A DNA stretch of 48,389 bases, from the NCBI GenBank assembly GCA_900556605.1, contig USPC01000005.1:1-48389 (forward strand). Direction: 5' to 3'. This stretch comes from an uncultured Collinsella sp. (GTDB taxonomy: Bacteria > Actinomycetota > Coriobacteriia > Coriobacteriales > Coriobacteriaceae). The position numbers were made by a program, and so were the translations under genes. Shown here piece by piece: positions 1-48,389 of this stretch. Within the stretch, counting starts at the first letter, position 1. The number at the start of each line of letters is the position of its first letter. The notes beneath the pieces were generated by a model that was not told the DNA's origin, did not search any database, and saw only the letters and a list, made by a program, of their open reading frames with translations.

Positions 1-193
1 ACGATATGGCACCGTGGGGACACATGTATGTCAATCCTGGTCTAACAGAGCCTTCCGTAATCGGTCCACCGCCTCCGCCACCGCCAGCAATATCAGCAAA
101 TGAGGGCGCCGGGGCAACCGTCATGCAGGCAGCAGCAAATGCAACAACTCCCAGCACTGTTAGTCCGTGCCATCTTTCTCGAAGGTTTTTCAT
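1..193 (-). CDS. Secreted protein, N-terminal part only (cut by window edge)
   Basis: The reading frame starts with ATG at 193 and stays open to the window edge, giving 64 residues. An AGAAAGGA ribosome binding site lies about 6 bases upstream. The product begins with a short basic segment (MKNLRERWHG), then a hydrophobic stretch and an Ala-rich end with a likely signal peptidase site after Ser-Phe-Ala near residue 34. The mature start is a run of seven glycines followed by PITEGSVRPG and then a YMCPHG segment. I do not recognise the family. A signal peptide and Gly-rich linker fit an exported or surface protein. The rest of the gene lies outside the window, so function stays open. Confidence 0.6.
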   Translation of the reverse strand, partial: MKNLRERWHGLTVLGVVAFAAACMTVAPAPSFADIAGGGGGGGPITEGSVRPGLTYMCPHGAIS

Positions 194-273
194 ACGACAT
201 CCTTTCTCCGAGATTTAAGGCTCTCTAAAGTTATTTTTAAACTATCAATTCAGTTTTTCAACGGGAATTCGAT

Positions 274-303
274 AAAAGGTGTCTTTGTAGCTGCAATTTA
301 AAT
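274..303 (+). repeat. Direct repeat, left copy (partner 885-914)
   Basis: This 30-base stretch matches 885-914 at 24 of 30 positions; both begin AAAAGG and contain TCTTTGT. The two copies bracket the broken glycosyltransferase fragment at 507-893. They may mark an old duplication or recombination junction; this is inference. Confidence 0.4.
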
Positions 304-363
304 ATGAGTCACCACACCTCAACCGTTACGTCAAATAGCTTCTGAGTCAAACCGAGCACATAA

Positions 364-510
364 GCGAACCAATTTAATACAACCACCTGTAAAAATTCTG
401 AGGCACGTTTTCGATATGACAAGAGCCGCTTGAACGAGGAGTACTTGAACCCCACCGCTCTTGCAGCTCTTGAGGGCACTTTGCCGGATCTTGAAATTAC
501 TTCGCTCTAA
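364..510 (+). pseudogene. Possible 3' end of a lost gene
   Basis: The plus strand is open from 364 to a TAA at 508-510 with no plausible start codon or ribosome binding site. The last part reads like real protein (DKSRLNEEYLNPTALAALEG followed by TLPDLEITSL), with charged and aliphatic residues in natural proportion. Its stop overlaps the stop of the minus-strand glycosyltransferase fragment (507-509), so two truncated genes appear to end tail to tail. Family not recognised. The stretch is short and could be chance, so confidence is low. Confidence 0.2.
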
Positions 511-893
511 AGCAAGAAGTACTCACTGTCGGAGGATAGGTTCGGCCCGAGCCACGGATCGCCATCCAAGAAGAACTCAGGCCAGCGCCGCATGAACAGT
601 GCTTGCTAGCGCTTCCAGCGGCGCAGTTTTTCCTCGTTGCCCTCTCCCCTGCCGCGCGAGGTGAACTCGTGGTGGTACAGCTCTGCATAGGGCGTAAAGA
701 TGGTGCGGTAGCCGGCCACCCACACCCGAGGGTAAAAGTCTGCGTCGTTAAAGCCGGCGGCGAATTCCTCGTTATAGCCTCCGACCTGCTCAAATACGTC
801 GCGTAGGACCATCTGGTAGGCGCCCGTCACGGCACTGAAGTTGCCCGGGCGCACAGCACGGGCAAGATAGCCCCCACGCTTTGCAAAAGGCAT
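507..893 (-). pseudogene. Broken C-terminal copy of the two-domain glycosyltransferase
   Basis: Translated on the minus strand, 893 to 507 matches the last ~125 residues of the intact glycosyltransferase at 3786-6272 almost continuously: YLARAVRPGNFSAVTGA, then DVFEQVGGYNEEFA and GFNDADF, then the terminal WPEFFLDGDPWLGPNLS block. The first ~700 residues are absent. An in-frame TAG at 606-608 replaces the GAG of the intact copy (one base change), and homology resumes in the same frame to a TAG at 507-509. No start codon or ribosome binding site precedes it. It is a decayed partial duplicate, or the remnant of a glycosyltransferase replaced by recombination. Confidence 0.85.
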
Positions 894-914
894 CTTTGTG
901 GCCGCAAATTAAAA
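885..914 (+). repeat. Direct repeat, right copy (partner 274-303)
   Basis: This is the second copy of the 30-base repeat described at 274-303. It begins inside the 5' edge of the glycosyltransferase fragment, where homology to the intact gene ends, so it coincides with the apparent breakpoint. Confidence 0.4.
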
Positions 915-995
915 AACGCAATATCATGCCCATATCGATACGTCATATGCGGCCAGCGCATTCTATTGATGTGGAAACCGGTTCGATTCCTTGAT

Positions 996-1228
996 TTAAA
1001 CCGAAGCCTCTACAGCAATTAATAGCGCCTCCAACAACACCAGCACCAGAGGCATGCCGACCGAGTCATCATCGACGGTCTCAGAAACTTAGCAACGGTT
1101 ACCATGTCAGCCTTCGGCTCGATCGGCTTCTTAACAGAAGCCTCGGTGATAGTCGTCTTAGTTGCAACAACCGTGGGCGTTACCATGCCTCTAACAGGTT
1201 TTGCGTGCTCACGACGCGCTTTCCTAGA
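996..1228 (-). pseudogene. Possible decayed C-terminus of a surface protein
   Basis: The minus strand holds two open pieces that join across one frameshift near 1090-1100. The upstream piece reads KPVRGMVTPTVVATKT, then ITEASVKKPIEPKADMV. The downstream piece reads SETVDDDSVGMPLVLVLLEA, continues with LLIAVEASV, and ends at TAA 996-998. A hydrophilic Lys/Thr/Glu/Pro segment, an acidic spot and a short hydrophobic tail resemble the C-terminal anchor of Gram-positive surface proteins, but the sorting motif and the positive tail are missing. No start site is visible. I infer a gene remnant. The bases from 1229 to 1351 show nothing recognisable. Confidence 0.3.
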
Positions 1229-1351
1229 TGATTATCGACCAATCCGCTACAACCAGTGAACGTTGGTTCGGAATCCCAATCTTTCCACCACCAGCGTAGC
1301 GGGATCGTCGTCAAATCACGTATGCGGAAGAAAATATCAAAAGTCTTGGTT

Positions 1352-2431
1352 CTACGACAAAGCTTTATTTAACAAATCGAAAGGGCCGATAAAACGTATG
1401 ATGAAACCAATCAAGAGCTTCCTGAGACCTTCCAACATTAAGCAAATCGTGAACACAGCTGTTGGAACCAGAAGCACCTGCAACATTCCCAGTCCAACGC
1501 CGACACGCGTAAAGGGAAACTGCGAGCTCCAGAGCCAACTTTGGATAGGCCCATAGTCAGAAATAAGATAAGTAGCAAAACAAAGTTTCGCAACAGTGTT
1601 AACGAAACGGGAGGAAAAATACGGCATTTTTAAATCGATCAACAAGACAGAGATGGCTATAACTAGTGAAAAAATAGACGCCGGCGAACCAAAAAAGCCG
1701 TTATACAAATTCGCAAAGGTCGAGCCCAGCAAACCATCAAAATGGAATTGACCATAAAACGAGATTGCAACTCCAACAAAAGAAGCAATGCAGCAAGCAA
1801 CCAAGTGCCTTATATTCACTGTTGACAAATCTACATACCAGCGAATATAGCAAACAAGAACGCAAATTATAATAAAATCCACTAGTAGCCCGTCGATGGG
1901 AATCCAAAAGAGCGGCACATAACGCAGGAATCCAAAGGCGAAGACCAGAAAGATTGATAGATAAAGATGTAGTTTCTGGTCCAACGCATGCAAAGCCGGA
2001 ATTAAAAAGGGCAGTAAAAATACAAGCCAAGCATAGACGGTTACAAACCACCAACTAGAACCAGTAAGAATTGGTGCAAAAATATCTATCAAATTGGTTG
2101 GACTTACTTGAATATCGCCGCGAAGCATGAAGAAAAAACCCAGCGCAATACTATAAAAGAGAACCGTGCCTTCAATTGAAGCTATCTGTTTGACAGCTTG
2201 TTTAATGGAGTATCCAGCTTTCCCCGCAACAAACCAGATTGTTATTGCAACAAAACAGCCGACCGCAGTTCTTCCAATTGGATAGAAAAAGATATTGTAG
2301 AAAAACCTAGTAAACGAACCAGGAAATACGGAAACAGAATCAGCGTTGTGAACAACAAAATGATGAGCCATTACCGTCCACATAAGGACAATGCGAAGTA
2401 ATTCGATACGGGAATCTCGTATTTTTGCCAT
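1352..2431 (-). CDS. Acyltransferase family 3 membrane protein
   Basis: The 359-residue product starts RDSRIELLRI followed by MAHHFVVH. The R-x-E-x-L-R and conserved His pattern belongs to acyltransferase family 3 (OafA/WecH-like enzymes that add acetyl or similar groups to surface glycans). About ten hydrophobic segments follow, consistent with an inner-membrane enzyme of normal length. I chose ATG 2431, preceded by TTGGGGGC, over ATG 2452, which has no ribosome binding site. The gene is visibly richer in A+T than the glycosyltransferases beyond it, suggesting separate acquisition. It lies next to the glycosyltransferase operon, so a surface polysaccharide is the likely substrate; the acyl group and sugar cannot be read from sequence. 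Confidence 0.8.
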   Translation of the reverse strand: MAKIRDSRIELLRIVLMWTVMAHHFVVHNADSVSVFPGSFTRFFYNIFFYPIGRTAVGCFVAITIWFVAGKAGYSIKQAVKQIASIEGTVLFYSIALGFFFMLRGDIQVSPTNLIDIFAPILTGSSWWFVTVYAWLVFLLPFLIPALHALDQKLHLYLSIFLVFAFGFLRYVPLFWIPIDGLLVDFIIICVLVCYIRWYVDLSTVNIRHLVACCIASFVGVAISFYGQFHFDGLLGSTFANLYNGFFGSPASIFSLVIAISVLLIDLKMPYFSSRFVNTVAKLCFATYLISDYGPIQSWLWSSQFPFTRVGVGLGMLQVLLVPTAVFTICLMLEGLRKLLIGFIIRFIGPFDLLNKALS

Positions 2432-2471
2432 AATGCCCCCAAGTAAAATCAAAACCTAATTAAGCCTCGAC

Positions 2472-3575
2472 CTAGAACCGTTCGAGAATCTCCTCGGCAT
2501 TCTCTCGCAGATAGATATCTAGGTCCGGCACGGCAAACTGCACGTAGCCCCTCTGTGGTGCCTGAATAACCTCTCTTTGTAGCAATTTTGCCCTAATAGA
2601 GCTGACCTCATTGGTCTTTTTTCCCATGCGCCTAGCAATCTCGGATGATTTGGACTGTTGTTTATCCTCGCACATCGCCAAAAGGTATTTGATATCGTTA
2701 AGCCCCAGTCCAGAAATCGCGGGCTCGTGAACAACATCGTGAAAACGAGCCTCTGCCAGCGCAATGCCTTCGGCAACATCGCGCTCGCTCACAATGGCAC
2801 TTTTGGCACGATGCAAGTTGGCGCGCTGCCAAATGGAATAACCGACCAGTTGCACCAGATAGGCATAGCCCTTAGTGGCCTTAGCGGCTCTCGACAGAAG
2901 ATTGTCCTCTATGGTCAAACCAGTCGCGACAAAGCTATCGCCCATAGAGAGCGCTACCTCCACCCGGTTGATAGGCGCCAGATCTTCGGGGAGGGCACGA
3001 CGCAAGAACGTAAGCGCCTTGCCGTTAATAAGATCCATAACGCCGGCGGGTAAGCCGGCAAAGGCAAGTGCGATATCTACTTTTTCCCCTATCAAAAGCT
3101 GAACCGTAGACGCAATGGCACGCATATCATCAATCGGGGCGTCCTGAACTTCATCGATGGCAATAAAAAGACCCTTGGATGACTTCGCTGCCGAACTTAG
3201 CAACTTTCTAAGGCTCGACTCTTTGGGTGCAACATCGACTTTCGCAGAAACAAAGCCGGCGTTTACGCCGACTGAAGCATTGGCCGCAAAGAAAGAATCA
3301 GCAACCTGATCCCTCAAGTCCAGCAATAGGTTAGGGCCAGCAGAAACAATAGCGGTCTTCCATCCAAGTTCTCGCGCACGATCCCTAAGATCGTAGAGCA
3401 AAACAGTTTTTCCGGAGCCCCTCGGTCCAGCAATGCGCATGAGCCTCGCAGGTGCACCAATTCCCGCATTCAAACTCTCGGTAAACTCAAGAGCGATATC
3501 ATCGCGACCAATTATGCGCGGAGGCTCAGCGCCGGCAGTGGGACGAAACGGATTATGGAATGCTGTGGCGCTCAC
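2472..3575 (-). CDS. AAA-type ATP-binding protein (ORC1/Cdc6-like ATPase with winged helix)
   Basis: The 367-residue product has a Walker A motif in GPRGSGKTVLLYDL (about residues 50-63) and an intact Walker B in GLFIAIDEVQDA. These are followed by an AAA lid with an Arg-rich RRALPEDLAPI segment and a C-terminal winged-helix-like part ending LLQREVIQAPQRGYVQFAVP. This layout is the stand-alone ATPase family annotated as 'ATP-binding protein' in many actinobacteria, of unknown cellular role. The start is GTG 3575 with AGAAAGG 8 bases upstream; no ATG gives a better N-terminus. It is monocistronic, with its own AT-rich upstream region. No partner gene (nuclease, membrane target) is adjacent, so defence, replication or regulation are all open. 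Confidence 0.75.
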   Translation of the reverse strand: MSATAFHNPFRPTAGAEPPRIIGRDDIALEFTESLNAGIGAPARLMRIAGPRGSGKTVLLYDLRDRARELGWKTAIVSAGPNLLLDLRDQVADSFFAANASVGVNAGFVSAKVDVAPKESSLRKLLSSAAKSSKGLFIAIDEVQDAPIDDMRAIASTVQLLIGEKVDIALAFAGLPAGVMDLINGKALTFLRRALPEDLAPINRVEVALSMGDSFVATGLTIEDNLLSRAAKATKGYAYLVQLVGYSIWQRANLHRAKSAIVSERDVAEGIALAEARFHDVVHEPAISGLGLNDIKYLLAMCEDKQQSKSSEIARRMGKKTNEVSSIRAKLLQREVIQAPQRGYVQFAVPDLDIYLRENAEEILERF

Positions 3576-3785
3576 TTGTTTGCCTTTCTAGGGAATCGAT
3601 TAACAGTCAATCATCGTTTCAATAATTATCACAGACTATATCGAATAATATCGAGCTGTATAAGCTTGTATAAACTTATCGCGAAAGTATCGAGCTTTCG
3701 TAATTTATCTTAGCAAGTAGTCCAACGTTACTTTCTTCCAAGCTCATAGCGAAAGAAAGTTAAGGACTTCCTAAAAACCATTGCC
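3576..3785. other. AT-rich intergenic region with TATCGA and TTATACA repeats
   Basis: This gap upstream of the ATPase gene is much richer in A+T than its surroundings. TATCGA occurs three times (about 3640, 3649 and 3689). TTATACAAGC/TTATACAGC is repeated on the minus strand, and CGAAAG...CTTTCG forms a short inverted repeat near 3683-3700. It probably holds the ATPase promoter and perhaps an operator; I cannot assign a convincing -35/-10 pair. Confidence 0.35.
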
Positions 3786-6272
3786 TTAATACGAGAAATA
3801 CTCGCTCTCAGCGGATAAGTTCGGCCCCAACCACGGATCGCCATCCAAGAAGAACTCAGGCCAGTGCTGCATGAACAGTGCTTGCTCGCGCTTCCAGCGA
3901 CTCATCTTTTCCTCGTTGGCCTCTTCCCTGCCGCGCGAGGTGAACTCGTAGTGGTACAGCTCTGCATAGGGCGTAAAGATGGTGAGGTAACCCGCCTCCC
4001 ACACACGCAGGCAAAAGTCTGCGTCGTTAAAGCCGACGGCGAATTCCTCGTTATAGCCTCCGACCTGCTCAAATACGTCGCGTCGCACCATCTGGCAGGC
4101 ACCTGTTACGGCGCTAAAGTTACCCGGACGTACGGCGCGGGCAAGATAGCCCTCGCGCTTTGCCGAGAAGTCCTGGTTGGCATGGGCAAGTGCGCCGCGC
4201 ACGCCAACCAAAATGCCGGCGTGTTGCACCAGATGGTCGGCAAAGTAGAGTTTGGCGCCCACCACGCCCGCATCGGGACGCTGCAGATACCCCATCATCT
4301 CTTCGATAAAATCGGGGCTTATGACCTCGGTATCGTTGTTGAGCAGCAGCAGGTAGTCGCCCTTGGCGTGCTCCACACCAAAATTGATGATCTGGGAGTA
4401 ATTGAACTCGCCCGGCCAGTACACAACGCGCGCGATGCCCTTGCCTTCGGATGCCGCAGCCACGCGCTCTGACAGGGTTTCGTAATACGCAAACGTCTCC
4501 GGGGCTTCACTGTTGTTCTCCACCAAGACGATCTCGTAGTTGGCATACGTGGCTTTCTGGGCGATCGACATCACACAGGCATCGAGCGTCTCAACGTGAT
4601 CCTTGGTGGGGATCACTATGCTCACCAGCGGCGCAGGCTCCGGCAGCGCATAGCGTATGCGGTAGACAAACGGCGTCTCGGTCTCCTCGACCGTTCCGTG
4701 AACGCCCAGCGCGTTAAAGTGGCGCTGCAGCGCAAGACGACCCGCTTCAATGGCATACGGCTTGCTATCGGCAGAGCCATCGGCGGTGGAACCGGGATGC
4801 ACGCGCCAGTGATACAACACGTGCGCAATATGCTCAAACCGTGCGCCCGATGCAAGGCAGCGAAGCGTCAGGTCATAATCCTGGGCGCCCGCGACCTCTT
4901 CCGGCGACATGCCAATACGATCGATAAGCGCCTTCTCCACCATCAGGAAATGCGTCACGCAGTTATGGCTATAGAGCAGGTCGACGTTGAGCTGCGTCTT
5001 AAAGACCGGCTGGCCCCACTCTCCTACTTTCTGGAACATGTCCTCGTCGCAGAACAGGACCTGGGGACGCTCGCCCTCGGCCGCCTTATTCAGCGCGGCA
5101 ACATAGTGGAATAGCGCGTCCGGTTCCAAGATGTCATCGTGGTCCAAGAACGCGATGTAGTCGCCCGTCGCTTGCTCAATACCTGCGTTGGTGTTGAGCA
5201 CAATGCCGCCGTTGCCAGGCAGCTCAATACGACGAACCCGCTCGTCATTGGCGGCAGCCGCAAGATTGGCCACCGCATCCCATTCGGGCGAGGCGTCCAT
5301 AAGCAGCAATTCCCAGTTGTCATAGCTCTGGGCTAGTACCGAGTCCAGCAGCTCGCGCAGGTAGACCCGATCAGTTTTATAGCACGGCACCACAATGCTC
5401 ACGAGAGGTCTATAGGCAAAGGCCGCCGAAGCGACACGCTGGCACGCCAAATCGCCCGGCTTTGCGCGATGCTGCTCAAACCAACGTCGATAGGCTACGT
5501 CGTCCGCACGCGCGTCCTTCATGCGGTTCCAACTGTCATCGACCATGCCGTTGTACAGGCGACCATCCATGGCGCAAAACCCGCTCTGGATCTGCTCTGT
5601 GGGATCGCTCACAATCGTGACAAAATCTCGTATATCCTGAGGCATCTCAACGCTCAGATACGTTTTATTGACGCGGCATCCGTCCTGCTGCGGCACATCG
5701 ACCTGCGATTCAAACACATGCACGGTGACATCGATGGCATTCATATGCGTATCGAAAATCTGGAGCTCAGGTGTGCACTGGAGGTCTCCATCCCAGGTAA
5801 CCTCATAGCGCCACACCGCGCCGGCGTCTGCCGGTAAATAACGAACAGCATCGATCTCATAGCGACCGCAGCACTCGCCGCGCTGTGCATCGCGAACGAG
5901 TGCACACATCGCAGGCTTTGCTTTGTAGTTAATCTTGGATTCCAGCTTGGCCACGCAGCTATCGAGGCGAATGGAGCCAAGCTTTTGGCCACCGGACACA
6001 AATGCAGCGTCGATCGCAGAGCCATCCAAAAACGGAAGCACCAAGACGGCAAGCTCGCGCTCGTAATCGGCAACGGAAGGGCAAAGCGCCAGCACACGGC
6101 CATGGTCAACCGGGAGTACCAGCGACGGCACACAAGAACCGCTCGTCGTCGCATAGGCAAACGCTTGAGAACCCTCCCGCTCAATAAGCGCGGCGACATC
6201 CTGACCGGCAAAACGAAGCAGCACAAATAGACGGCCCTGACTGCGGCAAAGCGCCAAACGCTTGATACTCAT
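3786..6272 (-). CDS. Two-domain family 2 glycosyltransferase (rhamnan-type)
   Basis: The 828-residue product has an N-terminal beta-rich region of about 280 residues and a first GT-A domain from about residue 288 (PLVSIVVPCYKTDRVYLREL, metal-binding AFLDHDD). A second GT-A domain starts near residue 546 (PLVSIVIPTKDH; LLLNNDTEVI), and the tail includes GFNDADFCLRVWEAG. Tandem GT2 domains of this type build repeating backbones of rhamnose-rich or O-antigen-like polysaccharides; that role is known for the family, and the sugar here is not determined. The gene is the last of a five-gene operon and begins directly after the stop of the gene before it. A broken copy of its 3' end lies at 507-893. 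Confidence 0.85.
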   Translation of the reverse strand: MSIKRLALCRSQGRLFVLLRFAGQDVAALIEREGSQAFAYATTSGSCVPSLVLPVDHGRVLALCPSVADYERELAVLVLPFLDGSAIDAAFVSGGQKLGSIRLDSCVAKLESKINYKAKPAMCALVRDAQRGECCGRYEIDAVRYLPADAGAVWRYEVTWDGDLQCTPELQIFDTHMNAIDVTVHVFESQVDVPQQDGCRVNKTYLSVEMPQDIRDFVTIVSDPTEQIQSGFCAMDGRLYNGMVDDSWNRMKDARADDVAYRRWFEQHRAKPGDLACQRVASAAFAYRPLVSIVVPCYKTDRVYLRELLDSVLAQSYDNWELLLMDASPEWDAVANLAAAANDERVRRIELPGNGGIVLNTNAGIEQATGDYIAFLDHDDILEPDALFHYVAALNKAAEGERPQVLFCDEDMFQKVGEWGQPVFKTQLNVDLLYSHNCVTHFLMVEKALIDRIGMSPEEVAGAQDYDLTLRCLASGARFEHIAHVLYHWRVHPGSTADGSADSKPYAIEAGRLALQRHFNALGVHGTVEETETPFVYRIRYALPEPAPLVSIVIPTKDHVETLDACVMSIAQKATYANYEIVLVENNSEAPETFAYYETLSERVAAASEGKGIARVVYWPGEFNYSQIINFGVEHAKGDYLLLLNNDTEVISPDFIEEMMGYLQRPDAGVVGAKLYFADHLVQHAGILVGVRGALAHANQDFSAKREGYLARAVRPGNFSAVTGACQMVRRDVFEQVGGYNEEFAVGFNDADFCLRVWEAGYLTIFTPYAELYHYEFTSRGREEANEEKMSRWKREQALFMQHWPEFFLDGDPWLGPNLSAESEYFSY

Positions 6273-7340
6273 CTACACCTCTCGCTTTCCCAGGGCGTTC
6301 GCTGCCATGCGTTTGCAGGCACCCAGGCGCCCAAACCTCAAGACGTCGTAATCGAACATGAGCTTTTTGCACTCGCGGGCATTGGGGGCCTTGCTGGTAA
6401 GCGCCGCACGCACCATAACAGCAACAGAAGGAGCACATTGTGCGAGCGCAGCAACGCTGCCCACGGCAGAGCCGGCGAGCGCCGTGGCAACGGCAGCAAA
6501 CACCTTGCCGCAGTCCGAACCCAGCAACCTGAGCGCATCGTACAGCACCAGATCGCAGAGGAAGTACGCCAGGTCATCGGCATGCTGAGCATCGAGACCG
6601 TCGCGCCGCCAGTCAGCCAGCACCGCGGAGTAAATCTTCACGTGCTCCAGCAGACGTGTCTCGTCGTCGTAGCGCATGGTGTCCATGAGCGAACCCTTGC
6701 GCGCCACGCGGTAGTCATACAGCTTGTTCGAGATAAGCGCGGTCTTGTGCGAACGACCGTACACGGCAAAATCGAAGACCTGGTCCTCGCCGTACTTAAC
6801 GGTTTCGTCGAACACGATCCCGTTGCCCAGCAAAAACTCACGCTTGCAGGCGGTGCGCCATGCAAAGGGGCGAGATGCTTCCTTAAACAGCAAGTCAGAG
6901 TTATAGCCTTCAAACGACACATCGCGCGGGCTCAGCACATAGTTAAGCCACGGATACCCCGCCTCCAGCGGATACGGGTTCGCGCCAAAGGTCAAAACGT
7001 CGCAGCCTTCGCGCTCAAAGGCATCTACGATCACACGGCACGCATCGGGCGTAAATCGGTCGTCGGAATCCAAGAACGCGACGATAGGCGCCGTGGACGC
7101 GGCGATGCCTGCATTACGTGCACTCGACAGGCCGCCGTTCTCCTTATCAACCAGCCTAAAGCGCGCGTCCTTTTCGCAATAGGTAGCCGCAATATCGCGC
7201 GAACCGTCCGGCGAGCCATCGTTAACCAGCACGCCTTCCCAATCGGGCATGTCCTGCGCAAGCAGGGAGTCCAAGCACCAGGCCAGACACTCCTTCACTT
7301 TATAGATGGGAACGACAACGGAAATCTTGGGGGTAGCCAT
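6273..7340 (-). CDS. Family 2 glycosyltransferase (type A)
   Basis: The GT-A domain starts at once (ISVVVPIYKVKECLAWCLDS), followed by VNDGSPDGS, GGLSSARNAGI and the metal-binding VAFLDSDD. The C-terminal half carries KYGEDQVFDFAVYGRSHK. The length (355 residues) is normal for single-domain GT2 enzymes that extend surface glycans from nucleotide sugars in the cytoplasm. I prefer ATG 7340, 9 bases after AGGAG, to the GTG at 7346, which sits too close to it. The gene follows its upstream neighbour by 12 bases and touches the next one, so it is co-transcribed. It is paralogous to 8546-9586, which has the same C-terminal GEDxVFxFAxY pattern. Confidence 0.8.
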   Translation of the reverse strand: MATPKISVVVPIYKVKECLAWCLDSLLAQDMPDWEGVLVNDGSPDGSRDIAATYCEKDARFRLVDKENGGLSSARNAGIAASTAPIVAFLDSDDRFTPDACRVIVDAFEREGCDVLTFGANPYPLEAGYPWLNYVLSPRDVSFEGYNSDLLFKEASRPFAWRTACKREFLLGNGIVFDETVKYGEDQVFDFAVYGRSHKTALISNKLYDYRVARKGSLMDTMRYDDETRLLEHVKIYSAVLADWRRDGLDAQHADDLAYFLCDLVLYDALRLLGSDCGKVFAAVATALAGSAVGSVAALAQCAPSVAVMVRAALTSKAPNARECKKLMFDYDVLRFGRLGACKRMAANALGKREV

Positions 7341-7352
7341 AGTCACTCGCTC

Positions 7353-8471
7353 CTACTGTGCGGCCGGAACGTCATCGGGGTGCGGGTTGTCGCCGTAGGT
7401 GCGCTGATACGTCAGCACGCGCTTGACCAGCGGCAGGCCGCCAATCTTAAAGTAATGCTTAAACGTATTGAGCTTGCCCGGCTTCTTAAAGTCAAAGCGC
7501 GAATCGATATAGGCGCGGGGCGACTTGACCATCAGGCGCAAATCGGTCTCGCCGCGTGGATCAAACAGCGACAGGTCAAAGCGACCGGCATCCCAGTCGG
7601 CCTTGAGCTCGGGTGAAGCCTTCTCCCAAAACTGCCCACGCAGCTCATCGACCAAACGCTCGTCATTCCAACGATACGTATCGACCTTCATGCGCATTAA
7701 AATCCCCTGGAGCTGAGCCTTGAGCTCGGGGCGCTCATCCAAAAAGCGCTGCATCTCGGCATATTCGTCGCATACGCAAAACACCTTGTTGGGCGAATTA
7801 ACGGAGCTCTTCTCGTTATCCTGGCGATAGCACAAAATGGGATCCGCAATAAACGCAGCACGCTCGGCGCTTGCCCAGACCTTAAAGTTAAAACCCGCAT
7901 CCTGATACGAGGCACCCGGCGTGGGAAGGAACCGAATCTGATTGTCGTTGAGGAACTCGCGCCGATAGATAGCCGACCAAATGGAAGGCTTGCGGTAGAA
8001 GATACCCGGACGATCGGCGGGGCGATACGCCGCACCCGTCATATGCTCGTCGATAATTCCAAACAGCTCGCGGCGCTCGCTGGGCGTGGACCAATACAAG
8101 TAAAAGTCACCCTTGACGACATCGGCATGCTCGGCGTCGGCCTTGGCAACCAGCTTTTGAAGCGAATCCTCAAACATAAAGTCATCGGACTCCAAAATGC
8201 CCACGTACTCACCGCGCGCCATCTCCAGGCCGCGGTTCATCGAGTCGCCGTAGCCGCTATTGGCCTTGTCGATCATCTTGACGCGCGCATCGCACTCCAT
8301 ATACTCGCGGATGATATCCGGCGAGCTATCGGTAGAGCCATCGTTGATGCAAATGATCTCAATGTCCTTGAGCGTCTGCGCAACGGCAGAATCGAGGCAC
8401 TCGCGCAGGTAGCGCTCAACATTGCAGATGGGAACAAGCAGCGAAACTTTAGGGGTATCAGAGTTCTGCAA
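7353..8471 (-). CDS. Family 2 glycosyltransferase (type B)
   Basis: The 372-residue product opens with KVSLLVPICNVERYLRECLD, then ICINDGSTDSS, ANSGYGDSMNRGL and the donor/metal site GILESDDFM, all typical of GT2. The C-terminal part (SIWSAIYRREFL; FLPTPGASYQDAGFNFKVWA; CYRQDNEKSSVNS) is shared with the gene at 9593-10696, and the 5' thirds are also nearly identical in DNA. The two are recent paralogs. The start is TTG 8471 with AGGAGG 6 bases before it; no ATG is available near the conserved N-terminus. It is a cytoplasmic transferase of the polysaccharide operon; donor and acceptor are unknown. Confidence 0.8.
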   Translation of the reverse strand: MQNSDTPKVSLLVPICNVERYLRECLDSAVAQTLKDIEIICINDGSTDSSPDIIREYMECDARVKMIDKANSGYGDSMNRGLEMARGEYVGILESDDFMFEDSLQKLVAKADAEHADVVKGDFYLYWSTPSERRELFGIIDEHMTGAAYRPADRPGIFYRKPSIWSAIYRREFLNDNQIRFLPTPGASYQDAGFNFKVWASAERAAFIADPILCYRQDNEKSSVNSPNKVFCVCDEYAEMQRFLDERPELKAQLQGILMRMKVDTYRWNDERLVDELRGQFWEKASPELKADWDAGRFDLSLFDPRGETDLRLMVKSPRAYIDSRFDFKKPGKLNTFKHYFKIGGLPLVKRVLTYQRTYGDNPHPDDVPAAQ

Positions 8472-8545
8472 GAGAACCTCCTGTTGAGTAGCGTGTAACA
8501 GGGTTATTTTAGCAGCGAAGCAACGGTGCGCGGCAGCACCCAGAA

Positions 8546-9586
8546 TTAGATAAAGCGCTCCAGGCAGGTCTTGAGACCGCGGGTCGAAAGATAGAACAGT
8601 GTGGCGTCTGCCATCGAAACGCCCGAGGTCGCTGCAACGAGCTTACGGGCAACACGGCAAACGGCGCCCTTAGCAGGCGTATCCGCCCACTCCGTTCCCA
8701 AAAACGTCGTGAAATCCATATTGACGCGACCGGCCACACGACGGAAACCATCGGCGTCCAGACGCGCCAAGTCAAACACAATAAGGTCTAGGAACCAAGT
8801 GGTCAGCTCGCCGGGGCACAGATCCAAAAGGCCGTAACCCGCCCAATCCTCCAAAACTTCCTCGAGCATCCTCATGTGGGTATCAAGCTTTTTGGCGCGG
8901 GCCTCGGCGCTGTTGAACTCGTGCGTAGCCGAGTCGTTCTCCATCACGTAGTGGTAGAACTTGTCCGGCATGACAACGGTCTTGCGGGCAAGCGCATAGG
9001 CCGCAAATTGGAATACGACATCCTCGCCCAAGGCCAAGCCGGGGGCAAAGCGAATGCCTTCGCGATTGAGCAGCTCGCGCGAAAAAGCCGCGCGGCAGGC
9101 ATAGGGCTGTGCGTTTGCGTGGAACAGCAGCTGGGGATTACGGGCGCCAAAAGTGCCCGCCTTGGGACTCATGAGTTGCTGGACGCGTTTAGGTGCGGCG
9201 TCGGACGGCTCGCAAACGCCGCCAAAAACGGCGACCTCGGCATCTGAAGACTCCATGGCATGCAGCACGCACTCGACCGTCTGGGCGTCGATGTAATCGT
9301 CGGCGTCTACAAAGAAAACCACCTCGCCCTTGGCGGCATCGATTCCGGCATTTCGAGCGCACGAGACGCCCGCGTTTTCCTGGTCAATCACCAGCACACG
9401 GTCGACGGTCTGCGCAATTTGACGCAAGACGCCCAGCGAATCGTCAGCCGAACCGTCGTTGACGCAGACAACCTGAATCGAGCGCTCAGACTGGGCCAAC
9501 AGCGAATCGAGGCATCTCTGAATGGAGCGCGCAGAGTTGTATACGGGAACGACAATAGTCGCTTTGGGAATCGAGGCCTCTCCCAT
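8546..9586 (-). CDS. Family 2 glycosyltransferase (type A paralog)
   Basis: The 346-residue product begins KATIVVPVYNSARSIQRCLD, then CVNDGSADDS, NAGVSCARNAGID and the site FFVDADDYID. The C-terminal half (ALGEDVVFQFAAYALARK; MPDKFYHYVMEN) aligns by eye with the type A gene at 6273-7340. ATG 9586 lies 6 bases from the stop of the gene before it and is preceded by GAGGGGGTAGG. A 74-base gap, the largest in the operon, separates it from the next gene; I see no clear terminator there. It likely adds one residue to the surface glycan. Confidence 0.8.
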   Translation of the reverse strand: MGEASIPKATIVVPVYNSARSIQRCLDSLLAQSERSIQVVCVNDGSADDSLGVLRQIAQTVDRVLVIDQENAGVSCARNAGIDAAKGEVVFFVDADDYIDAQTVECVLHAMESSDAEVAVFGGVCEPSDAAPKRVQQLMSPKAGTFGARNPQLLFHANAQPYACRAAFSRELLNREGIRFAPGLALGEDVVFQFAAYALARKTVVMPDKFYHYVMENDSATHEFNSAEARAKKLDTHMRMLEEVLEDWAGYGLLDLCPGELTTWFLDLIVFDLARLDADGFRRVAGRVNMDFTTFLGTEWADTPAKGAVCRVARKLVAATSGVSMADATLFYLSTRGLKTCLERFI

Positions 9587-9592
9587 ACCGAC

Positions 9593-10696
9593 CTACCCCC
9601 TCAGCGATTCGATGAGGAAGGCGGCGACCACGCCGGGGCCTCCAACCGATGCGTAGTATTTGGCGCGGCCCAAGGCACCGTCCGTCGCAAAAGTCGGATG
9701 CTCGTCAACCCAGCCCTCAGGATCTTTGAGGATGGCAGCGAGATTCGCACGCTTCCACGGCTTAAGATCGTCCAGCGAAAACTCGCCCGCATCCAAAGCA
9801 GCTTGGAACTCCTTGACCATCTGAACCAGGAACTCCTTATAGAACTTAGGCGCCAGGCGCACGTAGTTCCACATGTACGAATCGTACTTAATGAGCTGAT
9901 TGAACTTGAGCATGCGCGAGACGTCATCACTTGCGTGGTCGCGGGCATATTCCTCTCTGATCCAACGCTCAATCTCGGCATACTCGGTATTGACGCAAAA
10001 GACCTTGGCCGAAGAATTAACCGAGGAGCTCTCGTTGTCCTGACGATACGAAAGCACGGCATCGTGCAGGTAAACGGCCTTGTCGGCGCAAGCAATCACC
10101 TTAAAGGCAAACGACGTGTCCTGAAAGGATGCCCCCGGAGTCGGCAGGAATTTGACGCTGTTGCGCTCAAGAAAATCACGGCGGTACACGGCCGACCAAA
10201 TCGACGGCTTTTGCTTAAAGAACTGCGTCGTATCGCTCGGGTGTACCGGCTTGCCGCAGTCCTTGGGCTTAAACATCTCGTGCAGCGAGCGGCGCTCCTC
10301 GGGCTTGGACCAGTAAAAGTCAAAATTCGCCTTCGCAAAGTCGGCGCCATTGCGCTCGGCTGCTACCACGAGCTTCTCCAGCGCATCGGGCGCCATAAAG
10401 TCATCGGACTCCAGAATGCCGACGTACTTGCCGCGCGCCATATCGAGCCCGCGGTTCATAGAGTCGCCGTAGCCGCTGTTGGCCTTATCGATCATCTTCA
10501 CACGCGCGTCGCGCTCCATGTACTCGCGGATTATCGCCGGCGAGTTGTCGGTAGAGCCGTCGTTGATACAGATAATTTCGATGTCTTTGAGCGTCTGCGC
10601 CACGGCGGAATCGAGGCACTCGCGCAGGTAGCGCTCAACGTTGTAGATGGGAATGAGCAGCGACAGGACAGGGCTGCCAGAGGAATTAGTAGACAA
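9593..10696 (-). CDS. Family 2 glycosyltransferase (type B paralog), first gene of the operon
   Basis: The 367-residue product starts PVLSLLIPIYNVERYLRECL and continues ICINDGSTDNSP, ANSGYGDSMNRGL and GILESDDFM. It is a close paralog of 7353-8471: the segment 10397-10640 repeats 8187-8430 with only scattered third-position differences. The start is TTG 10696, 5 bases after AAGGAG. It is the promoter-proximal gene of the five-gene operon running down to 3786. No strong promoter is obvious in the short gap to 10740, which it shares with a divergent plus-strand promoter. Confidence 0.8.
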   Translation of the reverse strand: MSTNSSGSPVLSLLIPIYNVERYLRECLDSAVAQTLKDIEIICINDGSTDNSPAIIREYMERDARVKMIDKANSGYGDSMNRGLDMARGKYVGILESDDFMAPDALEKLVVAAERNGADFAKANFDFYWSKPEERRSLHEMFKPKDCGKPVHPSDTTQFFKQKPSIWSAVYRRDFLERNSVKFLPTPGASFQDTSFAFKVIACADKAVYLHDAVLSYRQDNESSSVNSSAKVFCVNTEYAEIERWIREEYARDHASDDVSRMLKFNQLIKYDSYMWNYVRLAPKFYKEFLVQMVKEFQAALDAGEFSLDDLKPWKRANLAAILKDPEGWVDEHPTFATDGALGRAKYYASVGGPGVVAAFLIESLRG

Positions 10697-10739
10697 ATGT
10701 GCTCCTTAGGAAATACCTGTCGCTAATGGTATCAAAGGG

Positions 10740-10767
10740 CTGACGTGCCAACGGGCGTTTATATAAT
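10740..10767 (+). promoter_or_regulatory. Probable sigma-70-type promoter
   Basis: A perfect TATAAT at 10762-10767 lies 16 bases after CTGACG (10740-10745, 4 of 6 matches to TTGACA). It points toward the acyltransferase stub at 10809 and could also drive the glycosyltransferase at 11067. Confidence 0.55.
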
Positions 10768-10808
10768 CTATGGAGCCCGTAGAGGCAAACCGATGCGAAA
10801 GGAAGTCA

Positions 10809-10993
10809 TGCAGCCCAACGCCGCACGCAACATATCCATCGAAGCACTGCGCTTAATCGCGGTCGCTGAAACGCTCGTACTCTCAAGCAGCAATAAGCAC
10901 ATCAATGTTACGCATAGCAGTCACCTCGCCCATGGCAGGTTCCTGCGTTTTATTCAAACCTTGTCAACATGGCGCAGCGACCCTTTACAATAG
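10809..10993 (+). pseudogene. Truncated acyltransferase family 3 N-terminus
   Basis: ATG 10809 follows an AAAGGAAG ribosome binding site and a good promoter. The product opens MQPNAARNISIEALRLIAV, which matches the N-terminal signature of acyltransferase family 3 (compare RDSRIELLRIVLM at 1352-2431). After about 20 residues the match is lost and the frame ends after 61 residues with no membrane segments. I read this as the stub of an acyltransferase gene whose body has been deleted, with promoter and start signals intact. A genuine small protein is possible but less likely. Confidence 0.45.
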
Positions 10994-11066
10994 GTGCCGT
11001 CCAACGGACGCATTCGATAGCTTCCGCGCAGCGCTCGCCCGCCGCGCGTGAAAGGATATATTCCCC

Positions 11067-12086
11067 ATGACTTCCACCCTCCCCGCTCCCATCGACAAGC
11101 TCGCCATCGTCGTCGTTACGTACAAGCGCCAGGAGCTCCTGGCCAACCTGTTCGACTCCATGACCGAGCTCACGGCAACGCCTTGGCGCATCGTGATCGT
11201 AGATAACGAGAACTCGCGCGAGACCGAGGCCATGTGTGCCGCATTTAACGAGCGCCTGGCCAACCTGTGGGGTATCGACACTGGCCAGCCCGATTCACAG
11301 GGTGGTACCGACCGCGTTATCTACGCGCCGCAGCTCAAAAACGGCGGCGGCGCGGGTGGCTTCTCCGCCGGCACCAAGTGCGCCTACGACCTGGGCGCTC
11401 AGTGGTTCTGGGTGATGGACGACGACGTGCTCGTCATCCCAGAGGGCATCGAGCGCCTGGCCAAGTGGACGGACCGCTACGACGTTATCCAGGGTTCACG
11501 CCTGGACTTTGACGGCGGCGCCTTCTTTTGGCAGTACCAGCTCATCCTTTCGCTCGGTATCCCCAACCCCATCGCCAAGTGGGACCTGGGTCCCGAGGGC
11601 TACCGCGCCATGAACCAGCTGTGCTTTGAGGGCGGCCTGTTCTCGCGTCGCGTAGTCGACAAGATCGGCCTGCCCGACGCTCGCTTCTTCATCTACGGCG
11701 ACGACGCCTGCTACGGTTATGTCGCCAGCCAGCACTTCCCCGCCGCTGTAGTTGCCGACGTGGTGCTCAAACGCGCCCGCGCCGTCTCTAACTGGGATAT
11801 CGCCGGCAAACGCCAGCTCAACTCCACAAGCGACACCAACCGCTACTACATCATGCGCAACCGAGGCTTCCTCGCTCGCTATATGCAGGTCTACGGTGAC
11901 TACCACCCCATGCTGTTCCGCCTGGGCAATGCCGCGACCTTCTGCAAGGAATTCATTCGCTTGGCAGCGGTCGACAAATGCTTTAAGACCGGTATTCCGG
12001 CGCTGCGCCGCGGCATGAAAGATGCCCGCAAGATCATCAAGGATCCCGACTGGAAGCCCATGCCACCCATGAAGGACGCGGAGTAG
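11067..12086 (+). CDS. Glycosyltransferase of the galactofuranosyltransferase (GlfT2-like) type
   Basis: The 339-residue product has a GT-A fold start (KLAIVVVTYKRQELLANLFD), IVIVDNEN, the glycine-rich NGGGAGGFSAG and the metal-binding WVMDDDV. Downstream are the FIYGDDACYG block and NRYYIMRNRGFLARY. This set is typical of GT2 enzymes related to GlfT2, which add galactofuranose to cell-wall or capsular glycans. The donor is inferred from the family and not proven; no UDP-galactopyranose mutase gene lies in this window. ATG 11067 has GAAAGGA about 10 bases upstream. It runs divergently from the glycosyltransferase operon and convergently with the gene at 12113. Confidence 0.8.
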   Translation: MTSTLPAPIDKLAIVVVTYKRQELLANLFDSMTELTATPWRIVIVDNENSRETEAMCAAFNERLANLWGIDTGQPDSQGGTDRVIYAPQLKNGGGAGGFSAGTKCAYDLGAQWFWVMDDDVLVIPEGIERLAKWTDRYDVIQGSRLDFDGGAFFWQYQLILSLGIPNPIAKWDLGPEGYRAMNQLCFEGGLFSRRVVDKIGLPDARFFIYGDDACYGYVASQHFPAAVVADVVLKRARAVSNWDIAGKRQLNSTSDTNRYYIMRNRGFLARYMQVYGDYHPMLFRLGNAATFCKEFIRLAAVDKCFKTGIPALRRGMKDARKIIKDPDWKPMPPMKDAE

Positions 12087-12112
12087 CGGGCACACTTACA
12101 GTAGCGCCCCCC

Positions 12113-13900
12113 TCACAACCGCTGGCACACCGTAGCCACATGCTGCCCATCAAACCCAAACCCCCAGCGCATTCGGCCCACGCCGGGTCGCGGCACACGA
12201 ATTTCGTCGATGCCGTTGCGCTCTATGTCGAGTAGCGCCTGAACGGCCAGCAATTCCAACCCCAGCGCATCCACATCGGGGTCATACATCAAGTTGATCG
12301 TTATCAGAGGGCGCTCGTCCAGCATGCCGATCGTGTCTGCCATGTCGAGCACGGCGGCCGTAGGAAAAACCTGGATGTCCCAGCGATCCATGTCACACTT
12401 TCGCCTCGAGACGGGATTGGCATAGCCCGGCAATCCAAAGCAGAGTCCTTGCAAGAGCAGGTGATATGGCAGCGGCGCATCTGGGTCGGTCGCACCGATT
12501 CCCGCATCTCCCAGGATGCGGTCAAGCGCCTGTCTCACCGTGCCCTCGTCCCCGCGGCACAACCCGTCTCGAAACGCATCGACGTCCCGCACATCCTCGG
12601 CGGCGCACTCAAACCATTCAATAATCACGAGACGTAACGCCTGGCGAAGCTCGTTATTGGGCAACCGCAGAGCACGGGGGCGACAAACCTGCTCCGGCTC
12701 CTCAGTCATATCCGTCGTCAGGAAACCGGACAGATACAACGCCGTCCACAGGCCATCATCAGACGGGGCCTCTGGACCCGAAGCGCCCAAACAAAGCGGG
12801 ACCTCAACGCACCCATGGGCCTCGAGCAAATCGAACAAGGCCGAAAGGCGGTCGAGATTCCAGTCACTAACTACCCTACTCAGGCAATCGGCATATCCAT
12901 ACAGATCGGCACGCACAGGCGCCGTGCAGCCTCGGTCCAAAAATCCAATCACACGCGCCGGACTCGAGCAATAGGCCCTACTAAACCGATATCCCTCGAG
13001 CCATTCACGCGCATCATCTAGGTATTCCTCGCACCCAGCATGATTCAACAGAGCCTGGACCTCGACATCCGAAAAGCCGAACCAACGGTCACACCAGGTC
13101 GAAAGCGGCGTCGATAGACAATACAAGCAGCCGCGCGAAGAAAGCGCCGCTTCGGCAGGGCCGGGACGCTCCCCCATCAGACACGTCAGCCGCAACGAAT
13201 CGCCCGCAGCGGCAATGGCGTCAAACAGCACTCGATCGAATAGCTCCGCCGAATCGGCGCCGGAAGCGCCCCTCGCACTCGCACGGCCCAACCACACCGC
13301 GTCGTACCCATCAACGAGCAATACGACCTGCTCATCGCAGGCCATCTCCAGTAGTTCAATAAGCACACCAAGTACCGAGGCAACCTCGGCCTCGCTCGCC
13401 ACGCCACGCGCAACGCGTTCGATGTGGCGTACCTTATCTCGAGCTAAATCCGGAGCCTCCAAGAGCGCCAACAAGCGAGTGCACTCGTCCGAAAGAGCAT
13501 CGCGCACGACGTCGGCGACACGCCTCGCAGCGCCAGAAAAGTCCAGCGATATCACCGGATAGCAAGCGTACTCATCCCGATAGCGCCCGCCGTCCGCATC
13601 CCAAATCTGAGCATCGGCAAACAAACTCTGACCAGCGCGACCGACCGCGGGACGCTCCAGAAAAGCCCTGAGCATCGACAAGTTCATGCTCTTGCCAAAG
13701 CCCTCGGGTCGACAGCACACCACAACAGACGCATTGCAATCCAGAACATCGGCAATAAACATAGTCTTGTCGACTAGCACGCAACGACCAATGGCATCGG
13801 CAAAATCATGAACACCGACCGGCAAAACCGCATCATCGACATGGTTGACAAGCCGTACGCCAAAAGTATCGGAACTGTTGCAATACTCCTGTTCAGACAA
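12113..13900 (-). CDS. AAA-ATPase-like / PD-(D/E)XK-like protein with altered active-site motifs
   Basis: The 595-residue product has the layout of the AAA-ATPase-like plus DUF1703/PDDEXK_9 family: CVLVDKTMFIADVLD, a P-loop in CCRPEGFGKSMNLSMLRAF, a central helical part and a C-terminal nuclease-like domain (YHLLLQGLCFGLPGYANP; DRWDIQVFP; MRWGFGFDGQHVATV). The usual family Walker B (LIDEYD) here reads LLVDGYDAV, so the Glu is Gly. The nuclease (I)IEFK strand appears as LITINLM, so the E-x-K pair is missing. Both changes suggest a non-catalytic relative. The start is TTG 13900, 6 bases after GGGAGAAG. Biological role unknown for the family. Confidence 0.7.
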   Translation of the reverse strand: MSEQEYCNSSDTFGVRLVNHVDDAVLPVGVHDFADAIGRCVLVDKTMFIADVLDCNASVVVCCRPEGFGKSMNLSMLRAFLERPAVGRAGQSLFADAQIWDADGGRYRDEYACYPVISLDFSGAARRVADVVRDALSDECTRLLALLEAPDLARDKVRHIERVARGVASEAEVASVLGVLIELLEMACDEQVVLLVDGYDAVWLGRASARGASGADSAELFDRVLFDAIAAAGDSLRLTCLMGERPGPAEAALSSRGCLYCLSTPLSTWCDRWFGFSDVEVQALLNHAGCEEYLDDAREWLEGYRFSRAYCSSPARVIGFLDRGCTAPVRADLYGYADCLSRVVSDWNLDRLSALFDLLEAHGCVEVPLCLGASGPEAPSDDGLWTALYLSGFLTTDMTEEPEQVCRPRALRLPNNELRQALRLVIIEWFECAAEDVRDVDAFRDGLCRGDEGTVRQALDRILGDAGIGATDPDAPLPYHLLLQGLCFGLPGYANPVSRRKCDMDRWDIQVFPTAAVLDMADTIGMLDERPLITINLMYDPDVDALGLELLAVQALLDIERNGIDEIRVPRPGVGRMRWGFGFDGQHVATVCQRL

Positions 13901-14012
13901 TGTAACTTCTCCCTAAAACGCAGCACGAGACCCATTGTAGCGAGCAGTTCAAGCGCAACGCTGGACCCGCGCAAAGGCATCGGGCAACGGTAGGAACAAA
14001 AGCCTTGAGGGG

Positions 14013-14031
14013 GCATAACAAATCGTTATGC
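14013..14031. repeat. Perfect 7-bp inverted repeat
   Basis: GCATAAC (14013-14019) and GTTATGC (14025-14031) are exact inverted copies around a 5-base loop. They lie directly beyond the terminator of the surface-protein gene; this could be part of the termination region or an operator. No T-run follows on either strand. Confidence 0.4.
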
Positions 14032-14067
14032 AACAAAATGGGGCCCGATGCAACCGCACCGAACCCC
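14032..14067 (-). terminator. Rho-independent terminator of the MPKTG protein gene
   Basis: On the minus strand GGGGTTCGGTGC, loop GGTT and GCATCGGGCCCC form a 12-pair stem with G-U wobbles, followed by ATTTTGTT. It lies about 40 bases after the stop of the gene at 14104-15864. Confidence 0.7.
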
Positions 14068-14103
14068 GTTCCGAATCTTTAGTTGTCGGGCAACCGAAAG
14101 GGA

Positions 14104-15864
14104 CTACTCCTCGGAGTCGTTCTGCCCAGCAGCCTTCTTTTGCTGATCGAGTTTATGCTTGCCGCTCACGATGGACGTGGCACCAAGCGTAGCCAGGCTC
14201 GCGCTGGCCAGGCTGGCCATCACGATAAGGTCACCCGTCTTGGGCATGTTGCCGCGATTACTGCCAGCATTACCATTGCCGGAACCGGAATCGTTCTTAC
14301 CGCCGCCATTGCTATCTTTGTTGTCGCCGGCACCATCTTTGTTGACACCGGCATTTTCCTTATTGCCTCCAGCGATATCGGCGCCGTTGTTATTGTTCTC
14401 GGCACCGTCGGACTTGTTGTCCTTCTCCTCGGAGTTGTCCTTCTTCTCCTCAAAACCAGAACCCTTATCCGTTTCGGACTTTTCGGATTTGTCCTCGGAT
14501 TTATTGTCCTTAGGGTCGTCCTTCGCGGTGTCGGTTTTCGTCACGGAGTTCTGACCGTCATTGTCCTTGTTAGAAGACGAGTTGCCGCTTGGACCAGCCA
14601 TCAAAGACCCCAGCGTGGAGCCAAACACTTCGGAAACAGAGGGCTTCTTGTTCGTCGGGGTGACGGGCGCATCCGTCCCCTTATTCGAATCATCCTTAGA
14701 GCTATCGGAACCAGAAGCGGTGACAGAACCAGACCCTGTGTTAGTGCCGGAGTCGCCACCGGCAGAGGAATCGCTCGAACCGTTGGAAGGTTTAGAAGAG
14801 CCATTGCCGGTCGAGCCGGTGGAGGGCTCGGGAGAGCTGGTGTTGTTATTACCGGTACCGGTAGCAGGCCTGTTCGTCTCGCCTCTATTGCTCTCATTGT
14901 TATTAGTATCGGGCTTCTCTGCGGGCTTAGGCCCCTCAGGAGTCTGGCTGGAATCGGGCGTCGAAGGGAACTCGGACACCTCAGGCTTCTTATCAGCCGC
15001 TTCGTTCTTCTCGTCCTCGGCAATATAGACCAGACAATCCTTGAGCTCATTGCGGTAGCGGTTCTTCCAGCCCTCGTGGTACTGAGGCTGGCTTGCATAC
15101 TTGGTCGCCACGTTATTGACCACGCTGTTGGAAAGCGCCGTCACAAACTCGCGGTCCGTCATGCTGTTAGAAAGATTCGCCCACCGGAAGAAGTCCTGGC
15201 AGCCACCCGTGCCGCACATATTGGTGATGCTCCACACCATGCCCTTGACGCAATCGGCACGACCGGAAATATCAATGCCGAGAGCACTCTTGAGCCACGA
15301 CTCGGTCACCGCATAGTAGGAGTTGTACGCATAGGCATCCTGCAGCGCCGAGAACTCCACGGGGTCGGTGTTATAGGCGCCCAGGAAGGCATCCTGCGCA
15401 ATGCGGCCCAGCTCAGTAAGCTGACCGTTCGCATACATGGGGTTGTTCGCGTTGGAAATCTCGCTGCCACGATCGATCGCGGACTTAAGCATGCCGTACT
15501 TTGCAGAATCGTAGTTGTAGGCCTGTTTCATAAACGGGATGAGCGACCAGCGGCGGTCGAACTGATAATAACCCAGCGCGTTATACCCGTCACCACGAGA
15601 AAAGCCCTGGTTATAGTTGCCATGGCTCTCGTACTTGGTAAAGTACTTCATCTCGAGAGTCACGTTGACAAACGAAACGCCCTGGACCGACCTCAGCACG
15701 CCCGAGAAGGACTGCTGGGTGTAAAGGCCCTTATCGATATTGGTGGCATCCGAGGCAACACCCGGCGTGGGCTCCTCGGCAACAGCGGTCACAGGCGCGG
15801 CAACGGCGCCAAACGAAAGTGCCAGCGTCAGGCCCGCCACAATCGCGGAATGCTTGGGCTGCAT
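14104..15864 (-). CDS. Cell-wall-anchored protein with lysozyme-like N-terminal domain (MPKTG sortase substrate)
   Basis: The product is 586 residues from ATG 15864, which has GGGAGGATCT just upstream. The order is: signal peptide (residues 1 to ~29, ending VTAVAEE); a folded domain (~45-285); a long Ser/Asn/Asp/Lys/Gly-rich linker (~290-535); MPKTG at 540-544; a hydrophobic segment; and a tail with scattered basic and acidic residues. This is the classic layout of a sortase-anchored wall protein. In the folded domain, KYESHGNYNQGFSRGDGYNA followed by GYYQF resembles the E-S-x-G-N...G-x-x-Q-F pattern of lytic transglycosylase/lysozyme-like domains, with Glu79 in the catalytic place. Cell-wall cleavage is therefore possible but inferred. 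It is monocistronic, with its own terminator. Confidence 0.8.
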   Translation of the reverse strand: MQPKHSAIVAGLTLALSFGAVAAPVTAVAEEPTPGVASDATNIDKGLYTQQSFSGVLRSVQGVSFVNVTLEMKYFTKYESHGNYNQGFSRGDGYNALGYYQFDRRWSLIPFMKQAYNYDSAKYGMLKSAIDRGSEISNANNPMYANGQLTELGRIAQDAFLGAYNTDPVEFSALQDAYAYNSYYAVTESWLKSALGIDISGRADCVKGMVWSITNMCGTGGCQDFFRWANLSNSMTDREFVTALSNSVVNNVATKYASQPQYHEGWKNRYRNELKDCLVYIAEDEKNEAADKKPEVSEFPSTPDSSQTPEGPKPAEKPDTNNNESNRGETNRPATGTGNNNTSSPEPSTGSTGNGSSKPSNGSSDSSAGGDSGTNTGSGSVTASGSDSSKDDSNKGTDAPVTPTNKKPSVSEVFGSTLGSLMAGPSGNSSSNKDNDGQNSVTKTDTAKDDPKDNKSEDKSEKSETDKGSGFEEKKDNSEEKDNKSDGAENNNNGADIAGGNKENAGVNKDGAGDNKDSNGGGKNDSGSGNGNAGSNRGNMPKTGDLIVMASLASASLATLGATSIVSGKHKLDQQKKAAGQNDSEE

Positions 15865-15991
15865 AGATCCTCCCTGCATTGGTGTAGTTAAAGTGCAGTT
15901 TGCAAAGATGAATCTAAGTATTGCAGCTCGCCCGTTGTTGCACAACAACCCCTCGGTAAACGGCAACAACCCTACGCGAAATCTTAAGGAA

Positions 15992-16411
15992 TTAAACAAA
16001 CTGGTCGTCAGGCGCCAACAGAAGCTCGCCGTAACGTTCCATCAGCCCGTCCCTCAACTGGCAGAAAGCAGGGATATAGACGTTCAAAATGCGCTGAATC
16101 AAATCTTGAGCGAGCTTGTTGTCGTAGATATGGACGTTCGTATTGCGGTCTCTGAGCATATCTAGCCAGGCTGCCTCATCAATAAAGTCGTAGAATCGGT
16201 AGGACTCCTTCAAGATGGCACGAGGAGACCCCGACGCGGCAAGCGTGGCACCCTCATACTCGAGCAGACGCTTAAGGAGCTTCCAGCTCAGTTCAAATTG
16301 AAGATTGAACTTATTAATCAATCCACTCTGAACAAAATCATTGTTGAGATCCTGATTGGGCGCATCCTCAAGATTCGCCAAGGCGCTGGCAAAGTTCTCA
16401 TATTTTTTCAT
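15992..16411 (-). CDS. HepT/HI0074-type HEPN protein (toxin of a MNT-HEPN pair)
   Basis: The 139-residue, all-helical protein belongs to the nucleotidyltransferase substrate-binding (HI0074) group: FELSWKLLKRLLEYEG and SPRAILKESYRFYDFID are typical. It carries R89-x4-H94-x-Y96 (RNTNVHIY), the HEPN RNase motif. In studied MntA/HepT systems HepT is an RNase, and MntA neutralises it by adding AMP to the Tyr of this motif. The start overlaps the end of the upstream MNT gene by 14 bases, so the two are translationally coupled. Toxicity of this particular pair is inferred; some HI0073/HI0074 pairs have no demonstrated activity. Confidence 0.75.
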   Translation of the reverse strand: MKKYENFASALANLEDAPNQDLNNDFVQSGLINKFNLQFELSWKLLKRLLEYEGATLAASGSPRAILKESYRFYDFIDEAAWLDMLRDRNTNVHIYDNKLAQDLIQRILNVYIPAFCQLRDGLMERYGELLLAPDDQFV

Positions 16412-16685
16412 ACAGAATCACACCATCCCTGGCAATTTCATCGAGCAATTGCTGCGATAAGGACTCGTCGAGATTGACGACATCTACATCTAAAAGAGTA
16501 TCAAGACGCTCCTCGATCAAATATGAGAAACGGCCGAAATCCCGACAACCTGCTACGGCGATGTCAATATCGCTCTTAGGCAAACTGTCACCTCGAGCGC
16601 GAGAACCAAACAGCACAACCTTCTCGGTGTCACATTCCCGAGCAAAAACTTCGATTTGCTTGTACACCTTATCGAGAGATGTCAT
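16398..16685 (-). CDS. MntA-type minimal nucleotidyltransferase (antitoxin)
   Basis: The 95-residue protein has the minimal nucleotidyltransferase signature VVLFGSRARGDSLPKSDIDI: G27-S28, ten residues, then D39-x-D41. These acidic residues bind the metal and nucleotide. In type VII toxin-antitoxin systems the MNT partner transfers AMP to the HEPN toxin encoded beside it; here that partner overlaps by 14 bases. ATG 16685 has only a weak AAGGGCTG upstream. The gene begins 9 bases after the Rrf2-type regulator ends, so part of its transcription may come from that gene. Confidence 0.75.
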   Translation of the reverse strand: MTSLDKVYKQIEVFARECDTEKVVLFGSRARGDSLPKSDIDIAVAGCRDFGRFSYLIEERLDTLLDVDVVNLDESLSQQLLDEIARDGVILYEKI

Positions 16686-16694
16686 TTGCAGCCC

Positions 16695-17126
16695 TTACAG
16701 CTTAATGTCGAAGTTGATCTCGGGGACGGCGGCTAGGTCGGCCAGCGTCACGCCGTCAACGTACTTTTCGATGACCTCGTCCAGACCACGCCAGAACTTG
16801 ACCGTTGAGCACAGGTCGCTGCGGGTGCAGCTGTTGTCGATGCCATCGCACGCCACCGGAGCCGTGCTGCCCTCGACGGCGCGCAGGATGTCGCCGGCGC
16901 GCACTTCGGCCGGGTCCTTGGCCATCATGTAGCCGCCGCCCTTGCCGCGCACACTCTTAAGCAGGCCCGCCTTCATAAGCGGACGAACCAGCTGCTCCAG
17001 ATACTTCTGCGAAATGCGCTCGCGGTCGGCAATCTCGCGCAGGGCGATCTTACCCTCAGCGTCACCAAGCGCTGCGATATAAATCATCAAACGGAGGGCA
17101 TAGCGGCCCTTAGAAGAAATGAGCAT
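16695..17126 (-). CDS. Rrf2/IscR-family Fe-S-sensing transcriptional regulator
   Basis: The 143-residue product starts MLISSKGRYALRLMIYIA, with an N-terminal winged helix containing REIADRERISQKYLEQLVRP and the GKGGGY wing. Three cysteines, C93, C100 and C106, sit where IscR has its [2Fe-2S] ligands (92, 98, 104), with slightly wider spacing. ATG 17126 has GGAAGGG nearby and is preferred to an upstream start that would add 18 unconserved residues. It diverges from sufCBDSU, and an inverted repeat overlapping the suf -35 lies between them. It is therefore very likely the cluster-responsive regulator of the suf operon, and perhaps of itself. Confidence 0.85.
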   Translation of the reverse strand: MLISSKGRYALRLMIYIAALGDAEGKIALREIADRERISQKYLEQLVRPLMKAGLLKSVRGKGGGYMMAKDPAEVRAGDILRAVEGSTAPVACDGIDNSCTRSDLCSTVKFWRGLDEVIEKYVDGVTLADLAAVPEINFDIKL

Positions 17127-17198
17127 ACCTACCCTTCCATAACGCTGGGGACAAGCACTTCCGATAAATTTGTCCCACATCTAGAAAAGTCGAGTGGA

Positions 17199-17222
17199 TT
17201 AGTCGGGTTTTCCCTTGACTAA
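17199..17222. promoter_or_regulatory. Candidate operator of the Rrf2-type regulator
   Basis: TTAGTC (17199-17204) and GACTAA (17217-17222) are exact inverted copies, with GGG and CCC also facing each other inside. The right arm overlaps the suf -35 element, so binding there would block the polymerase. Assignment to the neighbouring regulator is inference. Confidence 0.5.
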
Positions 17223-17243
17223 CGCCGAACCCATAGTAACTTT
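17215..17243 (+). promoter_or_regulatory. Promoter of the suf operon
   Basis: TTGACT (17215-17220) is followed after 16 bases by TAACTT (17237-17242). It lies 64 bases before the sufC start in the divergent gap between the regulator and sufC. An AGTACACC direct repeat (about 17269 and 17280) follows in the leader. Confidence 0.5.
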
Positions 17244-17306
17244 ATTCCGAGAAGATTCCTAGGGTTTAGTACACCTATGAGTACACCATATACAGAGAGG
17301 AACAGC

Positions 17307-18107
17307 ATGAGCGCAAATCCGCTGCTTTCCATCGAAGGTCTGACCGCCTCCGTGGACGAAAAGACCATCCTCCACAACGTCAACCTCAACGTCGCCGCCG
17401 GCGAGACCCACGTGCTGATGGGACCCAACGGCGCCGGCAAATCCACCCTGGGCCACCTAGTCATGGGCGACCCCGTCTATACCGTCAACGACGGCCGCAT
17501 CGTCTTTGACGGCCAGGACATCACCGAGCTCACCACCGACAAGCGCTCGCGCGCCGGCCTGTTCCTGAGCTTCCAGGCCCCGGTCGAGATCCCGGGCGTG
17601 CCGCTGTCGAGCTTTTTGCGCGCCAGCATCGCCGGCCGCCCCGGCCTGGAGATGAAGGGCAAGGAGTTCCGCCGTCGCGTCAAGGAGCTCGCGGCCGAAC
17701 TCAACATGGATACCGCCTACCTCAACCGTGAGCTGGGCGTGGGCTTCTCGGGTGGCGAGAAAAAGAAGGTCGAGATGCTCCAGCTTCTGCTGTTGCAGCC
17801 CAAGCTCGCCATCCTGGATGAGACCGACTCGGGCCTGGACGTCGACGCGCTTTCCACCGTCAGCCACGGCATGGACGCCTACCGCAAGAGCTGCGACGGC
17901 TCCATGCTCATCATCACGCACAACACGCGCATCCTGGAGCACCTGGATGTCGACCGCGTCCACGTTATGGTCAAGGGCCACATCGTGCGCGAGGACGACG
18001 CTTCGCTGATCCCCTGGATCGACAAGAACGGTTTTGAGACCTTCGAGCGCGAGGCCGCCGAGCAGCGCGCCCAGGCCGAGGCCGCCGCTGCCGAGCAGCA
18101 GGCGTAA
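17307..18107 (+). CDS. sufC: SufC, ATPase of the Fe-S cluster assembly complex
   Basis: The 266-residue ABC-type ATPase works in the cytoplasm with SufB and SufD. It shows Walker A GPNGAGKST (39-47), the signature GFSGGEKKKVEML and Walker B LAILDETDSGLDVDAL, all intact and spaced as in SufC; no membrane partner is needed. I chose ATG 17307 (GAGAGGAAC upstream) over ATG 17277, which would add ten unconserved residues. It is the first gene of sufCBDSU, 12 bases before sufB. SufC ATP hydrolysis drives conformational change in the SufB-SufD scaffold during cluster building. The C-terminus ends in an Ala/Glu/Gln-rich tail. Confidence 0.95.
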   Translation: MSANPLLSIEGLTASVDEKTILHNVNLNVAAGETHVLMGPNGAGKSTLGHLVMGDPVYTVNDGRIVFDGQDITELTTDKRSRAGLFLSFQAPVEIPGVPLSSFLRASIAGRPGLEMKGKEFRRRVKELAAELNMDTAYLNRELGVGFSGGEKKKVEMLQLLLLQPKLAILDETDSGLDVDALSTVSHGMDAYRKSCDGSMLIITHNTRILEHLDVDRVHVMVKGHIVREDDASLIPWIDKNGFETFEREAAEQRAQAEAAAAEQQA

Positions 18108-18119
18108 AGGGGCGACGCA

Positions 18120-19532
18120 ATGACCAAGAACCGCACCGAGGTCGCGGACATCGACCGCAGCCTCTACGACTTCACCTATGGCGAGGAGGGATTCGAGCGC
18201 CTCGACGCCGGCATCACGCCCGACATCGTGCGCGAGATCAGCGCCAAAAAGGACGAGCCGCAGTGGATGCTCGACCTGCGCTTAAAGTCCCTCGAAATCT
18301 TCAATCGTTTTCCCGACCCGACGTGGGGTCCCTCCATCGAGGGCCTGGACATGGACAACATCGTCACCTACGTCAAGCCCAACACCGACCAAAAGCACGA
18401 CTGGGAGTCGGTGCCCGACGACATCAAGAACACCTTTGAGCGCTTGGGCATCCCCGAGGCCGAGCGCAGCTACCTGGCGGGCGTCGGCGCGCAGTACGAC
18501 TCCGAGCTGGTCTACCACAACATGCAGGACACGGCGTCCAAGATGGGCATCGTCTACTCCGGTATTGAGGAAGCCCTGCACGATCCGCAGTGGGAGCCGC
18601 TCATCCACGAGAAATTCATGACGCTCATCCCGCCCACCGACCACAAGTTTGCGGCCCTGCACGGCGCCGTGTGGTCGGGCGGCTCGTTTGTCTACGTTCC
18701 CAAGGGCACCAAGTTGGACTTCCCGCTGCAGAGCTACTTCCGCCTTAACGCCAAGGGCGCCGGCCAGTTTGAGCACACGCTCATCATCGTCGAGGACGAT
18801 GCCGACCTGCACTTTATCGAGGGTTGCTCCGCGCCCAAGTACAACGTGGCCAACCTCCACGCCGGCGCTGTGGAGCTCTTTGTGGGCAAGCGTGCGCACC
18901 TGCGCTACTCGACCATCGAGAACTGGTCCAAGAACATGTACAACCTCAACACCAAGCGTGCGCGCGTGGACGAGGACGGCGACATCGAGTGGATCAGTGG
19001 CTCCTTCGGCAGCCACGTGGGCTACCTCTACCCCATGAGCGTGCTCAACGGCCGCCGCGCCCGCTCGAGCTTTACCGGCATCACCTTTGCCGGTGCCGGC
19101 CAGAACCTCGACACCGGCTGCAAGGTCGTACTTAACGCGCCCGAGACCTCGGCAACCGTCGAGACCAAGGGCATCTCCAAGAGCGGCGGCATCCAGACCT
19201 TCCGCAGCTCTATCGTGGCCACGCCCAAGGCCGAGGGCTCCAAGGCAACCGTGAGCTGCCAGTCACTGATGCTCGACGACCAAAGCCGCTCCGACACCAT
19301 CCCCGCCATGGACATCCGCGCCAAGAACGTCGACGTCGGCCACGAGGCCACCATCGGCCGCATCGGCGACGATAAGGTGTTCTACCTGATGAGCCGCGGT
19401 ATCTCGGAGGAAGAGGCCCGTACCATGATCGTCAACGGCTTTGCCAACCCGGTCTCCAAGGAGCTACCGCTGGAGTACGCCGTCGAGATGAACAACCTGA
19501 TCAAGCTCGAGATGGAAGGAGCGATCGGATAA
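18120..19532 (+). CDS. sufB: SufB, Fe-S cluster scaffold
   Basis: The 470-residue protein is the normal size for SufB. Recognisable blocks are GVGAQYDSELVYHNMQ, HGAVWSGGSFVYVPKG, FEHTLIIVEDDADLHFIEGC, YSTIENWSKNMYNLNTKRA and the C-terminal DVGHEATIGRIGDDKVFYLM with RGISEEEA. In the SufBC2D complex, SufB accepts sulfur and assembles the nascent cluster. AAAGGGG precedes ATG 18120. It is co-transcribed with sufC and sufD: its stop shares one base with the sufD start (TAATG), indicating translational coupling. Confidence 0.95.
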   Translation: MTKNRTEVADIDRSLYDFTYGEEGFERLDAGITPDIVREISAKKDEPQWMLDLRLKSLEIFNRFPDPTWGPSIEGLDMDNIVTYVKPNTDQKHDWESVPDDIKNTFERLGIPEAERSYLAGVGAQYDSELVYHNMQDTASKMGIVYSGIEEALHDPQWEPLIHEKFMTLIPPTDHKFAALHGAVWSGGSFVYVPKGTKLDFPLQSYFRLNAKGAGQFEHTLIIVEDDADLHFIEGCSAPKYNVANLHAGAVELFVGKRAHLRYSTIENWSKNMYNLNTKRARVDEDGDIEWISGSFGSHVGYLYPMSVLNGRRARSSFTGITFAGAGQNLDTGCKVVLNAPETSATVETKGISKSGGIQTFRSSIVATPKAEGSKATVSCQSLMLDDQSRSDTIPAMDIRAKNVDVGHEATIGRIGDDKVFYLMSRGISEEEARTMIVNGFANPVSKELPLEYAVEMNNLIKLEMEGAIG

Positions 19533-20803
19533 TGAAACAGACCACGAACACCGCTGCTACCACCCTTGAACAGGTCAATGCGATGCCGGCTGCCACTTGG
19601 GGTTGGCTCAAGATGAACCAGACCAAGCTCGAGCTCTCTGACGAGCTTGCCGCCGCTCCCGCCGAGACCGTTAAGGTTGAGGGCTTGGACGAGCAGTTTG
19701 CTGGCGTGGCAGACGCGTTCGACGCCGCCATGGACGCCATGGCCGAGCGCTTCCCCGAGCGCCGCGCCTCCGCCCCTGGCGATGCCGCCGACCGCGCCCG
19801 CATCACGCCCGAGACCGAGCTTGACGTGCCCGCCACCTCCGTTTACCAGGCCGGTGCCATTAAGCTGGAGGAGGAGCTCTCCCCCGCTGAGGCCTTCGAA
19901 ACCGGCATGGGCGAGGCCGCCTACGCCTACTTGGCCGAGCACGCTTCCAAGCGCATCGTCATCGATGTGCCCGCATACCAGCACGCCACGGTTACCGTGC
20001 GCGTGAGCGGTGTCGATGCAGCCGCGGCCATCGCCGCCATCGATGTCGTCGCCCGTCCGCAGGCAACGCTCGACCTGTGCATAGCCCTGGACTCCCCCGT
20101 TGCCGGCCAAGGCGTCGTGGGCTCCGTGCTACGCGTGTGCGCCCACGAGTACGCCACCGTCAACGTGACCTGCACGCAGACGCTCGACGATAGCTGGATC
20201 GCGCTCGACGACACCGGCCTGTTCCTGGACGAGGGCGCGCGCGTCAACGTGCAGCACACCGTCCTGGGTGCCGGTGCCAGCGCCACCGGCCTTGCCGGCG
20301 ACCTGCTGGGCGATACCGCCAAGGTCACCATCGATACTGACTATCTGGGCGCCCGCGAGCAGGTGCGCGACTTTAACTACGAGCTGCGCCACCGCGGTCG
20401 CAAGACCGAGTGCGAGATCGACGCCAACGGCGTGCTGACCGGCACGTCCAAGAAGGTCTACCGCGGCACCATCGACCTCGTGCACGGCTGCAAGGGTGCA
20501 ACCGGCACCGAGCGCGAAACCGTGCTGCTCGCCAACAAGGGCGTCGACAACAAGACCGTCCCCGTCATCCTCTGCGACGAGGACGACGTTGCCGGCAACC
20601 ACGGCGCTACGATCGGCCACGTCCGCGACGAGCAGCTGTTCTATCTCGCCTGCCGCGGCCTTGACCAAAACGCCGCCGAGGACCTGTTCATCCGCGCCAA
20701 GCTGGAAGACGCCGCGCTTTCTGCCACCGACGAGCGCACCCGCGCCGCCGTCGTCCGCTTGGGCAACAACCTGATCGACAACTTTGAAGAGGAGCTCGCA
20801 TGA
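19532..20803 (+). CDS. sufD: SufD, partner of SufB in the cluster scaffold
   Basis: The 423-residue protein has a variable N-terminal half and a SufB/SufD-type beta-helix: GARVNVQHTVLGAGASATGL, DYLGAREQVRDFNYELRHRG and ATIGHVRDEQLFYLACRGLD. These are SufD hallmarks, including the His near the end. It forms the heterodimer with SufB that SufC acts on. It starts at the last base of the sufB stop codon and overlaps sufS by four bases (ATGA). The N-terminal ~130 residues are divergent and unusually rich in Ala and Glu, as is common for SufD. Confidence 0.9.
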   Translation: MKQTTNTAATTLEQVNAMPAATWGWLKMNQTKLELSDELAAAPAETVKVEGLDEQFAGVADAFDAAMDAMAERFPERRASAPGDAADRARITPETELDVPATSVYQAGAIKLEEELSPAEAFETGMGEAAYAYLAEHASKRIVIDVPAYQHATVTVRVSGVDAAAAIAAIDVVARPQATLDLCIALDSPVAGQGVVGSVLRVCAHEYATVNVTCTQTLDDSWIALDDTGLFLDEGARVNVQHTVLGAGASATGLAGDLLGDTAKVTIDTDYLGAREQVRDFNYELRHRGRKTECEIDANGVLTGTSKKVYRGTIDLVHGCKGATGTERETVLLANKGVDNKTVPVILCDEDDVAGNHGATIGHVRDEQLFYLACRGLDQNAAEDLFIRAKLEDAALSATDERTRAAVVRLGNNLIDNFEEELA

Positions 20804-22125
20804 TCGACACCGAGCACGTTAAATGCGATACCTGCACTGCCCCCGAGCCCATGGAGCTCGACGCCAGCGACGAGGCTTCGCGCGGCTGGCCCACCGTAGA
20901 CATCGAGACCAACCCCTACAAGGCGCAGTTCCCGCTCTTCCAGCAGCACCCCGAGATCGCCTTCCTCGATAGCGCCGCCACCGCGCAGCGCCCTGCCTGC
21001 GTGCTCGACGCCGAGCGCGACTTCTACCAGCGCATGAACGCCAACCCCCTACGCGGTCTGTATTCGCTGTCCGTCGAGGCCACTGATGCCATCGCGAAGG
21101 TCCGCCAGCAGATTGCCGACCTCATCGGTGCCGCCCAGGCGAACGAGGTCGTCTTCACCCGCAACACGAGCGAGTCGCTCAACCTGGTCGCCAAGAGCTT
21201 TGCACCCACGGTGCTCGAGCCCGGCGACGAGGTCGTCATCACCATCATGGAGCACCACTCCAACCTGATTCCGTGGCAGCAGGTCTGCCGCGAGACCGGT
21301 GCCAAGCTCGTCTACCTCTATCCCACCAAGACCGGCCAGCTCACCACCGAGGAAGTCCTGGCCAAGGTGGGTCCCAAGACCAAGATTCTGGCCGTGGGTC
21401 AGGTCTCCAACGTGCTAGGCGTCGAGAACCCGGTTAAGAACCTCGGCAAGCTCGTGCACAAGTATGGCGGCTATCTGGTCGTCGACGGCGCGCAGTCGCT
21501 GCCGCACATGCCGGTCGATGTGGCCGACCTGGGAGCCGACTTCTTTGCCTTTAGCGCACACAAGGCCATGGGCCCCATGGGCATCGGCGTGCTGTGGGGC
21601 AAGATGGACCTGCTCAACGCCATGCCGCCCATGCTCACCGGCGGCGAAATGATCGACTCTGTCACCGAGCAGGACGCCGTCTGGGCGCCCGTCCCCGAGA
21701 AGTTCGAGGCCGGCACGCAGGACGCCGCCGGCATCTTCGCCACGGGAGCCGCCCTTGATTACCTGGTCAACACGGTGGGTTACGAGAACATCCAGGCCCG
21801 CGAGCAGGCACTCGTCCACTACCTGATGGGCGAGCTCATGCAGCTCGACTTTGTCCAGATCATCGGCTCCATCTATTGGGACAACCACCACGGCGTTGTG
21901 AGCTTTAACGTCAAGGGCATCCACCCGCACGACGTCGCGAGCATCATGGACATGGACGGCGTCTGCATTCGCGCCGGTCACCACTGTGCACAGCCGCTGC
22001 TCACCTGGCTGGGCGTCGAGAACCTCGCCTGCTGCCGCGCCAGCGTGGCCTTCTACAACGATAAGGCCGACATCGACAAGTTCATCGCCGGCCTGCATCA
22101 CGTTTGGAGCACGTTCAATGGGTAA
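20800..22125 (+). CDS. sufS: SufS, group II cysteine desulfurase
   Basis: The 441-residue pyridoxal-phosphate enzyme takes sulfur from cysteine as an enzyme persulfide. Visible sites are the PLP lysine K255 in FFAFSAHKAMGPMG, VFTRNTSESLN, EHHSNLIPWQ and the persulfide cysteine C396 in IRAGHHCAQPLL. The canonical enzyme would begin near FPLFQQHPEIAFLDSAATAQ. About 45 extra N-terminal residues precede it, including C9-x-x-C12, which is not usual for SufS. The start ATG lies inside ATGA overlapping sufD, and no better internal start is obvious. SufU, the sulfur acceptor, follows with an 8-base overlap. Confidence 0.92.
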   Translation: MIDTEHVKCDTCTAPEPMELDASDEASRGWPTVDIETNPYKAQFPLFQQHPEIAFLDSAATAQRPACVLDAERDFYQRMNANPLRGLYSLSVEATDAIAKVRQQIADLIGAAQANEVVFTRNTSESLNLVAKSFAPTVLEPGDEVVITIMEHHSNLIPWQQVCRETGAKLVYLYPTKTGQLTTEEVLAKVGPKTKILAVGQVSNVLGVENPVKNLGKLVHKYGGYLVVDGAQSLPHMPVDVADLGADFFAFSAHKAMGPMGIGVLWGKMDLLNAMPPMLTGGEMIDSVTEQDAVWAPVPEKFEAGTQDAAGIFATGAALDYLVNTVGYENIQAREQALVHYLMGELMQLDFVQIIGSIYWDNHHGVVSFNVKGIHPHDVASIMDMDGVCIRAGHHCAQPLLTWLGVENLACCRASVAFYNDKADIDKFIAGLHHVWSTFNG

Positions 22126-22552
22126 TCTGTACACCTCCACCACATTTATGGAGCACAACTCGCACCCCGACTATAAGTACGAGATGGATGCCCCCACGCA
22201 CGAGCACGACGGCATCAACCCCAGCTGCGGCGACGAGCTCACCTTGCAGCTGCGCGTCGAGAACGGCGTGATCGAGGAGGCCTCCTTTACCGGCCACGGC
22301 TGCGCCATCAGTCAGGCCAGTGCCGACATCATGGCCGATCTCATCACCGGCGAGACCGTCGAGGAAGCTCGCCGCCTGGCAGAGCTCTTCCTCGCCATGA
22401 TCCGCGGCGAGAAGCTCTCCGAGGAGGACCTGGAAGACCTGGACGAAGCCGCCCAGCTCCAGGACATCTCGCACATGCCCGCCCGCGTCAAATGCGCCGA
22501 GCTCGCCTGGCGCACCCTCGACGGCATGCTCGAGGGGCGAAATAATCAGTAG
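22118..22552 (+). CDS. sufU: SufU, zinc-dependent sulfur-transfer partner of SufS
   Basis: The 144-residue protein has the SufU ligand set C37-x-D39 (NPSCGDELTLQL), C62 (GHGCAISQASADIM) and C126 (RVKCAELAW). In Gram-positive SufU these residues hold zinc and accept the persulfide from SufS. The stretch between the second and third ligands contains the SufU-type insertion that IscU lacks. ATG 22118 overlaps the end of sufS by 8 bases; the longer open frame upstream is out of frame with sufS and lacks conservation. It is the last gene of the operon and is followed by a terminator. Confidence 0.92.
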   Translation: MGNLYTSTTFMEHNSHPDYKYEMDAPTHEHDGINPSCGDELTLQLRVENGVIEEASFTGHGCAISQASADIMADLITGETVEEARRLAELFLAMIRGEKLSEEDLEDLDEAAQLQDISHMPARVKCAELAWRTLDGMLEGRNNQ

Positions 22553-22580
22553 TACTTGTCCCAAATCTTAAGATTTTTGT

Positions 22581-22620
22581 TGGCCGAATCGCTTGACAAG
22601 AGTGGTTCGGCCATTTTCTA
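22581..22620 (+). terminator. Terminator of the suf operon
   Basis: TGGCCGAA (22581-22588) pairs with TTCGGCCA (22606-22613), with a small CTTGACAAG hairpin inside the loop, followed by TTTTCTA. It lies 28 bases after the sufU stop and overlaps the stop codon of the convergent transposase gene. Confidence 0.75.
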
Positions 22621-23427
22621 TTCCGAGAGCTCAGTCTGTGCCTTCACCCGCGCATAAGCGCGCACGATACGAGAAACGGTACTTTTGCCAATCCCCGTAT
22701 ATCGCTCAATCTGACGCACCGTAAAACCGGCATCGTGCAATCCAAGAATGACGATATTGCGCTGCGCCGACGGCGCGGCTTTAACCCCGTGGAGCGGAAC
22801 CCCGAGCCCCTTCGCCAACTTTTCGGCAAAGGCATGCCGCTCCCACTCCGTCTCTTCCAGAACGGGCATCGCTGAATCGCAGCCGTCGGGCGTCGAAAGC
22901 GAATAGGCAATAAAGCCCTCGGCAGAACCAAAAAGCTCAAGCACGCAAGAAGGATCAGAAAATCCCCTCGCGACATCAGTCGCGTCACCGTCGTAAGCGC
23001 GCAAATGCTCGGCAAAGCTGCTCCAGGGATAACGCTCGATTAAGCTGATGCCAGCCTCCTGCGGATCGGCGTGTACGGAACGAATAGCCTCCATCACCTG
23101 CCAGTCGGTATCGAGCGAACGCCGGTCAAAACGGTTCTGGAACAGATGGCCTGTGCGCCCCGTGCGTTTATTGAACCGCCGCGCGTACGTCAAAAGCAAC
23201 CGGTGCATCGCCGCGCTCATCCTGTCCTCGTAATCTGCAAGCACCAAATGCACGTGAGTGCCCATAAGGCACCAGGCGATAACCGTCACGCCCTCCTCGC
23301 GGCAGCACTCGCGCATCAGCTCCAAAAACTCCCACCGGTCGTCATCGCCCTCAAAGATGAGCTGCTTGCCCGTACCGCGGGCACAGACATGGTAAAAGCC
23401 GGTAACCGTTCTCCAAACGCGCTGCAT
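22618..23427 (-). CDS. REP-associated tyrosine transposase (IS200-like, Y1 family)
   Basis: The 269-residue product has a Y1-transposase domain (residues 1-~150) with the HUH motif H58-V-H60 in MGTHVHLVLADYED. YARRFNKRTGRTGHLFQNRF follows, with Tyr81 the likely nucleophile. The C-terminal part holds a helix-turn-helix-like segment (TVRQIERYTGIGKSTVSRIV). Domesticated Y1 enzymes of this kind (RAYTs) are single-copy and process short palindromic repeats rather than moving themselves. I chose ATG 23427, preceded by AAGGGAGC, because the 71 residues upstream are unlike the family. No insertion-sequence ends flank it. It converges with the suf operon. Confidence 0.8.
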   Translation of the reverse strand: MQRVWRTVTGFYHVCARGTGKQLIFEGDDDRWEFLELMRECCREEGVTVIAWCLMGTHVHLVLADYEDRMSAAMHRLLLTYARRFNKRTGRTGHLFQNRFDRRSLDTDWQVMEAIRSVHADPQEAGISLIERYPWSSFAEHLRAYDGDATDVARGFSDPSCVLELFGSAEGFIAYSLSTPDGCDSAMPVLEETEWERHAFAEKLAKGLGVPLHGVKAAPSAQRNIVILGLHDAGFTVRQIERYTGIGKSTVSRIVRAYARVKAQTELSE

Positions 23428-23830
23428 GGCGCTCCCTTCGCCGGGATCTGCTTGCCATCCAATACAGCACGATTGAAGCGTGCCATCAAAACATTCACGC
23501 AAAACAATACACTCGCGCGGCCAAAGGCAGTAATCAGGCGGCGAACGGCATCGTTGCAACAGGTCAACCCCCGCAATGCTTACAAGAGCTGACCAATAGC
23601 TTGCCCAAGACGGACCCCCTCTACGGAAGTTCACGACCACAGAACATAAAGTTAAACCGTTTCAATTAAAACTTCCGGACTTCTCGCTACGAAAACTGAG
23701 CCGTTCGCCGAATATTCCGTGCATTTCGCGGTATTATAGGGGCTGCATGTCATGTCCCTTTCGAAGGGTCGCCCGGCAATCGCCAGCCACGGCCCCCAGA
23801 CGGGACGCCAACACGATAGAGAGGAGAGGC
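23428..23830. promoter_or_regulatory. Gene-free region upstream of the NifU-like/GGGtGRT pair
   Basis: A TATTAT at 23732-23737 is a possible -10 for the gene at 23831, but I see no convincing -35. CCCTT-TCG-AAGGG at about 23757-23769 is a short hairpin in the presumed leader. From 23428 to about 23700 I see no gene or RNA I can support. Confidence 0.35.
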
Positions 23831-24565
23831 ATGCAGTACTCACAGGAAGTGGAGAACATGTGCCCCGTTGCCAAGGGTGCATACCACGGCCCCGCACCCA
23901 TCCCCGAGGAGGGCAAGTGGGTCCAGGCTAAGGAGATTTCCGACATCTCCGGTCTTACGCACGGTGTGGGTTGGTGCGCACCTCAGCAGGGCGCCTGCAA
24001 GCTCACGCTGAACGTCAAGGACGGCATCATCGAGGAGGCCCTCGTTGAGACCATCGGCTGCTCGGGCATGACCCACTCTGCCGCCATGGCTTCCGAGATC
24101 CTTCCCGGTAAGACCATCCTCGAGGCCCTCAACACCGACCTCGTCTGCGACGCCATCAACGTTGCTATGCGCGAGATCTTCCTGCAGATCGTTTACGGCC
24201 GCAGCCAGACCGCGTTCTCCGAGGGCGGCCTGCCCGTGGGCGCCTCCCTCGACGACCTCGGCAAGGGCCTTCGCTCTCAGGTCGGCACCATGTTCGGCAC
24301 CAAGGCCAAGGGCGCTCGTTACCTCGAGCTCGCTCAGGGCTACGTCACCCGCATGGCTCTCAACGACAAGAACGAGATCATCGCATTCGAGTTCCTGAAC
24401 CTCGGCAAGTTCACCGACGCCGTCAAGGCCGGCAAGACCCCCGAGGAGGCCATCGCTGGCGCTATGGGCCACTATGGTCAGTGGGAGAACGCTGCCAAGT
24501 ACATCGACCCGCGCACCGACGAGGAGACTCACTCCGTCGCCAGCGTGTTCCCGGTTCACGAGTAG
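23831..24565 (+). CDS. NifU-like Fe-S scaffold-type protein paired with GGGtGRT protein
   Basis: The 244-residue protein has an N-terminal region similar to IscU/NifU/SufU. GACKLTLNVKDGIIEEALVE, GCSGMTHSAAMASEILPG and TILEALNTDLVCDAINVAMR mirror the SufU order (compare 22118-22552). Cysteines are C11, C49, C56, C77 and C106; C56 and C77 fall at SufU C37 and C62, but the Asp ligand and the third SufU cysteine are missing. It is longer than SufU, with a C-terminal part of unknown fold. I chose ATG 23831, after GGAGAGGC. The GGGtGRT gene follows by 18 bases, a pairing I associate with anaerobes. Cluster carriage or sensing is inferred; no activity is established. Confidence 0.75.
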   Translation: MQYSQEVENMCPVAKGAYHGPAPIPEEGKWVQAKEISDISGLTHGVGWCAPQQGACKLTLNVKDGIIEEALVETIGCSGMTHSAAMASEILPGKTILEALNTDLVCDAINVAMREIFLQIVYGRSQTAFSEGGLPVGASLDDLGKGLRSQVGTMFGTKAKGARYLELAQGYVTRMALNDKNEIIAFEFLNLGKFTDAVKAGKTPEEAIAGAMGHYGQWENAAKYIDPRTDEETHSVASVFPVHE

Positions 24566-24583
24566 AAAGGGAGGGAAATAACT

Positions 24584-25588
24584 ATGACTGTTACGTTCGA
24601 AGGTTACGAGCGCCGCGCTGACAAGATCAACAAGTGCCTCGCCGACAACGGCATCGCCTCCCTCGAGGAAGCTCTGCAGATCTGCACCGACAAGGGCTTC
24701 AACCCGCGTGAGATCGTCAACAACACCCAGTCCATCGCCTTCCAGAACGCCGAGTGGGCCTACACCCTCGGTTGCGCTCTCGCTGTCAAGCGTGGCGCCA
24801 AGTCCGCTTCTGAGGCTGCCGCCATCATCGGCGAGGGCATCCAGGCCTTCACCGTTCCCGGCTCCGTCGCCGAGGACCGCAAGGTCGGTCTGGGCCACGG
24901 CAACCTGGGCGCTATGCTACTCTCCGACGACACCGAGTGCTTCGCCTTCCTGGCCGGTCACGAGTCCTTCGCTGCCGCTGAGGGTGCTATCGGCCTGGCT
25001 CTGAACGCCAACAAGGCTCGCAAGAAGCCGCTGCGCGTCATCCTCAACGGTCTGGGCAAGGACGCTGCTCAGATCATCGCCCGCATCAACGGCTTCACCT
25101 ACGTGAAGACCCAGTTCGACTACTTCACGGGCGAGCTCAAGGTCGTCGAGACCATCCCCTACTCCGATGGTCCCCGCGCCGCCGTCAACTGCTACGGCGC
25201 CGACGACGTCCGCGAGGGCGTTGCCATCATGTGGCACGAGAACGTCGACATCTCGATCACCGGTAACTCCACCAACCCCACGCGCTTCCAGCACCCCGTC
25301 GCTGGCACCTACAAGAAGGAGCGCCTCGAGGCTGGCAAGAAGTACTTCTCCGTCGCTTCTGGTGGCGGCACTGGCCGTACCCTGCACCCGGACAACATGG
25401 GCGCCGGCCCTGCCTCTTACGGCATGACCGACACCATGGGCCGTATGCACTCCGACGCCCAGTTCGCCGGTTCTTCCTCCGTGCCTGCGCACGTCGACAT
25501 GATGGGTCTCATCGGCATGGGCAACAACCCCATGGTCGGTGCCACCGTCGCCTGCGCTGTCGCCGTCGAGGAGGCCCTCAAGGCCTAA
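24584..25588 (+). CDS. GGGtGRT family protein (function unknown)
   Basis: The 334-residue protein carries the name-giving motif GGGTGRT at 260-266 (YFSVASGGGTGRTLHPDN). Other likely conserved blocks are GHGNLGAMLLSDDTECFAFL, VILNGLGKDAAQIIARINGF and the glycine/methionine-rich end MDTMGRMHSDAQFAGSSSVP. No membrane segment or known catalytic motif is visible. GGAGGG precedes ATG 24584, 18 bases after the NifU-like gene, so the two form an operon closed by a strong terminator. The codon choice is very uniform and GC-rich, as in highly expressed genes. The glycine-rich motif could bind a nucleotide or phosphate; that is only a guess. Confidence 0.8.
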   Translation: MTVTFEGYERRADKINKCLADNGIASLEEALQICTDKGFNPREIVNNTQSIAFQNAEWAYTLGCALAVKRGAKSASEAAAIIGEGIQAFTVPGSVAEDRKVGLGHGNLGAMLLSDDTECFAFLAGHESFAAAEGAIGLALNANKARKKPLRVILNGLGKDAAQIIARINGFTYVKTQFDYFTGELKVVETIPYSDGPRAAVNCYGADDVREGVAIMWHENVDISITGNSTNPTRFQHPVAGTYKKERLEAGKKYFSVASGGGTGRTLHPDNMGAGPASYGMTDTMGRMHSDAQFAGSSSVPAHVDMMGLIGMGNNPMVGATVACAVAVEEALKA

Positions 25589-25623
25589 TCGCGCCCGCGC
25601 GATGCTCATATAGCTGAGCTTTG

Positions 25624-25660
25624 GAGCCGCTATCCACCCGGGTAGCGGCTCTTTTTGTTT
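25624..25660 (+). terminator. Terminator of the NifU-like/GGGtGRT operon
   Basis: GAGCCGCTA (25624-25632) pairs with TAGCGGCTC (25643-25651) around a 10-base loop, followed by TTTTTGTTT. It lies 36 bases after the stop. Confidence 0.85.
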
Positions 25661-25844
25661 GCGCTGTCGCAGGGTAGCTAATGCCGATATATCAGTTGGG
25701 GCGAAATACAAGATGTGATGAGATGGAGCGTCAGAGCGTCCATGACGCCCACCTGCCATATTTGCCCTTTACCGATTTGCCGAGTCTTTGCGGCCCCATT
25801 GCCGATCACCCGTGCGACAATGCGCCGGACGAGAAAGGAATCCG

Positions 25845-27371
25845 ATGGAATCGACTGATGTACTGGTAATTGGATCTGGCATTGCGGGCCTTTGCGCCGC
25901 CATCGAAGCGGCACGCACGGGTGCAACCGTCACTGTGGCAAGCGCCGGCAAGACTATGAGTGGATCGAGCTTCTTCCCCGGAACCTGGGGCCTAGGGCTT
26001 ATCGGACCCGTTAACGAAGACGACGAGCAGGACCTCATCGACACCATCCTGGCCGTCGGCGGCGGCGTTGCCGACCCCGAGCTTGTCCAGACGTTTGTCC
26101 ACGGCATTCCCCAAGCGATTGACTGGCTCGAGCAAGACCTGGGCGTTGAGCTTCAGCGTCCGCAAAGCGCCGAGAGTGCTCAGCAAAAGCAATTTATCCC
26201 TTGCTTTGACCATAAGACACGCATGTGGCGCGGCCTCACCCGCAAGCCCCTTGAGGACGCTCTGACGACCCGGATCGAGTCACTCGGCATTCGCCTGCTC
26301 CCCCGCCATGAGCTTATTGACCTTGTTGAGGACACGAACGGCAGAATAACCGGAACCGTACTCTACGACCTTACCGAAAATCGAATCGTGCCCTTTGCTG
26401 CCAAGGCCACGATCATCGCAGCCGGTGGCACAGGCGGCCTGTTCGAGCGCAGCCTTACGTCGGCTGATGTGCTCAGCTCCTCGCAGGCCATCGCACTGGC
26501 GCACGGCGCAACACTTACTAATATAGAGTTCATGCAGATGATGCCCGGCTTCATCGAGCCCAGGCGTAACTTGGTCTTCAACGAGAAAACCTGGCGCTAC
26601 GTGCATGTAGACCAGCCGGTAGATATTGCCGACGACAAGCTGAACGACCTGCTCGAGCAGCGCTCTGGATATGGTCCCTTCACGTCACGCTTGGCCTCCC
26701 GCGCTATCGATCTCGTCATCGATCAGGCAGGTGTCGAAGGCCTGGCACTCCACTACGACTTCCCCCGCGAGGATGTCCCAGAGTTTGTGCAGACCTTTGC
26801 CACCTGGCTGCAAGACGAGCACGGCATCGCGCCGACCGACGAGATGCGCGTGGCGATGTATGCCCATGCTGCCAACGGCGGTATCAAGATCGATAAGACA
26901 GCCTTCACGGGCGTCGAAGGCCTCTATGCCTGCGGCGAGGCGACAGGAGGCATGCACGGCGCCGACCGTATTGGTGGCCTGTCGAGCGCCAACGGCATCG
27001 TGTTCGGACGCATCGCAGGCACATCGGCAGCCCTTGCAGCGCAGAAAGAGCCTGAGGCAGCCCTGAAAGCAGATATCACCCTCCCCCAGTACGGCATTGC
27101 CACAACAGATGCCGAACGCCTGACACACAGCCTTAGGCACACGATGAGCACCTATTGCATGATCAACAGGACCGAAACAGGCCTATCCGAGGCCCTGCAA
27201 CAGCTTGAAAGCCTGCAAGACAAGGCCATGGCGCTGAGCAAGCCGCATGCCGATGACAGCGAGATCGCAGCCCTCGCCCGCCTGCAATCGCAGATTCGAC
27301 TAGCACAGGAAATGGTCAAAGCCATGCGCAAGCGAACTGAAAGCCTAGGTTCGCACTTTCGAGCGGACTAA
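25845..27371 (+). CDS. FAD-dependent oxidoreductase of the fumarate reductase / L-aspartate oxidase family
   Basis: The 508-residue flavoprotein starts DVLVIGSGIAGLCAAIEAAR with the dinucleotide motif G10-x-G12-x-x-G15. It carries a second FAD contact in AAGGTGGLFERS and the family C-terminal block GLYACGEATGGMHGADRIGG followed by LSSANGIVFGR. NadB (aspartate oxidase) is the closest functional guess, but the usual nadA/nadC neighbours are absent and the HYTMGG-type segment reads HAANGGIKID, so the substrate is uncertain. GAAAGGA precedes ATG 25845; the longer frame upstream is unlikely. No signal peptide or haem motif is present, so it should be a soluble cytoplasmic enzyme. Confidence 0.75.
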   Translation: MESTDVLVIGSGIAGLCAAIEAARTGATVTVASAGKTMSGSSFFPGTWGLGLIGPVNEDDEQDLIDTILAVGGGVADPELVQTFVHGIPQAIDWLEQDLGVELQRPQSAESAQQKQFIPCFDHKTRMWRGLTRKPLEDALTTRIESLGIRLLPRHELIDLVEDTNGRITGTVLYDLTENRIVPFAAKATIIAAGGTGGLFERSLTSADVLSSSQAIALAHGATLTNIEFMQMMPGFIEPRRNLVFNEKTWRYVHVDQPVDIADDKLNDLLEQRSGYGPFTSRLASRAIDLVIDQAGVEGLALHYDFPREDVPEFVQTFATWLQDEHGIAPTDEMRVAMYAHAANGGIKIDKTAFTGVEGLYACGEATGGMHGADRIGGLSSANGIVFGRIAGTSAALAAQKEPEAALKADITLPQYGIATTDAERLTHSLRHTMSTYCMINRTETGLSEALQQLESLQDKAMALSKPHADDSEIAALARLQSQIRLAQEMVKAMRKRTESLGSHFRAD

Positions 27372-27417
27372 ATCGATTCTCACTTTGAGTTTGATCACAA
27401 CTTCTCAACATGCATCG

Positions 27418-27491
27418 AGCCCCGTAAGCATGATTCCCCTAAGGAGAACACGCCTACGGGGCTTTAGCCGTGTTTCCCTAAGGGAATCACG
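27418..27491 (+). terminator. Two hairpins after the flavoprotein gene, probable terminator region
   Basis: AGCCCCGTA (27418-27426) pairs with TACGGGGCT (27455-27463) and is followed by TTT only. A second hairpin, CGTG-t-TTCCC-taa-GGGAA-t-CACG, spans 27469-27491. The T-run is short, so termination strength is uncertain. Confidence 0.45.
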
Positions 27492-27501
27492 GTGCAGATT
27501 A

Positions 27502-27605
27502 CTCAGCTCCGCGCCCCGACGGGTTCGACCCCATGCGAGGTCAACAAAAAACGACCAGCCTGAGCCAGTCGCTTTAACAATCTTTGGGTGGGCCGTCAGG
27601 GGGTC
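27502..27605. repeat. Direct repeat containing the 3' end of tRNA-Lys and its terminator, outer copy
   Basis: About 104 bases are repeated nearly exactly at 27678-27782. The unit runs from CTCAGCTCCGCGCC through a hairpin terminator into the last 17 bases of tRNA-Lys (27589-27605). After that point the tRNA sequence is lost. Between the copies (27606-27677) lies a very GC-rich run of short palindromes such as GCCTGC-t-GCGCAGGC. Confidence 0.8.
27546..27572 (-). terminator. Duplicated tRNA terminator, outer copy
   Basis: On the minus strand CGACTGGC-TCAG-GCTGGTCG is followed by TTTTTTG. It is the copy of the terminator at 27722-27749, and would act as a back-up for tRNA transcripts. Confidence 0.55.
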
Positions 27606-27677
27606 AGCCTGCTGCGCAGGCGGTCGCTGCGGCGCTTCGCGCCTTGCGCGCTGCGCTGGCAAATGCTTACGCATTTC

Positions 27678-27782
27678 CTCAGCTCCGCGCCCCGACGGGT
27701 TCGACCCCATGTGAGGTTAACAAAAAAGCGACCAGCCTAAGCCAGTCGCTTTAACATGCTTTGGGTGGGCCGTCAGGGGGTC
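27678..27782. repeat. Direct repeat overlapping tRNA-Lys, inner copy
   Basis: This is the copy of 27502-27605 that joins the intact tRNA-Lys gene. Differences are a few single bases (for example ATGTGAGGTT against ATGCGAGGTC). Confidence 0.8.
27722..27749 (-). terminator. Terminator of the tRNA-His/tRNA-Lys transcript
   Basis: On the minus strand GCGACTGGC-TTAG-GCTGGTCGC (with G-U pairs) is followed by TTTTTTG, 17 bases beyond the tRNA-Lys 3' end. Confidence 0.7.
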
Positions 27783-27838
27783 GAACCCTGGACCTTGGGA
27801 TTAAGAGTCCCCTGCTCTACCAACTGAGCTAACGACCC
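27766..27838 (-). tRNA. tRNA-Lys (anticodon CTT)
   Basis: The 73-base cloverleaf begins GGGTCGTTAGCTCAGTTGG. The anticodon loop CTCTTAA sits on a GGGAC-type stem, and the T arm contains GGTTCGACC. The acceptor stem GGGTCGT pairs with ACGGCCC (one G-U). The discriminator is A and the CCA end is not encoded (ACCCAA follows). Confidence 0.95.
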
Positions 27839-27860
27839 GATATCAACACGAAGCAAGAAC

Positions 27861-27938
27861 TGGGGTGGGTAAAGGGACTCGAACCCTCGACCTACGGGAC
27901 CACAACCCGTCGCTCTAGCCAACTGAGCTACACCCACC
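27861..27938 (-). tRNA. tRNA-His (anticodon GTG)
   Basis: The gene begins with the extra G-1 of tRNA-His (GGTGGGTGTAGCTCAG). The anticodon loop is TTGTGGT, the T arm contains GGTTCGAGTCC, and the 3' end CCACCCCA includes an encoded CCA. It lies 22 bases upstream of tRNA-Lys on the same strand, so they share a transcript. Confidence 0.95.
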
Positions 27939-28103
27939 GTGTCCTGTGCGCTTCGCGCTCGACTATTATTGCAAGGAACGCCACGCGATGCAAGCCCCAA
28001 TTTTCAAGAATTTTGAAAAGAGTTTTTCGAGACCATTTCGAGCAAATCCCACCGGTTTCATGGGAGTAAACTTGCCCCACTGCAAATCCTCGAAAGGACC
28101 GTC

Positions 28104-29285
28104 ATGAAAGAACTCTCCAACCGCACGGCAAGATTTACCGATTCGGTCATCCGCCGCATGACACGCATCTCCAATAAGTATGGCGCTGTCAATCTCTCGC
28201 AGGGCTTCCCTGACTTCGATCCCCCAGCGCAGCTGCTCGATAGCCTCAGCGCCATCGCCAGCGACCCCAAGCCGCTCTATCACCAGTACTCCATCACCTG
28301 GGGCTCCCAGGCCATGCGCGAGGCGCTCGCCGCCAAACAGGAGCACTTTATGGGCATGCCGGTGAACCCCAACGAGAATATCGTAGTCACCTGCGGCTCC
28401 ACCGAGGCCATGATGGCCGCCATGATGACGGTCACCAACCCCGGCGACAAGGTCGTCATCTTCTCGCCGTTCTACGAGAACTACGGCGCCGACACGATCC
28501 TTTCGGGTGCCGAGCCCATCTATGTGCCGCTCAACCCGCCCACATTCGACTTTGACCGCGAGACACTCGAGGCGGCCTTCCGCGACAACGACCCCAAAGC
28601 CATCGTCCTGTGCAACCCTTCCAACCCTTGCGGCAAGGTCTTTACACGCGATGAGCTCACCTTTATCGCCGACCTCTGCAAAAAGTACGACACCTACTGC
28701 ATCACCGACGAGGTCTACGAGCACATCGTCTACGCGCCCCACGAGCACGTCTATATGGCCACGCTGCCCGGCATGTTTGAGCGCACCATCGGCTGCAGCT
28801 CGCTGTCCAAGACCTACTCCATCACCGGCTGGCGTCTGGGCTACACTATCGCCCCTGCCGAAATTACCGAGCGCATCAAGAAGGTCCACGACTTCCTCAC
28901 CGTGGGCGCCGCCGCTCCCCTGCAGGAAGCCGTCGTCACCGCCCTCAAATTCGACGACAGCTATTACGATGAGGTCCTCGACCTCTACACCGCCAAACGC
29001 GACCTGTTCTGCCAGGGACTCGACAGCATCGGTCTTGAGCATAACGTGCCGCAGGGCGCCTACTACGTCATGCTGGACATCTCTGAGTTTGGCTACGACA
29101 GCGACCTCGAGTTCTGCGAGGACCTGGCCTCAAAGGTGGGCGTGGGCGCCGTGCCCGGCTCGAGCTTCTTCCGCGAGCCCGTCAACCATCTGATTCGTTT
29201 CCACTTTGCCAAGCGTGACGAGACGCTCAACGCGGCGCTGGAGAACCTCAAGTCCCTGCGTGATAAAATCAAACCGCGCGGGTAA
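28104..29285 (+). CDS. PLP-dependent aminotransferase, class I/II
   Basis: The 393-residue protein has the fold-type I aminotransferase pattern: NLSQGFPDFDPP, YHQYSITWGSQAMREALA, CNPSNPCGKVFTRDEL, the aspartate contacting the PLP ring in TYCITDEVYEHIVY and the PLP lysine in SSLSKTYSITGWRLGY. RFHFAKRDETL lies near the end, with the substrate-carboxylate Arg. The QGFPDF start is typical of the kynurenine/methionine/aromatic aminotransferase branch rather than AspC. The exact amino acid cannot be assigned. GAAAGGA precedes ATG 28104. A strong terminator follows, so it is monocistronic. The tRNA-His gene diverges from it. Confidence 0.85.
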   Translation: MKELSNRTARFTDSVIRRMTRISNKYGAVNLSQGFPDFDPPAQLLDSLSAIASDPKPLYHQYSITWGSQAMREALAAKQEHFMGMPVNPNENIVVTCGSTEAMMAAMMTVTNPGDKVVIFSPFYENYGADTILSGAEPIYVPLNPPTFDFDRETLEAAFRDNDPKAIVLCNPSNPCGKVFTRDELTFIADLCKKYDTYCITDEVYEHIVYAPHEHVYMATLPGMFERTIGCSSLSKTYSITGWRLGYTIAPAEITERIKKVHDFLTVGAAAPLQEAVVTALKFDDSYYDEVLDLYTAKRDLFCQGLDSIGLEHNVPQGAYYVMLDISEFGYDSDLEFCEDLASKVGVGAVPGSSFFREPVNHLIRFHFAKRDETLNAALENLKSLRDKIKPRG

Positions 29286-29314
29286 GGACGGCCCGGCAAC
29301 TAAAGCAACCAAAT

Positions 29315-29355
29315 AAGCCCCGCACCGCCAGCCGAGTTGCGGGGCTTCTTTTTAT
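29315..29355 (+). terminator. Terminator of the aminotransferase gene
   Basis: AAGCCCCGCA (29315-29324) pairs with TGCGGGGCTT (29338-29347), followed by CTTTTTA. It lies 30 bases after the stop. Confidence 0.85.
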
Positions 29356-29426
29356 AGCGCCTTCTTAATTTGTTTAGAGCGTTATACTTTAGCCATGGAG
29401 CAACTCGTCCCAGAGAGAGGAATATT

Positions 29427-30317
29427 ATGGCAGAGCAGCAGCTTATCGGAGCGCTCGAGGCCGGCGGCACCAAGATGGTCTGCGCCACGGGCTATGCAGA
29501 CGGCACGGTCCTGGAGCGTGAGCAGATCGCGACCACGACCCCGCAGGAGACCGTCGAGGCCGTCAACGCGTGGTTTGCCGACAAGGGCATCGCCGCGCTG
29601 GGCATCGGCGCCTTTGGCCCTACTGCAGTCAACCCTGCCTCGCCCCAATACGGCAAGATCCTGGAGACGCCCAAAACGGCATGGCGCTACTTTGACCTGC
29701 TGGGTACTATCCAAAACGAGCTCAATATCCCCTGCGGCTACGACACCGACGTCAACGTCGCCTGCCTGGGCGAGGTCACCTTTGGTTGCGCCAAGGGCCT
29801 CACCGATGTGGTCTACCTGACCATCGGTACCGGCGTGGGCGCCGGCGTGCTCTCGGGCGGTAAGCTCGTGCACGGCATGATGCATCCCGAGGCTGGCCAC
29901 ATCCTGGTCATGCGTGACCCGCGCGACACCATTGGCGAGCACAGCGCCTGCCCCTTCCACGACAACTGTCTCGAGGGCCTCATCGCCGGCCCCGGCGTTA
30001 AAAAGCGCTGGGATGGCAAGAGCGCCGGAGACATGGCCGATGACCCGGAGGCCATGGACCTGCTCGCAGGCTATCTGGCACAGGCGCTCATGACCTACAC
30101 GCTGTGCTACGCGCCGCAAAAGATCATCATCGGCGGCGGCGTGGCCGACCACACCCCCATCGTGCCGCTCGCGCGCAAAAAGTGCGCCGAGATGCTCAAC
30201 GGCTATATCGTCACGCCCGAGGTCAACGACATCGATAACTACATCGTCAACAACAGCCTCGAGGGCGAGCAGGGCATCATGGGCTGCCTGGCCCTGGGCG
30301 CACAGGCGCTTCAGTAG
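29427..30317 (+). CDS. ROK-family sugar kinase, probable fructokinase
   Basis: The 296-residue protein has the ROK ATP-binding start GALEAGGTKMVCATG, the catalytic block CGYDTDVNVACLGE, YLTIGTGVGAGV and the zinc site in the segment HILVMRD...ACPFHDNCLEGL. The CPxHxxCxEGL form is that of fructokinases of the YdhR/GmuE branch, which phosphorylate fructose (and some mannose) on the 6-hydroxyl. That specificity is known for the branch and inferred here. I chose ATG 29427 with GAGAGAGG upstream. A TATACT at 29383-29388 is a plausible -10 for its own promoter. A bidirectional terminator closes it. Confidence 0.85.
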   Translation: MAEQQLIGALEAGGTKMVCATGYADGTVLEREQIATTTPQETVEAVNAWFADKGIAALGIGAFGPTAVNPASPQYGKILETPKTAWRYFDLLGTIQNELNIPCGYDTDVNVACLGEVTFGCAKGLTDVVYLTIGTGVGAGVLSGGKLVHGMMHPEAGHILVMRDPRDTIGEHSACPFHDNCLEGLIAGPGVKKRWDGKSAGDMADDPEAMDLLAGYLAQALMTYTLCYAPQKIIIGGGVADHTPIVPLARKKCAEMLNGYIVTPEVNDIDNYIVNNSLEGEQGIMGCLALGAQALQ

Positions 30318-30400
30318 CAGACGCACCCACAGGGCGTGGCGCGCTCGGCAAATCCGACCTACGGAACGACGCCACCACGCCCCATATAAGCCCTCAAATA

Positions 30401-30447
30401 AAAAAGGCCGCCTAGGACCAAACAATACGTCCTAGGCGGCTTTTTTG
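30401..30447. terminator. Bidirectional terminator between the ROK kinase and VanZ genes
   Basis: AAAAAGGCCGCCTAGGAC and GTCCTAGGCGGCTTTTTT form a long stem with A- and T-runs on both sides, so it works for both convergent genes. It overlaps the last codons of the VanZ gene. Confidence 0.9.
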
Positions 30448-30881
30448 GCGTACATCAGCGACCGTAAGAGATATCGGAGCACAACGCCCGTTGCAGCTCC
30501 ACAGCAGTCGATCATCACATCGGTGATCATGCCGGCGCGTCCCGGCACAAAGAGCTGAATCGTTTCGTCGATCGAGGGAATCAGCAGCAGGAACACCGCC
30601 GTGGGCAGCAGCACGTCAAAGGTGCGCCGGCCCTCAAAATCAAAGGCGTGCGTTGCCAAGATGCCGAGCACCATATACTCGGTAAAATGCGCGCACTTGC
30701 GAACAACAAAGTTGGTCACCCATTCATATGGAAGTCCCACGCCGTGCAGGAAACCGCGGATAGCTTCCATGACCGTCAGGCTCAGCGAGCCCGACCCCGA
30801 GCCGGGAACCAGCGAATTGCCCCAGATCAAGAGCGCCATCAGGCAGGTTACAACCGCCCATTTTCGATTGATCTTAACCAT
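30432..30881 (-). CDS. VanZ-family membrane protein
   Basis: The 149-residue protein has about four hydrophobic segments and the VanZ signature: RKCAHFTEYMVLGILATHAF, then DETIQLFVPGRAGMITDVMI. VanZ proteins lie in the cytoplasmic membrane; the founding member gives low-level teicoplanin resistance, but most chromosomal members have no known role and may act in wall or lipid-linked glycan metabolism. The start ATG 30881 has only a weak ribosome binding site. The gene begins 7 bases after the membrane protein gene upstream ends, so it is probably translated from the same message. Its 3' end lies inside the bidirectional terminator. Confidence 0.85.
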   Translation of the reverse strand: MVKINRKWAVVTCLMALLIWGNSLVPGSGSGSLSLTVMEAIRGFLHGVGLPYEWVTNFVVRKCAHFTEYMVLGILATHAFDFEGRRTFDVLLPTAVFLLLIPSIDETIQLFVPGRAGMITDVMIDCCGAATGVVLRYLLRSLMYAKKAA

Positions 30882-30888
30882 GCAGAAG

Positions 30889-32289
30889 TTATGCCTCCGC
30901 GCGGAGCGGCGCGAAGCTGGCGGTACCGCCCTCGATAACGCTCAAATAGGCACGGCCCGTACGCTTGGCGGTAGAGGACTGCAGGCGCTCGATCTCTTCC
31001 TCGAGGATCTGATTGACGCGCTCGTGACGACGATTTTCCATAATGCCGGCGGCAATAGCCTCGGCCCGCTCGATGCTCTCGCGCGAGATGCGGGCAGTAT
31101 CCTCGGGGAACACAGCGCTGTGACGGCCGACATAGGCGGGGGCAGCAGGCTGAGGGGCAGCGACGGGAGCGGGGACTGCAACAGGAGCAGGCTCGTCAAT
31201 CTCATCCAGAATCGCGGTGGCGGCGGCCCACATGTCCTCGTGGCCCGAGTAATCGGCCATGGGGACATCAACCTCGAGCGAGGCGTCCGGAAGGTCGCCG
31301 GTGTCGATGCGATCTTGGGCATCAATCGATGCGGTGATGGCTGCAGGCTCATCGAGGTCATCGAGATCGATGTCCGCGGCACCGGAGATGATAGGCATGC
31401 TGGCGAGGTTTGCGTTGTACGGCGCAGCCTCAGCCACCTGCTGCTGGGCAGGAGCGCCCCAAAGCGAGCTTTCGGCGGCACGGCGGGCGGCAACGGCCTC
31501 CTCGTCCGCGGCCATGGCTTCATCAACGTACGAATTGTCGGCAGAAGCGTTCGCGTCCGCCGAGGTAGCGCTGTAGGCGTTATTGGCTGCCGCGTTGGCG
31601 ACGAGCGCCACGAAAGCCGCCGTGCTGCCCGCAGGGGCGGCCTGGGAGCCAGACACGGCGCGTGCCGCGGCGGCGATGTCGTCGCGATTGAAGGAGTCGG
31701 TCTGCCCGCCGTTGGTGAGCTCGTCGATGGCGACTTGATAGACGTCGCGCGAGTGTGCAGGGTCGCAGCTCACCGGCGAATCGTCGTCGAGCATACTGTC
31801 GATCATGGACCAAGCCTCGTCCTCGTCCATAGCATCTGCAGCTCGAGCGATGGTAGGGACACCATCATCGGCATGACGGCGCTGGAACGCACCAGTCAGG
31901 CCGGAAAGGAATGCCGAGGTAGACTGCTCCGCCTGAGCCTGAGAAGCAGAAGCCGCAGCGTAAGGAGTCGCATCCTGCTGCTGAGCTGGAATCGAGGCGG
32001 TCTTGAACTCGCTTTGATGCTGATTGAGATTGGCGGCACCGCCCATGGCATCGGGCTGGAATAGACGCTCTTCACGCTGCGCACGATACTCGGAGATACC
32101 CAGCGAGGCGGCATAGATACCCACGCCCGCCACTGCGCCCACGGCGAAGGGAACCGCACCCGCCACGACCGTCTCGTTCACCGACGAAAACGGCAGCGTC
32201 GCGGCATACATAACCACGGGAGCGGCAAGGCCGATCCCGCACGAAAGTCCGGCAAGGACTGCTCGTTGTGTTGCATCAGAAGAAGCCAT
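30889..32289 (-). CDS. Uncharacterised membrane protein with long acidic, Ala-rich cytoplasmic region
   Basis: The 466-residue product has two N-terminal hydrophobic segments (~15-32 and ~40-62: LAGLSCGIGLAAPVVMYAAT; AGAVPFAVGAVAGVGIYAAS). A short basic stretch (EYRAQREERLF) follows, then about 340 residues rich in Ala, Asp, Glu and Ser without a recognisable domain. The last 90 residues (RISRESIERAEAIAAGIMEN; VNQILEEEIERLQSS) look helical and coiled-coil-like. I do not recognise the family. ATG 32289 has GGGGAGAGC just upstream and is preferred to an earlier start nine codons up. The VanZ gene follows by 7 bases. It may be a membrane-tethered scaffold of the cell envelope (inference). Confidence 0.6.
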   Translation of the reverse strand: MASSDATQRAVLAGLSCGIGLAAPVVMYAATLPFSSVNETVVAGAVPFAVGAVAGVGIYAASLGISEYRAQREERLFQPDAMGGAANLNQHQSEFKTASIPAQQQDATPYAAASASQAQAEQSTSAFLSGLTGAFQRRHADDGVPTIARAADAMDEDEAWSMIDSMLDDDSPVSCDPAHSRDVYQVAIDELTNGGQTDSFNRDDIAAAARAVSGSQAAPAGSTAAFVALVANAAANNAYSATSADANASADNSYVDEAMAADEEAVAARRAAESSLWGAPAQQQVAEAAPYNANLASMPIISGAADIDLDDLDEPAAITASIDAQDRIDTGDLPDASLEVDVPMADYSGHEDMWAAATAILDEIDEPAPVAVPAPVAAPQPAAPAYVGRHSAVFPEDTARISRESIERAEAIAAGIMENRRHERVNQILEEEIERLQSSTAKRTGRAYLSVIEGGTASFAPLRAEA

Positions 32290-32530
32290 GAGCTCTCCCC
32301 ATCTTCCAGCACCCAAATCGCATCATTCAGTTGGCTGCGCGAGAGAAGATGAAGCGGGGTTATGCCCCAAAGCAACGGTATATGGTTCGTTTCATCTGCG
32401 TTTTCCGTCGCGAAGCTTAAAAGCTATTATGCGAAACCGCCCTGTCGATTGCAAGCGACGATGTCGGATTGAAACGGGAAACCTGCTGCTTGCAAGTCTT
32501 ATGGTCAAAAATAAGTGCGAAGCGGCGATA

Positions 32531-32565
32531 TAGAAAAGGGCCGAGGCTCAAAGCCCCGACCCTTT
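32531..32565 (-). terminator. Terminator of rho
   Basis: On the minus strand AAAGGGTCGGGGCT, loop TTG and AGCCTCGGCCCTTT form a 14-pair stem with G-U wobbles, followed by TCTA. It lies 38 bases after the rho stop. Apart from this, the gap from 32290 to 32602 shows no gene. Confidence 0.75.
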
Positions 32566-32602
32566 ATCGCATTGATGATTAACGCTGCGTGTGGATTACA
32601 AC

Positions 32603-35161
32603 CTAGAACGTCTGCTCGTAGTCGCTGTGCTTTTTGGCCGAACGCACCAGGAACTCCTGGTTGGTGTTGGTGCCCTTGAGACCCTTGATAAACGATGCGG
32701 CCGCGCGCTCGGTGTTGTTCATGCCGGCAAGAATGCGACGTAGACCAAAGACAAACGGACGCATCTGCTCGTCGACCAACAGGTCCTCGTTACGCGTACC
32801 GGAGGCAACGGGGTCGATAGCCGGGAAGATGCGGCGATCGGCTAGGTCGCGGTCGAGCTTAAGCTCCATGTTGCCGGTGCCCTTGAACTCCTCAAAGATG
32901 ACCTCGTCCATCTTGGAACCGGTGTCGATGAGGGCAGAGGCCAGGATGGTGAGCGAGCCACCGTTCTCGATATTACGGGCTGCGCCCAGGAAGCGCTTGG
33001 GCGGATACAGGGCCGCCGAATCGACGCCGCCCGAAAGGATGCGGCCTGAGGCGGGCGCCGCCAAGTTGTAGGCGCGGGCAAGACGCGTGATGGAGTCGAG
33101 CACCACCACGACATCGCCGCCCAGCTCCACGATGCGCTTGGCGCGCTCGATGACGAGCTCTGCCACACGAGTGTGGTTGTCGGCGGGCATATCGAAGGTC
33201 GACGCCACAACCTCGCCCTTGATGGAACGCTGCATATCGGTAACCTCTTCGGGGCGCTCGTCGACGAGCAGGCAGATGAGGTGCACCTCGGGGTTGTTAA
33301 TCGAGATAGACTGGCAGATCTTCTTGAGGATTGTGGTCTTGCCGGCCTTGGGCGGGGACACGATCAGGCCACGCTGACCCTTGCCGATCGGCGACACGAT
33401 GTCGATGGCGCGACCGGTAATGGAGTCCTTGCCATGCTCCATGCGCAGCGGCTCGTTGGGATAGACCGGGGTGAGGTCACCGAACTTGGGGCGGTTGCGA
33501 ATCTGCTCGGGGTCTAGACCGTTGACGGTCGTGATTTTGGCGAGGCCGGCGCGCTTGTCGCCGCCGCGCGAAGGACGAAGCGAGCCCTCGATGACGTCGC
33601 CCGTGCGCAGACGCGCGGAGCGGATGAGGTAGGCGGGAACGAAGGCGTCGTCGTTGGACTTCATGTAACCGTGGGCATGGATGATACCGGAGCTGTCCGG
33701 ACGAATCTGCAGGATGCCCTTGATGTCGCGGAAGCCCTCGGCCTTCGCGGCGGTGACGTAGATTTCCTCGACGAGCTCGGCTTTCTTCTTGCCGGTCGTC
33801 TCGATCTCGAACTCTTTGGCCTTCTCGCGCAGTTCGGCGACCTTCATGGCAGCGAGCTCCTCACGCGAAAGCGTGGGCTCGGTGGGGGCGGCGTTGCGCT
33901 CCTTGTTGCGCTGTTTGCGATCGCGCTGGCGGTTGCGACGGTCGTTGTTGCGCTCGTCCTTGCGCTCATTGCGCTCGTCGTTGCGCTTGTGCTGGCGACG
34001 GTTGGGGCGAGCGCCGTCTTCGGCCTCGGCGGGCGCGGCGCCATCGGTTGCGGCGGCGTCGGCATTGGCCGCAGCGGCGTCATTGCCCTCGGCGCCGGAA
34101 TCGACTTGCGCTTCGACATCAGCCTGCTGCTCGGACGCCTTGGCCTTAGCGGACTTCTTACGACCGCGCTTGGGCTTCTCGGACGCAGGCCGTTCGACGT
34201 CCTGGGGCTCGGCGGCATCAATCGATGCATCGACGGTCGTCTCGGCGGAATCCTCGGACGCACCCTTCTTGGCAGCCTTGGCCTTGGACGTGCGCTTAGC
34301 AGCAGTACGATGGCTGCGACCAGGACGGACATCGGCGGGAGCGGCCTCGGAAGTCGTAGCATCCTGGACGGGTGCGTCGGCGGCGGTTGCAGACTCGGCG
34401 GTCGCCGCAGCATCCCGAGCGGCTGCAGCTGCGGCTGCGGCCTTCTCTGCCTCGACGAAGGCCTTGGGCTTGCGACCGCGACGGTGCGGGCGCAAAGCCG
34501 GATCGACAACGGGAACTTCGCTGGCCTCGACAGGCGCAGCGGACTCAGCAGGCGATGCGCCCTCCCCTGCCGCGGAACGGACCGAAGCCTCAGTGAGCTC
34601 GGGAGTTACCTGATCGGCAACCTGCTCAGCCTTAGCAGCCGTGCGACGGCGCGTGCGCGGTGCCGGCTTCTCGGTCGGCTGGTCGGCGGCAGGGGTCTCG
34701 GTGGCGGCAGGCGTCTCGGGCACAGACGGAGCTGCAAGCTCGGTCAGAGCCGCGGCCTCGCGCTCGGCAGCACGACGGCGGGCGCGCACCACCTGAGCCT
34801 CGCTAATCTGCGCCAACGCACGTGCCTGCGCGACCTCATCGGAAATCGGCGCCGAGGAGTCAGCTGCAACGGTGCGCTTGGCGCGCGTCGTGCGCGTGGC
34901 ACGGCGCTTGGGCTTGGTGACCTCCTCGCCGTCAGCGGCAGGCTTGATCGTGCGGCGCGTACGCTTGGGCTTTGCCGGAGCAGCCTCCTCACCAGTTGCA
35001 GGCACGGCCTTCTCAGCCGTTGCAGGCGTAGGCGTCGAAGCAGCCTTAGGCGTCTCAGGAGCCGAGGCATGCGCGGGCGCCGCGACCTGATCCGACACAA
35101 CCGGTGCAGCGGGAGCGGCTTGCGTCGTCGTTATTTCGTTTTCTTGCTGTTGATCAGACAC
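32603..35161 (-). CDS. rho: Transcription termination factor Rho with long N-terminal arm
   Basis: The 852-residue product holds a complete Rho in its last ~420 residues: Rho_N (LSREELAAMKVAELREKAKE, near 430), the RNA-binding cold-shock-like domain (GILQIRPDSSGIIHAHGYMK), Walker A in IVSPPKAGKTTILKKICQ (~600), VVVLDSITRLARAYN and the C-terminal arginine-rich RNA-translocating part. Rho is the hexameric helicase that ends transcription. The first ~430 residues are a low-complexity arm of Ala, Pro, Glu, Thr, Lys and Arg, with repeated KPKRxxRxx blocks. Long arms are known in actinobacterial Rho, but this one is at the large end. The start is GTG 35161 with a weak ribosome binding site. Confidence 0.95.
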   Translation of the reverse strand: MSDQQQENEITTTQAAPAAPVVSDQVAAPAHASAPETPKAASTPTPATAEKAVPATGEEAAPAKPKRTRRTIKPAADGEEVTKPKRRATRTTRAKRTVAADSSAPISDEVAQARALAQISEAQVVRARRRAAEREAAALTELAAPSVPETPAATETPAADQPTEKPAPRTRRRTAAKAEQVADQVTPELTEASVRSAAGEGASPAESAAPVEASEVPVVDPALRPHRRGRKPKAFVEAEKAAAAAAAARDAAATAESATAADAPVQDATTSEAAPADVRPGRSHRTAAKRTSKAKAAKKGASEDSAETTVDASIDAAEPQDVERPASEKPKRGRKKSAKAKASEQQADVEAQVDSGAEGNDAAAANADAAATDGAAPAEAEDGARPNRRQHKRNDERNERKDERNNDRRNRQRDRKQRNKERNAAPTEPTLSREELAAMKVAELREKAKEFEIETTGKKKAELVEEIYVTAAKAEGFRDIKGILQIRPDSSGIIHAHGYMKSNDDAFVPAYLIRSARLRTGDVIEGSLRPSRGGDKRAGLAKITTVNGLDPEQIRNRPKFGDLTPVYPNEPLRMEHGKDSITGRAIDIVSPIGKGQRGLIVSPPKAGKTTILKKICQSISINNPEVHLICLLVDERPEEVTDMQRSIKGEVVASTFDMPADNHTRVAELVIERAKRIVELGGDVVVVLDSITRLARAYNLAAPASGRILSGGVDSAALYPPKRFLGAARNIENGGSLTILASALIDTGSKMDEVIFEEFKGTGNMELKLDRDLADRRIFPAIDPVASGTRNEDLLVDEQMRPFVFGLRRILAGMNNTERAAASFIKGLKGTNTNQEFLVRSAKKHSDYEQTF

Positions 35162-35305
35162 AGTGTTTGCTCAACTTTCTTTTCAAGCCCTGTGATCACA
35201 TGCTCCCTGCATAAACCTTCAGGGCGGCTAAACAGTCTAGCTCCGTCAAATACCGACGGACATCATTGATCTGTATCGAGATATTTGCGTCATATACGCA
35301 GCGTT

Positions 35306-35333
35306 AGTGTAACACAACCGCAACCACCTGCAA
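35306..35333 (-). promoter_or_regulatory. Probable rho promoter
   Basis: On the minus strand TTGCAG (35333-35328) is followed after 16 bases by TACACT (35311-35306). This would give a leader of about 140 bases before the GTG start, long enough for autogenous attenuation as known for rho. Confidence 0.45.
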
Positions 35334-35417
35334 CTTAGTCATTGAGGACGTTCTTAAACGACTAGTCAAAAGGGACAATCTTTGGTTTAACACCCACAAA
35401 TCTGACTGCCTCCGCCA

Positions 35418-35567
35418 AAACTATGGCGGTTTACTACGATGAATCGCTCAACCGCGACCACTCCGAAACTTGTTGAACTAAAACCGCAGGTAGATGCCTT
35501 GCACTTTTTAGCGAAAAGCCGGCGTGGTTGGCATTTCTCAATTCATCGTAGTAAACCGGCATAGTTT
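35418..35567. repeat. Non-coding element bounded by 27-bp inverted repeats (MITE-like)
   Basis: Bases 35418-35444 and 35541-35567 are inverted copies of a 27-base sequence with one mismatch; the shared core is CGGTTTACTACGATGAAT. The 96 bases between them have no open frame of note. Total length is about 150 bases, lying in the rho-argS gap. Size, inverted ends and absence of coding fit a miniature element or an intergenic palindromic repeat. A clear target-site duplication is not visible. Confidence 0.7.
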
Positions 35568-35611
35568 CGTATTTCCAGCAGCCCCAAATTCGTCAATACG
35601 CCGGCGTTTAT

Positions 35612-35647
35612 GCAAAAAGCCCGACCTCCGCATGGAGATCGGGCTTA
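35612..35647 (-). terminator. Terminator of argS
   Basis: On the minus strand AAGCCCGATCTCC-ATGC-GGAGGTCGGGCTT (one G-U-type mismatch) is followed by TTTGC. It lies about 46 bases after the argS stop. Confidence 0.85.
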
Positions 35648-35692
35648 TAGGGCTCAGCAAAGCCGAACCTACACGGTCAAACGATCCGTAGC

Positions 35693-37546
35693 TTACATCT
35701 GCTCGGGAGCGGAAACGCCAACGAGGGTGAGCACCAGGGCGAGCGTCACGCGGACGGCATCGCAAGCGGCCAGACGGGCGCGCGAAAGCTCGGGGTCGAC
35801 GGGACGGCCCTCGCTCGGCAGCACCTGACAGGCAGCGTAGAAGCTGTGGAAGTCGCCGGCGAGTTCCTCGGCAAAGTGCGTCAGACGGAACGGGGCGCGG
35901 TCACGAGCGCAGCTGGCGATGAGGTCGGTGAGCTCGTTGAGCTTACGCGAAAGGGCGAGCTCGGTCGGGTCGGTCAGCAGCGAGTAATCGACGTTCTCAC
36001 CGATGGCCTTGGCGGCGATGGCCTTCATGCCCATCTCGTCAGCCTGCTCGGGCGTAACGTCAGCGGCACGGCGCAGGATGGAGCACACGCGGGCGTGAGC
36101 GTACTGCACGTAGTACACCGGGTTGGAGTTGTCGCGCTTCTTGACGGCCTCAATATCGAAGTCGACCATCTGGTTGGAGCTCTTGGAGATGAGCGTGTAG
36201 CGAGCGGCATCGGAACCGACCTCGTCGACGAGCTCCTGAAGGGTCACCATGGTGCCCTTACGCTTGGACATACGGACGGGCTTGCCGTTGCGCAGCAGGT
36301 TGACGAGCTGGCCCAGCAGAACCTCAAACTTGCCGGGGTAACCCAGAGCGTCGCAGACGCAGCGGACGCGCTCGATGTAGCCGTGGTGGTCGGCGCCCCA
36401 GATGTCGATGACGTGGTCGACGCGCTGGAACTTATCCCAGTGATAGGCAACGTCGGAGGCGAAGTAGGTGTACTCGCCGTCGGACTTGATCAGGACGCGG
36501 TCCTTGTCATCGCCCAGGTCGGTGGAGCGGAACCACAGGGCGCCGTCCTTGGTATAGAGGTAGCCCATCTTGTCGAGCTTCTCAAAAGCGCGGTCGACGG
36601 CAGAGGTGCCGGCGGTCTCGCCCTCGGTGTCCTTCACGTACAGCGAACGCTCGGAGTACCAACGATCGAAGTCGCAGTTGACGGCATGGCAGAGGTCGCG
36701 CATGTTGTCGACCATCTTCACGTAGCCGCGCTCACGGAAGCTCTCCATGCGCTCCTGCGGATCGGCCTCGACCCACTTGTCGCCGTCGGTGCGCCAGAAC
36801 TCGGCGGCCTCATCGATGATGTAGTCGCCGCCGTAGGAGTCCTTGCCCAGGGTCTCAGCAAAGTTGTCCTGGTACGGATGGGTCTCGGGATGCTCATCGT
36901 TCTCATCGGCAACGAAGGCGTCGCGGTCAGCGATCAGCAGCTTGTGAGCCTCGTCGATATCCACGCCCTGCTTGGCGATGATGTCGGCAAGCTGCATATA
37001 GCGCGTGCTGATGGAGTTGCCGAAGGTGTTCATCTGAGAGCCGTGGTCATTGATGTAGAACTCACGCTGGATGTCGTAACCGGCGTGATCCATAACGCGG
37101 CAGAGGGAGTCACCCAGAGCGGCCCAGCGGCCATGGCCGATGTGCATGGGGCCGACGGGGTTGGCGGAGACGAACTCGACCTGGGTCTTCAAGCCGCCAC
37201 CGACGTTGGACTTAGCGAAGTCCATGCCCTTCTCGCGGGCCTCGCCAAAGATGGCATTCTTGACAGCGACGGAAAGGTAGAAGTTTATGAAGCCAGGGCC
37301 GGCGATCTCGACCTTCTCGATCGCGGGGTCCTCGGGCATATGGGCAACGACGGCCTCGGCGATCTTGCGCGGGGCACAGTGAGCCAGCTTGGCGGACTTC
37401 AGGGCCATGGTGGAGGTCCACTCGCCATGAGAAGTGTCAGCCGGTCGCTCGATGGCGCAATCGTCAAGTTCAAATGCGGAAAGGTCGCCGGCCTCCTGGG
37501 CCGCAGCAAGCGCAGCGCGTACCAGCTCTTCAATCTTCTCGGGCAT
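35693..37546 (-). CDS. argS: Arginyl-tRNA synthetase
   Basis: The 617-residue class I synthetase joins arginine to tRNA-Arg in the cytoplasm. Visible motifs are FVSANPVGPMHIGHGRWAAL (HIGH at 135-138), REFYINDHGSQM, the KMSKS-like MSKRKGTMVTLQELVDEVG and the C-terminal anticodon-binding DALR domain ending VTLALVLTLVGVSAPEQM. Length and motif order are normal. I chose ATG 37546, preceded by a full AAGGAGG; the open frame upstream would add 23 unconserved residues. It has its own terminator and diverges from the CarD-like gene. I see no T-box or other riboswitch in the 340-base gap up to 37888, which holds no other gene. Confidence 0.95.
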   Translation of the reverse strand: MPEKIEELVRAALAAAQEAGDLSAFELDDCAIERPADTSHGEWTSTMALKSAKLAHCAPRKIAEAVVAHMPEDPAIEKVEIAGPGFINFYLSVAVKNAIFGEAREKGMDFAKSNVGGGLKTQVEFVSANPVGPMHIGHGRWAALGDSLCRVMDHAGYDIQREFYINDHGSQMNTFGNSISTRYMQLADIIAKQGVDIDEAHKLLIADRDAFVADENDEHPETHPYQDNFAETLGKDSYGGDYIIDEAAEFWRTDGDKWVEADPQERMESFRERGYVKMVDNMRDLCHAVNCDFDRWYSERSLYVKDTEGETAGTSAVDRAFEKLDKMGYLYTKDGALWFRSTDLGDDKDRVLIKSDGEYTYFASDVAYHWDKFQRVDHVIDIWGADHHGYIERVRCVCDALGYPGKFEVLLGQLVNLLRNGKPVRMSKRKGTMVTLQELVDEVGSDAARYTLISKSSNQMVDFDIEAVKKRDNSNPVYYVQYAHARVCSILRRAADVTPEQADEMGMKAIAAKAIGENVDYSLLTDPTELALSRKLNELTDLIASCARDRAPFRLTHFAEELAGDFHSFYAACQVLPSEGRPVDPELSRARLAACDAVRVTLALVLTLVGVSAPEQM

Positions 37547-37888
37547 AGGTCCTCCTTGTGTTAAAGCCCCCGAGCTCTTGGTCACTCGTAGGGCAAAAGC
37601 CAGAGTTTGTAGCACTCTATCACAAGCGGTAGCTACTGTCGCAGGGTAAAGCTAATAGATATTGCATATGCACAAAATTGACTACAGCTTGTATGGAGTC
37701 ACTCAAAGAAGCCAGTCTGCCTGCAGATTATGCAGGCGTTGAAAATGCGTAAAGGTGTGAATGAGCTGCGTCTGTTATCGAATACTCTTACCTATCAGAG
37801 TTGTGTGCTTTTCCTGCATAAAGTAACGGTTTGCGCACGTCAGCGTGTTATTCTAGACATACGTAAATTCGTACAAGTTGGAGGTAGC

Positions 37889-38374
37889 ATGTTCTCAATC
37901 GGTCAACACGTCATTCATCCGGGCCAGGGAGTCTGCACCGTCGTCGGTTTTAGGGACGACACACCGCAGCCCATGCTGCTGCTCGAGACCAAGCAGGGAC
38001 ATGCGCAGACGATCCTCATGTACCCCGTGGCGCAGGCCGACCGTTTGCACGCCGCCATCTCGCAGCAAGATGCCGAACACCTGCTGAGCCACTATGACGA
38101 GCTGGAGTGCGACACCTTTACCGAGCGCAACAGCTCGCTTGAGGAGACACACTTTAAGCAGCAGCTCAAGCTGGGCGCGCCCGAGACGGTCCGCGTGGCA
38201 AAGACCATGATGTACCGCATTCGCCAGGCCGAGGAAGCTGATAAAAAGCCCAGCTCCTACTACATGCGCGTACTCAAGGAAGCCAAGCGCCGCTCCATCG
38301 AGGAGTTCGCTGTGGCCTTGGGCGTCACCGAGGAGGCCGCCGAAGCCCGCCTAGCCCAAGCCGCCCTCAACTAA
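37889..38374 (+). CDS. CarD-family transcriptional regulator
   Basis: The 161-residue protein starts MFSIGQHVIHPGQGVCTVVG, the RNA-polymerase-interacting domain of CarD/CdnL proteins, followed by a mostly helical C-terminal half (SSYYMRVLKEAKRRSIEEFA). Family members bind the polymerase beta subunit and the upstream edge of the open promoter bubble, tuning initiation at rRNA and other strong promoters. Here the C-terminal helices are less conserved, so DNA contact is inferred. I chose ATG 37889 with GGAGG 6 bases before it over an upstream ATG that adds 53 unlikely residues. A strong terminator follows. Confidence 0.8.
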   Translation: MFSIGQHVIHPGQGVCTVVGFRDDTPQPMLLLETKQGHAQTILMYPVAQADRLHAAISQQDAEHLLSHYDELECDTFTERNSSLEETHFKQQLKLGAPETVRVAKTMMYRIRQAEEADKKPSSYYMRVLKEAKRRSIEEFAVALGVTEEAAEARLAQAALN

Positions 38375-38386
38375 CCCAACCGCGCC

Positions 38387-38432
38387 AAAACCACCACAAA
38401 GGGGACAGGCACCTTTGTGGTGGTTTTCTTGT
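38387..38432 (+). terminator. Terminator after the CarD-like gene (copy 1 of a repeated terminator)
   Basis: AAACCACCACAAAGG and CCTTTGTGGTGGTTT form a 15-pair stem around GGACAGGCA, followed by TCTTG. It is almost identical to 39097-39142. Confidence 0.85.
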
Positions 38433-38481
38433 TCTAGTAGTATTCATTCTTATCGATACCCACGAGCACAAGGAGTCTCCT

Positions 38482-39081
38482 ATGGCAGAGCCGCTTACCG
38501 CCGGAATCACCCGCGACCGCGCGTTCGAACTGCTCAACGAGCACAACAAGGACCCGTTCCATATCACCCATGGCGAGACGGTCGAGGGCACTATGCGCTA
38601 CTTTGCGCGCGAGTTCGACCCCGAGAACGAGGAGTTTTGGGGCATCGTCGGTCTGCTGCACGACCTGGATTGGGAGGAGCATGAGGACGACCCCATGAGC
38701 CACACCATCTATGCTGCCGAGATTCTTAAGGGCGAAGGTGCGTCTCCAGAGCTCATTCGCGCCATCCAGACGCACACGTCCGACTTCAACACCTCGCTGC
38801 CCAAGCCCGAGCTGCAGATGGAAAAGATCCTGTTTGCCTGCGATGAGCTCACCGGCCTGATCGGCGCTGCAGTCATCATGCGCCCGAGCAAGAGCGTTAT
38901 GGACTTTACGACCAAGTCGCTCAAGAAGAAGTTCAAGGACAAGCGCTTTGCCGCCGGCTGCTCGCGCGACGTGATTTCGCAGGGCGCCGAGATGTTGGGC
39001 TGGGAGCTCCCCGAGCTCTTTGACCGCACCATCGCGGCCATGCAGTCCTTCGCCCCCGACCGCGATACCTTCCAGGCCTAA
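38482..39081 (+). CDS. HD-domain phosphohydrolase
   Basis: The 199-residue protein has the metal-binding HD pattern: H30 in HITHGETVEGTMRYFA, H60-D61 in GIVGLLHDLDWEEH, a following His in DPMSHTIYAAEIL, and a later Asp in FACDELTGLI. Small stand-alone HD proteins of this type hydrolyse phosphate esters of nucleotides or related molecules; the substrate is unknown. The C-terminal half (SLKKKFKDKRFAAG) is basic. AAGGAG precedes ATG 38482 at good distance. It is monocistronic and bracketed by two nearly identical terminators. Confidence 0.8.
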   Translation: MAEPLTAGITRDRAFELLNEHNKDPFHITHGETVEGTMRYFAREFDPENEEFWGIVGLLHDLDWEEHEDDPMSHTIYAAEILKGEGASPELIRAIQTHTSDFNTSLPKPELQMEKILFACDELTGLIGAAVIMRPSKSVMDFTTKSLKKKFKDKRFAAGCSRDVISQGAEMLGWELPELFDRTIAAMQSFAPDRDTFQA

Positions 39082-39096
39082 CCGCCCACGCCACCT

Positions 39097-39142
39097 AAAA
39101 CCACCACAAAGGGGAAAGGCACCTTTGTGGTGGTTTTTCTTG
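39097..39142. terminator. Bidirectional terminator (copy 2 of a repeated terminator)
   Basis: The 15-pair stem of 38387-38432 is repeated here with one loop base changed (GGAAAGGC against GGACAGGC). A-runs and T-runs flank it, so it can serve both the HD gene and proA, which converge on it. Confidence 0.85.
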
Positions 39143-39150
39143 CACGGGCG

Positions 39151-40437
39151 TTAGGGGCGGACCTGGCCGGTGCCGCGGAGCTTGTATTTGTAGGTGGTGA
39201 GGGCCTCGGCGGCGAAGGGGCCGCGGGCGTGGAGCTTTTGGGTCGAGATGCCGATCTCGGCGCCCAGGCCAAACTCGCCGCCGTCAGTGAAGCGCGTGCT
39301 GGCGTTGGCGTACACGGCCGAGGCATCGACCGCATCCAGGAAGCGCTCGCAAGCGTCCGTGTCCTCGGCAACGATGGCCTCGGAGTGCATCGTGCCGTAG
39401 CGATTGATGTGTGCGATGGCCTGGTCCTCGTTTGCCACGACCTTCACGCTCATCTCGAGCGCCAGGTACTCGCGACCCCAGTCCTCCTCAGTCGCGGCGA
39501 CGTAGTCATCGCCCTCCACAAAGCCGGCGTCGGCGCACGCGGCGCACGTGGCCTCGTCGCCGTGAATGAGCACGCCGTGATCGTGCAGCACGGCAACGAC
39601 CGCAGGCAAAAACGCATCGGCCACAGCATGGTCGACCAGCAGCGACTCGGCGGCATTGCACACGCCTACGCGCTGGGTCTTGGCATTAACGATAATGTTG
39701 AGCGCCTTATCAAAGTCGGCGGATTCATGCACGTAGATGTGGCAGTTGCCCGTGCCCGTCTCAATCACCGGCACAAGCGACTCGCGCACGCAGCGCTGGA
39801 TCAGGCCTGCACCGCCGCGCGGAATGAGTACGTCGACAATGCCGCGGAGCTTCATGAGCTCGCCAGTGGCCTCGCGGTCGGTGGACTCGATCATCGACAC
39901 GGCCTCGCGCGGGAAGCCCTTGGCCTCGAGCGCATCGGCCAGCAGCTCGGCGATCATGGCACACGAGTGATAGGCCAGCGAGCCGCCGCGCAGAATACAG
40001 GCGTTGCCGGTACGGATGCAGATGCCTGCGGCGTCGGCCGTCACGTTGGGGCGCGCCTCGTAGACCATAGCGACCAGGCCCAGCGGCACACTCACACGGG
40101 TCAGGTCCACGCCGCTTGCAAGCACGCGGTGGTCGAGCACGCGGCCCACGGGATCGGGCAGCTCGGCGAGCTTTTCCAGGCCGGCGGCCATGCCCTCGAC
40201 ACGCTCGGGCGTCAGCAGCAGGCGATCGAGCAGTCCGGCCGAAGTACCCGCATCGCGCGCGGCGGACATATCGAGCTCGTTGGCGGCAACGATGGAGTCG
40301 ACACCGTTGCGCAGTGCTGCGGCCATGGCGCGCACGGCCTCCTGACGCTGCTCATCGCTCGCCGTGGCAAGCGAGGCCGACGCTGCCTTGGCGGCAACGG
40401 CAAGATCGTGGACATACGTGGCTATATCGACCGACAT
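39151..40437 (-). CDS. proA: Glutamate-5-semialdehyde dehydrogenase (gamma-glutamyl phosphate reductase)
   Basis: The 428-residue enzyme reduces gamma-glutamyl phosphate to glutamate semialdehyde, the second step of proline synthesis. Blocks typical of ProA are VPLGLVAMVYEARPNVTADA, NACILRGGSLAYHS, LIPRGGAGLIQRCV, ETGTGNCHIYVHESAD and the catalytic-cysteine segment NAKTQRVGVCNAAESLLVD. AAAGGG precedes ATG 40437. The usual proBA operon is split: proB lies 1.6 kb upstream with a peptidase gene on the opposite strand between them. Its 3' end converges on the HD gene at a shared terminator. Confidence 0.95.
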   Translation of the reverse strand: MSVDIATYVHDLAVAAKAASASLATASDEQRQEAVRAMAAALRNGVDSIVAANELDMSAARDAGTSAGLLDRLLLTPERVEGMAAGLEKLAELPDPVGRVLDHRVLASGVDLTRVSVPLGLVAMVYEARPNVTADAAGICIRTGNACILRGGSLAYHSCAMIAELLADALEAKGFPREAVSMIESTDREATGELMKLRGIVDVLIPRGGAGLIQRCVRESLVPVIETGTGNCHIYVHESADFDKALNIIVNAKTQRVGVCNAAESLLVDHAVADAFLPAVVAVLHDHGVLIHGDEATCAACADAGFVEGDDYVAATEEDWGREYLALEMSVKVVANEDQAIAHINRYGTMHSEAIVAEDTDACERFLDAVDASAVYANASTRFTDGGEFGLGAEIGISTQKLHARGPFAAEALTTYKYKLRGTGQVRP

Positions 40438-40549
40438 GGGCGGCCCTTTCTCCTAGAAGTTTGCAACCATGGTAGCCGATTTGCGCATGGCCTCGCCCGC
40501 GGCGGTAGAATTGGTCAACCCGAAACACCGCAACGAACGGAAGACTCAC

Positions 40550-41968
40550 ATGGCCCTCATCACTTCGTACCACGTCCCCGGCCTTTACGTCGAGGACCAC
40601 AGCATCGACGTCCCCCTTGACTGGCGCGGCCTGGAGCCGATGCTCCTGGCCGTCGGCAGCACCATGCGCCGCGGCGCTATGCCGGCACCCATCGCCGGCG
40701 CGCCCGAGAGCATCAAGCTCTTCTACCGCGTGGTTTGCGCGCCCGACCGCATCAACGACGATCTGCCACTGCTCCTGTTTTTGCAGGGCGGCCCCGGCGG
40801 CGAGAGCCCGCGTCCGCTGTCACCCACAAGCGACGGCTGGATCGAGGAGGCCGTCAAGCACTTCCGCGTGGTCCTTCCCGACCAGCGCGGCACCGGACGC
40901 AGTAGCTGCGTGGACGGACGCACGATCAAGGCACTGGGTGATCGCGCAACGGCCGCCGGCGCCGATACAGCACGCTCGCAGGCGGATTTCCTCAAGCGCC
41001 ATCTTGCCAGCTCCATCGTGCGCGATTTTGAGTACCTGCGCCTAGTGGGCTTTGGCGGCAAGCCCTGGGTTACGCTCGGCCAGAGCTACGGCGGCTTTTT
41101 GACGCTGAGCTATCTGTCGCTCTTCCCCGAGGGCGTGGCGGCAAGCTTTACTTGCGGCGGAATTCCCCACGTGCCGGCGAGCGCAAGCGAGGTCTACGCG
41201 CACACCTTCCCGCGCATGGCCGCCAAGACGCAGCAGTATTATGACCGCTACCCCGCCGACGTCGAGCGCGTGGCAGCCCTGGCCGATGCGCTCGAGGAAC
41301 AGAAGCCCGTGCTGCCCGACGGCTCGCCGATGACGGTCGAGCGCCTACAGCTCATGGGCAGCGACTTTGGCATGAAGCCGAGCTTTGAGCGCATGCATTG
41401 GATTATCGATCACGCTTTTGTTGATGGCGACGGCACGCTGACCTGCGACGCCTCGGTATCTGACAACTTTTTGATGCGCGCCTTCGAGCGCACCAACACG
41501 CGTACAAACCCGCTGTACTGGACGCTACAGGAGTTCATCTACGCCGACGGCGACACCATGCCCATTCGCTGGGCCGCGGCAGAGGAGAAGGCCCATCGTG
41601 CCGAGTTCGACACGCTCGCGCGCCCGCTCATGTTTACCGGCGAGGCCATGTTCCCGTGGATGTTCGAGCAGATGCCCGAGCTCAAGCCCTTCAAGCCCGC
41701 CATGGACCTGCTGATGGAAGACACCAGCTGGGACAAGATCTACGACCCGCAGCGACTGGCGTGCAACGAGGTGCCCCTGCAGGCCGCGGTGTATTTCGAC
41801 GACATGTACGTGGATTCGGGCCTGCAGCTTGATACGCTCAGCCGCGTGGGCAACTCGCATGCCTGGGTGACCAACGAGTTCGAGCACGACGGCCTGCACG
41901 GCAGCGTGGTATTCAAGCACCTCTTCGACGAGGCCCTCAACCGCGGAGACCTGCGCCGGATCTTCTAG
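40550..41968 (+). CDS. Alpha/beta hydrolase, proline iminopeptidase-like (peptidase family S33)
   Basis: The 472-residue protein has the oxyanion motif FLQGGPGGESPRP (HGGPG type), DQRGTGRSS and the nucleophile elbow GQSYGG with Ser179. A large helical cap lies between ~220 and ~380, and a C-terminal HxxG-like segment (RVGNSHAWVTNEFEHDGLHG) contains the candidate catalytic His. This layout is that of S33 prolyl aminopeptidases, which release N-terminal proline from peptides in the cytoplasm. Its position between proA and proB agrees with a proline-supply role. I chose ATG 40550 with GGAAG upstream. No signal peptide is present. Confidence 0.8.
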   Translation: MALITSYHVPGLYVEDHSIDVPLDWRGLEPMLLAVGSTMRRGAMPAPIAGAPESIKLFYRVVCAPDRINDDLPLLLFLQGGPGGESPRPLSPTSDGWIEEAVKHFRVVLPDQRGTGRSSCVDGRTIKALGDRATAAGADTARSQADFLKRHLASSIVRDFEYLRLVGFGGKPWVTLGQSYGGFLTLSYLSLFPEGVAASFTCGGIPHVPASASEVYAHTFPRMAAKTQQYYDRYPADVERVAALADALEEQKPVLPDGSPMTVERLQLMGSDFGMKPSFERMHWIIDHAFVDGDGTLTCDASVSDNFLMRAFERTNTRTNPLYWTLQEFIYADGDTMPIRWAAAEEKAHRAEFDTLARPLMFTGEAMFPWMFEQMPELKPFKPAMDLLMEDTSWDKIYDPQRLACNEVPLQAAVYFDDMYVDSGLQLDTLSRVGNSHAWVTNEFEHDGLHGSVVFKHLFDEALNRGDLRRIF

Positions 41969-41977
41969 CTAATGAGT

Positions 41978-42022
41978 GTCCCAAAGTGCCGGCACATAAG
42001 GAACGTCCCCAAGTGCCGGCAC
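41978..42022. repeat. Pair of 18-base direct repeats with a GTGCCGGCAC palindrome
   Basis: GTCCCAAAGTGCCGGCAC (41978-41995) and GTCCCCAAGTGCCGGCAC (42005-42022) differ at one base and start 27 bases apart. Each contains the perfect 10-base palindrome GTGCCGGCAC. They lie between the S33 gene and the following terminator. Confidence 0.7.
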
Positions 42023-42025
42023 GAA

Positions 42026-42068
42026 AAAGACAGCGCTGCGGGAAACGATCCGCAGCGCTGTCTTTCTT
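42026..42068. terminator. Bidirectional terminator between the S33 peptidase and proB
   Basis: AAAGACAGCGCTGCGG (42026-42041) pairs perfectly with CCGCAGCGCTGTCTTT (42050-42065) around GAAACGAT, with T-runs on both sides. It touches the proB stop codon. Confidence 0.9.
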
Positions 42069-43195
42069 TATGCAAATACGATCAAGTTATCCCTGTGTAT
42101 CGCCGGCTTCTCGGCCAGGTTAGCGAGCAGGCGGTTGCTGGCGATCTGGTCCTGACGGCGTCCGGCGGCGAGCTCCAACACGTCCGAATCGGCCTCGGCG
42201 ATACCGCGGGCGACGACCATACCGCTCGGATCGCACACATCGAGCACATCGCCCTCGGCAAACTGGCCATCGACCTCGCGAATACCCACCGCAAGCAAGG
42301 AAGAGCCACGGCTAACCAGCGCCTTCGCAGCACCATCATCAACCGTCACCGACCCATGTGCCTTGTCGCCCAGCGCGATCCACAGCTTGCGGGGTGCGAT
42401 GTCCAGACGCTCCGCCGGCGGATCGAACAGCGTGCCCACGCTCTCGCCGCGGGCGAGGCGCACGAGCGCATCGGGCTCCTCGCCCGAGCAAATCACGCTC
42501 TGAATGCCCGCCGTCATCAGGATGCGGCTCGCGCGGATCTTGGTAATCATGCCGCCCGTGCCCACCGATGTGGAAGAATCGCCCGCCGAGGCAATAATCT
42601 TGGCATCGATCTTATGCACGACAGGAACAAACTCGGCCGTGGGGTCCTCATGCGGATTGGCAGTATAGAGACCATCGATGTCCGAGAGCGTCACGCACAG
42701 ATCGGCAGATACCAGGCAGCTCACGAGCGCCGCCAGTGTGTCGTTGTCGCCAAACTTGATCTCGTCGACGGTAACGGTGTCGTTCTCGTTGACGACCGGC
42801 ACCACGCCCAGCTCCACCAGACGCAGCAGGGCGTCGCGCGCGTGCAGGTAGGACGTGCGGCGGGCCGTATCGTGGCGCGTGAGCAGCACGAGCGAGGTGA
42901 GCAGGTCGCGCGCATGAAACTCCTCGTCGTAGGCCGACGAGATGATGCACTGACCAGCCGAGGCGCAGGCCTGCAGGCTCGGCAGGTCGCCGACCGGCTT
43001 GCGGTCGAAGCCCAGCACGGGATAGCCACAGGCGATAGCACCCGAGCTCACCACGACCAGGCGCCAGCCGAGCTTGCGCAGGGCTGCGGCCTGATCGGCA
43101 AGCCCGCCGATAAAGGCGCGGTTGACCTTGCCGTCGGCGCCCACCACCGTGGACGAACCGATCTTTACCACCATCGTTTTATAAGAAGTCGTCAT
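42068..43195 (-). CDS. proB: Glutamate 5-kinase with PUA domain
   Basis: The 375-residue enzyme phosphorylates glutamate, the first and feedback-controlled step of proline synthesis. Visible blocks are MVVKIGSSTVVG, LVVVSSGAIACG, VVNENDTVTVDEIKFGDNDT, TLSDIDGLYTANP and GTGGMITKIRASRILM. A C-terminal PUA domain starts near residue 280 (GSVTVDDGAAKALVSRGSSL). ATG 43195 has only a weak ribosome binding site. The gene lies 80 bases after pncB on the same strand and may be co-transcribed with it. The separation from proA by an opposite-strand gene is unusual. Confidence 0.95.
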   Translation of the reverse strand: MTTSYKTMVVKIGSSTVVGADGKVNRAFIGGLADQAAALRKLGWRLVVVSSGAIACGYPVLGFDRKPVGDLPSLQACASAGQCIISSAYDEEFHARDLLTSLVLLTRHDTARRTSYLHARDALLRLVELGVVPVVNENDTVTVDEIKFGDNDTLAALVSCLVSADLCVTLSDIDGLYTANPHEDPTAEFVPVVHKIDAKIIASAGDSSTSVGTGGMITKIRASRILMTAGIQSVICSGEEPDALVRLARGESVGTLFDPPAERLDIAPRKLWIALGDKAHGSVTVDDGAAKALVSRGSSLLAVGIREVDGQFAEGDVLDVCDPSGMVVARGIAEADSDVLELAAGRRQDQIASNRLLANLAEKPAIHRDNLIVFA

Positions 43196-43275
43196 ACGTC
43201 AAACCAATCAACTGTTCAGCGAACCGGCGAGCTGGCGGCCGAGGGAACGCGATTCGCCCCTACCGCCCAAGTCCA

Positions 43276-44781
43276 TTAGTGAGCCCAGGGAAAGGCAGAA
43301 GCCGCGGCCATGTTCTTGCGCACGAGCTCGTCGCGCACCTGTGCCAGGCCCTGCTCCATGCCCACCACATAGGTCTGCGGGTACAGGAAGCGCTTGTAGA
43401 CCGGATCCAGATGGTCAAGCGCCCAGGCGCAACGCTCGCGTGCATCCTCGATACTCTCGCGCGGGACAGCAGCGCTGCCATCGCGCACGATCGGTACCAG
43501 CAGTTCGCGATACTCAAGCTCCGACACATCGGTCACCAGGGCGGCATCGTTCACGGCCACGAGGGTATTGCCGCGCGCGGCGCCCTCCCCCGCCAGATGG
43601 TCCTCGTCATAGATCATGTCGCAGATCGGGCCGCCAAAGCCGTCGTAATAGCGGCGCACGCGCTGCACGCCCGGGATCGTGCGCTTGTAGGGCTGCTCGG
43701 AGAGCTTAACCACCGGCGTCCAAGGGTCCGCCTCGCTCGCACGGCGGGCGGAAAGCTTGTACACGCCGCCCAGCGCCGGCTGGTCATAGCAGGTCGCGAG
43801 CTTGGTACCCACGCCAAAGCTATCGATGGGCGCACCCTGGTCGAGCAGCGACTGGATCGTGTACTCGTCCAGGTCGTTAGACACCGAGATCCCCACATAG
43901 GGCAGGCCCTCGGCATCAAAACGGCCGCGAACATACTTGGAGAGCTTGGCAAGGTCGCCCGAGTCGATGCGAATAGCCGACAGGCGCTCGCCCGCCGCCT
44001 CCATCTCCTTGGCAACCGTAATGGCATGCTCGCAGCCCTCACGCACATCGTAGGTGTCGATGAGCAGCGTGCAGTTCTTGGGGCTCGACTTGGCAAAGGC
44101 ACGGAAGGCCTCGAGCTCGGAGTCGAAGCTCATCACCCAGCTGTGCGCATGCGTGCCAAAGACGGGAATACCGTAGCGGCGACCGGCGAGCACATTGGAC
44201 GTAGAGGAACAGCCGGCAACGTAGCTCGCGCGAGCGACGGCCAGGCCGCCATCGGGGCCTTGAGCGCGGCGCAGGCCAAACTCGGCCACGGGACGGCCGT
44301 CCGCCGCCAGCACCACGCGCGCCGTCTTGGTGGCAACAAGTGTCTGGAAGCCGACGATGTTGAGCAGCGCTGTCTCGAGCAGCTGGCACTCCAGCGCGGG
44401 GCCGGTGACGCGCACCATGGGCTCGCGTGGAAAGACGAGCTCGCCCTCGGGGACGGCGTCGATGTTTACATGCGCACGAAAATCGCGCAGGTAATCAAGG
44501 AATCCAGGCTTGAACATCGCGCCGCCGGCCGGGGCCTGGAGCGAGGCGAGGTAGTCGATGTCCTCGGGCGTAAAGCGCAGGTTCTCGACCAGCTCGGGCA
44601 GCTCGGCGGTACCGCACATGACGGCGTAGGCGCTACCAAAGGGATGGTCGCGGTAAAACGCGGTAAAACAACCCTGCTCATTGGCCTTGCCGCTCTCCCA
44701 CAGGCCCTGGGCCATAGTGAGCTCGTACAAATCGGTGAGCATTGCAATGTCGGTGGGATGCGAGATGTCGGTCAAAGCCAT
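43276..44781 (-). CDS. pncB: Nicotinate phosphoribosyltransferase
   Basis: The 501-residue enzyme makes nicotinate mononucleotide from nicotinate and PRPP, the salvage route to NAD. It starts MLTDLYELTMAQGLWESGKA. EFGLRRAQGPDGGLAVARAS, GTHAHSWVMSFDSELEAFRA, IRIDSGDLAKLSKYVR and VGTKLATCYDQPALGGVYKL are the family blocks that bind substrate and PRPP, with the conserved His in GTHAHSW. GAAAGG lies 10 bases before ATG 44781. It is followed by proB after 80 bases and preceded by a small membrane protein gene. I see no NAD-related riboswitch in its short leader. Confidence 0.93.
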   Translation of the reverse strand: MALTDISHPTDIAMLTDLYELTMAQGLWESGKANEQGCFTAFYRDHPFGSAYAVMCGTAELPELVENLRFTPEDIDYLASLQAPAGGAMFKPGFLDYLRDFRAHVNIDAVPEGELVFPREPMVRVTGPALECQLLETALLNIVGFQTLVATKTARVVLAADGRPVAEFGLRRAQGPDGGLAVARASYVAGCSSTSNVLAGRRYGIPVFGTHAHSWVMSFDSELEAFRAFAKSSPKNCTLLIDTYDVREGCEHAITVAKEMEAAGERLSAIRIDSGDLAKLSKYVRGRFDAEGLPYVGISVSNDLDEYTIQSLLDQGAPIDSFGVGTKLATCYDQPALGGVYKLSARRASEADPWTPVVKLSEQPYKRTIPGVQRVRRYYDGFGGPICDMIYDEDHLAGEGAARGNTLVAVNDAALVTDVSELEYRELLVPIVRDGSAAVPRESIEDARERCAWALDHLDPVYKRFLYPQTYVVGMEQGLAQVRDELVRKNMAAASAFPWAH

Positions 44782-44865
44782 GGGGCGACCTTTCGGATGC
44801 GTTGTGCAGAAGTTGAGGGTTGGACAAGGACAGAGTGTTCAGGCATGGCGCCCAGCGCGAACAGA

Positions 44866-45342
44866 TTAGTGCAGGCCCATGCTGCCCGTGATCGTGTAGA
44901 CCATAAAGACGATAAACGCGATGAGGGCGAGCACGATGATGATCTTTTGAGCCGGAGCCATACCGGGGATCTCATTCTCGCCCGCAGGCTCCTTGGAGGT
45001 GACCATGCGCTGGGCAAAGGTCATCTCGTCACGGCTCGGCGTGGGCTCGGCGGGCTTGGGGCGGGCGGCCTTTTTAGGCTGAGGTTTGGGCGCGGCAGGC
45101 GCAGGCTTCGCGGCGGCGGGCCTGGGCGCGGGCGCGGGCTTGGGTGCGGGCACGGGCTTGCGCTCGGATGCGGCGTTCGCGGCGGCCTCCTCGGCCTTCG
45201 CACGCTCGGCACGCAGGGCAGCCAGCTCCTCACGCTCGCGACGGGCCTCTTCCCGAGCCTCGCGGCGGGCCTTCTCAGCGCGGAGCTCTTCCAACTCGGC
45301 GCGCTCCTCGTCGGACAATGGTTGGGACTCAAGCTCGGCCAT
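44866..45342 (-). CDS. Small membrane protein with charged coiled coil and Pro/Ala linker
   Basis: The 158-residue product has three parts: a highly charged helix (residues ~1-60, repeated EELRAEKARREAREEARRER), a Pro/Ala/Lys-rich linker (~60-110) and a single C-terminal membrane segment (AQKIIIVLALIAFIVFMVYT) with a very short tail. This tail-anchored shape would leave the coiled coil in the cytoplasm. I do not recognise the family; function unknown. I chose ATG 45342 with AAAGGG upstream. A terminator and tRNA-Ala lie directly upstream on the same strand, so most expression may depend on read-through or a promoter I cannot see. Confidence 0.6.
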   Translation of the reverse strand: MAELESQPLSDEERAELEELRAEKARREAREEARREREELAALRAERAKAEEAAANAASERKPVPAPKPAPAPRPAAAKPAPAAPKPQPKKAARPKPAEPTPSRDEMTFAQRMVTSKEPAGENEIPGMAPAQKIIIVLALIAFIVFMVYTITGSMGLH

Positions 45343-45360
45343 GGTATAGCCCTTTCTTTT

Positions 45361-45392
45361 AAAAAAAGCCGCCGACACAATGTCAGCGGCTT
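45361..45392 (-). terminator. Terminator downstream of tRNA-Ala, overlapping the leader of the next gene
   Basis: On the minus strand AAGCCGCTGACA-TTG-TGTCGGCGGCTT (one G-U pair) is followed by seven T residues. Its T-run ends only about 20 bases before the start codon at 45342. Confidence 0.8.
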
Positions 45393-45406
45393 ATCAAATC
45401 CAAGGG

Positions 45407-45479
45407 TGGAGACGAAGGGAGTCGAACCCTCGGCCTCTGCCATGCGACGGCAGCGCTCTCCCAACTGAGCTACGTCCCC
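45407..45479 (-). tRNA. tRNA-Ala (anticodon CGC)
   Basis: The 73-base cloverleaf starts GGGGACGTAGCTCAGTTGG. The anticodon loop GTCGCAT lies on a CTGCC/GGCAG stem, and the T arm contains GGTTCGACTCC. The acceptor pairs GGGGACG with CGTCTCC, including one G-U. The discriminator is A and CCA is not encoded. Confidence 0.95.
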
Positions 45480-45629
45480 AGGACAAGTCGATATTTTACC
45501 TACGACTCGCCAACTGTCAACGCCCAATAACCAGTCTTTTTGGGGCGCGGCTATTTTGGCAACTTTTCGAACAGGCGATCCGCTCGATGATTTTTTATCC
45601 CCGTCCCAGAAAAATCATCGACGAACGCA

Positions 45630-46568
45630 CTACTTTGCGCTGGTAAGAACACCGGTGGTGTCGAAGGCCGGGGTGAAGCTCTCGTCTACCGCGCCGCCCT
45701 CTTGCCAGAACATCGTCGTAAAACCCAGGTCGTCGGCATGGTCGAGCACCTGCTCGTACTCCTCACGCGTCACGGCGCGTGCCAGGTCGCCGCCCTGCTC
45801 GCGCATGAGCGCATTGGGCGTGTACTGGTTCATAACCGAGATCGGCACGTCGCCCACCGTCTGCCACACCAGGTCCAGCACGCGACACGAATCGTCTGCA
45901 TGCCCCGGAAGCACCAGGTGACGCACGATCATGCCACGCTTCATAAGCCCGTCCTCGTCCACCAACTCTCCCCCGCGGCGCTCGATCTCGCGCGCCATCT
46001 GGGCCAGACCCGACACGGCCACACGCGGGTAATCCTTTATATGGGAGAGCGACTGCGCAAGCCCGGCATCGGCATATTTAAAGTCGGTGAGCCACACATC
46101 GACCAGGTCGCCCAGCGCCGCCACGGCACTCGCGCGCTCGTAACCACTCGTGTTGTAGACGATTGGGATAACCAGTCCGCGCGCCCGTGCCGCGGCAATC
46201 GCGGCAGGCAACAGGTGCGCATAGTGCGTCGCCGTCACCAAATTGATGTTGTTGGCACCCTGGTCCTGCAGTTCCAGCATAATCTCGACCAGGCGCTCAG
46301 GCGAAATCTCAAGGCCAAAATTGCCGGTCGAGATCTCGTGGTTCTGGCAGTAGATACATTTGAGCGAGCAGCCGCTAAAGAAGATCGTGCCCGAACCGGC
46401 CTCGCCCGAGATAGGCGGCTCCTCCCATATATGAAGCGCGGCGCGGGCCACCTTGAGCGTGTCGTTAGCACCGCAGACGCCGTGCGCGCCCTCATCGCGC
46501 GCCGCACCGCAACGGCGCGGACACAAATGGCAGGCGGGCGAAAAAAGTTCGGTCAACGACGTCGGCAT
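45630..46568 (-). CDS. Radical SAM enzyme related to pyruvate formate-lyase activating enzymes (PflX-like)
   Basis: The 312-residue protein has an N-terminal cysteine group (CHLCPRRCG; GVCG) and the radical SAM cluster motif C-x3-C-x2-C in FFSGCSLKCIYCQNHEIS. Radical-SAM barrel segments follow (NINLVTATHYAHLLPAAIA; VDVWLTDFKYAD; VRHLVLPGH). This is the COG1313/PflX type, distantly related to activators of glycyl-radical enzymes; its true substrate is not established. No formate-lyase gene is adjacent. I chose ATG 46568, 9 bases after GGAG; a TTG fifteen bases upstream is the alternative. The leading cysteines may hold an auxiliary Fe-S cluster. Confidence 0.8.
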   Translation of the reverse strand: MPTSLTELFSPACHLCPRRCGAARDEGAHGVCGANDTLKVARAALHIWEEPPISGEAGSGTIFFSGCSLKCIYCQNHEISTGNFGLEISPERLVEIMLELQDQGANNINLVTATHYAHLLPAAIAAARARGLVIPIVYNTSGYERASAVAALGDLVDVWLTDFKYADAGLAQSLSHIKDYPRVAVSGLAQMAREIERRGGELVDEDGLMKRGMIVRHLVLPGHADDSCRVLDLVWQTVGDVPISVMNQYTPNALMREQGGDLARAVTREEYEQVLDHADDLGFTTMFWQEGGAVDESFTPAFDTTGVLTSAK

Positions 46569-46705
46569 AAAACCATGCTCCAAAACAACGATTCAGCAGC
46601 TCAAACGTAAAGGGATCAACCCCACAGACGGCTCGAGCCCAAGGCGCCGTAATCGTCCGACACGATTTTTGTAATGTCAAGACTGGAATCGATAAAGTGC
46701 CGCTT

Positions 46706-46711
46706 TATGAT
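46706..46711 (+). promoter_or_regulatory. -10 element of the 6S-like RNA
   Basis: TATGAT lies 7 bases before the predicted RNA 5' end at about 46718. A good -35 is not evident (the 17-base position reads CTGGAA). Confidence 0.45.
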
Positions 46712-46717
46712 GTAGGT

Positions 46718-46888
46718 ATTCCGCCCCCCGCGGAGCAACTGGGTGAACCGTCGCGTTTATTTAGGGAGCCCACACAGTCGTACCTAGTACAGGTATCCTT
46801 CGTTGTTAAGGACGCTGGAACAGTCGATGAGGGCACCCACCTGTTTTAGGTGGGTTCATTTTCGTAACGTGGGGGGTGGTTTTCTTTT
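46718..46888 (+). ncRNA. ssrS: Structured RNA, probable 6S RNA
   Basis: A terminal stem joins CCGCCCCCCGCG (46721-46732) to CGTGGGGGGTGG (46868-46879): 12 pairs, two of them G-U, with no gap. A T-rich tail (TTTTCTTTT) follows. Inside are TCCTT-cgttgtt-AAGGA near the apex and a 3'-side hairpin CCCACCT-gtttt-AGGTGGG, which resembles the 3' central-bubble hairpin of 6S RNA. The length (~170 bases), rod-like closure and -10 box at the right distance agree with 6S RNA, which mimics an open promoter and binds housekeeping RNA polymerase. No protein frame covers it. SRP RNA, tmRNA and RNase P signatures are absent. Confidence 0.6.
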
Positions 46889-47093
46889 GCCGAAAATCAC
46901 CATTACAGTCCATATGGATCCCCGCCGGCATCCCGACAAGCCATCGACAACATCCCAATATCTGGTAAGCGCGTGATTATCGCTGCGTGCAATTCCATGC
47001 ACCCCCCTTGGTCGAGTATTATGGTTCAGCTATGCCCTTTGCGCATGGCGTTCTTCTGACCTTTTCCTTCGACGCTTGGCGGTTTTTAGATTC
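46889..47093. other. Leader region of the WecA/TagO-like gene
   Basis: No gene or RNA was recognised in these bases. TATTAT at 47017-47022 is a possible -10, but no matching -35 was found. Confidence 0.3.
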
Positions 47094-48293
47094 ATGGCTT
47101 CATCCCCGAGCTACATACCGTACCTATGCGTGGCAGCGGCGGCCTTTATCACGACCTTCCTCGCGGTGCCCCTGGTCAAGCGCTTGGCAATTAAGCTCGA
47201 TGCCGTCGACTATCCTTCTAAGCGCCGCATCAACACCAAGCCCATCCCACGTTTGGGCGGAGCGGCGGTGTTTTTGGGCCTGGTCGTTGCCTGCATTGTG
47301 CAAATCCTAGGCACCTGGTACCTAGGCTGGCCACCCGTCCTGGTGCCGCACCCGCGCCTTCACATTAGCTATCCCATGCTGGCGCTCTCCTTTACCGTCA
47401 TCTTTGCGACCGGCGCTATCGACGACGTCTTCCAGCTCACGCCCAAGCAAAAGCTGGCCGGACAAGTCCTCGCCGCGCTTATCGCCTGTATCGGCGGCCT
47501 AAAAATCGGCGTCATCGTCAACCCGTTTGCCCCCGGCGAGATCATGCTCGGATGGCTCGTCTACCCCATCACCGTGATCTATCTGGTGGCATTCACCAAC
47601 ATCATTAACCTCATCGACGGCCTCGACGGCTTGGCCACGGGCATCTGCGGCATCGCGTCATTCACCATGTTCTCGATGGCCGTGCTCTCGGGCCGCATCG
47701 ACGCCGCCGCGCTCTCTATTGCGCTCTTTGGCGCCTGTCTAGCCTTTTTGCACTACAACTTCAACCCCGCAAGCATCTTCTTGGGCGACTCGGGGTCGCT
47801 GCTGCTGGGCTTTGCGCTGGGCTCCATCTCGCTGCTCAACGTGAGCCGCACCGCCGCACTCACCTCGCTTATCATCCCGCTCATCGTTGCCGGCGTGCCC
47901 ATCATCGACACGTTTAGCGCCATTGTGCGCCGCAAGCGCGCCCACATTAGCATCGGGCAGGCCGACAAGGGCCACATCCACCACCGCCTGATCCAAGAAG
48001 GCTACAACCAAAAACAGGCCGTGCTGCTCATCTATGCCTGGTGCATCATGCTTTCGGCCGGCGCCGCCGCGATTAACCAGGTCGAGGTGCCCATGCGCGT
48101 GCCCATCTTTACCGTGCTCGCCATTGGCTCGGCGGCCTTTGCCAAGCATCTACATCTGTTTGAGCCCGTGCTGCGCCACCATTACAACAAGCGCACGCAC
48201 GAGGACGAGCTCGTCACCCCCGACGACCCCGCCTTTAAGCAGGAGGAGCAGGCAGCCGAGGAGCGCAAAGAAGAGCGCCACCACAAGCTCTAG
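47094..48293 (+). CDS. Undecaprenyl-phosphate sugar-1-phosphate transferase (WecA/TagO/MraY family)
   Basis: The 399-residue membrane protein has about ten hydrophobic segments and the family motifs in order: KRRINTKPIPRLGGAAVFLG, the acidic pair in GAIDDVFQLTPKQKLAGQ, FTNIINLIDGLDGLATG, the catalytic-site NFNPASIFLGDSGSLLLGF and the cytoplasmic HIHHRL loop. It transfers a sugar-1-phosphate (usually GlcNAc) from UDP-sugar to undecaprenyl phosphate, the first step of teichoic acid or other surface-glycan assembly. The HIHHRL loop separates the WecA/TagO branch from MraY. ATG 47094 and TTG 47076 are both possible starts; neither has a clear ribosome binding site. The C-terminus is a charged tail (EEQAAEERKEERHHK). 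Confidence 0.88.
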   Translation: MASSPSYIPYLCVAAAAFITTFLAVPLVKRLAIKLDAVDYPSKRRINTKPIPRLGGAAVFLGLVVACIVQILGTWYLGWPPVLVPHPRLHISYPMLALSFTVIFATGAIDDVFQLTPKQKLAGQVLAALIACIGGLKIGVIVNPFAPGEIMLGWLVYPITVIYLVAFTNIINLIDGLDGLATGICGIASFTMFSMAVLSGRIDAAALSIALFGACLAFLHYNFNPASIFLGDSGSLLLGFALGSISLLNVSRTAALTSLIIPLIVAGVPIIDTFSAIVRRKRAHISIGQADKGHIHHRLIQEGYNQKQAVLLIYAWCIMLSAGAAAINQVEVPMRVPIFTVLAIGSAAFAKHLHLFEPVLRHHYNKRTHEDELVTPDDPAFKQEEQAAEERKEERHHKL

Positions 48294-48389
48294 GGCAAGC
48301 TGCCGAGGATGTGCCAAGGCACCGTTGGCCAAGCGCGGCCGCGCCGCGCCCATCGCACAAGCCACCCCTCTCCCGCCCCTCGCCTACTT

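Follow-up and report, generated by a model that had tools for sequence, protein, structure and literature searches.

In the window, which is the whole 48,389-nt stretch of uncultured Collinsella sp. DNA analyzed here, a gene for a protein with an IscU-like fold (p1) stands directly ahead of a gene for a GGGtGRT protein (p2). We judge the chances to lie somewhat above even that p1-p2, as a candidate iron-dependent, two-protein enzyme, carries out the enolase reaction and is able to replace enolase. The fuller reading, in which the pair is a nonhomologous Fe-S enolase that replaces the magnesium enolase in some anaerobes and serves as a fluoride-induced backup elsewhere, is held at barely better than even confidence; it would also name the missing enzyme of Oscillibacter-type fermenters, and of Butyrivibrio and Prevotella if the pair is present there. 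We place the pair at the enolase step because the absence of enolase, gpmI nearby, a fluoride riboswitch, and an iron response opposite to that of enolase meet there, and these are largely separate data. The conserved pairing, the shared occurrence, the enrichment of missing enolase, the nearby gpmI, and the riboswitch were all computed here. The connection to enolase and fluoride had not been foreseen in an earlier, sequence-only reading of this DNA.

The gene pair, its neighbors, and its distribution

The positions of the two genes and of the signals around them are listed in Table 1. Both genes lie on the + strand, 18 nt apart, at the place given by the sequence-only reading. From this spacing, we infer that they share one transcript, and the stretch 5' of the pair is probably their own promoter. 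Where a terminator had been claimed 3' of the pair, a terminator-like hairpin is present; with one such site found against 1.2 expected in shuffles, it counts as anatomy and not as statistics. The GGGTGRT motif lies where it had been reported in p2, and all five cysteines listed for p1 (C11, C49, C56, C77, and C106) are present. The uniform codon use noted earlier was borne out as well: p2 and p1 have the strongest codon bias among the 15 window genes compared, with the lowest Nc values (28.0 and 29.7, respectively), and the five suf genes of the window range from 30.2 to 32.6. A passage of PMC11204068 reports high expression of a GGGtGRT protein in gut anaerobes. An IS200-like (Y1_Tnp) transposase gene (22618-23640, - strand) separates sufU from the pair, and its Nc of 51.8 is the highest of the genes compared. 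At 17180-17300, between an Rrf2-family regulator gene and sufC, there is an inverted repeat, TTAGTC...GACTAA, which by eye is possibly a binding site of the Rrf2-family regulator.

Table 1. Features of the p1-p2 locus, in positions of the window
Feature	Position	Strand	Length or remark
p1, NifU/IscU-fold protein	23831-24565	+	244 aa
p2, GGGtGRT protein (PF14057)	24584-25588	+	334 aa
Codons of the GGGTGRT motif, p2 residues 260-266	25361-25381	+	
Purine-rich ribosome-binding region 5' of p1	23820-23830	+	conserved in aligned Collinsella-type loci
Stretch 5' of the pair, GTTCGCCGAAT ... TATTAT/TAAAAT ... GCATGTCA	23680-23760	+	common to most aligned Collinsella loci
Intrinsic-terminator-like hairpin, T tail	25623-25652	+	13 pairs

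To evaluate the pairing, 101 loci (L001-L101, of which 80 are the best among 582 relatives from a single scan of genome contigs) were compared. In 98 of them, both genes share a strand and p1 lies no more than 600 nt 5' of p2; one of the three exceptions is at a contig end, and the other two have three small ORFs between the genes. The genes are side by side on one strand in all 21 loci from L001 to L021; in L001 the contig end truncates p1, and in L018 a small annotated ORF occupies the gap. In a draw of 249 Bacillota genomes, the phylum of a Clostridium (G184), p2 occurred in 16, and full-length p1 (>360 bits) occurred in the same 16. The draw holds 17 copies of each gene, with every p1 copy adjoining a copy of p2; of the remaining p1 matches listed, none exceeded 32.6 bits or covered more than the NifU-like stretch. 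Thus, the two genes are conserved as neighbors, and both pairing and co-occurrence support the earlier description of two uncharacterized genes, one of them NifU-like, that stay together in anaerobes. No fixed third partner gene was found among the loci compared.

Several loci depart from the common arrangement. Two Clostridia loci (L061, 4893-6602; L077, 5731-8001) hold three ORFs between p1 and p2, two of which by eye resemble a nucleotidyltransferase/HI0074 pair, and in L061 the p1 frame is fused to the preceding gene. Two metagenome proteins (P0029 and P0124; one contig each) run p1 into p2, with the letters of the stop codon replaced. A GA-cis RNA (RF02987, 67.8 bits) extends across the end of p1 and the p1-p2 gap in a Bacillota locus (L133, 2190-2272). 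Bacteroides fluxus (L160, G187) carries a C-terminal fragment of p2, 56 residues long, about 24 kb from the full gene.

p2 was found in 26 of 39 relatives, in 6 of 149 genomes from the phylum of the window (each within the order of the nearest genome), over the cut-off in 6 of 249 Pseudomonadota, in 7 of 100 Spirochaetota, and in 1 of 148 Bacteroidota, that one being the center of the draw; the draw centers had been picked for carrying p2. In a tree of 76 p2 proteins, the Spirochaetota fall within the Bacteroidota, and Succinivibrio falls within a Bacillota branch with Oscillospiraceae, placements that fit transfer. A Collinsella aerofaciens locus (L020) has p1 and p2 at 100% identity and likewise arranged, with sufCBDSU and a transposase gene ahead of them. 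Across the loci, the suf neighborhood is not maintained: suf genes were near the pair in 5 of the 101 loci searched, many of which are only about 4 kb long, standing 5' of the pair in L020, L022, and L023 and 3' on the other strand in L005 and L025, and all five belong to Collinsella or the genus of the nearest genome. Fe-S handling or sensing had been suggested from the proximity to suf; that proximity is not conserved, and the link to iron rests instead on the published iron response and on the IscU-like fold of p1.

Sequence and predicted structure of p1 and p2

A Pfam scan of p1 returned NifU_N (PF01592) alone, over residues 55-102 only and at 21.3 bits against a cut-off of 22; the score against TIGR03419 (26.6 bits; cut-off, 187.9) does not reach the threshold of that curated family. 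Profile comparison supports an IscU fold, with an hhalign probability of 97.1% over 67 columns. In the predicted structure of p1 (mean pLDDT, 80.9), the IscU-like domain covers residues ~38-125, where the structure matches fall. A Foldseek search with p1 alone gave nothing at E ≤ 0.001 (best, 1.4e-3), and the C-terminal part, residues ~128-230, is without a match to a fold. Compared with IscU, the NifU N-terminal domain, and SufU, p1 thus has this extra C-terminal part and is altered at the places of the first Cys and the Asp.

Among 220 distinct p1 sequences, H44 and C49 are invariant (220/220 each), as are C77 and C106 (217/217 each). C77 corresponds to the second Cys (GC motif) of IscU/SufU. 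C56, which had been assigned to the place of the SufU catalytic Cys, is a Cys in 211 of 218 sequences, and the alignment puts Q53 at that place, with C49 four residues before it; C11 varies too. The Asp ligand was correctly described as absent, the place of IscU Asp39 being a gap in the p1 alignment. The third Cys was thought to be missing as well; it may be C106, which in the model stands directly before helix 107-121 of the IscU-like domain, although sequence alignments do not pair C106 with an IscU Cys. In the same model, C49 follows strand 41-48 and C77 follows strand 66-75. The cluster is bound more tightly by IscU variants that have no Asp39, so the loss of the Asp in p1 would fit a lasting cluster.

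p2 is a plain, full member of the GGGtGRT family (PF14057), which it matches at 631 bits against a gathering score of 27 and which is the sole hit of a Pfam scan. A joined p1-p2 model gives it an N-terminal helical part and a Rossmann-like alpha/beta part (residues ~115 to 320); p2 is well predicted in most of this model except for residues 261-277, a loop that follows a beta strand and has the GGGTGRT motif at its start. H126-E127-S128, N155/K159/D160, N228/T230, and S259/R265/T266 are invariant or nearly so, and secondary structure read against the conservation table shows that the conserved residues cluster where predicted beta strands in the Rossmann-like sheet end. Three near-invariant cysteines of p2 are each missing in 3 to 7 of 232 sequences. 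Neither the Pfam description nor the literature passages on GGGtGRT that were retrieved give a function for the family. One such passage names GGGtGRT, with no test, as one of the putative virulence factors that software detected in C. innocuum (PMC9942572), and another reports the protein of Pseudobutyrivibrio ruminis in a rumen metaproteome (PMC7035244).

Homology of p2 to class I fumarase was tested but found no support. The hhalign probability was 0.3%, and a hint toward fumarase came from 1 of 45 family members at an E value of 0.004, with no reliable homology to any hydro-lyase. As for the three cluster cysteines and CQDTG motif of class I fumarase, only C34 of p2 is in register, in weak alignments, and neither the Q nor the D of CQD is conserved.

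Enolase, glycolytic neighbors, fluoride, and iron

We next compared the occurrence of p2 with that of enolase (PF00113). In the Bacillota draw, PF00113 was undetected in 6 of 16 genomes with p2 versus 8 of 233 without it (one-sided Fisher test, 5.8e-5), in what are largely draft genomes, the completeness of the latter 8 not being given. This draw is a fairer count than a set of 71 genomes that was hand-picked and not random, in which PF00113 was found in 58 genomes, including 14 of 14 named controls, and was missing in 13 of 52 with p2 versus 0 of 19 without (Fisher test, 0.011). The two sets share 30 genomes, including 6 of the 13 enolase-negative ones; outside the 249, enolase was missing in 7 of 36 versus 0 of 5. 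Three genomes with weak or partial PF00113 matches (G476, G601, and G637) were scored as having enolase, and rescoring them as enolase-absent gave a P value of 2.1e-4. Enolase is kept in the other 39 of the 52 genomes with p2, so p1-p2 is mostly an addition to enolase. In the window's own genus, one genome (G006) lacks enolase though it is 99% complete in 3 contigs, and the enolase-negative genomes with named isolates are those of Oscillibacter valericigenes An890 (L075, G189) and Olsenella intestinalis (L027, G193).

Missing enolase is treated as an open problem in print (PMC3558957), and a passage of a 2024 review calls it a still-remaining gap (PMC11187502). According to an excerpt of the Hungate1000 report, about half of the sequenced Butyrivibrio strains are without enolase, Prevotella and Lachnospiraceae are named too, and a strain comparison gave no clear gene complementing the loss (PMC6118326). 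A complement present in enolase-positive and enolase-negative strains alike would escape a comparison of that kind. For Endomicrobiellum, which is without enolase, the authors propose in the part consulted an import of PEP (PMC12483993).

The genes around the pair point to the same step of glycolysis. A direct search located gpmI in 12 distinct loci, in each case 5' of p1 and on its strand. The gap to p1 is about 90 to 190 nt in five (G692, G618, G668, G588, and G473) and 640 nt to 1.2 kb in seven (L034, L044, L061, L064, L077, L086, and L095), the latter with at least one predicted ORF between gpmI and p1 where placed; in five of these seven, pgk-tpi-gpmI precedes the pair. A set of Bacillota loci has pgk, tpi, and gpmI among the genes 5' of the pair. 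In operons of the pgk-tpi-gpmI type, eno commonly follows gpmI, and in the one control locus (L191) gpmI adjoins eno. Any of PGK, TPI, GpmI, or enolase was found in 22 of 162 rows, which include repeated loci, short fragments, and the control. eno itself is divergent and 384 nt from p1 in L062 and lies 677 nt 3' of p2 in L064.

A fluoride riboswitch (RF01734) stands ahead of p1, on its strand, in 10 loci, from Vibrio, Persicobacter, five Pseudomonadota, and three Bacillota. It lies 35 to 194 nt 5' of p1 in eight (L016, L182, L183, L184, L185, L186, L188, and L142), 804 nt 5' with a TauE-family gene between in L189, and 2,023 nt 5' with a CLC gene between in L017. The Rfam search scored it at 46 to 61 bits (cut-off, 34) in 10 of 12 loci and gave none in L187 and L018; since these loci were chosen and are mostly divergent or nongut, 10 of 12 is not a frequency. 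RF01734 was also found in 4 of 20 further loci, three of the four repeating genomes already counted. A model built from eleven of the riboswitch sequences gave 9 clear matches (at least 50 bits) in the 33 sources of one set, repeated genomes included. Neither the window nor 99 further sources, whose titles mostly point to gut anaerobes, gave a match. Judged from these sequences, fluoride controls the pair in some lineages and, within what was seen, does not do so in gut lineages. Directly 3' of p2, the divergent Bacillota loci L188 and L189 have a DUF190 gene and two genes for CrcB fluoride channels. L188 holds a second fluoride riboswitch (3515-3576, - strand) after its CrcB and DUF190 genes, and in a Spirochaetota locus (L161, 2538-2599) a fluoride riboswitch comes right after p2 and is followed by a sodium/proton exchanger gene. 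As stated in a portion of a review, fluoride inhibits enolase with a Ki of about 80 µM, and operons that include enolase often have fluoride riboswitches (PMC11139923).

A rise of flavodoxin in low iron is the classical case of an iron protein giving way to one without iron. Such a rise is reported for both Clostridium pasteurianum and Bacteroides thetaiotaomicron in excerpts of two published data sets that also cover the pair (PMC5395762, PMC10434189). In C. pasteurianum, by the 2-D gel spots of cells on glycerol that are given in the part consulted, the GGGtGRT protein was higher in iron excess (7.1-fold early and 2.2-fold late), as was its NifU-related neighbor (2.4- to 3.7-fold, early), while enolase spots were higher in iron limitation (4.1- to 4.8-fold early and 1.8- to 4.0-fold late); triosephosphate isomerase and GAPDH were 1.5- to 1.6-fold higher in iron excess (PMC5395762). 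In B. thetaiotaomicron, by the portion of the data seen, BT0173-74 went down 11- to 12.8-fold in low iron, ferritin and a rubrerythrin went down 2.7- to 3-fold, and a three-gene group including eno went up 2.0- to 7.7-fold with a P value of 0.144 (PMC10434189). Thus, the pair and enolase act like an iron-for-iron-free swap clearly in C. pasteurianum and suggestively in B. thetaiotaomicron.

Proposed function and alternatives

From these data, we infer a reaction, a cluster, a catalytic protein, and a tolerance of fluoride. p1-p2 would convert 2-phosphoglycerate to phosphoenolpyruvate, replacing the magnesium enzyme enolase. The catalytic subunit would likely be p2, to judge by its conserved residues at the strand ends of the Rossmann-like sheet, and p1, in which three Cys and one His are kept, would carry the iron-sulfur cluster that p2 needs, either as part of the enzyme or as a supplier dedicated to it. 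Water removal may be assisted by the cluster, on the model of aconitase and class I fumarase, in which an Fe-S cluster acts as a Lewis acid that helps remove water; these and other [4Fe-4S] hydro-lyases serve as a mechanistic model, with homology unsupported. Since the pair would not depend on a magnesium site sensitive to fluoride, glycolysis could go on in fluoride, which would be why a riboswitch stands ahead of it in some lineages; likewise, because the pair would need iron, it would be made at plentiful iron and enolase at short iron. p1-p2 would thus share with enolase (PF00113, EC 4.2.1.11) the reaction and the gpmI neighbor, seen for eno in L191 and for the pair in 12 loci, yet differ from it in having no sequence relation, with PF14057 and NifU_N the only Pfam hits of p2 and p1, in consisting of two proteins, in using iron versus magnesium, and in the opposite iron response in C. 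pasteurianum.

The main weaknesses of this proposal are that 39 of 52 genomes with p2 keep enolase and that 8 of the 233 Bacillota without p2 lack enolase too; other solutions may exist, such as the PEP import proposed for Endomicrobiellum. The lack of reliable homology of p2 to a hydro-lyase, the absence of each of its three near-invariant cysteines in a few sequences, and the lack of a riboswitch match in the window and 99 other sources also speak against it. Missing enolase, gpmI nearby, and the fluoride riboswitch would fit as well if the pair acted at the same metabolic node through another reaction, such as a bypass from 2-phosphoglycerate or glycerate to pyruvate or the replacement of another fluoride-sensitive magnesium enzyme (pyrophosphatase is one further fluoride-sensitive enzyme), and it is the context alone that fixes the step; we regard this as unlikely, the simplest reading being that the step following gpmI is swapped directly.

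We think it less probable still that the pair is a module of fluoride defense or repair apart from the enolase step, in which p1 is an Fe-S carrier and p2 guards or repairs metal centers. The riboswitch, the genes for CrcB, DUF190, or CLC that accompany the pair in certain lineages, and the IscU fold of p1 all agree with such a role; however, it leaves the enrichment of missing enolase, the nearby gpmI, and the contrary response of enolase to iron in C. pasteurianum unexplained, and the riboswitch is absent from the window and the 99 other sources. The direction taken by the sequence-only reading, a module for storage or delivery of iron or Fe-S clusters that is iron-induced since it handles iron, we find the least probable of all. 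It draws on the IscU-like p1, on the higher level of the pair with iron in two phyla (in the passages of PMC5395762 and PMC10434189), and on the high expression mentioned in the excerpt of PMC11204068, whereas the link to suf is not conserved, and gene context and riboswitch favor other directions.

With a specific two-gene candidate for the enolase step, the question of missing enolase becomes directly testable. If the enolase proposal is true, these anaerobes would have a glycolytic iron switch, with an iron enzyme at plentiful iron and a magnesium enzyme otherwise, and an unexpected strategy of fluoride resistance. It would also give a function to GGGtGRT, a protein that the passage seen of PMC11204068 reports as highly expressed in gut anaerobes.
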